From assembly GCA_038049695.1 (NCBI GenBank), contig CP142456.1:65189922-65253921 (forward strand): a DNA stretch of 64,000 nt, read 5' to 3'. The notes below the pieces were generated by a model that had not been told where the DNA came from, made no database searches, and was given only the letters and a program-made list of their open reading frames with translations. A program made the position numbers and the translations under genes. Below are positions 1-64,000 of this stretch, in pieces; position 1 is the first letter of the stretch; every line of letters starts with the position of its first letter. Source of the stretch: Cinnamomum chago. Lineage: Eukaryota > Streptophyta > Magnoliopsida > Laurales > Lauraceae.

Positions 1-1092
1 TGCACTCGGGGCTGACTAACTCCATAATGTATGTTGGGAGTTGGAGCCAAACACTCAAAATGCTCATAAATCCACGCCTCTAACAACGTAAGATATCCAA
101 CAATTTGTTTAACTTCATAGTGGGTAGCCAATCCCAACTGTCTATACAAATATGCCAGAGCAGCAGCACCCCATGCATATGTACGAACACGCTCTAAATC
201 TGTCAACATGGTAAGATACATAATTGGCACACGAGTGCCACTCTTGTCTGTGAACAATGTGCAGCATAATAAATACAGAAGATAAGCTCTCACTGCACAA
301 TCGATCATGTCATCCCCATCATCATCAGTTATGTTTGAAAACCTCCCTCTTAGCCACTCCAATCTTACAGATTGACCCCGAACCTGCTGCAGCTCATCAT
401 TTGCTTCATTTGGGTCAACTCCCAAAGCGTCAACAAGGAGTGAATGAGCATCTTGATATGATATTCTACCACTATACGCAACAGAACGACTAGTCACCGA
501 GATCCCAAGTATGGTGGCAACATCGTCTAGACTTATGGACATCTCGCCAAATGGCATGTGGAAAGTGTTTGTTTTAGGTTGCCACCTTTCCACAAAACAA
601 GAGATGAGGATCTTACTAGCAGAGCGGTAGGATGCAGTGATAAGTGGACTCAAATTAGATCTATCCACTAACTCTCTGAACCTGTGGCTTTCATTTAGTT
701 GCCAGTGTGGTATTTTCTATCCATGGCTTAAACACTTGGACGCAACCCGTTCCTGCATAACGTAAAAATAAAATAAAATTATTGAAGAATGTAACCAATA
801 CAATGTTCTTGATGTAAAATAAAATAAAAAAAATACATACATGTGAATGCCAAATGTATGCAGCGATGTGTGTGTTGAAACTGGGAAACAAAGAACGATC
901 TTCTGGCCCCGCAGTTATTTCTTGTTCAACCACGGGTTCTTCCTCAAATTGTTCAACAGGGGCTTCTTCTTCATTACCTTGTTCAAAATCATAACTCGGT
1001 TCCTGTACTTCTTCTACAACCTCTTCAATTCTTTGACGATGCCTCCTGTTGGAAGCTGTTGGTCTTAATCTGGAACTGCTTGGCCTATCCAT
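1..1092 (-). pseudogene. Plant mobile domain (MAIN-like) gene, 3' end off the window, in-frame stop
   Basis: Two exons read on the minus strand. Exon 1 is 841-1092 (84 codons from the ATG at 1092, rich in Glu, ending in AAYIWHSH). The intron is 753-840 (GTATGT...TATGCAG) and exon 2 runs from 752 off the left edge, joined in phase 0. Exon 2 shows the plant mobile domain (PMD, PF10536) signature: ASYRSASKILISCFVERW, TNTFHMPFGEMSISLDDV, TYAWGAAALAYLYRQLG and LEAWIYEHF. This family includes Arabidopsis MAIN/MAIL proteins (genome stability and silencing) and domains carried by MULE and gypsy transposons. The reading frame is open except for a TAG at 719-717, just before KIPHWQLNE, a place where relatives have an ordinary residue. 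Without readthrough the product would lack the whole PMD. It may be a decayed host gene or a transposon-borne PMD; the 3' part is not visible. Confidence 0.82.
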
Positions 1093-1152
1093 TTCTGAAA
1101 CATTGGAAGAAGAGTTTTTTTTTTCAAAAATAGACCTTAAGTGGACTAGTTA

Positions 1153-1376
1153 CTGTTCGGTACTATGTATTCGAACGTCTCTAGAATGCGCGGATTTTAA
1201 TATCCGATCTTTACTTGTATTGTTCGGAAATTAATATTGATCTTTACTCTACTGTTCGAAAATTAATATTCGACCGTCAAGCAGATGATCGAACATTAGT
1301 TTCCAAACATCCAGTGGCTTCTCGAACATTAGTTTCCGAACAATAGTACAATGTTCGAACTATCAGTACCGAACAG
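1153..1376. repeat. Small foldback (MITE-like) with TTCGAAC words
   Basis: The left end CTGTTCGGTACT (1153-1164) is matched exactly in inverse at 1365-1376. Inside it TTCGAAC recurs facing its inverse copy. Between the ends, variants of GTTCGRAAATTAATATT and TCGAACATTAGTTTCC alternate. The 224 bp unit is AT-rich and non-coding. I see no clear target-site duplication, so the class is unknown. Confidence 0.5.
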
Positions 1377-1624
1377 ATCACAGTGCAGGAAAGGAAAAAA
1401 AATAGAAAAAATCACACCAGTACAACTACGCAGTAAATAGATTCATTATGTGATAACTATCAAAGCATTGGAATCCTTTGAACATATTTTTATGCAAAAT
1501 AGTTGCTACATTGATGTATCTGTAAAAAAAAAAAAAAAAATACAATGAGAATGGTGAAGAAGGAAGGTGACTTACCAAATATTTAAAAATGGACGTTTCA
1601 CTACACCAAAGGAGGTCAGATTTC

Positions 1625-1682
1625 ACTTGGTTTCGTCAAGGAGTGAATGGAAGAGAACTTGGTTTCGTCAAGGAGTGAATGG
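1625..1682. repeat. 32 bp direct duplication
   Basis: The word ACTTGGTTTCGTCAAGGAG and the following GTGAATGG occur at 1625 and again at 1657, separated by AAGAGA. This is an exact tandem duplication of period 32 in non-coding DNA. Confidence 0.85.
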
Positions 1683-2041
1683 CCTCTTGCAGCACCCCGT
1701 TTCCTATGACGAAAATGAATCCTCTACAAAAGAGAGATGAACAGATGTGTGGGGAGAGCAGAGATGAACGAGTGCGGGTAGGGAGGGATAGTTTGGGTAT
1801 ATTAATGAGTGCAGAGAGTAAAATTTATAAAAAAAACCAACTTTTATACATAGGTGTGAAGAAAAATTCAATGTAAAAAACAAAAAATATAGTGCCAATA
1901 GAACTCCCCATAGGTTATATACCAAGCCCGGCACTCAAAATCAGAGGCAACGCAGGATTTCCAAGGAAATAAAAACCCTCATAAGGGGCTCTCAAGGGAG
2001 GGAGGTCCCCCTTTTCAAAATGCTAGATTTTCAGGTACACT

Positions 2042-2244
2042 TAGAGCACGTTTGTTGGGCTGCTTTCCCGAAAAGATGTAAAAAGTGAAAAAAAACCACT
2101 TTTGATAGCATGGAAAGTCCCACATTTATGTGGTTACTTTTTTGTTTCAAGAAAAAGCAAAATGATCAACCCTTTCTGAGGGAGGGCGCTGGACTTGATT
2201 TTTGGTGGGACCAATTTTCCATAGGATTACACAAACGTACTCTA
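2042..2244. mobile_element. hAT-like MITE candidate
   Basis: The left end TAGAGCACGTTTGT is repeated in inverse at the right end as TAGAGTACGTTTGTG. The interior is non-coding. Ends reading GYACGTTTGT are shared with the MITEs at 4728-5225, 7400-7620 and 17708-17895. No target duplication is clear. Confidence 0.45.
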
Positions 2245-2842
2245 GTTTTCTAACTTCCAGTATCACTGTTACAATTTACAAAATCCACAATGCCATAACT
2301 TGGTTTTTCCTCGCGGCGGAGGGAATGGGGTCTCTCTCTCCTTTCCTTTCATACAAGAGGGTAAAATTTAGGGTACATATATTTTTACTTTTGACCCTCC
2401 TCATTTTTTTTTTAATTTTTATTCATAAAAGAGAGACAGTTTTTTTTTTTTTTTTTACACACCAGTAAGTCTTTCATTTTCCAAAAAGATAACAATCCAG
2501 TAAAACTAATCTCAAAGAGGCCTAACCCTAACAAAAGACATTATCCACAAATAGATCAATTCCAAACCCACATCCAAACAAAGTTAACAACCCACATCCA
2601 TGGTAAAAAAAAAAAAAGATTAACTCTCCAAAAATGCAATCTCCCATGATCTCAACAATCATGGAAACTTTTATAATTTTTTTCTTTCAAAAGGATATAA
2701 CAAACTCAACGTATCTCACTTAATTATCTCCCAAAATTCTCTTGATTCGTCCCTCATCAAATGCGAACCAAGAGAAAGGAACTCCACCGTGGAGCCCCAA
2801 CTAATGAAAACTAAGTTGAAAACTTGAATTGTTCTAAACAAA

Positions 2843-2954
2843 CACCCTCTAGTGGGGGCTTTCCAAGTTTTATGAGCTAGTCTCACCTTAAGATTAGGCA
2901 CCCTCTAATGGGGGCTTTTCAAGTTTTATCAGCCAGTCCCACTTTAAGATTAAG
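2843..2954. repeat. 56 bp tandem duplication
   Basis: CACCCTCTARTGGGGGCTTT and the following ~36 bp are present twice (starts 2843 and 2899) with about six substitutions. The region is non-coding. Confidence 0.8.
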
Positions 2955-3346
2955 CATATAACTATTAACATGATTAATATATAAAATTAATAATATTAAC
3001 CATGTCAATCATTCAATTGATCGTATGCGCAGTTTTATGATAGGAACAACTCCAATGGAGTAAATTTTGGGGATATCCGACTCCTAGACCAAATTTCCTG
3101 ATGCTCTTGAGTGGGACCATTAAGAAAAATAAAAATAAAAATAAAAACATTCCACAATTAAGAAAGATCAAAATCCCATCTCAAAGAAAATCTCGGCTCC
3201 GTCACTAGATTTTTCACCAATAAGTTCTACTTTTCCTGAGAAAAATGACAAGTTTGGTGTTTTTCTTTTCACGGGAAAAAGAAGATAATAGACAAAATTT
3301 GATACATACAGAAAGTTATAAAAAAAAGAAGAGAAAAAACATGGCT

Positions 3347-3937
3347 TCATCTGACCGTCGATGCAACGGCCTGTGCCCAAGACCTCAAACGATCTTTCAT
3401 GTCTTCTCCATTACAAACCACAGGAACTCTCCAATTTATCAATGGATTCTCTTCCCTTTCATCAACAGTCCATGCCTCTGACAAATACGGCCTACAAACA
3501 GCAGATTCTTCAGCTGCTTCTTCTTCCCCTCCCTTCTTCAATCTCTGCAACCCAGGAACAATTGAAACAAGCCTCGAATCCACTTCTCCATCCAAAAACC
3601 AAAAACCCAGATCGAAGATCCCCTTCAGTTCCTCTAGTTCAAGATCAGATAGGCTCTTGCTGCCCCTTTTCTTCCTCTTTGCCAATACTTCTTCTCTAAT
3701 GAATTTGGGTGTTGGAAGGACTGAGTCTGGGGAACGAGGGGAGGATTTGGAGCTCAATTCATCGCTAAGAGGCCGATGCAGGGATTCCAATTGAAAAGTG
3801 TTGGGTTTTTCAATCTGGGCTTCGTCTTGGAATGGAGTTCGGTTGGTTGGAGGACGAAAAGGAGGTGGATTTGGGAAGATCTTGTGGTAGAACCAGAAGA
3901 CTTCAAAGAAGCTTAGCACTCGCTCTTCTTCGTCCAT
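3347..3937 (-). CDS. DUF1685 family protein, 196 aa
   Basis: Single exon from the ATG at 3937 to the stop at 3347. The protein carries the conserved blocks of plant DUF1685 (PF07939): an N-terminal VLSFFEVFWFYHKIF, a central KSLSDLELEELKGIFDLGF followed by LVSIVPGLQRL, then RPYLSEAW, and a C-terminal MKDRLRSWAQAVASTVR. It has no signal peptide or membrane segment, is rich in Ser/Pro/charged residues between the blocks, and has a basic KRKKRGSK stretch before the core. The length is normal for the family, whose biochemical role is unknown to me. The start is supported because the family motif begins a few residues after this Met and a TATA-like box lies about 80 bp upstream. Plus-strand ORFs over the same bases are antisense shadows. 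The gene looks intact. Confidence 0.88.
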   Translation of the reverse strand: MDEEERVLSFFEVFWFYHKIFPNPPPFRPPTNRTPFQDEAQIEKPNTFQLESLHRPLSDELSSKSSPRSPDSVLPTPKFIREEVLAKRKKRGSKSLSDLELEELKGIFDLGFWFLDGEVDSRLVSIVPGLQRLKKGGEEEAAEESAVCRPYLSEAWTVDEREENPLINWRVPVVCNGEDMKDRLRSWAQAVASTVR

Positions 3938-4027
3938 AGAGAGTAGATGGGAGAGAGACGTAGAGCTGTTGGATGTTGCAATTTGCTCCTTGTGACACTC
4001 AAAAAAGGGTGGTTTAATATAAGCCGC
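3938..4027 (-). promoter_or_regulatory. Putative core promoter and leader of the DUF1685 gene
   Basis: Reading the minus strand, a TATA-like CTTATATTAAA lies at about 4013-4023. It is followed by a short leader containing CTACGTCTCTCTCCC before the ATG at 3937. The spacing would give a 5' leader of roughly 45-50 bases. This is inference from position and composition only. Confidence 0.4.
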
Positions 4028-4727
4028 GTTTCTTGGGCATTGCCCTGGATTTCCTGGGGATATTTACGATACCCTTCCATGCGTTTCACGTGATAAATGA
4101 TACCAGCGTGGAGGTACACATTCACCTGTAGACCTGCACACACCGAGCCATCCATGACACATGACCGCGTGAAATTGTACATGTAAATATTTCCTAGCAA
4201 ACTTACTAACTTTGACATCATCACAAGTCTTACTCCCATATGCAAAAGCTGGGAGATGTCATACGTGAAATATATAGTTACGAATCCGGATTCCGAGTGA
4301 CCTTACTTAGGACGACCGCGAGTGAACTACTTAGGGTTCGCCACATCACTGCGTATAGCCCTGTTTAGATGTATGGTAAGCTGCTCGCGGTGATGTGGCA
4401 GACCATGAGTGGTGCACTCTCAATCACCGTAGGTTTTCCATCCCTAGATCCAAACTCACATGGTTATATATTCTTTGCATGATCAGCTTAATGATGGGAG
4501 TGAAGATTTAGCTAGTTCATGTTTGGAAAGGGAAATTTCGATCTAGGAAGTACGTTGCGCAGACGCTTAGTGATGACACGTGAAGAATATGTAAATTTGA
4601 GGATTCCGCAGTATCCTCTAGAATAAGGACTCCTCACTGCGAATTTTGTAGTTCGGGATGTCACATTGATATTATTGTTAATCAATGAGTATAAAATAAG
4701 AAAATTTGGTATTGATGCATAACTCTT
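4028..4727. other. Intergenic DNA, nothing recognised
   Basis: I see no gene or RNA here. There is a weak inverted similarity around 4305-4440 (GCGAGTGAACTACTTAGG-type words), but it is too imperfect to call. Confidence 0.4.
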
Positions 4728-5225
4728 TAAGGGCACGTTTGTGTACACATCCTTTCCGCGGAAAGGAAAAATGCTATGTCAGCAAATTTCATAGAAATAA
4801 AGACCTTGAAAAAATATTTCCGTAAAATTTAGAAATTCATATTTGGTGCCAAAAAAAAGAAAAAAACTCCTCATTGAATTAGTGCAATATTGTTTGGTGC
4901 AACTGTGGATTCCTTATAGAAAATCAAATTTTTTTATTTGGTGAAATAATTTTTTGAAGAAAAATAATATAACATATATATTATGTATTTGACATCAAAT
5001 AAAAATGAAAGAGTTGTAGGGTTTTGAGTTGAAATGGACAAGAGTGAGGAAAAGAGGATAAAGTTTTCTGATGAAATTCATTTCCATACGTCTATAGGAA
5101 ACTCATTTTCACAATTATAAAGGAAAATGCTGATGAGACAAGAAAGCGTTTCCGCAGAATTATACTGCACAAAATGTCAGAAAAATGAATTTTTCACGAA
5201 AAAGTGTTACACAAACATACTCTAA
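4728..5225. mobile_element. hAT-like MITE candidate, ~0.5 kb
   Basis: The left end TAAGGGCACGTTTGTGTACA is mirrored at the right end (inverse reads TTAGAGTATGTTTGTGTAAC). Just inside the left end is the palindrome CCTTTCCGCGGAAAGG. The right half contains related CCGCAGAA and GGAAA words. The interior is AT-rich and non-coding. No clear 8 bp duplication is visible. Confidence 0.5.
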
Positions 5226-5601
5226 AAATAAGGGGCTTCATATCCCTATTGGGAGTGGTCGAACGTGAGAATCCTTACATTTGAGGATTTTCACTTGCCT
5301 AAATTCTGTTGAACTTATAATTGGGAAATATAGGTTTATGCAAGATATTAACAACATCTGTCGGCATAGGAGTACTACTGAAAGCATATTTGTCATGTGG
5401 GTGCACTTGCCATTGCCCTTTCATACTCGTCAGTGGTCGGTGTATTACCGAGTAGATTTTGTCGTGCCTTTCACGCGGAGCGCGTGAGAAGTAAAATATT
5501 TCCCATTCACCCCATTCTTTTCATCAAATTCCCCAACAGAGCCACTGCACCTACCTCGGCTTAAAAGGAAAATCAGCATGCAACAGTGTTTATAATTTTG
5601 T

Positions 5602-7177
5602 GAGGATTTTACTGGAAAAATTATGAAATATAGTTATTTATCTTGAAAGGTCATTGCAAATTTTGTAGCACTAATGAGGTACTCTCGTCAATTTTTTATA
5701 TTTTTTTATACTTTTTTTTAACGACGATAGCGTCACCATGGGCGACGCATGGATTGACATTCAGAAGCATATGCCAAAACGAAAGAGAGAGAGTTCTGTG
5801 AAAACCTCACATTCGATGCCTTGTCATCTTGGATTTCTATTCTTTAAATAGACATTACAATGCCTAAGATTAGGCTACAAATCAACGAATTAAAACCTAA
5901 TTAGATCAATTAGATCTCTAAGAATGGAAAGACAATGAATCTATCGTGCTGTATACAATCTATCTTGCTGTACACATTATGACTAGGTCTCCTATTTACA
6001 CTTGGGCTGGGCCTAATATCATACAAGTGGGTTGGGCCAAATACCATACAAGTTTACACTTTAACACCCCCCCCCCCCCCAAATTGATGCGGTGAATCAA
6101 CCAGCAATAATTTGCGAACCAGGAATTCATGCCGCGGTCGTGGAAGGCCCTTGGTGAAAATATCAACAAGTTGGAACTCAGTGGAAATATGGGGAAGAGT
6201 AATGATTTTGCGATCATACTCGTCCCGAACGAAGTGATCGTCCACTTCAATAGTGATATGGATAACGCTAGCGTCGTTCGTCACACCCACATTCTTTCTC
6301 TTCTTCCTCCTCTTCTCTTCCTCCCCACCTACACTCACCCTACACCCCCGCCACCACCTGCACACACCCACCCCTTGCACCACCCTCGCTGCTTCCCTTG
6401 CACACCCATTGCCTCCTCCTCTTCTTTATTTCTTTCCCCCTTCTCTTCTTTCCTTCTCTCCTTCTCCTCCTCTACACCCACGCCTGTGCACGTCCCTCCC
6501 ATGTCGTAACTGCATTAAGTACCCACCTCATCATTTATTCCTTGTCACTCAACCTCAATCTCCTCCTCTATCTACTTTGGACCAACCTGTTTTCACCCTA
6601 TTCCGTCTTTCCGTTCAAATGCTTTAACTTGACCCACCAAGCCACCACTATATGTACCCTCTCTAGCTCCTGACCTACAACATTCTACCCGCGCTCCCTC
6701 TCACGCTAAACAGCTTGCAGATTATCAATGCTCCACTGCAGCTGTGGGACGCAATTTCTTCCTTCGCCAATCCCCCCTTGGGTTGTAGCCCACGGGTATC
6801 CACTGTTACATTACCAATTTCTTTGGCTCTTGTAATCTCTTTCATAATCATTTTGCTTCCCGCTCAGCCATCTCTTTTTGTGACAGGCCAAAGATCCTAA
6901 ACGACAAGAAGCTATGGCTGCATAAATTAGGCCATGGGCAGACACCACCAACCAAACACCCCATTGGAAGGAAAAGAAAAAGAGGAGAAAAAAGAAGGTG
7001 GGTGTGACGAGCGATGCTAGCGTTGCCCATGCGACGGCCATGGTGACGCTATCGTCGCTCAAAAAAAGTATAAAAAAATATAAAAAATTAGCAAGAGGAC
7101 CCCATTAATGCTACAAAATTTGCGATGATCTTTCGGGATAAATGACTATATTTCAGGATTTTTCCAGTAAAATCCTC
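5602..7177. mobile_element. Non-autonomous Mutator-like element with ~210 bp terminal inverted repeats
   Basis: The left arm starts GAGGATTTTACTGGAAAAAT at 5602 and runs to about 5754, then resumes at 6264-6320. The right arm is its inverse at about 6970-7177 (inverse starts GAGGATTTTACTGGAAAAAT). The two arms agree closely for about 210 bp and include GACGATAGCGTCACCATGG. Flanks are TAATTTTGT (5593-5601) and TAATTTTTT (7178-7186): a 9 bp duplication with one mismatch, as expected for Mutator elements. The interior 6321-6969 is C/T-rich and low-complexity, with no transposase; any host gene fragment in it is not recognisable. The left arm was later split by the copia insertion at 5755-6258. 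Confidence 0.8.
5755..6258 (-). mobile_element. 5'-truncated Ty1/copia insertion (end of pol, PPT, 3' LTR)
   Basis: On the minus strand the insert begins inside the RNase H end of a copia pol (IEVDDHFVRDE, LPHISTEFQLVDIFTKGLPR, KLLLVDSPHQF). It continues through a run of about 14 G (polypurine tract, complement at 6067-6080) and then an LTR of 312 bp (6066 down to 5755) that starts TGTTAAAGTG and ends GAATGTCA. The whole insert is flanked by TGGAT at 5750-5754 and 6259-6263. Removing the insert plus one TGGAT restores alignment of the Mutator left arm with its right arm without a gap. A copia insertion lacking everything upstream of the pol end but keeping a target duplication is unusual. Confidence 0.8.
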
Positions 7178-7390
7178 TAATTTTTTTTCTTCCCTTTACT
7201 TTTTTTATAAGGGTTCTTGATGACAAAACTTAAGAATATCCAATAATACAAGTCGCGGAAGAAAGATTGCTTTGACAAGGCCAAGTGTAATATCTCTATA
7301 ATATCTCGACTATCATGCATCTACATCTAGCAAAGATCCAAACCGTTCAAGTTGTGACCCCATTCTGTTGCTCAAGGAAGCTAGAGCTCA
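7178..7390. other. Intergenic DNA, nothing recognised
   Basis: AT-rich sequence with no gene, RNA or clear repeat visible. Confidence 0.4.
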
Positions 7391-7399
7391 TCTCTTAAT

Positions 7400-7620
7400 A
7401 AGGGTGCATTTGTTTGGTGTTGTGGGGAAAACCAAATCTCTTAATAAGGGTGCATTTGTTTGGTGTTGTGGGGAAAACCAAGTCTGACCCCATCAAAAAT
7501 GGGTTTTTCATAAATTGTAGAAAAGTTCAGTCATTTTCCCACTTTCTCTCGATGAAAAGTGCCCGCAACAAATATAGAATTTTCATTTTTGTTGAAAAGT
7601 GACAACACAAACGTGCGCTA
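7400..7620. mobile_element. hAT-like MITE with a 46 bp internal duplication at its left end
   Basis: The left end AAGGGTGCATTTGTTTGGTG and the right end (inverse reads TAGCGCACGTTTGTGTTGTC) form imperfect terminal inverted repeats. The left end is present twice: TCTCTTAATAAGGGTGCATT starts at 7391 and again at 7437, an exact 46 bp tandem duplication. There is no coding capacity. Confidence 0.55.
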
Positions 7621-9851
7621 AAGAAAGCTAAATAACCATTGTATTAAAGAAAGAATATAATTAACACAGTAATTAATAATGATTAATTTAATTTTTGCAT
7701 ACAATTTTGCCCACATTTGGCCATACAAATTGTCCACTATATGTGCATTTTCCTCTCCTATATATAACCGTATGAGTTTTATCCATCCTCTCCATTTGGA
7801 GTTACACAATTTAGCCCTATTTTAATGGGCAATCTTATATTACTTGACCTAAAACTTGGGGTGTGTATTCAAACATGAAGGGAGAAATCAATCAACACTT
7901 GGGGCTTATGGACCCATATTATATGGTCCCAATTGTATATAAAAGCTGATTTTATTACAAATATGTAATTTAAACTCTCGTTTTCTAAAAATGTCTAAAT
8001 CAAATGATGACTAGTATAATATAATGAATCATGGACCATGTAAACACAGGCAGGTGCATCTCTTGAACGGTTTGAATCATGGCAAAGTGGACCGCACACA
8101 CACTATTTGAATCTTGACTTTGAAAAATTCGGATGAATGCAGACAGTTCAAAGGGAAGCTGGTGGCTAATGTAATGAATGAATAAGATGAAGCAGTGAGA
8201 TCAGCAATGCAGAAGAATTTGTAGTGAAAATTATCAGATTCAGAGATCCAAACCTTAGAAAAATTATTGGATTGAAAATCTAATAAAACGTGGGTGATCA
8301 GATTCGAAAGATGATCCAATTTCAGAAGATTGGATGAAAAAAAAAAAAAGACGGATACAAAGATCTTATCTTATTACAAATGATTAGATCCGTAGACACA
8401 TGTTTTGAACCTAAATAGCCTAACAGGTCCAAAGACAGATCATGTCCTGTGAACCAGAAACTGTAAACAAGTCAATGAAAGCATCAAGAAGGATGAGTTC
8501 AGATAAGTTTCAAAGAAGATAATTGAAATCACATTTTTTTGACCACTAGAAAGTGAAAACTGCTTGCTCAGAAAGTGTTGCGAAAGACTTATTAAAACAA
8601 TCCAAGCCCACTATTCATATGATATTGCCCGCTTTGGCCCATAAGATTTCAACCCAATAGTGTCACATGGTTTAAAAAAAAAAAGGCCTCATGTGGGGTT
8701 AAAGCCATGTCACACATATATGCCCAGAATCAGGACTTATGCTTCCGAGTTGGGACTTATGCACCACTATATACAGAGTCATTAAGAGTTTCCCCTGCCC
8801 TCTCTTTCTAATGCCCAACCTAACGCCCTTCTATGGGGGACACAGGCATGGCACTTACAGACTAAAAGCCTTTACTGGTATCATTAAAAGAATGAACTCA
8901 GATAATTCCAACCAAAAATGGCTCCTACTGCAATGTGAGCGGCAGACTGAGACTGATGATGGAGGAAATGTGTAGGAAATTGGAGATCCAGCTTGCTTCA
9001 ATCAATGACAGCAGATCACAGGGTGGACCATTTACTTTTTAGAAACAAATCATCAATGACTTGGTAGAGAGCTCATTTGGAAAACAAAATAAACCAAGGG
9101 AAAAAAAGTCAGAATGCAGATATAAATCCAATAAGAGAGTTAGAATACAAGTGCGTTCAATGTTGGAGATTATTGCCAATTCTCTGCAATAGTTACAGAG
9201 TTGGACTTGGTCAGGTTTGTCAGAATAACAGTTCAGTTTCTATAGATCAGTTGCTTATCCATTTGGCCTCTTATTTTCTTCTTAGGTTAACATCTGTAAG
9301 TAGGTGGGAGAGTCGTCAGGAAAACAGTAGTTGAGTCAGAAAGCCTTGTAGCAGTCCCTTGCGGAATTTCTGATTTTGTTTTTTATCATGTAAAACTATA
9401 AATTCAATCATGCAGCAGCAGCTGGTAGTGTCTTTCAGTCAATAGAATCAATTTACTCATTTTCTTTTTACAGCGGCTTTGCTACCCTATTTCTCTGTTC
9501 TACATTCTATGTGTACTTCGCCGCTCTGAGACGCTGATTATACAGAACCATAGTTTTAAATCAGCAACGAGTCCACATGCCACTAGAACCTTGTTTGGAA
9601 AACCAGAAATCCAATGAAGACTGAAAGTCAAAATACAAACAAGAAATCCGAGTGGAAATCAAAATACAAGTGTCATCTCTAGTTCTCTGTGTACCGAGCC
9701 TCTGCAAGGCCCTGAACATTCAGGAGGCCAGGATACTGAATCAACAAAAGCCCGTTTGGCAAACCAGAAGTCTTTGAAAACAAGCATGTTCTATGTGTAT
9801 TGCGCCACCCTACGACCTTGAATATAGAGCCTGGGGTCATCGTGCAAGTCT
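7621..9851. other. 2.2 kb of non-coding DNA
   Basis: No ORF here has a recognisable protein motif. The sequence is AT-rich with scattered poly-A runs. Two short words resembling MITE ends (GTTTGGAAAACCAGAAATCC near 9594 and GTTTGGCAAACCAGAAG near 9755) may be scars of small elements. Nothing else is identified. Confidence 0.45.
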
Positions 9852-10010
9852 TAGGGTTTGTTTGGAATACCGGATCCGCGCTTATGGAAGAAAATAGTTC
9901 AAAAGGGGAGGAAACCCTCCCCCTTTCTTTGCTGCACCAAACGACCGAGCAGGGCGCCGGAATCTCCTCCCCCTTTCCGTTGAAAACTGAGCTGCACAAA
10001 CAGCCCCTTA
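9852..10010. mobile_element. Small hAT-like MITE
   Basis: The left end TAGGGTTTGTTTGGAATACC and the right end (inverse reads TAAGGGGCTGTTTGTGCAGC) are imperfect terminal inverted repeats around 159 bp of non-coding DNA. The interior also folds: GGAGGAAACCCTCCCCC is answered by AATCTCCTCCCCC. Confidence 0.45.
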
Positions 10011-11098
10011 GTGCCTGTTGGGAGGAGCGGTGACCCTTTATTCAAGTGGGCAGTGTCCCTACAAATGAATAGATCTAGTGGACAGTGGCAGGACAATTCC
10101 CACTTTTGTTTAATAAACCAGACTTAAGGGAAAATAAGTTTCTGAACAAAAAGATAGATTTTTGCAAAAGTAGAGAGCATAATTTTCCTCCAAATTCTTC
10201 ACATTATAATTTAAATGTCTTGAAATGATTTTCCATCAATCAAAACCACAAACTGGATTTTAGAAATTTTTTAAATGGCAGCAGGCAGTTGAAGTTAGAG
10301 CAAAAGATCCACTGCTGATGCAAGAGAATATGATGTGCGACATTGCTTCAGAAGCAGGCTTCAGCTGGGCTGAAAAATGGGTGGGAGCTTTTAGATAAAA
10401 TCACCCCTCGATGGGTAGACTACGGAACACCCCTTGATCACAACTCAATCAGTGGACTCCCTACTTGATTGGTGGCTAAGACTGTTTTTGGGCTCTTACA
10501 CCATATGAATTGGAGAGATTACACCATATTTATAACCACTGCCTAAAGCACATTTGACAAGAAACAGATATGTGACTAAAGATTTGAAGTAAAAGGCAGC
10601 ATACCAACCAGCATGAAATTTAAGACATTCAGGAAGTCGACATAATAAATTTGTTGATGTACATAAAATGGGAATTCATGATATGGGGTCAGTTTGGATC
10701 TTCATAAACCAAGTTCAGGTAAAAAGGTTTATGCATAATTGCATTTGGATAAGTCGATTACCTGTGACACTTGTTTTCTCCTTCATCATAATCAGTTATA
10801 AGTAAATAGAGTTGCAGGTAATTAGTACAGGTAAAACTGGGGGGCAACCAAGTACCAAGGATCGAAAATGGCAGAAGAAACAAGGGAATAAAAGCCTGCA
10901 ATGACTATCCGCTTCAAATGAAAGATCTTACAAATGTAAGAAATTATCTGAAGAATATCAAACACCCTGATCCTATGCAAACCTGTGTTGTTCCACCAAA
11001 CAGAACTAAAACTCTCACTCTCTAAATAAATAAATAAAAAGCAGAAAACCTGGTGTAAACAGATGTGCATGACATGTACTAAGTACCTTAAACCAACT
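10011..11098. other. Region downstream of the RABA1 gene
   Basis: No gene is recognised. It probably includes the RABA1 3' untranslated region next to 11098 (read leftward). I could not assign a poly(A) signal with confidence. Confidence 0.4.
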
Positions 11099-19780
<8,682 letters not shown>

Positions 19781-20046
19781 ATTGAAATGAGAAAAAAATA
19801 AAAATTCCAAATGTTACTTCAGCTAGTACACTCCCACTACCCAAATCTCTATCCAACAAAACCACTCTTGTTTGTTGCAATTGTTGATTGGAAAATGCTT
19901 TACCATTTGGGCTATGATTGAATTGGCCTTTTCATGTCTTTTTTTAATTAATAATGTGGGTATTGCCATGGTATTTTCACCCGACGGGACTATTCTCTCG
20001 AACACATGACCCGACAACACACTTGCACTAGGTAAGTCTGGGGCGG

Positions 20047-20974
20047 CTACTTCAGGTTTGTTTGTATGTATGGGATTGTATTTTTAAAAATTCTAAAATA
20101 TTTATTTATACTAAAGTGGCAACAATTGAAAAAACAAAATATATCACAATAGGTATCAAATAATCCCTCATTGGTATTAATTGAATACATACTTTATCAT
20201 TACCTAGGCCCATTTGAAGATTTACTAGGTTCGTAAAAGTAATGTAAGCAACTCCAAGAGACACTTCAAATGGTCATATCAACCTCCAACAACTCTAATT
20301 GACATATGAGATTGTCTCCAACAGATACTTTATATCTTACATGGCATTTAAAGCATGTGATAGTATGCCAAATTTGACATACCATAAAACATATTTTAAT
20401 ATTTTTTTTTATATAGAATAATCGTGAGGGCCCACTTGCATTTGCATATTTTGGTGCAAATCTTTCTTTTGAATAAAATAATGATCATTGTCCCACTTGC
20501 ATTTGCATTTGACATCTCTCTTGGAGATGCCAAGTTACATATGTCACAACAGCCTTCATTATTTAAAAGGCATATCCAAATTTAAAGTATATCTTGGAGA
20601 TGCTCTAAATCCTTCATTTTTCAAATAAAGGGTCACATCAAAAGTACATATCTTCAAAATTCCATCGTTCTTTTTTTTAAAAGTCAAAAAGCAAAAAAAA
20701 AAAAAAAAAACTCACTTTTTATATAAAAAGTAAAAAAGATTCTCTATCAATCAACTAAAAATAAAATATCATCATAACCCCCTTGTATTTTATTCTCTTT
20801 TGATTTGATGCTTTATATTACTTTTACTTTAATAGTAAATTGCCAAACGCGTGTAGGGATTATTTAATACCTGTTGTGAATATTTTGTTTTTTCAACTGT
20901 TGCCACTTTAATGTAAATAAATGTTTTAGAATTTTTAAAAATCCAATCCCATACATACAAACAAGCCTGAAGTA
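20047..20974. mobile_element. ~0.93 kb element with ~120 bp terminal inverted repeats
   Basis: The left arm 20047-20170 (TACTTCAGGTTTGTTTGTAT, then GGGATT, TTAAAAATTCTAAAAT, GGCAACAATTGAAAAAAC, AATAATCCCT) recurs in inverse at 20853-20974 with ~90% agreement. Inside are at least two further small elements: a MITE at about 20308-20606 and a stretch (20605-20850) that is an inverse copy of the element at 21570-21887. No target duplication is evident and no transposase is present. Confidence 0.7.
20308..20606. mobile_element. Nested small MITE
   Basis: Left GTCTCCAACAGATACTTTAT and right (inverse reads GCATCTCCAAGATATACTTT) form imperfect terminal repeats. The word TTGCATTTGCATWTT recurs inside. 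It sits within the 20047-20974 element. Confidence 0.45.
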
Positions 20975-21569
20975 TTCTAGAATTAGTATTAGCTACCCTG
21001 TTTATTTTAATTCAGTCAAGTGCAATTTAAAGATATAACCAATCAGGTCACGGCCCCCAGCATCTCCCAGTATTATAAGTGCTTACATAAATGTTAAAAT
21101 TTGGGGGGCTCAGTCATCTGATCATGTCAATTTTGTTTGCATCCCTAGTGTCCCCAAACCATGGATGGAAAGTTGCAAGGTGGGGCAGCTGCCCCCGTGG
21201 GCAATCCAGTAGGAGACAGCCTGAGTCTGATCCCATTTGGGTTGGCTCTCTGGGCAGATATCTGCATAAAGACCATATTAGAAGACAAACGGCCCTTAGT
21301 TAAAATAAATGATGGGCAAGTCCTGATTCTGGGGCCCTGGTTATTTGTTTAGAGCTGATAACTAAAGGGGCTAAACTTGGGAAAGTTTTCTGTGCTCCCG
21401 GCCCATCCCAACCCAGCCCTTTGCTTCTTATTGGATGGATGAGATTTGGGGTATCACATTGATGAGATGAGCTCCGGACTGCATTCATCAACCCAGCTAG
21501 CCATGATGAGGTTCACCGACCGATTGGACCTACTCCTTTGGATGCAATAAGTACATGTCCTAATACATG

Positions 21570-21887
21570 AAGGGTCTGGACATTTGGAAATTTACTACTA
21601 AAGTAAATATATCGTAAAGAATCAAATCAAGAGAGAACAAAATATAAAAGGATTATGATGATATTTTATCTTTAGTGGATTAGTAGATAATCTTTTTGAT
21701 TTTTTATGTAAAAAAGTGGATATTTTTTGTTATTTAGTGAAAAAAGGGGTTGCTTTTTTACTCTTTTTTTTTTCCATAAAAAAGGAGGAAATTTTGAAGA
21801 TGTGTACTTTTGTTGCGACCTATTGTTTGAAAAATGAAGTCTTTACATTACCTTTACTAACTTAATAAATTGCCAAACAGGCCCTTA
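21570..21887. mobile_element. MITE related in inverse orientation to 20605-20850
   Basis: Ends AAGGGTCTGGACATTTGG and (inverse) TTAAGGGCCTGTTTGGCA form imperfect inverted repeats. The body (AATCAAATCAAGAGAG, GATTATGATGATATTTTATC, GGAAATTTTGAAGATGTG, GTTTGAAAAATGAAG) is found in inverse order and orientation at 20605-20850. No ORF is present. It abuts the start of the copia element at 21893. Confidence 0.6.
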
Positions 21888-24479
21888 ATTTCTATAAGGG
21901 TGACAAATGCTGATAGGCGAAAATGGCAGAAGCATGGCTTGCTATAGTGAGCGAGGCAGACAAGCCCAGTCCAATTTGATCCGAACTCTTTTATAGAGTT
22001 GGAAAATGATTGATATTCTTAGTGGATTATGACTAGGAGTCTTATGCATGTATCTGGGGCTATAAATTGAGTGATTCTCTCAACCCAAATAGATACACAA
22101 CCTCTCTCATTAATCCGAGTAAGAGAGATCTTAGAGAGAAAATTATTCTGTAGAGCCATTGAGAGATTGTTTTGAATGGCTGCTCTAGAAAGTTTAATTG
22201 CTTCTGCTCTCTTGTAGAAGATAGTTCATTTTTGCTGACAATGTGCGAGGATATCAAGTAAGGATAACTGTGCACGGTGGAAGTCGTGTCAGTGGAAGTT
22301 GTGTAAGAACAATTACAGTCTTTAGGTCGAGGTACTTATCGGATGTGAATTTCGAACCCCGCGCTCATGGCTTGGGAAATCTTCATTCATCTATATATGC
22401 TATTTAAATTTTACATCGAAAATGAGAATTCCGACTACCCTCAAAATCGATGGATCATGATCGCCAGCTACGGTAACGGCCGTAACACCGTTCTTCGACG
22501 AAAGCCAAAGAAATGTGGGAAGAAAATAAGTGCGTGGGTTCTTCCTCTTGTCTATGTGTTGCCGACAACACACGACAGTTGTCCTGTCACATTAATTTGG
22601 GTCTCTTTAATATATGGTCAATTCAAGGTCATGAGTTAAAGTCCAAATAAAGGTTAATATTTACACAACTTAATCATAGTGGATCCAAGTAAGATAAAAT
22701 AATTAAAATAAAGAAAATAAAGGGAGGAGGTGCCAAATATTTAAGAAGAGGATCGGCCTCGTTCCCGGGTACCCCCTTCAGATCCCTTGGCAACATAGGG
22801 TTTAAAGGCTAACTTTGCAAACCAAAATGATGATGCAAATGAGACTTTGACTTGTGATTTCTATGTTTTTCGTGTGCGATACACGAGTGATAAAAGTGAA
22901 AGGCTGATGGGCCGTAATTGATTGGAGGTGGCCGATGGGCCAGTGTTTGTTTTAGAGAGGTCGATGGGTTGTGATTGTTTAGAACTGTGTGTGAAATCAC
23001 TCATCTCATCTCGTTATTCTCATTTATTCAATTTTAGAAATCAGTTCTTCATTCCCTTTTATCATTAAGTTAGATTAGATATCTGACAGCTGAGGTGGAG
23101 GAAGAAATAAAGCGAAAATCATTTTAGGTTTATTTTGTCGGTTTTATAGTTTTTATGGATTTTTTATATGGGGCTAAAAGGGTAGACTAGGGGATCTTTA
23201 CTTGGATTTATGTGATTAATGCCTTATTACTGATCATCGAATTAACCCTAATCTAAGGTCCTAAACCGCCCACATCAGCACTCACGGTCCCTTAACGGAA
23301 CAAGAAAAGTGATGGGGCGAAGCCTAATGCTCTAAGCTACCTAACAAGATAATCCAATTTATTTCTAGGGTGCAAATAGCCTAAGTTTGATAATTCATGC
23401 GCCTAAGCAGTTTGTTGGGTAAGGTGTATGTTGGTTCGATTTGTTTTGAGTTGTGGTTTGATTAAGAGTCAACTTGAAGGTGTTTTAAGATTCTAATTAA
23501 TGTGTTGAAGGTTCTGGAGTTTCAGGTTTTGAATCGAGAGTTGAGAAGATGTCAAAATCAGCGAAACGGGGAGGGCGGAGTTCTTGGGCACACCTATAGT
23601 GGTGCCCAAGTACCAGGTCCCATGTGGCTTGGCTAGTGGTGATGGGGTCGGCTTGAATTTTAGAGTTCTTGGGGTTTCTACTTGATGTAAGTCTTTGTTC
23701 AGATGTTGTTTTAGGTCCTGGGTTGATTTTTTTTTAATGATTTAAGTCCAGAATTTGAAACACAACCAAAATTCACAACTCGGGCCGAACAAAGGACTTG
23801 GGCGCACCTGTGTGGGCGCCTCAGTAATTCTATGCACTTGGGCACACCAGCTGTGGCACTCAAGTGGTGATTTGATGCTCTTTGGTCGGCCGACTTTGGT
23901 TCAAGATTCTGGATGGATTTAAGTTGATTAAAATTTCGATTTCAGGACTGTTATTGGTTCTGTGAAGGTTCTAAAGTGTTGATTTGGGTTGAGATTTAAA
24001 GTGAATTGAATTCGGTGGTCCCGGGGGTAGAATGGGACTTGGGTGCACCTGTGTGGGCGCCTAAGTCTCTAAGGTGACTTAGGCGCATCTGTGGTGGCGC
24101 CCAAGTGTCTGATTCGTGAGTTTTGGTTATTTCCGGGATTGGTTCACTTGGACTTGGAATTTCAGGTGTTCTATGTTAATAGATTTGTATCCCGAACTAG
24201 TTTGGAGTCTCTGGACCCTAAGTGTGATAATGGTTTGAGTTCGGAAGTTGAAATGCAACCGGAGCGCGTCCCAGGGTTGGACCAGGGAGATGTGCGCACT
24301 TGTGTGGACGCCCAGGTGTCTGGGGTGACTTGGGCGCACCTACAGTGGCGCCTAAATATCTGCCTATTGGATAGCTACGAGTTCGATGGTTTCCAGGGTG
24401 TTTCTAAGTTGGTTTTGGGTATTCTAACTCGTGTCTTGGTTGGGGAATGCTTTTATTCTAGGGTTATGACTTGTCTATC

Positions 24480-24860
24480 ATTTTAATTAGGTTTTGATTG
24501 GGTTCTTAATTAGGGATTGGTGATTAGGGTTTTATTGATTAGGGTTTGAATTAAAAGTTTGTTGATTAAGCTTATTAATTAGGATTTGGATTAATTAGGG
24601 TTTTGATTTATTTAGGTTTATTAATTAGGATTTTAATTAAGGTTTTGATAATTAGGGTTTTGAATTAAAGGTTTGTTGATTAGGGTTTTGTTTGTGAGTG
24701 ATTGCTTAAAGGTTTTTAATTAAGGGTTGGGGTTAGGGATTTTAATTAAGGTTTGAATTAAATTTCAAATTATAGTTTTAATTAGGGTTTGGAAATTAGG
24801 ATTTAGATTGATGATTCTTATTTATTAAGGTTGAAATCGATGTTTTAATTAGGTGTCTTA
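24480..24860. repeat. AT-rich stretch of TTAGGGTTT-like words
   Basis: TTAGGGTTT and variants (TTAGGATTT, TAAGGTTTT) recur some 20 times, separated by GATTAATTA-like spacers. They resemble plant telomere repeats but are irregular in period and sequence, so this is not a true interstitial telomere array. It lies within the putative solo LTR. Confidence 0.6.
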
Positions 24861-25429
24861 AATAGTGGTTTTTTATATTAAGGTTGATTAATTTTATTAA
24901 TTTACTTAGGCGCGAATAGAATAACCTAGGATCATCTACTTAACGTCTAACCTTTTTTTTATATGGATTTTTCTATTTCTTTTAATTTTTTTTTGTTCTC
25001 TTCTCAAATTACTAAAGAGTGAGATGAGAAGGGAAGAGTTTTATGATTTTATGATTTTTTGGTATTTTATGCAATGTAACCTAACCTAAAGTGTTGATGA
25101 TTTGATAGTTCAGGCGTCAACAAAAATCATCACAAACATGGCACAACAGGTTAAATGAGATGCAAAATGCAGCAAATGCGGGCCGGAAAGCAAGCCAGGG
25201 ACTTGTAGGTGCGCCCAAGTGTCTCTGCAGTACTTGAACGCACACACAGTGGCACCTAGTGTTTCCCCTGCGGGTTGTGATGTACTTCCAATTTCCAGTG
25301 ATATCCCCACGTGATTTCTGACACTCAGTGACTAAATGCAGGATCCTAATATGAATGATTGATATCAGCGCTTTTGGATATGAAAACGATGGCGTGAGGT
25401 TCAAGATTCGAGGGACGGGTCCCTTTACA

Positions 25430-25905
25430 GGGACTTGGGCGTACCCACAATGGCGCCTAAGTACCTCTGTTCTTCCTTCTTTTCTTTTCCTTCCGTTTTT
25501 AGCAATATATTTAGTCCTCTTTCAATTCTTTCAATGCTCTTTACAGATTTGAAGGCTTTGATATCAACTTGTATGAGGATGGACTCAGATCTAAGAAGCA
25601 AAATGCACACGAAACGGAAATCGGGGCCGAAAGCCCACTTTAAAGACTTGGGCGCACCCACAGTGGCGCCCAAGTGCTTTTTTGCACTTTTCTCTCCTTT
25701 TCAGCAATATATTTGGTCCTCTTCCGATTATTTCAATGGTCTTTACGGATCCGAGAGCCTTAATATTAGTTTGTATGAAATGAATTCGGATCTGAGAAAA
25801 AGAAGTGCATTGGATACGAAAGTCGGGGCCAAAGCCTTATCCAGAGACTTGGGCGCGTGCTTTTCTGCACTTTTCTCTTCAGATTCGGATTTTCCCCAAT
25901 AAAAA
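25430..25905. repeat. ~200 bp tandem repeat, about 2.3 copies
   Basis: AGCAATATATTTRGTCCTCT occurs at 25501 and 25703, and the palindrome ACTTGGGCGC at about 25434, 25646 and 25846, giving a period of 200-212 bp. Copies differ by roughly 15-20%. ORFs here are products of the repeat, not genes. Confidence 0.75.
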
Positions 25906-27330
25906 GGAGATGGATGCAAGATCTATTCTAATCACGAGTTCTGAATGATGAAAATGATATAGATCTACAAACTACGAATGATCCTAAGCATATTTCTAAT
26001 GATGGATGATTACTAAATATCAAATCTACTGCAAAATACTACTATTAATGCAGATCTACGATGTATGCATGATCTTGAGCATGTTTTTAATTATTGATGA
26101 TGCTGAATACTGACTGAAAAGAACTAGATCTAGGAATACCGTTCGGATTATGTCTTTCACGTCATAGATCGAAGCTCTCGTGCAAATCCATGGCCTTTGG
26201 AAGCTTTCTCCATTGCTGGTCTTGAAAACAAGAGTGCTCATTCTTCTCTTTTCTTCCAGATCTAAAGCTCTTTCTATGGTGGTTACTCTCTTTCCTTCCT
26301 TTTTCTTTCTCTGTTTTTTTTTCTCTTTCTGGTAGCCTCCCTTTTGCAAATGGTATAAGAGATCCTTATATAAAGGTTTTTTGGCGTGGAAAAGGGGCTA
26401 GGGTTGCTGTTTGCACGTACTTCTAAAAGTTTCACGCATCCCAAGGTGAATCTAGGGTTTTGGGTGACTTGGGTGTGGCGCCCAAGTGGATTTTGTGACT
26501 TGGGCGTACATGTGGTCTTCTTTTGGGGTCAAGTGGGTTTAGGGTTTGGTTACAGACTATTTTTAGGCCGAGGTTAGGTCGGAACTGTGAAAAGTAGAGA
26601 GGGACACAAGTGAACATGCATCCAAGTGCGTTTCTAGGGCAATCAGGGACCTAGGCGCACCTGTGTCTGCGTCCAAGTTTAGTTCGGGACGTCTCTAATG
26701 GGGGGCCACTAGGGTAATCTTCCGGTGGTCATATTTCTTAATCCATCGGTCAGATTTGGACAATCTACATATCGTCGGAAAACCCTCGGAACGTAGAACT
26801 CATTGGTCTAGGGACCTTAGTGAGGAGTGGGCTTGACATGGAGTCTTGATGCATATTGGCTTTTCTTTCATGGATTTCTAAAGATCATCAAACTGAGTCG
26901 GAGATTATCAACAGGCATCTTCATCGTTGTTAATTAATTTGAAAGTACCATTAATCATTCAATTGTGGTGAAATGGGGGCACCGCTATATATGAAGGTGT
27001 TTAAGGCTATCATTGGGGGCCAAATGAGGTGTCTACAGTACTGCCTGAGGTAAAGGAGCTGTGAGTATGTCTTGTAACTGTTCGTGAGTTCTTGATTTCT
27101 GTATCATGGTTTTTCTCCATGAAAATGGTTTCCACGTTAAATATTGTGGCTTCCTTCTTGTGGTGTGTAATTGGTAAATTTATTTGCTAGTTCTTATTTT
27201 GTTTGGTTATTAAATCCACTGCATTGGTTTGATTAATTAGACTAGTATCTATTCTAGTGGGTCTTGCAAAACTTTTAATTGATATCAGAGAAGGTTGCAC
27301 TATTTTATTGTGTTGATCTAAATGTTGATA

Positions 27331-28379
27331 TAATGGATATCTACCACAATGGCACTTCTACAAAAATCCCTAAATCTATTGGAAAGAAGAAATCTATTAA
27401 AGGAATTAAGTGCTATGAGTGTCATGGATATGAACACCTTGCTAGTGATTATGTTAATAGTAAACCAAAGAAAAGGGATTTTAATTTGAAAAGGTCTGAA
27501 TTTGAGAAGCCTACCACTAGCAAAGAGAAACTCATGGATTTTCTGGCATCTACATGTTCTACTACTCCACAAGTTTCTTGTAATGATGGGACTGATTATG
27601 ATGATAGTGAGTTAGAGGTAGAACAAGAATGGAAAATTGAACATCAAATGTTGTTTGAGAAGACCATGAAGATGCTAAAGATGAATAAAAAAGTGGCCAA
27701 AAGGTGGAAAGCGTCTGAAGAGCAGAATTCCACTTTGAAAGCTAAACTTGCAAAAGCACTTGTAAAAGTACAAAAACTGGAGGATGAAAATAAAAGGTTG
27801 GCTGACAAATTGACTGCAAAATCACAAAAGAGCCACTTACTTGATTATGATATGGAGACTTTGAAAGCAGAGAATTCTGATTTGAATAGAAGACTCAATA
27901 TGGTCCTATCTGAGTTAAATACTGCTAAATCCTCATTAAACATGATGAACACTGGATCGAAAAAACTTGATGACATCCTATGCGGTCAAAAGGCACACAC
28001 TAACAAACATGACATTGGCTACATTAACGAAGCATCCACTTCGAATGCCAAAGGTATAAACTATTTTGTTAAAAATTCAGTTATTACTAATCCTATTGTT
28101 AGTGTTGCAAAGAAAGTTCCAAAGAAGCAGAATGTGTCACATCTTGAACGTATACTCATTTGCCATCATTGTGGAATTAAAAGACAAATTCGACTCCATT
28201 GCAATAAGTTGGGAAGTTTACCGAGTCAAAAGCAATGGAAAACACAGAAGGCTGAGTTGAAAAAGAAGAATGCCAAAGCTGTTTGGGCCAAGAAAGAAGA
28301 CATACCTTTTGTGCTGGTACACACTTTGCTGAAGTGTTTAAATTTGCAAGTGTGTATCCCTAAGTTTCATCACCCCTGA
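27331..28379 (+). pseudogene. Copia gag C-terminal remnant
   Basis: Open frame from the primer site onward, with its first Met at 27331. It resembles the second half of a plant copia Gag. A zinc knuckle CYECHGYEHLASDY keeps C, C and H but has Tyr where the last Cys belongs. A long coiled-coil Lys/Glu/Leu-rich region (about 27700-27930) follows, then the family landmark TGSKKLDDILCGQKA, and a second knuckle ICHHCGIKRQIRLHCNKL, again imperfect. The Gag N-terminal half (UBN2 type) is missing. No frame with pol motifs follows. It cannot encode a complete Gag, though the frame is uninterrupted for 366 codons. Confidence 0.75.
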
Positions 28380-28728
28380 TCTATAAGATCAAGGCCCCAC
28401 CTTAGCGCTAATACGAAGATCATATTGAAGATGAGTCAATATTGAGGGGTGCTAGTGGATCCAGATTGACAGAAGCTGCATGATGATATTTGTTTGTCAA
28501 TTATGGACAAATATAGAGGACAAATACAAGGGGAGAAGAATGGAGCTAGGGGGAGCTATATAAGCCAAGGTAATTCAAGATCTAAAAGTTCAAGTAAAAG
28601 CAATACAAGATCTACAGTGTTGAATTTTTTATATTTTAAATTCAATGTATTTTGGGTTTTATTTTTTGGTAGATCAAATTGTATTTGATCTAGGGAGCTT
28701 TGTCCAAGATTTGCCAAAAAGAGGAGAT

Positions 28729-29389
28729 TGTAAGGGTGACATATGCTGATAAGCGAAAATGGTAGAAGCATGGCTCGCTATAGCGAGCGAGGCGGACAAG
28801 CCCAGTCCGATCCGATCTGAACTCTTTTATAGAGTTGGAAAAGGTTTAATATTCTTAGTGGATTATGACTAAGAGTCTTATGCACGAATCTGTGGCTATA
28901 AATTGGGTGATTCTCTCAACCCAAATAGATACACCACTCCTCTCATTAATCTGAGTATGAGATATCTTAGAGAATTGTTCTCTAGAGTCATTGAAAGATT
29001 GTTCTGAAGGGCTGCTCTAGAAGGTTTTGTTGCTTCTACTCTCTTGTAGAAGATAGTTTATCTTGGCTGACAAGTTGCGAAGATATCAAGTAAGGAGAAT
29101 GGTGCACGGTGGAAGTCATGTTAGTGGAAGTTGTGTAAGAACAACTACAATCTTTATGGAGGTAAATGAGCTGTGAGTATATCTTGTAACTGTTCGTGAG
29201 TTCTTGATTTCTGGATCGTGATTTTTCTCCCTGGAATGGGCTTCCACGTTAAATATTGTGTCTGCCTTTTTGTGGTGTGTGATTGGTAGATTTATTTGCT
29301 AGTTCTATCTTGTTTGGTTAGTTACATCTGCTGCATTTGTTTGATTAATTAGACTAACATACATTCTAGTAGGTCCTGCAAAACTTTCA
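28729..29389 (+). repeat. 3' LTR of the copia element
   Basis: 661 bp, TG...CA. It shares long segments with 21893-22336 (GAAGCATGGCTCGCTATAG, CTCTTTTATAGAGTTGGAAA, GTGCACGGTGGAAGTC) and with 27043-27277 (GAGCTGTGAGTATRTCTTGT, TTCCACGTTAAATATTGTG). A likely TATA region is TATAAATTGGGTGATTC. Confidence 0.85.
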
Positions 29390-29528
29390 ATTCCTCCAAT
29401 ACATAGTTAAAATTCTGACTCGAACTCCCTTGTATGAGTTTTGAATTAAAAAAAAAAAGAAAAGAAAATCAACACACAATATCGATGGGACTAATTCACA
29501 CATGTATCACCAATATTCATAGTTGTTG

Positions 29529-29755
29529 AACCCCGAGGGATTGGCCGAGTGGTCAGGACCACGATTCCTCCCTTTTCTGGAGCTAGAGCTCTTGGCATCG
29601 ACCTTTGGTTCCCCACTCTCCAAGAACCAAATGTTGAGTCCACTGGTGCTCTCTCCCTAGAGCCACATAAGATTTACCTAGCTTCCCTCTAGACCCAGAG
29701 GAATTAGTTCAGCCAAAAGAGCCGTGACACTCTATCGAAAAAAAAAAGAAAAAAA
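29529..29755 (+). mobile_element. tRNA-derived SINE
   Basis: The left end has a pol III A-box-like TTGGCCGAGTGGTCA (29541-29555). About 50 bp further is a B-box-like TTTGGTTCCCCACTC. A tRNA-unrelated body of ~140 bp follows, ending CTCTATCG and an A-rich tail (29737-29755). Length (~225 bp) and layout are typical of plant SINEs. The TGGCCGAGTGGTCA block resembles Leu/Ser tRNA A boxes. The target duplication is not clear. Confidence 0.65.
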
Positions 29756-30500
29756 TCCATACGGCCTATTGCAGACAGGTTGATACAGGCCAGAAAGAGT
29801 GACAATACGGGTTGACATGAACTACTATTTTACCTTTTCAGCTGAATTTTTATCAGACATGTGGCAATATGGCCAGTTTGTTTGATAGGATCGAATTAAC
29901 GGATTCTAAGCAATGCCTTCATATCAAAGGGTTAAAATCAAATGAGTAAAGGTAAGAATCCATGAAGCATTATCAAATAGTCACCATTTTCAATAGGAAA
30001 TGATAAAAAAAAAAATCTAAGAAAATCTCCAATGTATTCCTTAACCAAAAAAAGAAAAAAACATCCCCATTATATATCTTTCACTCCTCACCACTCCAAC
30101 GCTCCATCATTATCGAGAACGGCTCGTCATTCAAGTAGTAACGAGCGTCAATTCTCACCTAACCAGGATTTGAGCTCTAAACATGCCACCTTTTCTGTGT
30201 GCGGATTATCTCATGCGACCTGGCCCCTTTGGCTTGGGTACCCAAAAAAAATTTTGCTCCATCAATACCGCTCACTTGACTATGAATTTACAAAAAAATC
30301 ATTAAAATATAGGCATACTGGCCTCTATATGTATTGATTTTTCACTTGATGATACAAGGACTTATTCCAGTACTTGAACCGTCGTGACCAAGTCTACCAA
30401 AAACTCAGAAAATTGATGCAATCCTGGTCAAGAGAAATGGGCTAAAATATAAATTGGACGGTCCAAATGGGTTCAGTTTAAAATGTTAAAGTGCTAAATA
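29756..30500. other. Non-coding DNA, nothing recognised
   Basis: AT-rich sequence; ORFs lack recognisable motifs and no repeat structure is clear. Confidence 0.4.
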
Positions 30501-30508
30501 GTAAATAG

Positions 30509-31006
30509 TAAGGGTGCATAAAAAATCCGTCGATCCATAAAATCGATCCAATCCGATCTGCGGATTTTTAACCGATCCAAAAGTAAACGGATCGGTGACG
30601 GATTGAAAATCATATAATCTGTTATTAACGGATCGATGATGGATCTCACCCTCAATCTGCGGATTCAATCTGATTCGATCCGTTGACATTAAATATAAAT
30701 AAAAATATACATAAAAAAATTTAAGTGGTTTAAATATAAGTTAAGATGTCTAAATATAAAATAAGAAAAGAAAATTTAAGGGGTCAAATATGAAATGTTT
30801 TACAACATGTTTGATATCTTTCTTTTAACGTTAGATTGAACGGATTGAATGGATTAATCCAATCCGATCTGGTCCTCCACGGATCTGATCGGATTGGTTT
30901 TAACAGCCATAGATTGGTGGCGGATTCCAAATCCATCAATTCGTAGGTAACAGAATGATGATGGATTTGGCCCAATCCGCACCAATCCGATCCGTGTACA
31001 CCCCTA
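30509..31006. mobile_element. hAT-like MITE with GATCCGATC-type subterminal repeats
   Basis: Ends TAAGGGTGCATA and (inverse of the right end) TAGGGGTGTACA. Flanks GTAAATAG (30501-30508) and CTAAATAG (31007-31014) are an 8 bp duplication with one mismatch. Both subterminal zones are packed with GGATCGG, CCAATCCGATC and CGGATTNNAATC words in both orientations. No ORF is present. Confidence 0.8.
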
Positions 31007-31386
31007 CTAAATAGGAGGACAAAAGCAGAGCTTAATGAACCCAATTGGATCCGCCTATCATGTCCATTCAGGCCCAAACAGCCCAAACTATCCAAATTCT
31101 CAATAAAATATAGTGTCAGCCGAGAGGGCTTCTTTCAACAGTAGGAAATTCCAAAAGAGAAAAGACTGCAAATAAAGTACTTTTGAACCTCACTAAGGAC
31201 ACGTAAATGCATTGAAATTTAAGGGCCTGTTTGTTTATGTAAATGCATTGAAATTGAATATAGAGGAATTTACCAAATAAATCCCTGTAGGTCCCTATAC
31301 CACTCATGGGGTCCCAAGAAAACCGTATTATCGGATTAGGTCCTCAAGGTCTGTATTTATATTTTTTTTTGTATTTTGGCTCTATG

Positions 31387-31425
31387 GCCGATATCGGCAG
31401 TCATATTGGCCGATATCGGCCGTTA
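31387..31425. repeat. Left GATATC palindrome pair
   Basis: GGCCGATATCGGC at 31387 and GGCCGATATCGGCC near 31411 are separated by AGTCATATT. The arrangement (palindrome, ~9 bp AT-rich spacer, palindrome) is the same as in each unit of the right-hand array. Confidence 0.85.
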
Positions 31426-31796
31426 TGCGACATCCCTATTTCTCTCGTCCCGAGTGTGTTTTGCTCACAACTCTCATTTATGCGACATCCCTATTCCTCT
31501 CCTCGACTGTTGTATGGCGATTTTTTCCCTTTCAGAAACCATGTAAAAAAACTTCTGTGAATCGGTTGTTGGACTTCATTAAGAGGTAGGTTTGTACATT
31601 AAAGACACATCTTAATGCACTATCTTCTCTAATGTGACATCGTAACATTGGTTTATCTCCATTAATGCATTCAAGTTAACCCTAGATCTCTGTAAAATCC
31701 TCTGTCATCATTAGAGTATCCGGTCTCTAAACCAGGCTTTCTTTAATGCTTATAGAAGAACTTTCTGTTTGAAGGGTTTGTAAAAAACCCACTTTC

Positions 31797-32022
31797 ATCA
31801 ATAGAGTACACATTCTCCTTTATTTCATTCATGTTAACCCTAGAACTGTCGAAAATCCACACTCATCATGAATACCCTAGAACTGTTTGAGAGAGCGTCA
31901 TGTTGAAACATCAATAGAGTACCCATTCTCCTTTATTTCATTCTTGTTAACCCTAGAACTGTCGAAAATCCACACTCATCATGAATACCCTAGAACTGTT
32001 TGAGAGAGCGTCATTTTGAAAC
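31797..32022. repeat. 113 bp tandem duplication upstream of the transposase gene
   Basis: ATCAATAGAGTAC.CATTCTC and the following bases through GAGAGAGCGTCAT.TTGAAAC occur at 31797 and 31910, nearly identical. Further degenerate relatives (TTAACCCTAGA, AAAATCC, TCATCA) lie just before, from 31670. It occupies the presumed promoter region of the transposase gene. Confidence 0.85.
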
Positions 32023-32398
32023 ATTCTGTGTAGTCGTTTTCAGGGTTCTGTTCAATCCAGCAGCTGGAGCTATGGTGTGTCGTGCATTCCATTTTATTTA
32101 TGTTTAGTGTGCATCAGTAAATCCATAAATGTTATTGTCTAGTTTGTATGTTTGTATATTGTTCTATATTGATCTTGCAAACATGGATACTTCAACGCCA
32201 GTATCTCATCCAATTGGAGTTGGTTGTCTTGCTGATTGATGAACAATAGGAGAATAGGTGGAATACGGTCTAAATATTTTTTGAATAGCAGCTAGGGACA
32301 AATGAAATGGGTCTAATACCGATCTGTTGTAATTGTCATCCTGAATCTGCCTACATTTTACTGATATCTTCATAATTTTCCTGTGATTTAATGATAGC

Positions 32399-34953
32399 AT
32401 GTCAGACAGAGAGGTGTTGTTCATATTCCACTATGACGGTGACTTTCAATTTGACATCAGCCGTCCGGTGTACAGTGGAGGAAAACAAAAAATGAAATAT
32501 TTATCGTCAGACATCTCTTATCAATGCCTGGCTAACGAAGCAATGGAATCATCCAATTGGGATACAACCATGCAGAATTTAAGCATGCAATACCTTCATC
32601 ACAACGGACGGGCATTCTCAATGGCTAGCATTGACGATGATAATGATGTTCGTCTTATGTTCAAAGCATCCGGAAATGAAACGAATGGGATATACTTGTA
32701 CGTCTCTAATAGTTCGAACAACAATGAAAGTATAAGGGGAGAGGACAGGTATGCCTACTAATTGTCTCACTAAATTTTAAATGCGAAATTAATTATTTAT
32801 GTTAGCACTTGCTTATTTATGCCCCGATTCATTGTAGGTTACGAAGGACCGCAGTAGGATTTAAGAGTCCAAAAATGCCAAGGAGTTCGTCAGCCAGTTT
32901 GAAGAGGGAACAAATGAAGTTATCAACAAGTCCTCGAGAACAACCCACCGCTGATCTCCGCGATGACACAGACATGCAATATCCATCTGTGCGGGATGAT
33001 GATAATGTATGCAATGAGGCGTTAGATGGTCATATCGACCTTGGGATGATGCGTGCTGATGATATCCATCTTAACCGACATCCCTCTAATGGAGAGCTTC
33101 ATTCAAAACCAATCTTCAAGGCCGAAAGTTGCAGGGATGAAGTCAATCAAACCAATACCGATCTACGGTCTAATGAAATTCCAAAAGTTGATTTTGATGA
33201 TAAAATGGAGCCTGATGGCATGGAAATGGAATTTGGCAACAACTCCGCACGAGAGATGTGGATTGGCCGTGTTTTTCCTGATCGACAGATGTTCCGGAAT
33301 ACGTTGGCGAAGTTTGCAATATACGGTAACTTCACTCTTAAACATTTGAAGACCAACATGACCAAAGTGACTGCACGATGCAAAGATCAGGATTGTCCAT
33401 GGCGTATTCATGCTTCGATTGTCGAATCAGGACCACAATTTAAAGTTAGGACGTACAATCCTAACCATCGATGCTCAAAGCCACTGATGGGCATGGCACA
33501 TCAACAGGCAACCTCGGCGCTTATTAGAGAGTTCATCATGGAACGGGTCAGGCAGAATGTGAATTTGAAACCGAAGGAGATCATGAATGACTATCAGATG
33601 GAGTTTGGTTCAATAATTAGTTACAGAAAGGCTTATATAGCAAAGGAGATGGCACTTTGTATTGTGCGAGGATCATATGAAGAGTCCTTCCAGCTGCTAC
33701 CCCGTTATTGTAAGGAACTTGAGTTGACTAACCCTGGCACTGTGACAAACATAGATACCACTTCGGATGACCGTTTCAGAAGATTTTTTTGGGCGTTCGG
33801 ACCGTGCATAAGATCTTACACGTCTTCGTTGAGACCAGTGATTGCTGTAGACGGTTCACAACTCCGAGGCAAGTATCCAGGTGTGTTGCTTGTTGCCGTG
33901 ACGAATGATGACAACCATAAGCTACTTCCCATCGCCTTTGCCTTTGCCGAAGCCGAGCGGCGCGATAGCTGGGAGTGGTTCCTTGCGAACTTGTCCATAT
34001 CTCTAGGAGAGCCAACTAACCTTACTATTGTTTCAGACCGGCAGAAGGGTCTCATTCCAGCGTTGAAGAACACCATACCGCATGCAATGCACTGTTACTG
34101 CTGCCGTCACATTGCTGAGAACATCAAAGCTGCTTTCAGTGACGGGGCAATCGTGATGAAATTTTGGTGTGCAGCAACGTCATACAGACCATGCGAGTAC
34201 GAGGCTTATATGACAGATATCCGTGCAGTTAGCCAGGAGGCTTTCAATTACATTGATGCAATTGGGCGGCAACGGTGGGCAAATGCATACATAGAAGGCC
34301 GTCGGTACGACATGCTAACTAGCAATGCAGCCGAGTGCACTAATAGTCTCCTAAAAGACACGCGAGTCCTGCCCATTACGAAACAAGTTGAGGAGATACG
34401 AGCAAAGTTAATGGACTTCTATCAAAAGCGGCATCTTCAGTCTGAAAGCATAACAACTCGTCTTACCCCGTATGCGGAGAAAGTTCTCGGTCAAGAAATG
34501 GATGAAGCTCGCCGATTGCATGTTCGTGTGGCTGGCATCGTAGAACTCCAGGTTCAGTCTGCGGAGTATGTTGACGTTGTTGATCTCGAACGGAAATCCT
34601 GCACATGTCGGAAATGGGAGATATTGGGTATCCCGTGTTGCCATGCATTGGCTGCAATGAAAATGAGAAACTACGATCCATACGAATTCTGTGAGCATTG
34701 GTATTTTGCGAGCACGTATCGTACAACGTACAGTGAAGTGATTCATGCTACCCGTGACAGCAAGCAATGGGAGCACACAGCCGAATTGAGAGTTATTCCA
34801 CCAATGTCCAGTAAACAGCCCGGACGCCCGAAAAAGAACAGGATTCGGACTGAAGATATTGGCCGTGTTCGAAGGGCAGTAACGTGCTCAAATTGCAAGG
34901 GAGAGGCCACAACCGTGGAAGTTGTCGCAATCCTCCCGTGCTCAGTTGACTAA
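32399..34953 (+). CDS. MuDR-type (MURA-like) transposase, two exons, ~821 aa, frameshifted C-terminus
   Basis: Exon 1 is 32399-32748 (ATG at 32399), the intron is 32749-32837 (GTATGC...TTGTAG), and exon 2 is 32838-34953; the Arg codon is split AG|G and the frame continues. Exon 1 is a ~117-residue N-terminal region (VLFIFHYDGDFQ, PVYSGGKQKM) as seen in plant MuDR transposases. Near residue 256 begins the MuDR DNA-binding domain (PF03108) with TARCKDQDCPWRIHAS and NHRC. The MULE catalytic domain (PF10551) starts near residue 450: VIAVDGSQLRGKY (first Asp), LTIVSDRQKGL (second Asp), and CCRHIAENI; the third acidic residue is probably the Glu of SNAAECTNS. A SWIM zinc finger CTCRKWEILGIPCCHALAAM follows near 703. 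At the very end the zinc knuckle starts TCSNCKG but the frame shifts, so its His and last Cys are lost. Otherwise no stop interrupts it. Codon quality suggests a fairly recent or domesticated element. Confidence 0.88.
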
Positions 34954-35311
34954 TTAGAACCGCATAGAATGTATATTCATTTTGGCATGTATTATGGTTG
35001 CAGTTTTTTGAAGAAGACCATTAATGATGTATACAGATAGCTGTCCTTAGGATGTATTAATCATGGGAGTTTTTATTTCATCACAGTACGCATACCACGA
35101 CACTCCCAGTTCCTGTAACAACAGGTGCTGCAGCTGCGTGGCGAGTACTTTGATGATGCATACACTTCCATTGATGATGCCTAGATGTATGCAAATGTGG
35201 ACTGTAATTGTGTATTTTGGGAGTCCTGTATTACTGTATTTCATAAATGATATGTGATCCTTTTTTAATTGTGCACGCTTTATGTGAACATCGAATCTGT
35301 ATCTGCTTGTT

Positions 35312-35427
<116 letters not shown>

Positions 35428-35459
35428 TCAATTGAGTTCGCCACAGTAGCAGTATACCC

Positions 35460-36175
35460 AGACTCCCTTAACTGAGGCTGAAAAAAACAGGTCATGTATA
35501 ACTATCGCCGATATCGGCCATAATTTCAAACTCAGGCTCCCTTAACTGAGGCCATAAAAAAACAGGTCATGTATTAATACGGCCGATATCGGTCATAATA
35601 TCGACCGATATCGGCAAAAATTCAGACTCAGGCACCCTTAACTGAGACTGTAAAAAAACAGGTCATGCATTAACAGATAAACCGATATCGGTCATAATAT
35701 CGACCGATATCGGCCAAACAATCAGACTCAGGCACCCTTAGCTGAGACTATAATAAAACAGACATGTACAGAATGGCCGATATCGGTAATAACATCGACC
35801 GATATCGGCCAAAAAATCAGACTCAGGCTCCCTTAACTGAGGCTTTAAAAAAACAGACATCTACAGAATGGCCGATATCGGTCATAATATCGACCGATAT
35901 CGGCCGAAAAATCAGACTCAGGCACCCTTAACTGAGACTATAAAAAAACAGGACATGTACAGAACGGCCGATATCGGTCGATATTATGACCGATATCGGC
36001 CATTCTGTAGATGTCTGTTTTTTTATACTCTCAGTTAAGGGTGCCTGAGACTGATATTTTGGCCGATATCGGTCGATATTATGACCGATATCGGCCATTC
36101 TGTAGATGTCTGTTTTTTTAAAGCCTCAGTTAAGGGAGCCTGAGACTGATATTTTGGCCGATATTAGACATATGG
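35460..36175. repeat. ~98 bp tandem array with nested palindromes, ending in a ~200 bp-arm inverted repeat
   Basis: Each unit has CAGACTCAGGCNCCCTTAAC, then TGAGRCTNTAAAAAAACAGG, then GGCCGATATCGGTC, ATAATAT and CGACCGATATCGGCC. CCCTTARCTGAG marks units near 35464, 35527, 35625, 35727, 35827 and 35925, mostly 98-102 bp apart. At the centre (about 35983, in GGTCGATATTATGACC) the sequence turns around: units at 35985-36175 are inverse copies (CAGTTAAGGGTGCCTGAG, then GGCCGATATCGG). The last two forward and the two inverse units could form a near-perfect ~200 bp hairpin. It lies ~500 bp after the transposase stop. Confidence 0.88.
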
Positions 36176-36178
36176 TTA

Positions 36179-37003
36179 TGTGGGCTATGCCCATTTGTCT
36201 AACATTAAAATGAAGTCTTCGCTTTGCACTTTCTACTAAAAACCCGAGGCTACTATACAAATAAAATGCCGCAAGGAAAAGCCTATATGAAAGTTTGTTA
36301 AATGTGATAGGGGATGTCTTGGCTCAAGATAAGAAGTAATATAAAAATAATCATTATTGCCATCAATTATCAAAGCCTCGTGATCCCAACAATGTTAGAT
36401 CGGTTACATAAATCATGTTGTTTGTCATTTTAATTACTATCCTTACCTAAAATCATTGCATAGGTTACACATCATCAATGTTGTACTTGTGCTACTTTCA
36501 TCCATGTCCACTTTGGCTTATCCTTCTTCTTGAGGGGCTATCCACCTAGAGAATGCCTTGCCGTATGTAGAAGAAAATGCTCCTTCGAGCTTCCAATGAG
36601 AAGAGAGGAGACATAATTACTATCATGCATCCATAAGCATTTACCTTTATAGGCTTAAATGACTAAAATGCATATTCATTATCTCTTCCTTTAAATTAGC
36701 TTATCTCTTATCTGTTTTTGTATCCAATCTTGTCTCCTTAAAACTAGCTAATCCATTGACATAATAATCTTCTCCTAAAAACTATTTGTATCATATTCAT
36801 ACGAACGATGTGCATGAAGCCCAGTCTTCTTTGAAGGCATTTCAGATAATAAACTCCTAGGCCTCACATGGGAGATTACTACTTTACAAAGGCTTGAAGT
36901 CTAATTGAAGAGGCCCACCATTATGAAGCTGTATGATTTTTTTTATATGGGAATTTTATAATAAATTCCTAGGCCCCACATGAAAGATTATTACTTAACA
37001 AAA
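36179..37003. other. Non-coding DNA between the MuDR element and the LINE
   Basis: No gene is seen. CTAGGCCYCACATG.GAGATTA words occur twice (near 36858 and 36969), a weak direct repeat. The end of this stretch is the LINE target duplication. Confidence 0.4.
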
Positions 37004-37128
37004 GCTTCAAATATAATTTTTTTTGCTAAACTAAAAATTGAATTAATGAAAAGAGAAAGAGAGAAAACAACCAAAGAAAGAGAAAAAACAGGGAAAGAAA
37101 ACCAATAGAAGAAAGAAATAATAGAGCT

Positions 37129-37791
37129 CTATCTCATGCAAGGATTGAGCTGGTTAAAAAGGAGAAAGAAAGAGGCTAAAGTGTTACTGCTGAAAGAAGA
37201 AGACATATTGCTTAGTGACAGGGCAGTATCCTTTAAAAAGGTTTTAATAGCAGAATCGAGAGAGGGCACCTTGTTGGAGAAGATAATCATGTTCCTTTCC
37301 TTCCATAAGATGGAAATCGCAACAATGAAGAGAGCACCCAGACCTTTCTTGGCTTTGGATAAGAAGGAGTTAGTAGAGAAGGAGTCCCATTTGAAAGTAG
37401 CTGAGCAAGGAGGAGACTTGATATTCCCTTTAGCTTCAAGCCATGCCCAGAAAGAGGAGGCGAATGGACATAAGAAGAACATGTTGAAAGCTCATTCGTG
37501 GTGAGTGCCACAGAGGGAGCAGGTGGACGCTAATTGCACTCCTATCGATTGGGCCCAAACATTGGTGGGAAGTTTGTTGTTGAATAGCTTCCAAGCAAAG
37601 CAAGTAGTAGAAGGCTTGAGAAAACTGTTCCAAGCAAACTTATGCCAAACTCTGGGGAGGCTTCTGGATCTGATAGACTCCCAAGCAGCTGAGAAGGAGA
37701 GATGGGAGGAGTTGGAGATGGACCAGATCAGAGCATTAGGTTCATCCATTATGGAGTAAGTAGCTAAGAGGGTGGAGGAGAAGGAGGCCAC
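37129..37791 (-). pseudogene. LINE zf-RVT domain and C-terminal tail
   Basis: The reading 37791-37492 gives FSAAWESIRSRSLPRVWHKF and CFAWKLFNNKLPTNVWAQSI with CSLCGTHHE, which is the zf-RVT domain (PF13966) common in plant LINEs. It continues after a frame change at about 37490 as FFLCPFASSFWAWLE and ILWKERNMIIFSNK to the stop at 37129. No full RNase H domain is visible. Confidence 0.7.
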
Positions 37792-38200
37792 CTACTGAGG
37801 GAGAGAAAAGCTAGAAAGCCTCTGGGGGTTAGAGAGAATGTCATTGACAAAAAATAAACCACGAGAAGTCCATTTCAGGGAAAATCCGTGCCAAAGAGAG
37901 GGGGCCATGCCATTTATCATGCTGGAAACTTATGTTTTTCCCATCACCCAGAATCTAATGATTGTTTTGAAAGAGGAAATGGGAGCTTCTCTTGATGGGC
38001 CTTTAGATGCAAAAGCCAGTGGGTAGGGAGATAGGATGCCAAGGAGACAAGCCTTTAAGGTACTTAGCTCTGAACTAGCTGGCCTACAAGGAAGAAGAAG
38101 AGACAACAGACCAACCTAATCTAACCGAATTTGCAGAGATCATATCCTTTATGCGGCGAAAACCCAGCCCTCCTTCAGACTTAGGCTGGCAGACTGAACT

Positions 38201-40054
38201 CTAATTGAGGAGGCTCCTCTTAGCTTGCTCAGGACCCCCTGACCAAAGAATATTTCTCATCCATTTCTCTAAGAAGTTGCAAATCGAGGAGGGGATAGGG
38301 AGAACCAGAAGGATGTGATTGGGGAGACTTTGAAGCACATGCTTAATAACGATAACTCTCCCTGCAAAGGAAAGAATGTTGCTTTTCAAGCCAGCTAACC
38401 TTTGCCTAAAAGAGTCCTTGAGACTCTCAAAGCACCGAGCTTTGGGGCTGCCAATGAAAAGGGGAACGCCCAGGTATTTAGCTGGAAAGAAGGCCCGAGG
38501 GATGTCTAAGGAACTCAAGTTCTGGCTTTTGAAGGACTCTGAAGGTTTAGGGTACGAGATCTCTAGATTGGTCCTCTTAAAACATCGGCCCAATAGTGTG
38601 CAAAAAATAATAATCTACGCAGCGGAAATAAAATCACAAAGCACACACCACAAGGACACCAAATTTAAGGTGGAAAACCCTAACCAGGTGAAAAGTCACC
38701 GATCTAAACTGGATCAAATCAAACACTATGAATCTCGCAATTATAAGAAACTCAGATTTCCTCCCCAGATATCCCCTATCTAAATACTGAAGTTACTTTG
38801 TGTCGCTTCACGCTTCAACAACTTTACATCGTTGATTGCAACATATTCAATCCAGCAATTGACTCTTCAAGTCTTCTACGCAAGAAGATGATCTTCTACA
38901 AGGAATGTAGAAGAATTTGGATCTTTAGAGTACTTGGCAGCACAACTCTTTAATAAATCTTTAGAGAAGAATTCTCTCAATAATAATCTATAACTCAGAA
39001 CTTTGAGAGGTGAGGTGTAACTTTAGAATAGTGCTTGAGTCCTTTAAATAGTCCTTAGGTTGTGCTTAAGGTTGCCGAACTTGATTAGGATTAAAACAAG
39101 CAGTTTGGGTACAATTAGAAAGAGGTTTCTAATTTTCGTAGGACTCTGCCACCTTGTCCTTCTCGTCTTGTATCTTTAGATTCCTTTTCTAAATAAAGAA
39201 TACAACTCAATGGACCCCCAAAGTTTTGTCCAACCCATGAATTAGCCAATAAGCAAAAACCTAACAGACTCCCTACTGGTGCCAAAGAAAACATTACTTT
39301 TTCTAAGGTTGAAATGTTGCCCAGCTGCCTTTTGGTAAGCTTCTAAAACACCCTTAATAGCTTTGGTACTCCTAGGAAAGGCCTTGAAAAAAAGGAGGAT
39401 GTCATTAGCAAACATAAGGTGACAAACAGAGGAAGAGGCTGGGGTTCTGTATATCGGGGTCACTTGATTATGAGAAACTAGCTTTGCAATGTTTAAGCTG
39501 AGGAATTCTTCCGCTAATATGAAAAGGTAAGGGGAGAGGGGATCTCCCTGCTTGAGCCCACCCCTAACTTCGAAGTAACTAGCAGGCTCTCTATTGATGA
39601 GGATAGAGCCTTTAGAAGAGCAAACACATTCATAGATGAGGGAAGACCAGTCCTTGCTAAAGCCAAAGAAATCCAAAACTTTGAATAGGAAATTCTAGTT
39701 TAATTTGTCAAAAGCTTTAGATATATCCAGCTTCATAAATATACCTTTGCCTTTAGTACCCTTTTGAAGGTTCTGAGTAAGCTCATGAGCCAGGGCTATG
39801 TGATCTTGAATTCTTCTACCTTTTAAGAAAGCCACCGGATGAAGAGAAATAAGGTCTGGAAGAACAACTACCAATCTAGAAGCTAAGATCTTTGATATAA
39901 CCTTGTAAGAGAAATTGAGAAGGTTGATGGGGCGGTAATCTTCGAAGGAAGCTGGCGCTGCAACTTTTGGAATGAGAGAAATAAAGAAAGAGTTTGAAAC
40001 CTTCAGGAGCTTTTTGGAGACGAAGAAAATTTTAACCGTAGTTATAACTGACAC
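38201..40054 (-). pseudogene. LINE reverse transcriptase, broken and interrupted
   Basis: RT blocks in order: FISLIPKVAAPASFEDYRPI and NFSYKVISKILASRL (about 39985-39890), KGRRIQDHIALAHEL, GIFMKLDISKAFDKLN (40054-39695 ORF), then, after a stop, the ORF 39676-39242 with GGLKQGDPLSPYLFILAEEF and the catalytic-site equivalent HLMFANDILLFF. Here FADD is changed to FAND, so one catalytic Asp is lost. After the foreign insert 38595-39245 the thumb region resumes: FFPAKYLGVPLFIG, LSFAGRVIVIKHVLQSLPNH. Inactive. Confidence 0.8.
38595..39245. mobile_element. 651 bp insertion in the LINE, probable solo LTR
   Basis: It interrupts the RT coding sequence and is flanked by CCAAT on both sides (38590-38594 and 39246-39250), a 5 bp target duplication typical of LTR elements. 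It contains ATCTACGCAGCGGAAATAAA near its left end, a word seen in plant copia LTRs, and a TCCTTTAAATAGTCC TATA-like segment. The extreme ends are not canonical TG/CA, so the class is likely but not sure. There is no coding capacity. Confidence 0.55.
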
Positions 40055-40680
40055 GCCTACAATGTCCCAGCAACTAGTGAAGAAGCTGCCTGAGAACCCA
40101 TCAGAACTAGGAGAGTTGGATTTACTAAGGATGAAAACTGAAGCTCTTATTTCTTCATTGGAGAGGACGGCCTAAAGAATGGAGTTTGGGCAGGAGAAAA
40201 AGTCTTACTTTGCACTTGAAAAAGCAGTGGATCCAACTGAGCAGGGAAATGATTGAAGTTATCAAAGAAAAATTCCACTGCAGCTGCTTTTATCTAGGGA
40301 TGATTTTCAAGGGTGTTTCCTTTGTATTCGACTTTATCAATGCGATTCTTGGTGCCTTTGATTTTAGCAGCAAGGTGAAAGAATATGGTATTTTTGTCTC
40401 CTTCATGTAGCCAACTGATCCTGAATTTCTATTTCCAAAGGATTTCTTTAGCTTGAAGCAGGTTATGGAGTGAAGATCTAGCGAGGCTGAGAGCCACCTT
40501 GGTGGATTCTAGGGGGTCTAAATCCATGCTCTCTTGTAATTGGAAGATATTGGTTTCAGCTGTAGAAATGTTGTTCTTTAGGTGGCCAAAAGTTTCCTTG
40601 TTCCAGGCTTCCAGCCTAAGCTTTAGAGCCTTGAGCTTCTAACTAAGGATGAACTGAGGATTTCCATAAATAGGGAGGTT

Positions 40681-41490
40681 CTAGACAGCTACCACTAGGT
40701 CTTTGAAGGAGGGATGGCCAATCCACATTTTCTTAAATTTGAATGGGATGAATCTAGCCGCTATAGGAGGTCGATTGGATAGCAGAATGGGGCTGTGGTC
40801 AGAGTTTTGTCTGACTAGGTGCTGGAGATGGCCATCAGGGAAAGAGAGTAACCAGGCTTGATTGGTGAGAGAGTGGTCTAGCCTGGCAGCAACATAGGAG
40901 CTGCCTTGCCTGTTGTTAGACCAGGTCAAGCTACTACGTGAAAAGCCAATGTCCTGGAGGCTAGAGGAGACAATCATGTTGTTGAATTCTGAGGAAGCTG
41001 GGGAATTAATTGGAGTGGATACTGAGTTTTTCTGTAGCAGAGGAGATTGCATTGAAGTCTCCAATGATTGCCCAGGGGTAGTTATGAGAAAAAGAAGGAG
41101 AGCACAGGTGCTGCCAAAGAGGTCTTCTTTGAATGGGGGAGGTGGAGGCAAAAATGCCTATGAATAAGGAGTTTAGGCTATTAAAGGAGGAGGAGAGAGA
41201 TCTAGTGAGAGTTGGGTGGAGAAGTCTACCATTATGAAATAGCAGTTGGGGGATGATTTGATGAAGCACCAGATGGAGGGGCTGACTGAAGAGCTGGAGT
41301 TAGAGAAGAAGGAGGAGAATCCTAGCTTGTCTAGTTTATGGGAAAGAGGGTTGGTATTGGAAATTTTTGGCTCAGAGAGAAATATTGTGTCAGGATGATG
41401 AGATTTGACCAAGAAAATGAGGGTCCTTAAGGTTGGGGAGTAAGCAATTCTCCTGCAATTCCAATAAAGGGTTTTAAACATTGAGTTGGG
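40681..41490 (-). pseudogene. LINE endonuclease domain, frameshifted
   Basis: The apurinic-type endonuclease is readable in three frames: FKTLYWNCRRIAYSPTLRTL and HHPDTIFLSEPKI (about 41476-41340; catalytic Asn and Glu positions kept), then YPWAIIGDFNAIS (near 41060) with the GDFN signature in a second frame, then LTWSNNRQGSSYVAARLDHS and QNSDHSPILL (SDH signature) in a third. At least two frameshifts separate them, so no active enzyme is possible. Confidence 0.75.
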
Positions 41491-41587
41491 GGGATGGATT
41501 GAGGCCAAGTGGGGATTTAAGGGAGAGGGACTCCTCTATAGCCCTTGCTGTCTTTTTCCTTTTTGGTTTCTTTTTCTTCTTAGGCTA

Positions 41588-42319
41588 CTAGCTAGCTATA
41601 GAAATGTCCATAAAGGAGGGGGACCAAATTAAGGTTGGAGGAACAGCTTTGGGAGGTTTGCTGGAAGACTGATTTATGGGGGAAATGGGCTCTTCTTGGA
41701 TACAAAGATCTATGGAGAGATTATCAAAGATATTAGCCACAAAATTGTAATTGAGGGGGTTTGGAGGACTAGAATGGGTGGACTCAGGGTCAACACTGAG
41801 AACCACCTAGGTAACTAGATCCGGGACTGAGAAGGGGTTGTGAATCTCTACTGTTGAAGCTAATGGGGAAAGGGGGTCTTCCGTAGGGATAGGGTCAGTA
41901 ACGGGGGGGGGGGGGGGTGTAGAAGATGTAGTTTGGAGGGGAGACTCTGTAGCAGGTAAGGGATCAACTGCAAGGGGGGTTGACTCAGGAACAATTTTGG
42001 GTGGGAGAACAGGGGGAACATGGGGATTTTTAAGGAGACCAGGGCCAGAGGTGCGAGGAGGAGGGAGCTTCAATTTGGGCTTATCTGTTCTGTGAGTTGA
42101 CTGGCATATGCCTTCACCATGGCCAGAGCTAAGACAGAGGGAGCTAGAATCTCTGCTGTTTGGATGGAGGAGGTGGAGAGTCCTGGCTGAGCTGGAGGTG
42201 GAGAGGGATCCTTGACCCGAGGGGGAGGGGGGGGGGGGGTGGAAGATAGTGATCCGATGTAAGAGGAGCTTTTGGGGATTGACTGAGGAGATCGGGATTA
42301 GGTTCGGGGAAGCAGACAT
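41588..42319 (-). pseudogene. LINE ORF1-like region, one in-frame stop
   Basis: It starts MSASPNLIPIS at 42319 and is strongly Pro/Ser/Thr-rich (PPPPSPSGQG, TSSTPPPPPVTDPIPTED). It reads to a TAG at 41807-41809 after SVPDLVT, then stays open in the same frame (VVLSVDPE, LNYNFVANIFDNLS) to 41588. A Gag-like role in binding LINE RNA is assumed from position only. Runs of G (complement of poly-C) at 41900-41917 and 42224-42238 could also be prone to slippage. Confidence 0.6.
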
Positions 42320-42360
42320 CTAGATCATTCTATTACAAAGGTGATGCTTGAAATACAATT

Positions 42361-42775
42361 GAAGTGCCCTGCCACATGCAATCCATAAAAAATAACCTTG
42401 ATTCAAGGAGGACCAGGGGAGTTGATGATCAATTGGAAAGCTCCAACAAGTTGCATGATTAATGGGAAGGATCCAACATCTCTTCATGATTTGTGGAAAA
42501 GGTGGGACATGTCTCCATGATTGGTGCGCAAGGTGGGATCTCAATGGAAACCGTCGCAATGGAAGACGGGTGAAAAGGAAAGAAAAGTATGTTTGCGGGA
42601 AGTAAGATTAGCAAGCATTTTATGTTTTGGAGATTGGAGAAAAACTTCGTTTTAATACACCTATTATTTAGGAGATTGGAGAGAAGATATGAAAAAAGCA
42701 TGAGAAAGAGAAACCAAGAGAATTGGCAACCGTGTTGATGGAGATTTTTTTATCTACGTTGGACCCACCATGAGA
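42361..42775. other. Short non-coding stretch
   Basis: Nothing recognised apart from three rough repeats of CATGATTNNTGGNNNAGGTGGG-like words near 42455-42540. Confidence 0.4.
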
Positions 42776-43788
42776 AAATGAAAATATCAGGTTTTTCTTT
42801 ATTTTATTATTTATGAAACTCATGAGAAATTATGACTCTCTTTTGAGGGGCTTCCTCATAAAATAAAAAATTCAAATAAATCAATCCTCATCATATTTCA
42901 CTCCAAATTGGGCCCACCATGAGATTATAAAAATATCAAGTTTCTTATATTCATCAATCTTAGGTTGGGTTGTTTGTGGACTCCACTAAGAGCCATCATG
43001 AATTTCTTACCACCCTAAAATTAGGAATTTTAAACCTTTTTAGTGATTATTTAATAGTGGACACATTTATGAAAAATGCAAACTAATCTCATATGGTAGG
43101 CCTGCCTCCTACTAGATTGAAATGTAATTTGGAGATTCTGCACGAAGTGGGCCTCGTATAGAAGTCTTGTTAATTTCTCTCTGTGTGCCCACTAGTATGA
43201 TAGTTCATCGATAGTTAATTATTATTCTTTATTGAGCTATTTTAAGCCTAAAAATCCAGAAATTAGTTACGAGGAAGAAGTTAGTACTTTAACTTTAAAA
43301 TAGTACGTAGAATTGAATTGATTGGAGGAAAGAAGTACGTAGAGATGCAAAAAACAAAAAAATGCTAGGGAGTTTTCTAGCATCCCCTCTCTCGTATATA
43401 TGAAGAATTCTAAAAACTCTCCATTTTAAAAACTCCCCCTTTTGGTCCCCTATGTTTTTAGGACGTAAAGCCCACCCTTAAGTCAATCTAATCATCTCAT
43501 AAGTACTACTCCTCGTGAATGGGTATAAAGCCCAATTTTGATACTCGCCCAACTTTTACTCATCGTTGGATTGAAATCACAAGAAAGTGATGCCTTTAAA
43601 ACATTAAAATTTGGGGTCATTGATCAAAAGGTTAGAATAATCTAATGAGTTGAGATTTTTCACATAAGTATATTTTATCTTAGATTATTCCATCCAGCGA
43701 CATTCTATTGTTGTCATACAGCATAGTGAGCCTAACTGGGAGGGGCGTTTTTATGAAAAAAACTCCCTGGGAGTTTTCTAGCGCTCCC

Positions 43789-43819
<31 letters not shown>

Positions 43820-44825
43820 AGGGAGCGGTAGAAAAATCTCAAGATGAGATCTACCTATGTGAAAGATCTCAAGTCGATTAGATTATCCTAAATCATTGAC
43901 CCATGACCCCAAAGTCTAAAGGTTTTGAGGCATCACTTTTTTGTCATGATTACGATCCAACAATGAGTAAAATTAGTTGGATGAGTGTTAGATTTGGGCT
44001 TTATACCAATTCAAGAGGGTAGTATGTGAAATGATTAGATTGGCTCAAAGTGGGCTCCACGCCCTAAAAACATCAATGAGCAAAAAAGGGAGTTCTTAAA
44101 ATGGGAAGTTTTTGAGAATTAGTTACAAGGAAGGAGTTAGTAGTTTAACTTTGAAATAGTTTTAGTTAAACTAGTAACTCCTTTCTCGTAACTAATTTCC
44201 AAATTTTTAGGCGTTAAAAATAATTTTAGTGAAGAATCATAATTAACTCTCAATGTAATACCATACGAGTCCGAATCCACTATTTCAACGAAATAGGGAA
44301 ATACTATTTCGGCCTATCCCTGAGTGCCACATATATAAAATTTCATCTTTTCTTTTTTCATTCTAAGAAAGCAATTGGGAGTGCGTAATTAGCTAACATC
44401 ACATTTTATATAGGTGGTGCTCGCGGATAAGCCAAAACAATATAGAGAAATTATCGAAACTTCTATATGAGGCCCACTTCGTGACGAATGTCCAAATCTC
44501 ATTTCAATCTAGAAGGAGGCACACCTATCATATGAGATTAGTTTGCATTTTCATAAGTGGGCCCACTATTAAGTGATCACTAAAAAGGCTTAAAATTTAT
44601 AATTTTACGGTGGTGAGAAATTCACAATGGTTCTTAGTGTGGTCTACAAACAACCTAACCTAAGATTGATAAATATAAGAAACAATATTGATATTTTTAC
44701 AATTCTCATAGTGGACCCAATTTGGAGTGGGATTTGATGATAGCATCATAATTTCTCGTAAGTTTAATAAACAAGAAAAAAAAAAAACTTGATATTTTCA
44801 GTAAAGGTCTTTGAAAGGATGAAAT
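42776..44825. mobile_element. ~2 kb giant foldback element, with a second foldback nested in it
   Basis: The arm 42776-43275 (GAAAATATCAGGTTTTTC, ACTCCAAATTGGGCCCACC, CAATCTTAGGTTGGGTTGTT, TGCAAACTAATCTCATATGG, GAAGTGGGCCTCGTATAGAA, AAATTAGTTACGAGGA) is found in inverse between 44190 and 44825 (inverse reads CAATCTTAGGTTAGGTTGTT, TGCAAACTAATCTCATATGA and so on), ~85-90% alike over ~450 bp. The region between the arms contains the nested foldback 43350-44130. No transposase ORF is present. The ends and any target duplication are not clearly defined. Confidence 0.75.
43350..44130. mobile_element. Nested foldback centred on a TATG microsatellite
   Basis: The left half (AAAACTCCCCCTTTTGGTCC, TGGGTATAAAGCCCAA, CTCATCGTTGGATTGAAATC, AAAATTTGGGGTCATTGATC, TAATCTAATGAGTTGAGATT) recurs in inverse in the right half 43830-44110. 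The centre is a (TATG)n run at about 43790-43818. GGGAGTTTTCTAGC is present twice (near 43368 and 43768), suggesting a composite of two related copies. Non-coding. Confidence 0.7.
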
Positions 44826-46830
44826 TTATTGATTGTCGATGAAGGGGTTATGATGATTAGATGGGCCCATATTTTCATTGTGTCTTCACCGCAATACTAA
44901 AATAACGGTATTAAGATAATTCAATATTGTTGATAAATTAGAATTTTTTATGATAATATTACAGCAATATATCTTTAAGAAAATATCATGATGAATTGAG
45001 AGAATATCGGAAAATCCTTACCACACCGTTTGATGATGGCCACTTATGATCAATCCAATCCCTCTCACGACGTAGTACTGGATATTAATTTGTACTTGCT
45101 CCCATTTCTCACTATTCTCACCATTATTCACCATAGGTTTGAATTAAAAAGAAGAAAATGAACTTACAAAATCAAAATCAAGAGTTTAGATATACGAAAA
45201 TAAGGAAGTAAGACAACGAAAAGGTTTGGACATGGATAATGGAATATAGTATATGAGGCCCCATCAACTAATTCTAACTTTTATTTTTAATTCCTCAAAG
45301 TTAATAGTTATACACCAAACAAATCTCTTAAACGTCTATGAAAAAACCATGATCTCTTCCAATTCAAAGCCCGATGTATCTGGATGGATTCCACTGATCA
45401 AAGGTGGGCCCCCAATTATACAACTCGAAAAGAGGTTCAGGAAAAGTGGACTGCCTAGATATTACACTTTTTATCTAAGACTGACCTAAAAAATGTTGCT
45501 TGCATGCAAACGAAACAGGGTGCTTTAATGGATTAGTAAGAAGGTGGGCCACCCAACCTTGCCAAAGCATGAGAGACATAGAAGCCCTAACTCTTAACAA
45601 ACCATGGTCCCTAACCTATGCTCGCTGCCTTCCAACCACTTCCCTAACCACCTATGCTTGTCCCTAACTTAACTTCACCCTCTTACCTTCCTATATGAAT
45701 CTGCTTGTGTTTGGCTAGCTACTTGGCTTCTCCTTCCTAGGAGATATTTGGGCGCAATCAGTGCGAGTTGCAAAAAATTTACCAACCTTTCAGCTTCTAG
45801 GATCCTACTATGAGCACTACTCGATCGACCCTCTCTGTGAACTGTCACCAAAGATCTGTACCATTATGGCCCACTCTATCTAATCAGTGGTGGACCATCA
45901 ATATATTAGGTTAGTTGGTCTATTTTAGTAGTCTGTGAGACTACCGGTGAACACCCCCTATCAGAAGTTAAAGGGACCATATGGCATTATTTAAGGAACA
46001 GAAATTTCCACTTTTGAAAATTATTGAAAAATCACCAATATAATAGTAATCACAATAATTTTTGAAGGACCCTTATCCGTGCATTTGAAAATTCTAAATT
46101 CTAAAATCCGCAGATGCTACTAAAGTGTGAAATGAAATTTCTCAGAGGAACTTCAAATTCCTATTAAAAGGTTTATACTATATAAATACTCAAAACTACA
46201 TTATACTAACGTGTGATTAAAATGATTATTCGTGTTCTTTATGTATGATCGCTATTAGTAGAAGTAGGTAAGAGCAGATTCTCTTTAAACCTAACTCATT
46301 GCCATCCCTAGTATTGAATGCCTACCGTTGATGATGCATCCGTATTAGAATTGAATCGTTGTCTTCCTCATCATCACCTTTGTTATTATTTATTAACACT
46401 GATTATGTCTATCTCATATAAGCCTTTTGAGCTCATTTTTTCTTTCACTCTACCTTGTTTAAAGTCAATAATAGTTCTAATGACTTAAAAAATTATTAAA
46501 TAATTACCTATTACAACTTGATAACGTTTTCTAATGTGACTAAAGGTATTAAAAAAAACCCTCCAAAAGTAAATTTATGGTGGAAAAACTGGAGTTGAAC
46601 AAAACATCATCCAGAGCTCCATAAACGTCTCCACTCTACATTCCAGTTGGGGACCACTGAATAGGATGTGGAGTGAACGTCTACCAAACCTGGGCCCTGT
46701 ACGCTACTCCAAGCATACATGCAGATTCCTTTTGGGAGTGAAACACCAACAATATATCTGCTTCTCTTTTGTCTGTTTCCAAGGGCCATTTCGTAATTTA
46801 CTTAAACTAGACCCTCTTATCAGACCACCT
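44826..46830. other. 2 kb non-coding DNA
   Basis: No gene is recognised. The part 45535-45960 is similar to 62680-63010 (separate entries). The rest is AT-rich with no structure I can support. Confidence 0.45.
45535..45960. repeat. Dispersed repeat, copy 1 (similar to 62680-63010)
   Basis: GGTGGGCCACCCAACCTTGCC, CTAACTCTTAACAAA, GATCTGTACCAT and CTATTTTAGTAGTCTGTGAG (with the following GACTAC) appear in the same order as in the second copy. It may be a terminal part of an unclassified transposon or a duplicated upstream region; it ends ~1 kb before the secreted-peptide gene. Confidence 0.6.
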
Positions 46831-46831
46831 T

Positions 46832-46902
46832 CTCTATATAAATATAATCAAACAGACCCATCATCCCACAGTACAAGGTTTCCAAGCTCTAAACCTTCAA
46901 AC

Positions 46903-46933
<31 letters not shown>

Positions 46934-46943
46934 CTTGCTCTCC
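46832..46943 (+). promoter_or_regulatory. TATA box and CT-repeat leader of the small secreted-peptide gene
   Basis: CTCTATATAAATATAATC (46833-46850) is a strong TATA box about 100 bp before the ATG. The leader contains a pure CT run at 46902-46930, as in many plant 5' UTRs. The ATG context TCTCCATGGCT is near-ideal for plant translation. Confidence 0.65.
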
Positions 46944-47243
46944 ATGGCTACTTCATGTACACCTGCATTCCTCTTCAAGCTCTCTATTCTACTGATGTTC
47001 ATGGTCTTAAGCGTCTTCGCCGCAGGATCAACAAATGAAACAATGGTGGTTCCAAAAAAAGAAGCTTCAAACTCGACGACCCATGATTTTGCAAGGAAAG
47101 AGGTCCCAGTATCCTCTCCCAGCCATCAGACCCACAGCGTCTCATTACAATCCAGACACCTTCTAAGGACGAGCAACGCCGCCAGGAAACGGCGAAGTAG
47201 AGGACTGCGTTCGAAGTTGGGTCATCGCCATCATGGCCATTGA
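46944..47243 (+). CDS. Small secreted basic peptide precursor, 99 aa, family not recognised
   Basis: Starts MATSCTPAFLFKLSILLM at 46944 with a clear signal peptide: hydrophobic core LFKLSILLMFMVLSVFA and probable cleavage after FAAG (about residue 26). The mature part is polar, Ser/Thr-rich (EASNSTTHDFARKE, SSPSHQTHSVSLQSRH) and ends in a strongly basic tail with dibasic sites (NAARKRRSRGLRSKLGHRHH), stopping at 47243. This layout (signal peptide, variable spacer, basic conserved-looking C-end, single exon, strong TATA and CT leader) is typical of plant peptide-hormone precursors or antimicrobial peptides. I do not see a CLE, CEP, RGF, IDA, PSY or PIP signature and no Cys-rich pattern. Function unknown; the gene model itself is good. 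Confidence 0.7.
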   Translation: MATSCTPAFLFKLSILLMFMVLSVFAAGSTNETMVVPKKEASNSTTHDFARKEVPVSSPSHQTHSVSLQSRHLLRTSNAARKRRSRGLRSKLGHRHHGH

Positions 47244-49012
47244 ATTTCTGCAACCTGCAGCTAATGGTTTGAAATCCGAAGGTTGGACTTGGACCCCATA
47301 TAAAGACTAGTTGACTAGCTTTGGGTCAAACTCGGTTGAACTCACCTTCTCCATCGACTCCACAAACAGTTGACTCGGCCGACTGGAGTTGAGTCTGGTC
47401 GACCGCTACAGTTGCTGCCTACTACTATTACTATGACTTTTTTGTCTCGTATTGTATACAATTTGTTGTTTTGAGTTTAATTATTTGTTCTTTTCTTGTA
47501 TGTTTCATCGTTCCATGAAAGTGGGACAATGTCTTTTGTAGGGCAGGTTGTTTGCTAATTCTCTGTTAATCTAATATGGGTTAGAAAAGTTAATCACATT
47601 TTGAAAGTGGAGATGGCTAGCTGTGATGAGATGTAAACCTCTTTTAATTTGCTTCCTAATTTCGATTGATGACGTGGGATTATGAGTTGGTAAACGCACG
47701 CAGAGAGAGAATTTTGTGAAGTTAATCTGATTTGGACCTTGGTAGTGGAGTTTATATGCATCAAGCAATTTAATTATCATTTTGATAGGAATCTAAAGAT
47801 GATCTTGTTCGTGTACAAATATACCAGACGTTTAGTGTCTAGTTCTTTAGTGTACAGTGAAATTGGATCAGTGGACCACACAGATCTTGGTCGTCCAGTT
47901 TGTGGGCCATGGCATAACCTTGGACAAATCATTAATTCCTCTTAGATCAACTATCTGTTACTGTCGAATTGAATCTGAAAATAAAAAATCTATTATTAAA
48001 AGACGGTTAAATTTAAAGGGTACTGTTAAATCTAGTGTTAGAATAATCTGATCGGGCTGAGTTTTTCCTGATCCATGATGAGATATCTCTATATCTCACA
48101 AGTAGATCTTGAGGAGACCTTGTAAACTATTAGACCCTAATGATTCATGAGACTACAAAGAAATCCCGAGTTCTAAGGGAGTGGAACTCCAAAGTGGAGC
48201 CCACCTATTGAAAATCTTAGCCACTCAAAATAAAAGCTCTCTCAATTAATGGGATATTCCAAATTTTTGCCCCAGTTTGAGTTGGTCCCACCATAGGAAT
48301 GAACATTTGATATAAAACATGATTAATAAATAATGCATATAATTGTAGAACATGACTAACTTCTGTTGGTGTAAAATTTGGGAATATCCCATAAATTGGA
48401 AATGAACTCATTTTAAATTAGTTGGATTTTTAAATTAAGGACCCAACTGTGGTGTTCCACTTCTTCAAGATAGAATTTCTTTGAGCGTCAGTGGATCTTG
48501 ACTCATGATTACATGCTCCTGCATTGTTCCAACTTAGGAATAGTCGCACAAGCTTGATCGCCCAGGCGATGTCATTAGTTCCGGGCTCCTCCTCCTCTCA
48601 CCTGAAAGAACAATGTCCTCCTTCTTAAAACTCGATTGCCCTGCTGTTGGACCTAAGATGAATGGTTTTGTCTCTGTGGATGATCTCACCAAAAAGAAAC
48701 TGTATGTGCGTATATATATCAAAAAATTCAGATTAGTATTTGCACGGTTGTTCTATATGGTCAAGTCTATTTCTTGACCTATGTGGCCCACCTATGATCA
48801 GGTTAATTTCCTAGCACTATACTTCCAGTGAATTTCTTGAAGTCCAAATTTGATACGCATCCAATTGCTATTCACCGCTAGATTGAAATCCATAAAATGA
48901 TGTATTCTAAAATAATTGAAGTTGTTGGGCATAGATCAAGTGGTTAGGCTTATCAAATTGGGTTTTTCACACCATCAGGTAGCCTCAAGATCTTTCTATC
49001 ACATCCAACTGC
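47244..49012. other. Non-coding DNA downstream of the peptide gene
   Basis: The first ~330 bp probably hold the 3' UTR (T-rich; CTAATTCTCTGTTAATC near 47560). The rest has no recognised gene. Parts near 48060-48200 and 48780-49010 share diffuse words (AGATCTTGAGG, GGCCCACCTATG, TTGATCAAGTG-like) with the foldback at 43640-43990 and may be remnants of that family. Confidence 0.4.
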
Positions 49013-49017
49013 TATTC

Positions 49018-51398
49018 TGTTACGGTCCAACCCGAGTTAATCAAAATTAACTCAAATTAATCGAGATTTAACATGGTTTAAGCGTGATTAATCAAATTAA
49101 GAGTGATTAAGGACTAAAATGGATCGAATTAGTTTCTTTGGAGGAATTTATACATAATGGAATGAATGTGAGAGGAATTCACTTAGTTGCGTTGAATTTA
49201 ACTTTAAAGTGATGGAATTAAGGACTTTTCCGTAAATACGGATTTGTACGTATTTTATCGAATACGGTCAAATTTGATATCATCGTGTGTATCTCGATGA
49301 GTACCATAACTTTCATAATATATACACTTTCATTTGACTTAACATGAAGCACGTAGGTCTTGAAGTGACTCAACTTAGAAATGTGCTTAAACCAAGGGAT
49401 TAATGTGCAAAATATATGTGATATGTGTCACAGGAATAAGTTGCATGTAATGAAGTGTCATTCCACCAACCTTCATCCAAGCAACTTGAGAAACTTTGAG
49501 GTTTCTTCTTAGTTTCTTGCTATCCAGTGATTGAATCAAGGAGTTTTCAAGTGAATTTTGCTAGAAAAAGTGATTTCCATCTTCTCCATCACCTTCTCCA
49601 TCAAGTGGGTTGTTGGTTTTCTTAGAGCTTGGTGATTTGGACTCAGGTAGAGCTTGGAATAAGTGGTTTTGTGTTGCAATACAGCAAAAGAGGCAAGTAT
49701 AATCAGTTCTTCATGATTGAGTGTTAATTGATGTAGTTCAAAATTAGATTCAAAACCCATATGGGATAGTGATATAGATTCAATGAAGGGATTGTATGGT
49801 GTTGAATACAATAGAAGTGTCTATTTGACTAGTAATAAAAGTGTATGAAGTAAGGATTGAGGTGGGAACAAAAGGTTCCATGTGGTGTTATAGGTTTTAG
49901 ATTGAAACAAAAAAAAAAAAAGAATTTTGTATCAGTTCTGGTGTAGCTCGGTCGACCGGCCAAACTGCAGTCTGTTCTCTAGAAGCCTGATGGGGCCATT
50001 TTTCTGAATTTTCACTTACAACTGTCGGGCGACCGGCTGATAGCTCGGTCGACCTTGCACACAGGGAGAATGTCGACCTGGCCTTCGCAGGTCGACCGAG
50101 CCCTAGTTCATGGGGTCGACCGACCAATGCCTCGGTCGACCGGGTACTCTGAGAGAAAACTGAGTTTGTCTAAGATTGTACATAAGTTCAAATGTAGTTT
50201 TGAGATTCATTAGACTGTGATCAATGAATCATAAAGGCATTATGTTTTCCATAAAATGTTGTATTTGGCTTGTCATCCAATTTATGTTAAACCAAGGTTA
50301 ACTAAAGCAAGTAGTAATATGTGGATAGATTGGACTAAATGAACATGATTTCAGATTCATATTTTGAATTCTAAAGCGTAATGAGTGTTTCAAGGTTGTT
50401 CATGTCTTTATATCTCCATTAGTGTTAATTCAAGGGGTTTCAATGTACACACTACATATCTTGTAATGTTCATCGAGAATAACACGTACATCGAACATCG
50501 AGAATGACACTTGAATGGATGGTATTAGCTACTTGTTGAGTTGTTTATTGAATTAGAATTGTTAAAGGAAATGAAATGAATCCTTCTTGATGCTTGGGTC
50601 ACGAATGGTGCACCCTTACGCCCTATGCCTAAGAGGATAATGATATTGAATGAAAATGAGTTGCTACTAAGTTGATTAGTAAGTTGGCACTACATAGTGA
50701 TCTCTATAAGCTCATTGAGCTGATTCTGCTGCAGCCGATTATTTGGGAGTGTTCCGGAGCTCCGTGGTGAGATCAATAGTCCCTGACCCGGGCTTTGATA
50801 AGATCCACAATAAATGAATCCTTCCGTATGGAAGAGAAAATCCTCTCCTTTGAGGGAGATGGCAATGGAATTGAAATACTATTGTAGTTTGCCAAATAAA
50901 GAGACTCTTATTGCTTATGAGTTGGAATTGGAATTGAACCAATCTAACACATAATGAGATGAATGAAATGTATCGTTAGCATGTTAAATCATGAAATTGT
51001 TTATACATTGCTGAATTGTGAAATTCATAGTGTTATTGATGACATTATAGGCACAGCTGCCCTTGCCGGTCCTTCTGAGACCACAGCGCAATCAGAGACG
51101 TCCGGTACGGTTCCTCCAGGAGGACTAGTTGAATGGAAGTAAAACTTTGAATTGTGATGAGTTGAAACGTTTCACAATTTTGATCCTTGCATTGTATTTA
51201 AATATGCAAGTGATAAGTTTTGTAAATAGTGTATATGAGTTTTGTTTTATACATGAGCAATGTATATTTGTAAAATTTCTGCATAATGTATTTGATATCT
51301 CTTGTGAATTTTAATGCGTTGAGATTCACGGGAGTAAGTATGCGACACGACTCGGTGTTAACTCGGATTAGTCCTAATCTCGGGTTCGAGTCGTGTCA
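49018..51398 (+). repeat. 5' LTR of the chromovirus
   Basis: 2381 bp, TG...CA. It contains a GC-rich patch at 49950-50145 with repeated CGGTCGACCG-type palindromes, standing out from the AT-rich remainder. It is read in the sense direction into the primer site at 51410. Confidence 0.93.
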
Positions 51399-51600
51399 TA
51401 CTTATTGTATGGTATCAGAGATAAGTGAAAGAGTTAATTAAACTTTGAAATCCTTAGCAATGTAAGACGACGGCGAGTAAATGAGATTACAAGCCCCCCT
51501 ATTTTTGGATTTGTGTTGTGACTTCTTGTTTTCACTAGATGTGATATATATGTGATGGAAGTTCTATATGTGTCTGTTAACTTCCTGTGTTGTTTTCAGA

Positions 51601-52767
51601 ATGGCATCTGGCTCAGGTAGCGGAGGTAATGAGAATGATAATCCTGAATATGTGCATAATAGGAATGAAGGTCCTACACCTACACCTCCTACTCCTCCTA
51701 CTAGCGATGCTAAATTCACTGCTATATTAGAACAATTAGCAAGGAGCCATGAAGCTCAATTGACTATGCAAACACAGCAGCTGAATATGCAAACACAAAT
51801 TGCTGCAATGTTACAAGTGCAAACTCAGATGCAGGCTCAGATTTAGACTCCACAGGCACCACCAGTACAACCATTACCTAATGTGGGTACTCAGGTGGTA
51901 GTACAGACAAAGGAGAAAGATGCTAATGTTCTTTATGAACAGTTTAGGAAGCGTGGGGCCATTGAGTTTCAGGGCAAAGAAGATGCCCTAGTAGCTGATG
52001 AGTGGATACAACACATCGAAGATGTGTTCGATACCATTGTATGTACTTCAAGGCAGCGGGTGTTGCTTGCTTCATCCATGTTACGAGATGTAGTAAAAGA
52101 TTGGTGGAAAGGGATGAAAGATGCAATACTTGAAACCCCTGCAGCTACTGTTTGGGAGACTTTCCGGAAAAAGTTTGAAAGGAATTTTGTGCCAGAGCAT
52201 GTTAGACAGAAGAAAGAGTCAGAATTCCTGAATTTAAAACAGGGACATATGACTGTATCAATATATGTGCATACATTTATCAAACTGTCTAAGTATGCTA
52301 CTGAATTGATAGATACTGAAGAAAAGCGGATCAAGAGGTTCATTAATGGTTTGAACCCAACATATAAGAAGATGGTCATGGCTGGACAACAGACTATTCG
52401 ATTTGATGATGTAGTAGATAAAGCTTATACTGCTGAAGAAGTACATAGAGAAGAACAAGAACATGATGCCATTACTAGTTCTTAAAAAATGAGTGGTACT
52501 CCTTGGATGAGAAAAGGAGGCAAATTCAAGAATAAGAAACAGAAATTTGTTGCTAGAGCTGAAGTAAAACCAATTTGTGAGACTTGTGGAAAAGCTCACA
52601 AAACTGAAGCTTGCTGGAGAAACACTGGGGCATGTTTATCTTGTGGTTCTATGGAGCACAGAATGACTCAATGTCCCAGAATAAGAAGAGAGAATTTAGC
52701 TCCACAGCAACAGCCTCCTCAGAGACAGGCAGTATTTCCTACTCCTCCACAGCAGCAACGTCAATGA
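51601..52767 (+). pseudogene. Chromovirus gag with in-frame stops
   Basis: Starts MASGSGSGGNENDNPEY at 51601 and has a Gln/Met-rich linker interrupted by a TAG at about 51844 (after QMQAQI). The retrotransposon Gag core follows from about 51900: RKRGAIEFQGKEDALVADEW, VKDWWKGMKDAI, FRKKFERNFVPEHVRQKKES, FINGLNPTYKKMV. A TAA after ITSS (52483-52485) breaks it again. The nucleocapsid part holds CETCGKAHKTEACW and the knuckle CLSCGSMEHRMTQC (CX2CX4HX4C). A TGA near 52765 ends it before protease. The first and last stops differ from common sense codons by one transition. Confidence 0.85.
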
Positions 52768-55700
52768 CAACCACGTCAGAAACAAAAACCTAGGCAACAA
52801 CCACAGCAAATTAAGCCTCAGGTTGTGGGACAAATTTATGCTGCAAATAGAGAACAAGCTGAAGCTGCAGCTAATGTGGTGGAAGGTATGATTTATATTG
52901 ATCATAGACCTGCGGTTGCGTTGTTTGACCCTGGGTCTACTCATTCATTTGTTGTACCTCTATTTGTTCGTGATATGCAAAAACAGATTGAACAATTAGC
53001 ATATAATTTTACTGTTGCAACACCATTGGGAAGGAAAGTAGTATGTGAACTCTATGTTCCCCAATGTAGTGTTAACATCGGTGAGGTGTCTATGCCAGCA
53101 GATTTAGTAGTGTTGGCTATGAATGATTTTGATGTGATTTTTGGTATGGATTGGCTTTCAAAGTATAGGGCTTGTTTGGATTGTTTCCGTAAGACTATTA
53201 CTTTTAAAGTAGATGAAGCCGATGCCAGTGTGTTCTTTGAGGGAACACAGAAAGAGTTTGATACAAGGTTGGTTTCAGCAATAAAGGCTGAAAGGATGAT
53301 GCAACGTGGTTGTGAAGGCTACATCGCATTCATCACTGAAAAGAAGCCAAGGAAGGAATTAGGAGACATCCCTATAGTCTGTGAATTTCCAGACGTGTTT
53401 CCTAAAGAAGTGTCAGGTCTACCTCCAGCAAGGGAAGTGGACTTTACTATAGAGCTTGTGCCGGGTACTGCACCTATATCTCAGGCACCATATAGAATGA
53501 CACCCTCTGAATTGCATGAATTGAAGAAACAAATACAAGATTTGCTTGATAAAGGTTTTATTAAACCTAGTGTGTCACCATGGGGAGCACCTGTATTGTT
53601 TGTGAAAAAGAAAGATGGCACCCTACGCATGTGTATCGATTATAGGCAACTGAATCAGATAACAATCAAGAACAAATATCCGTTGCCTAGGATTGATGAG
53701 TTGTTTGATCAACTCCAGGGTGCAGCATATTTTTCTAAGATTAATCTTCGATCTGGATACCACCAGATTAGTGTTAGAGATCAAGATGTACAGAAGACAG
53801 CATTCAGAACCCGATATGGGCATTATGAGTTTTCTAGTTATGCCTTTTGGATTAATGAATGCACCTGCAATGTTTAGGGCTTTGATGAACAGAATTTTTG
53901 CTGCTTATTTAGACCAGTTTGTTGTGATCTTCATTGATGACATCCTGGTATATTCAAAGTCAGAACAAGAACATGAACATCATCCGAGAACAACATTGCA
54001 ATTGTTGAGAGACAATCAGTTGTTTGCAAAGCTAGAAAAGTGTGATTTCTGGCTACAGCAGGTGGCATTTTTGGGTCATATCATTACTAGAGAAGGATTG
54101 ACAGTGGATCTAGCTAAGATTGAAGTCATTACTAATTGGCAAAATCCTAAGAATGTTCCTGAAGTGAGGAGTTTCTTAGGATTGGCTGGATATTACAGAA
54201 GGTTTGTGAAAGACTTCTCGAGAATTGCAGCACCATTGACAAAACTGACTCGAAAGAATATGCCATTTGTATGGGATGATGAATGTGAGTCCAGTTTTCA
54301 GGTGTTGAAACAGAGGTTAGTCTCAGCCCCAATCTTGTCATTACCGGATGGAAAAGGAGGATTTGTTGTTTACTCTGATGCTTCCGGTATAGGGTTGGGA
54401 TGTGTGTTGATGCAAAATGACAAAGTTATTGCCTATGGCTCACGACAATTAAAAGAACATGAGAAGAATTATGCTACTCATGATTTAGAGCTCGCGGCTG
54501 TTGTATTTGCTTTGAAGCAATGAAGGCACTATCTGTATGGTGAAAATTTTAAAGTTCATTGTGATCACAGAAGCCTTCAATATTTATTCACGCAGAAAGA
54601 CATCAATTTGAGGCAACGCCGTTGGTTAGAGCTGATTAAAAACTATGACTTTCCTTTCACTTATGCACCTGGGAAAGGTAATGTCGTAGCGGATGCCTTG
54701 AGTCGAAAATCTGCTTATTTGACAGCAATGGAGCTTGGATGGGATCTGATTGATGCATTCAAAGATCTTGATGTGTCTGTTGACATCTTAAATGATCAAA
54801 AATTGCTTGCAGCAATGTCTGTTTTTGAACCGCTCCTTATCAAAGATATCAAGGCAAGACAATTTGAAGATCATGAGTTAGTGAAAATCAAGGATAACAT
54901 TGCAGTGATGCCAGATTTTGTGTTGGTTGAAGCAGTTCTCTATTTCAGAGACAGATTATGTGTACCAGCACAAGAAGATTTGAAGCAGACAATTATGTTT
55001 GAAGCTCATCACACTAGATATTCTATGCATCTAGGAAGTACTAAAATGTATAGAAATCTCAAGGACAGGTTTTGGTGGAATAATATGAAGTGGGAGATAG
55101 CAGGTTATGTATCTTCGTGCTTGACCTGTCAGCGTGTGAAATTTGAACATAGAAAACCGCCTGGATTGCTTCATCCTTTACATATTCCTAGATGGAAGTG
55201 AGATCATTTGACTATGAACTTTGTATCTGGTTTACCCATGACCAGAAGACATTATAACACCGTCTGGGTGATTGTGGATCGTCTTACGAAGTCTGCACAT
55301 TTCCTTCCATTCAGAAAGGATATGGGATTCAGTGAAATGTCCAAGTTGTTTGTGAAAGAAGTAACAAGATTGCATGGAACACCAGTTTCGATTGTATCAG
55401 ATCGAGACAGTCGGCTTGTGTCTATATTTTGGCAATCTTTCCAAAATTCAATGGGTATGAAACTTCAGTTTAGTACTGCATATCATCCACAGACATATGA
55501 ACAATCTGAAAGAACAATTCAGACCTCAGAAGATTTGCTTCGTGCCAGTGTGATGGACTTTGGTAGTGATTGGGATGAGCATCTTGCGTTGTGTGAATTT
55601 GCATACAACAACAGTTATCACTCCAGCATTGATATGACACTATTTGAAGCATTATATGGTCGCAGATGTAGGACACCAGTTAGTTGGGAAGAAGTTGGAA

Positions 55701-56263
55701 CTAGGAGTTTCCATGGTCCTACTATCATTGCAGAAACAGCTGAGAAAGTCCAGAAAGTACAGGACAGATTGAAAGTAGCCCGATCAAGGCAAAAGAGTTA
55801 TGCGAACAATCGTCGCCGTGATTTAGAGTTTGCAGTTGATGATTGGGTATTCTTAAAGACTTCTCCAATGAAAGGTACCATTCGATTTGGGTAGAAAGGA
55901 AAGCTTTCACCAAGATATATTGGACCTTTCAGAGTCAAAAGCAGAATTGGAGATGTGGCTTATCGTCTAGATCTTCCAGTGCAATTCTCCAGTATCCATA
56001 ATGTATGTCATGTGTCTATGCTTCGAAAGTATGTGGCAGATCCGACTCATATCATTAAATATGATGAAATTCAAGTTCAACCGGACATCACATATATTGA
56101 GAAGCCAGTTCAAATTATTGATACCAAGGAGCAAGTCCTACGAACCAGGATGATCAAATGGGTTAAAGTCCTTTGGGCACATCATGAACCCAGTGAAGCC
56201 ACATGGGAATTGGAAGAACAAATAGCTCGAAAGTATCCAAAGCTATTCGTTCAGGTACGTTAG
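52768..56263 (+). pseudogene. Chromovirus pol: protease, RT, RNase H, integrase, chromodomain; degenerate
   Basis: Protease near 52915 reads [12 protein letters not shown], with Pro where DSG/DTG is usual, so the active site is probably dead. RT runs from about 53460: [40 protein letters not shown] and [14 protein letters not shown]. At about 53835 the frame shifts and RT continues as [13 protein letters not shown] and FIDDILVYS (catalytic Asp pair kept). RNase H follows: [15 protein letters not shown], then TGA at 54521 in place of the usual Trp, then VADALSRKS. Integrase has HHTRYSMH...CLTCQ, another TGA at 55199-55201, VSDRDSRL and a TAYHPQT-SER block altered to HPQTYEQSER. The C-terminus after a TAG (~55892) reads SPRYIGPFRV, RLDLPVQFSSIHNVCHVSML and a chromodomain-like VLWAHHEPSEATWELEEQI. 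Confidence 0.9.
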
Positions 56264-56339
56264 TCATTATATTGATTACTATGTTTTGTTTCTTTATGTT
56301 TCATTCGGAGGACCGAATGATTCTAAAAGTTTAGGAGAA

Positions 56340-58719
56340 TGTTACGCTCCAACCCGAGTTAATCAAGATTAACTCTAATTAATCGAGATTTAACATGGTT
56401 TAAGCGTGATTAATCAAATTAAGAGTGATTAAGGACTAAAATGGATCGAATTAGTTTCTTTGGAGGAATTTATACATAATGGAATGAATGTGAGAGGAAT
56501 TCACTTAGTTGCGTTGAATTTAACTTTAAAGTGATGGAATTGAGGACTTTTCCGTAAATACGGATTTGTATGTATTTCGTCGAATACGGTCAAATTTGAT
56601 ATCATCGTGTGTATCTCGATGAGTACCATAACTTTCATAATATATACACTTTCATTTGACTTAACATGAAGCACATAGGTCTTGAAGTGACTCAACTTAG
56701 AAATGTGCTTAAACCAAGGGATTAATGTGGAAAATATATGTGATATGTGTCAAAGGAATAAGTTGCATGTAAGGAAGTGACATTCCAACAACCTTCATCC
56801 CAGCAACTTGAGAAACTTTGAGGTTTCTTCTTCGTTTCTTGCTATCCAATGATTGAATCAAGGAGTTTTCAAGTGAATTTTGCTAGAAAAGTGATTTCCA
56901 TCTTCTCCATCACCTTCTCCATCAAGTGGGCTGTTGGTTTTCTTAGAGCTTGGTGATTTGGACTCAAGTAGAGCTTGAAACAAGTGGTTTTGTGTTGCAA
57001 CACAGCAAAAGAGGCAAGTATAATCAGTTCTTCATGATTGAGTGTTAATTGATGTAGTTCAAAATTAGATTCAAAACCCATATGGGATAGTGATATAGAT
57101 TCAATGAAGGGATTGTATGGTGTTGAATACAATAGAAGTTTCTATTTGACTAGTAATAGAAGTGTATGAAGTAAGGATTGAGGTGGGAACAGAAGGTTCC
57201 ATGTGGTGTTACAGGTTTTAGATTAAAACAGAACAGAAAAAGAATTCTGTATCAGTTCTGGTGTAGCTCGGTCGATCGGCCAAACTGCAGTCTGCTCTCT
57301 AGAAGCCTGATGGGGCCATTTTTCTGAATTTTCACTTACAACTGCCGGTCGACCGGCTGATATTTCGGTCGACCTTGCACACAGGGAGAATGTCGACCTG
57401 GCCTTCGCAGGTCGACCGAGCCCTAGTTCATGGGGTCGACCGACCAATGCCTCGGTCGACCGGGTACTCTGAGAGAAAACTGAGTTTGTCTAAGATTGTA
57501 CATAAGTTCAAATGTAGTTTTGAGATTCATTAGACTGTGATCAATGAATCATAAAGGCATTATGTTTTCCATAAAATGTTGTATTTGGCTTGTCATCCAA
57601 TTTATGTTAAACCAAGGTTAACTAAAGCAAGTAGTAATATGTGGATAGATTGGACTAAATGAACATGATTTCAGATTCATATTCTGAATTCTAAAGCGTA
57701 ATGAGTGTTTCAAGGTTGTTCATGTCTTTATATCTCCATTAGTGTTAATTCAAGGGGTTTCAATGTACACACTACATATCTTGTAATGTTCATCGAGAAT
57801 AACACGTACATCGAACATCTAGAATGACACTGGAATGGATGGTATTAACTACTTGTTGAGTTGTTTATTGAATTAGAATTGTTAAAGGAAATGAAATGAA
57901 TCCTTCTTGATGCTTGGGTCATGAATGGTGCGCCCTTACGCCCTATGCCTAAGAGGATAATGATATAGAATGAAAATGAGTTGCTACTTAAGTTGATTAG
58001 TAAGTTGGCACTACATAGTGATTTCTATAAGCTCATTGAGCTGATTTTACTGCAGTAGATTATTTGGGAGTGTTTCGGAGCTCCGTGGTGAGATCAATAG
58101 TCCCTGACCCGGGCTCTGATAAGATCCACAATAAATGAATCCTTCCGTATGGAAGAGAAAATCCTCTCCTTTGAGGGAGATGGAAATGGAATTGAAATAC
58201 TATTGTAGTTTGCCAAATAAAGAGACTCCTATTGCTTATGAGTTGGAATTGGAATTGAACCAATCTAACACATAATGAGATGAATGAAATGTATCGTTAG
58301 CATGTTAAATCATGAAATTGTTTATACATTGCTGAATTGTGAAATTCATAGTGTTATTGATGACATTATAGGCACAGCTGCCCTTGCCGGTCCTTCTGAG
58401 AACACAGCGCAACCGGCGACGTCCGGTACGGTTCCTCCAGGAGGACTAGTTGAATGGAAGTAAAACTTTGAATTGTGATGAGTTGAAACGTTTCACAATT
58501 TTGATCCTTGCATTGTATTTAAATATGCAAGTGATAAGTTTTGTAAATAGTGTATATGAGTTTTGTTTTATACATGAGCAATGTATATTTGTAAAATTTC
58601 CGCATAATGTATTTGATATCCCTTGTGAATTTTAATGCGTTGAGATTCACAGGAGTAAGTATGCGACACGACTCGGTGTTAACTCGGATTAGTCTAAATC
58701 TTGGGTTCGGGTCATGTCA
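56340..58719 (+). repeat. 3' LTR of the chromovirus
   Basis: 2380 bp, collinear with the 5' LTR with scattered substitutions and a few 1-base indels. The CGGTCGACCG patch lies at 57270-57470. Confidence 0.93.
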
Positions 58720-58724
58720 TATTC

Positions 58725-59077
58725 ACACCCACACGTCCCCCATAATTTGCACGGCCACAGCCCACAGGAGAGCTTTGTAGGTGAGTTCCCATAGTACCAT
58801 GTATTGAAGGGCTCTCAATTGGATAAGAACTCACCTGTAAATTGGTTGAGTGTCATAAGGCGTGGTTTTGCTCCCCACATCTTGTGTTTGACACCATTCC
58901 TAATTTGCATGGTGTGTTAAAGACCTCAGGGATGCCCACGTCATACAAAAAATAAATAAAGAGAAAAAAAAAAAAACGAATCATGTATGTATATATCTGT
59001 ATATAAACTATGGATGGCCATGGGTTGGGTTAAATGGAAGTGTCCTAACATGCTCCTATTAGCAGCTTGTTTAGTGG

Positions 59078-59083
<6 letters not shown>
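58725..59083. other. Short non-coding stretch
   Basis: Nothing recognised; contains poly-A at 58967-58976. Confidence 0.4.
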
Positions 59084-59117
<34 letters not shown>

Positions 59118-59138
59118 GGGGGGGGGGGGGGGGGGGGG
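59084..59138. repeat. (GT)n microsatellite followed by a long G run
   Basis: A GT run from about 59082 to 59112 is followed by GGTGGGGGG... to 59139. Such poly-G runs often mark sequencing or assembly uncertainty, so its exact length should not be trusted. Confidence 0.9.
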
Positions 59139-59247
59139 GTCCATGCTTGGGTTGGGTTCTGGGTTCAACTGCCTCACCTCGCCCTATGGGGGGGTCGGGT
59201 CCATGCTTGGGTTGGGTTCTGGGTTCAACTGCCTCACCTCGCCCTGA
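59139..59247. repeat. 60 bp tandem duplication
   Basis: GGTCCATGCTTGGGTTGGGT and TTCAACTGCCTCACCTCGCC are repeated with period 60 (starts near 59138 and 59198). The ORFs across it are repeat products. Confidence 0.88.
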
Positions 59248-59539
59248 CCCACCCCATTTACATTTTGGTTTAATTATTTATCACAGAGAGTGTAATCTTC
59301 AAAATACTTGTAACTTAGGTGATAGTTACAAAACATTGTCTGAAGTTATACATGTGAAACCAACTTCATTATTTTACCAAATTAATGACAATTGATTTCA
59401 TAATTGACATTGGTGATGAATTATTTAAAAAAAAGGGGGATTTGGTGAGAGGTCCCTGAACATTTCACTTTATGGCTTTAGGTTCACAATCTTCTTTTAT
59501 AGTGTGAAAGGTCATTTTTCCAAATTTGAAAACCTAAAG

Positions 59540-59951
59540 TAGGGCTGCACAGAACCGGACCGCAAAACCGGACTGGACCGGACCGGATTTGTGGTCTAAG
59601 ACCACAAATCCGGACCGGACCTTTTAAAAACCGGTCTGGACCGGACCGGACCGGATTAATAATAAAAAATTTTTTTTAATTTTTTTAATACAAAACTTTA
59701 AGTATAAAAAATTCCCAAGTCTAATACCATAGTGAAATCGAAGATCTAGTTTCTTACATTTGGAAAAAGAGGCAGGAAATTGGCTGAAAATGAAAAAATA
59801 AAATAAAAACTAAAAAAAAAAAACTAATGAAACCGGTCCGGACCACTTATAAGTGGTCCGGTCCGGTCCTCTCATTTAAGCCGGACTGGAAATCCGGTCC
59901 GACCGGATTCCGGTCCAAAAACCGGACTGGATTTCCGGTTGTGCAGCCCTA
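59540..59951. mobile_element. hAT-like MITE with CCGGACCGG subterminal repeats
   Basis: Ends TAGGGCTGCACA and TTGTGCAGCCCTA. Flanks ACCTAAAG (59532-59539) and ACCTAGAG (59952-59959) are an 8 bp duplication with one mismatch. Both subterminal zones consist largely of GGACCGGACCGG/CCGGTCCGG words in both orientations. The centre is poly-A rich. No ORF is present. Confidence 0.85.
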
Positions 59952-60059
59952 ACCTAGAGTGTCTAATTTACCCTTTCTTCAAATCATATCTCATGATTAG
60001 TGGGATAAGCCATTAATAATGGTTAACTACCATTAAATTAGTCACGATTAATAAATTTT

Positions 60060-60790
60060 CACTAATGAGATTTTCAAATAAAGTTCAAAAAACAGGAAAC
60101 AAATTTCAAATAAATTTCTAAAAATGAAATAAATTTCAAACACGCAAATAAATTTCAAAAGATCCAAATAAATTTCAAAAGACGAAAATAAATTTAAAAA
60201 AATCTAAATAAATTTCAAAAGACGAAAATAAATTTCAAAAGATGTAAATAGAATTAAAAAAAACAAAATTAAACTCTAAAAAAACAAAAACTAATTTCAA
60301 AAACTACAAATAAATTTGAAATAACGCAAATAAATTTCAAAAAATCTAAACATTTTCAAAAGATGAAAATCAATTTAAAAAGACGCAAATAATTTTCAAA
60401 AGATGAAAATCAATTTTAAAAGATCCAAATAAATTTCAAAAAAGTGTAAATAAATTTAGAAAAACGCAAATACATTTGCCACAAACTCGGATAAATTTGT
60501 CCAAACTCAGATAAATTTGTCTTATAACTCAGATAAATTAGCCAAAACTCAGATAGACTTGTCTAGAACGTAAAGAAATTTATTTCAGAACTCAGATAAA
60601 TTTGCAAAAAACTCAGATAAATTTGTTTAGAATTCAGTTAAATTTGTCCCGAACTCAGATAAATTTGTTTCAGAACTCAGATAAATTTCCAAAATGAAGA
60701 TAAATTGTTAGAAACTCAGATAAATTTGTTGAGAACTCATATATATTTGCCAAAAAATAGATAAATTTATCAAAAACTCAGATAGATTTG
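60060..60790. repeat. AT-rich degenerate minisatellite, two linked families
   Basis: 60060-60470: ~18-20 bp units CAAATAAATTTCAAAARAY repeated about 20 times with heavy variation. 60470-60790: units AACTCAGATAAATTTGYC of ~18-30 bp repeated about 15 times. The shared core is ATAAATTT, so the second family probably arose from the first. Unit length and sequence vary too much for a CRISPR array. Confidence 0.8.
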
Positions 60791-61481
60791 CTTTTGGGCT
60801 TTGAAACCAGGTCAAACTTGACCCGACCTTACCCGGACTGGAACGGACCCTCTGGGTCATAAACCACTCATTCTAACAAAAAAAAAAAAAAAACAAGTTG
60901 AGATATAAACCACTTATTCTAACCATCAATGGTGAATGCAAAAGATGTCTCTCGTAATTGGGATGATAGTTCCACAGGAGGCACAAATCCACGGCATTAC
61001 TGAGAGAGATGATAAGTAAAACAAAATGTAAAATGACCATTCCAAAATGTAGCCACTCTGGTAGCATAATGTCATTTCATCACACACTCAAATAAGTCAC
61101 ATCATCGGAATCATGTAAAGTTACTACTGATGGAGGTAAGAAAACTGGGAAAGAGAGTGAAAAAAAAAAAAAAAAAAACACAACACCAGCATTTTCTTTA
61201 CTCATAAATCCAAGGGTGCAGGCTGCTCTGCCAATTAGCAGTGCCTTCGGGGAACCACAAGGCAATCTCTTTCCTTGGATCCTTTTGACATTTATAGAGT
61301 TGATATTTGAACATGGGCTCATTTTCACGATATACAAGTTACACAAGAACAATAGATAGTTACAGGAGCAACAAACTTCCTCTTGCACATGCGTTTAATT
61401 TTACCTGCTAAATATGAGGTGCGAGTCCTACCGAATGGGCTTGACATCCTAAAATGTTGATAGACAATTTTGTCAAATTCA
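60791..61481. other. Non-coding DNA, nothing recognised
   Basis: Poly-A runs at 60880-60894 and 61160-61177. An ORF on the minus strand at 61080-61388 has no known motif. Confidence 0.4.
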
Positions 61482-61904
61482 TCACTTCTGTTGGAGGAAC
61501 AGAGTCTTGACGGCGACCTTGATCGCGTGCAGCCAGCCTTTGATCTTGATCTCGGCCACCTCCCAATCGAGCTTGTGCAGATGCCGATTCGATCCAGTCC
61601 GATCGAATCCTAGCCGGTAGATTCCCTCATCGACGATCGACTTCCGAATGATTTTATAGATCTTGACGCATTCCTTCCCATAACCAGACGAGATCATGCA
61701 TTCGGCGATGGATCAGAGATCGACCATGGCGAGGGAGGCGTCACGCTCGACTTCGCTGATGGAGACACCGGCGGAGGTCAAGATCTCGTCCTCAGTGTCA
61801 TAGTCTGAGGTGCTGGATCGGTTTATGGCCGTGGAGGATCTGGTGGAGACAGGCTCGGGATCGAGGTGGTCGCGGTGCCCCTTTAAGATCCAATCCGACG
61901 ACAT
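61482..61904 (-). pseudogene. EXO70 fragment with a premature stop
   Basis: EXO70 is a subunit of the exocyst, which tethers secretory vesicles to the plasma membrane. The minus-strand frame from MSSDW (61904) reads an acidic linker (STSDYDTEDEILTSAGVSIS), then EVERDASLAMVDL, a TGA at 61715-61713, and in the same frame IAECMISSGYGKECVKIYKI, RKSIVDEGIYRLGF and LDWEVAEIKIKGWLHAIKVA, ending KTLFLQQK at 61482. The conserved plant EXO70 block is obvious (B/D-type like), but the fragment is only ~140 codons against ~600-650 for a full protein. Similarity stops right after VKTLF, where a family member would continue. The TGA is one transition from the Arg codon CGA. A truncated pseudogene copy; no promoter or poly-A tail shows how it arrived. 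Confidence 0.82.
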
Positions 61905-61940
61905 AAGACTCTGGGCTGAAGAAGAAGAGGGATAATACAA

Positions 61941-63191
61941 AATTTGAAATTTGAAATTTCAAAATTTTATGCCTAAAACAGATGAAAGGGTAAATTAGTC
62001 ATGAGAATTATATCCAGGGACTTCTCGCCAAAATATGTCCAGTTGCATGGACTACATGCCTTAAAAGAAAAGTTGATGGACTGGAGGCCTTACAAGTCCT
62101 ATATGAGGGACCTTTCGCTAATTATCTCTAAAAAAAATGAGAGAGAGAGCTAGCTTTATTTGAAAATACTAATATTTTAGTTTACAACCTCTAAAAAGAA
62201 AAATTAATATAATAGTCTCCCATCATGCAAATACACTCAAATTGAAAGCACTCAATCTACAAAATAATGAATCTAACTATAAATAAAACAAACGAACATC
62301 TAATTGTAAAAAAATAAAAATAAAGTTAAGTCTCCATGCAATTGAAAAAAAAAAAGCATCACTTGTACACACACTAATAGAGGCAATAATCTCTAAAACA
62401 TAGAAATTCTAGAATTCTGCCCCATCTTTCTCATTTCTTAATCATTTCTTTTGCATTTTTTCAAACCTTTGTTTTTTTACTTAATTTCATCATGTAATTC
62501 GTCAGAGCCCTGTATTATATTTTTTGGGGGGTTTAAAACCATGCATGGTATAAATTAAAATAGAAAGTTTGCCACCCCTACTTAGATGAAAAGCTAAAAA
62601 AAATAAAAAATAACAAAACCCTTAAAAGTTACTTTCATTCAGAGGACAGTGGGTGGTTTTATGATAAAGGGCAAGGAATGCAAGGTGGGCCACCCACCCT
62701 TACCGGGACAAAAGGAGCACAAATCCTCTAACTCTTAACAAAACATAAGGTAGAGAGAGAACTATTCTTACAACCTTTCAAGTCCAACAACTTTCCTAAC
62801 AAATCATGCATTTTGCCTAACTCACCTTCTTGTCTTTCAGATTCAACCAACATTTCATCCTCTCTTAAGCTCCTATCACGCCACTATTTCTTTCAACTGT
62901 TACCAACGGCCTGTACCATCCCAACCTATTTTACCTGCGAGACGTCTGGAAACTTGAGTTCGGCAGGGTAGGTGTTCTATTTCAGTAGTCTGTTGGACTA
63001 CTGAAAATACCTGTCAATCATGCAACCATGTTTGGAATTGGATGCAAATATAAGTCATTGCTATTGGGATATTGTTAAAAACATCATCAAAAGTTAAAAA
63101 AAAAAAAAGTTGTTTGAAATGAATAAGAACAAAAAATGAAACTGAAGGACTAATTAAGAATATAAAATTTTGACTATTCAGTTTTTGTCAT
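61941..63191. other. Non-coding DNA with one dispersed repeat
   Basis: No gene is recognised. Holds the second copy of the dispersed repeat at 62680-63010. Confidence 0.4.
62680..63010. repeat. Dispersed repeat, copy 2 (similar to 45535-45960)
   Basis: GGTGGGCCACCCACCCTTACC, CTAACTCTTAACAAAACATA, GGCCTGTACCAT and CTATTTCAGTAGTCTGTTGG (with the following ACTACTG) follow the same order as in copy 1. Confidence 0.6.
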
Positions 63192-63199
63192 GTTTTTAG

Positions 63200-63925
63200 T
63201 AGGGCTGTACAAAAAATCCGGTATCACTGCAAAATCGAACCGAACCGACCGAACCGGGTGGTTCGGATCGGTTTATAGTGGATCGGTTCGGTTAACGGTT
63301 TGAAAATCATAAAAATCGCTTACATTAACCGCTTACATTGGTCGGTTATTGGTTTGAGCCCACGGTTAACCGCTTAAACCGAACCGACCGTATGCGGTAA
63401 CTTAAGTATTGCTTTTTAACTATTTTAGCCTTAGGGTTTCGTTTTTTACTACTTTCATAGTTAGAGTCGACAACTCCATTATCACATAAACTCTATTGTC
63501 AGCACTACCTCAGAGGGTATCATGTGGAATGAATGTTTCACTGCAAGCTGGTTATTGTTTTTTTTTTTTTTTTTTTGTTCTTGTGTTTAGTCCAAATTCT
63601 TTTTTTTACTAGAATTATTTTTTATATGCGTTTAGTCCAGTATGGATTGTTGGATTTTTATGTTTGCACCAAACATTTGAACAAATGCAAAAGACGGGAT
63701 ATCATCATTTTGAAATTTCCAATGTCTAATTTTCAAAAAATAAAAATAAAAATAAAAAAACAACGGTTTAACCGACCGAACCGAACCGAACCGTTTGGTT
63801 TGGTTCGGTTTGGTTTAAGCCCTCTCCATTGGTCGGATCGGATCGATTAATTAAAAAACCGATAGGTTCAGTTTAGTTGTTGGTTTTAGTGTTAAACAGA
63901 TCCGAACCGCCCATGTGCAGCACTA
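63200..63925. mobile_element. hAT-like MITE with CGGTT subterminal repeats
   Basis: Ends TAGGGCTGTACA and TGTGCAGCACTA. A perfect 8 bp duplication GTTTTTAG flanks it (63192-63199 and 63926-63933). Subterminal zones carry CCGAACCGACCG / CGGTTCGGTTT words, like 13070-13603 and 14507-16523, while the terminal bases are closer to those of 59540-59951. No coding capacity. Confidence 0.88.
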
Positions 63926-64000
63926 GTTTTTAGCAAACATATTTTCATGATAATATCTAGTTAGATTTATCCAATGAGATAAATTAAACGTCGGGATAGT

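Follow-up and report, generated by a model that had tools for sequence, protein, structure and literature searches.

A tandem array of palindromes centred on GATATC lies beside a transposase gene in Cinnamomum chago, and a matching pair of the same palindromes lies on the other side of that gene. The locus raises the question of what kind of element owns these sites and why they are kept. The sequence analyzed is a 64,000-nt stretch of DNA (hereafter the window), and its sites were compared with their counterparts elsewhere in the genome. Both the array and the twin pair are parts of a Mutator-like element (MULE) that is young and present in many copies; the copy in the window is truncated on the right.

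Palindromes flanking the transposase gene

The palindrome array described in the earlier note is real: counting both strands and allowing up to two mismatches, GGCCGATATCGG is matched 33 times in the 64,000-nt window against 1.27 expected, the maximum in 100 shuffles being 6. Fifteen perfect CCGATATCGG cores are present, two at 31386-31421 and 13 within 35506-36096, and the only matches in other parts of the window, at 21253 and 53811, carry two mismatches each; the earlier note had noticed the paired palindrome across the transposase gene and nowhere else. The array is made up of six full palindrome pairs, a single palindrome at its start and a cut palindrome at its end, the pairs of the window being spaced 22 bp centre to centre. 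Of the six units of about 98 bp that had been proposed, the six pairs and their tandem arrangement stand, but unit length is mostly 95-99 bp and two of the pairs sit in the inverted part. Orientation flips at about 35965-35966, with forward units before this point and inverted ones after it, and the predicted hairpin of about 200 bp is indeed available, as 200-nt arms that are 92% complementary are separated by 58 nt. The left end of the element lies at 31263, which puts the twin pair about 125 bp inward, in a subterminal position. The end of the array near 36164 is a truncation of the window copy and not the end of the element, and nothing to the right of about 36164-36172 in the window matches the six copies that were extended. 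The features are as follows.

31263..31407, + strand: left terminus and TIR (about 145 bp), including the first palindrome; the terminus is common to copies, and the window copy is without a right end for comparison
31386..31421, no strand: left subterminal palindrome pair, 22 bp centre to centre
32399..32761, + strand: transposase exon 1, a 120-aa ORF with no Pfam match, whose N-terminus resembles that of Cinnamomum protein P0002 by eye
32809..34953, + strand: transposase exon 2, with DBD_Tnp_Mut, MULE and SWIM domains
35460..36164, no strand: internal array, its units of 95-99 bp carrying paired CCGATATCGG dyads, forward to about 35965 and then inverted
35707..35906, + strand: left arm of the array inverted repeat
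35965..36164, - strand: right arm of the array inverted repeat, ending at the truncation
36164..36172, no strand: truncation, where homology to the six extended copies stops, with no PMD exon downstream and no right terminus in the window

Several other repeats were observed in the window. Just past the truncation, at 36163-36200, a short inverted repeat (TTAGACA..TGTCTAA, by eye) may bear on how the copy was cut, and the transposase leader holds a 113-bp tandem duplication of 97% identity (31796-32024). Elsewhere, near-identical direct repeats (49018-50967 and 56340-58288, 7.32 kb apart, 96-98%) enclose gypsy-like ORFs for gag-pol (51883-55894) and probably mark a recent LTR retrotransposon; a minisatellite of A-rich units of about 20-21 bp occupies 60072-60791, and a 150-bp tandem repeat of about 3.8 copies occupies 18558-19118.

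The element and its two convergent genes

The transposase matches three Pfam families (PF10551, 8.5e-17; PF03108, 6.1e-15; PF04434, 5.2e-10). The closest protein with a named source comes from Cinnamomum micranthum (62%), and protein P0001, which has no named source, is 97% identical. In the window, exon 2 carries a 1-nt gap near its 3' end that is absent from the other 29 aligned copies, and its C-terminus thus differs. A search of the genome (1.06 Gb, 14 contigs) recovered at least 63 transposase copies at 93-100% identity, the window copy included, a lower bound because 63 were scored among 4031 first-look candidates. Across the 30 copies obtained with flanks, exon 2 has a pN/pS of 0.34 against the column majority, and a premature stop interrupts the frame read in 8 of 30, or in 7 of 30 within the aligned part.

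In the six extended copies, the element continues for 5-6 kb beyond the array. Five of these are complete (10085-11080 bp), the sixth (L015) stopping short of its right end, and all five have TIRs of 143-145 bp with 90-94% identity as well as perfect 9-bp target duplications, for which 8-11 bp is the MULE criterion. The TIRs and target duplications identify the element as a TIR MULE, and together with the transposase domains they give it the features of a MuDR-like TIR MULE. The suggestion that the blocks are the ends of an unusual non-TIR Mutator family is therefore not supported by these five copies, in which the array is internal. Of TIR matches elsewhere in the genome and in the window, 37 of the 40 scored (among 214 first-look candidates) lie within 5 kb of a scored transposase.

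A second gene, on the opposite strand past the array and convergent with the transposase, encodes a plant mobile domain and an Ulp1 C48 domain (PMD-C48). Its exon ORFs match PF10536 (PMD; 4.3e-43 and 7e-13) and, in L032, PF02902 (C48; 1.6e-9), while of the middle ORFs one has no match at all and another matches a family only at chance level. No DUF1985 match was found among the five exon ORFs at E values up to 1. The exon ORF adjoining C48 has a histidine region that is Ulp1-like by eye, with no PF02902 match of its own. Within the C48 region of two copies (L036:3218-3511 and L031:1131-1427), an asparagine (FYNSM) follows the histidine at the position where the aspartate of the catalytic triad is usual, and the DCG cysteine motif is kept. 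A convergent PMD exon lies within 14 kb downstream in 56 of the 63 transposase copies, the window copy being among the seven without one. Since the PMD exons are convergent and downstream of the transposase, the array sits between the 3' ends of two convergent genes.

Distribution of the dyads across the genome

Whether the blocks always accompany the transposase, a check named in the earlier note, has a nearly uniform answer, dyads being found downstream in 62 of the 63 scored copies. All 30 flanked copies have 7-24 perfect cores in the stretches examined, with at least two after the transposase, and 32 of the 33 further copies have at least two cores in the 0.9-1.0-kb stretch after it; in the exception, L061, a single linker anchor and a single degenerate dyad are seen. 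Genome-wide, 565 occurrences of the 22-bp pair were counted, against one of a reversed control pattern. The converse concern, that the blocks are an unrelated genome-wide satellite, is contradicted by the 50 pair sites listed of these 565, which reach C1:95.4 Mb and all lie in family copies or within 12 kb of them: 41 are within 12 kb of scored copies, and the other nine belong to one more family copy that is interrupted by other DNA.

In the five complete copies, dyads lie at both ends as well as in the array. A dyad pair begins at about +126 on the left, at the inner edge of the TIR, and on the right an outer dyad occupies the matching TIR position, followed by the next one 44 bp further in and by one more about 570 bp in.

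Constraint on the dyads

The dyads are far less variable than the units that carry them. Among 154 near-full-length units (of 482 nhmmer hits) from 30 copies, 11 of 3068 core cells (0.36%) depart from the majority letter, compared with 316 of 1232 cells in the 8-bp spacer and 1449 of 11515 (12.6%) in all non-core cells, spacer included. Core divergence is thus about 35-fold below that of the rest of the same units, and two 10-column runs drawn at random from the unit equal the core invariance in 28 of 20000 draws. The linkers at the unit ends of this family (family A) contain a further conserved inverted motif, CTCAG..CTTAACTGAG, which could be the site of another protein.

Spacing is similarly preserved. 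When segments of 85-105 bp were cut out by linker anchors alone, blind to the dyads, the 138 segments from 30 copies contained 267 perfect dyads of 276, the other nine having one mismatch, and in 138 of 138 the pair was 22 bp apart. Neighbouring perfect dyads less than 60 bp apart (n=221, 30 copies) are separated by 22 bp in 201 cases, 23 bp in five and 21 bp in one, the remaining distances being 44 bp in six (at right ends), 55 bp in five, and 32, 35 and 56 bp once each.

The sites nonetheless can mutate. Lower-ranked copies (110 segments from 26 of 33) have 195 perfect dyads of 220 and keep the 22-bp distance in 106 of 110 pairs; C>T or G>A accounts for 24 of the 29 dyad changes in these copies. 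Dyads can therefore be lost, yet young copies keep them; inserted copies would decay, apparently by mutation of methylated C, while the transposing lineage would retain its sites. The CpG observed/expected ratio of the array is 1.01-1.13 in six copies and falls to 0.35-0.60 when the dyads are masked, the rest of the element having 0.75-0.80. In the core columns of the left pair, the mean minor-letter fraction is 0.37% (0.93% at their CpG positions) against 0.96% at non-CpG and 2.7% at CpG positions in other 5' non-coding columns (30 copies), a weaker signal because the copies are so alike.

These patterns bear on the proposal that the array is a neutral minisatellite hitch-hiking in a young element. 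Such an origin would suit the free variation of unit number and orientation, but it is contradicted by the roughly 35-fold lower divergence of the cores, the near-fixed pair spacing, and the turnover of TIR and array dyads in step between the related families described below, so that we regard it as extremely improbable.

Array orientation and the hairpin

Judged by eye, 24 of the 30 flanked copies have forward units followed by inverted ones, two are cut within the array and four contain inverted units only. Among the 33 further copies, both orientations are present in 14 and a single one in 16, and three could not be scored; the stretches scored were only 0.9-1.0 kb long and may have missed some forward units. 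Inversion of the array is thus common and not universal, both orientations being present in 38 of 63 copies in the stretches examined. One-orientation arrays are commoner in lower-ranked copies (rank being identity to the window copy), which have more stops, an association that is only suggestive, and a protein tree of 30 copies and three outgroups is poorly resolved on whether such arrays are ancestral. The hairpin was rejected as a conserved feature of the family, as 20 of 63 copies have one orientation only in the stretches examined, while the palindromes are kept.

Structure could be the reason why the array persists, and the earlier note had suggested, as one possibility, that the hairpin is a source of small RNA that silences the element. 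In the form considered here, convergent read-through would yield RNA in hairpin or double-stranded form and thereby silence the family, as MuDR is silenced by Mu killer, a precedent described in the available part of PMC3440606. The folding of the window array RNA (z-score -40.7 against 20 shuffles), the head-to-head arrays scored by eye in 24 of 30 flanked and 14 of 33 further copies, and the convergence of both genes on the array are in line with this idea, and an siRNA hairpin may form as a side effect. However, both orientations accompany only the 38 copies just mentioned, the measured constraint falls on the 10-bp cores and their spacing, a self-silencing hairpin is not expected to spread, and sister families kept dyads though their sequence changed. 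An inverted duplication of transposase coding DNA like that of Mu killer was absent, the long inverted repeat of the window consisting of array units only. A role as small-RNA source is accordingly considered decidedly improbable.

Two sister families with different dyads

The PMD exon search yielded 150 scored matches among 2906 candidates, of which 71 were assigned to family A (93-100%, two of them partial) and 79 have 69-86% identity. From these 79, four copies (L090, L091, L096 and L097), on which two sister families B and C rest, were chosen by identity or open frame before their arrays were known, and an array was found in 4 of 4. The dyads of all three families have the 8-bp centre CGATATCG in common, which is flanked by the arms GGC/GCC in family A and by TTGT/ACAA and ATAGT/ACTAT in the sister families.

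In family B (L090 and L091; PMD 77%), the genes converge as in family A, with a tandem array of 98-bp units lying between them. Compared with P0001, the transposase has 82% identity in L090 (residues 361-688) and 76% in L091 (residues 575-687). The array lacks CCGATATCGG in both copies; its dyads have varied centres and degenerate partners, the units of L090 containing GTTGTCGTTATCGACAAC-type dyads with a degenerate partner exactly 23 bp away in six cases. At the left end of L090, GTTGTCGATATCGACAAT occurs three times together with a fourth, degenerate dyad at 21-bp spacing, and at the right end TTGTCGATATCGACAA occurs once. The GATATC centres nearest the termini are about 128-132 bp inside in L090, compared with 130 bp in family A. 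The TIRs of this one copy are degenerate, and its target duplication is imperfect (7/9 by eye), no exact one being found by script.

Family C, represented by L096 and L097 (PMD 76-77%), has in L096 a transposase of 82.6% identity over residues 379-689. Dyads of the type ATAGTCGATATCGACTAT number 11 in L096 and 9 in L097, 16 of the 20 being perfect over 18 bp. From one dyad to the next, the distance is 22, 44 or 66 bp throughout L096 (10 of 10) and in 7 of 8 cases in L097, the odd one being 45 bp. Those of L096 lie between C48 and the transposase, and the stretch of L097 ends before any transposase match. At the left end, read in one copy, ATAGTCGATATCGACGCT with one imperfect arm lies about 124 bp inside an apparent terminus that was placed by weak alignment.

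Families A, B and C therefore share the dyad centre, the 21-23-bp spacing, a position near the terminus and an array between the genes, and differ in the arms. Within each family, the TIR and array dyads are of matching type at the ends that were read (both in B and the left in C, one copy each).

Beside the dyad array, on the transposase side, a second tandem array was observed in families B and C (116- and 103-bp units, respectively), and a tandem-repeat search found none at the corresponding place in the window copy of family A.

L090:648-1016, second tandem array, family B
L091:2769-3132, second tandem array, family B
L096:3223-3561, second tandem array, family C
L097:3485-3964, second tandem array, family C

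The presence of arrays between convergent 3' ends in all three families (on the C48 side only for L097) would suit a 3'-end or insulator element, in which a host factor bound to the dyads ends transcription or separates the two genes, and head-to-head arrays would present the same unit orientation to each gene. This reading is improbable, as the same dyads also stand at the edges of the TIRs, a long way from the 3' ends, and a host factor should not need a different dyad in each sister family. Because the listed pairs lie in or near family copies and the sister dyads differ, the binder is more likely encoded by the element than by the host.

It has also been considered that the dyads are purely transposase recognition sites, with the array a by-product of slippage at a duplicated subterminal site, retained because additional binding of transposase promotes transposition or restrains it by titration, and with no anti-silencing function. 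A dyad does lie inside the TIR at both ends, the TIRs of MULEs hold transposase binding sites, and MULEs that carry additional tandem TIRs can reach higher numbers, as outlined in the accessible sections of PMC3310237. The array, by contrast, is 4-6 kb from either end, occupies the interval between the genes in three families with different dyads, and consists of units without a TIR match outside the dyads (window repeat search), and this explanation appears somewhat unlikely.

Candidate binding protein and proposed function

Of the uses listed in the earlier note, a transposase-binding or regulatory array comes closest: the array is best read as a set of sites for a protein of the element, an interpretation that has comparative support, while the identity of that protein is divided between two candidates. 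The reading favoured here, which by analogy with VANC we think reasonably probable, is an internal operator array of a recently active MULE, whose dyads would be candidate sites for a self-encoded, family-specific, VANC-like protein. The joint turnover of TIR and array sites points to one binder reading both, and is hard to explain otherwise. Such a protein may be a dimer, as proposed from the palindromic form of its sites, and could occupy both dyads of a neighbouring pair from the same side of the helix. Bound at the TIRs, which precede both genes, it would influence transposition or the promoters. The array would multiply the sites, thereby holding the protein on the DNA of its own family and countering silencing, as VANC does on VANDAL repeats. 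The anti-silencing role is inferred from this likeness, and the head-to-head inversion would be a secondary rearrangement.

On present comparisons, the PMD-C48 protein may be the binder, and the transposase may be so as well, each at what we judge to be somewhat short of an even chance. The DNA-binding domain of the transposase is 84% identical between A and B despite their different dyads, which is as compatible with another binder as with a handful of key changes, and the first 120 residues are only 23-40% identical. The stretch between PMD and C48 is 33-49% identical between A and C, and 71% over the 66 residues read of B, compared with 64-71% in C48 and 76-77% in the first PMD exon of C. 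At the level of sequence, protein divergence between the families thus favours neither candidate decisively.

Relation to known systems

The VANDAL elements of Arabidopsis, with their VANC proteins, are similar in several respects: as described in the available parts of PMC5735166 and PMC10398659, they are MULEs with non-coding tandem repeats of a short family-specific motif, the motif arrays turn over fast between related families, and a second gene has variable regions. Family A likewise has a family-specific short motif in non-coding tandem repeats. VANC genes with an Ulp1 domain (KIU) are reported in the accessible portion of PMC13317346, and the C48 gene places the present element among the KIU/Ulp1-bearing MULEs. 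VANDALs have degenerate or absent TIRs, whereas the TIRs of family A are well conserved (143-145 bp, 90-94% identical); those of family B are degenerate in the one copy read. Here, unlike in VANDALs, the motif is a palindrome in two-turn pairs that also stands at the TIR edges, the second gene is a PMD-C48 gene convergent with the transposase, and binding of the motif is predicted only. VANC motifs are not called palindromic, the string 'palindrom' being absent from the main text of PMC5735166. The five exon ORFs of the second gene gave no match to DUF1985, the domain of VANC genes, and family A has intact TIRs; membership in VANDAL is not claimed.

Other MULEs resemble the element in part. 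MuDR-type TIR MULEs share the SWIM transposase, the 9-bp target duplication, the TIRs and an antisense PMD gene, and the available part of PMC6446971 mentions no palindrome array in them; it also describes aphid MULEs with a minisatellite after the transposase ORF. The ULP1-bearing MULEs of grapevine, melon, rice and Arabidopsis (PMC2528002, PMC13317346, as far as available) have an Ulp1-like region downstream of the transposase, in either orientation and in both TIR and non-TIR MULEs; the main text of PMC2528002 nowhere uses the word 'tandem'. Rehavkus, which in the accessible part of PMC6446971 is MULE-related and has a 9-bp target duplication and a minisatellite before the 3' TIR, is found there in insects and annelids and carries a PHD finger, whereas the transposase here has DBD_Tnp_Mut and SWIM domains and its closest named relatives are from plants. 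It was rejected as an identity for the element, as the transposase has no PHD match and its protein matches from named organisms are all from plants.

Outside MULEs, the subterminal motifs bound by TnpA in Spm/En and the subterminal repeats of Ac in maize are many copies of short motifs bound by an element protein, and they control expression and transposition. These elements differ from family A in belonging to other superfamilies, in having their motifs near the ends, and in not being known to carry an array between genes.

As a MULE, the element is ordinary, and antisense PMD and ULP1 genes are already known from the available parts of PMC6446971, PMC2528002 and PMC13317346. Literature searches for the letters of the palindrome found no paper, and none of the titles or abstract openings found described a palindromic or dyad array in a MULE. 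As far as the literature searched, part of it in excerpt, shows, what is new is the combination of palindromic, phase-locked, family-specific arrays matched to the TIRs.

Implications

How VANC picks its own family and yet changes targets has been called enigmatic in the part of PMC5735166 available. The three sister families described here, in one genome and with a common layout and centre and three sets of arms, make such a specificity switch testable by arm swapping, and they link the sites in the TIRs and those in the internal array to a single specificity. They also suggest that the strategy is not confined to the TIR-less VANDALs. More tentatively, with a likelihood that we place a little under even, a non-VANDAL lineage of TIR MULEs may use a self-recognition code, in which a self-encoded protein would read dyads that combine the CGATATCG centre with arms particular to each family and that stand both in the phase-locked array and at the TIR edges. 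Protein and dyads would switch arms together and so give rise to new families. If this is true, each family would activate, mobilise or protect only itself.
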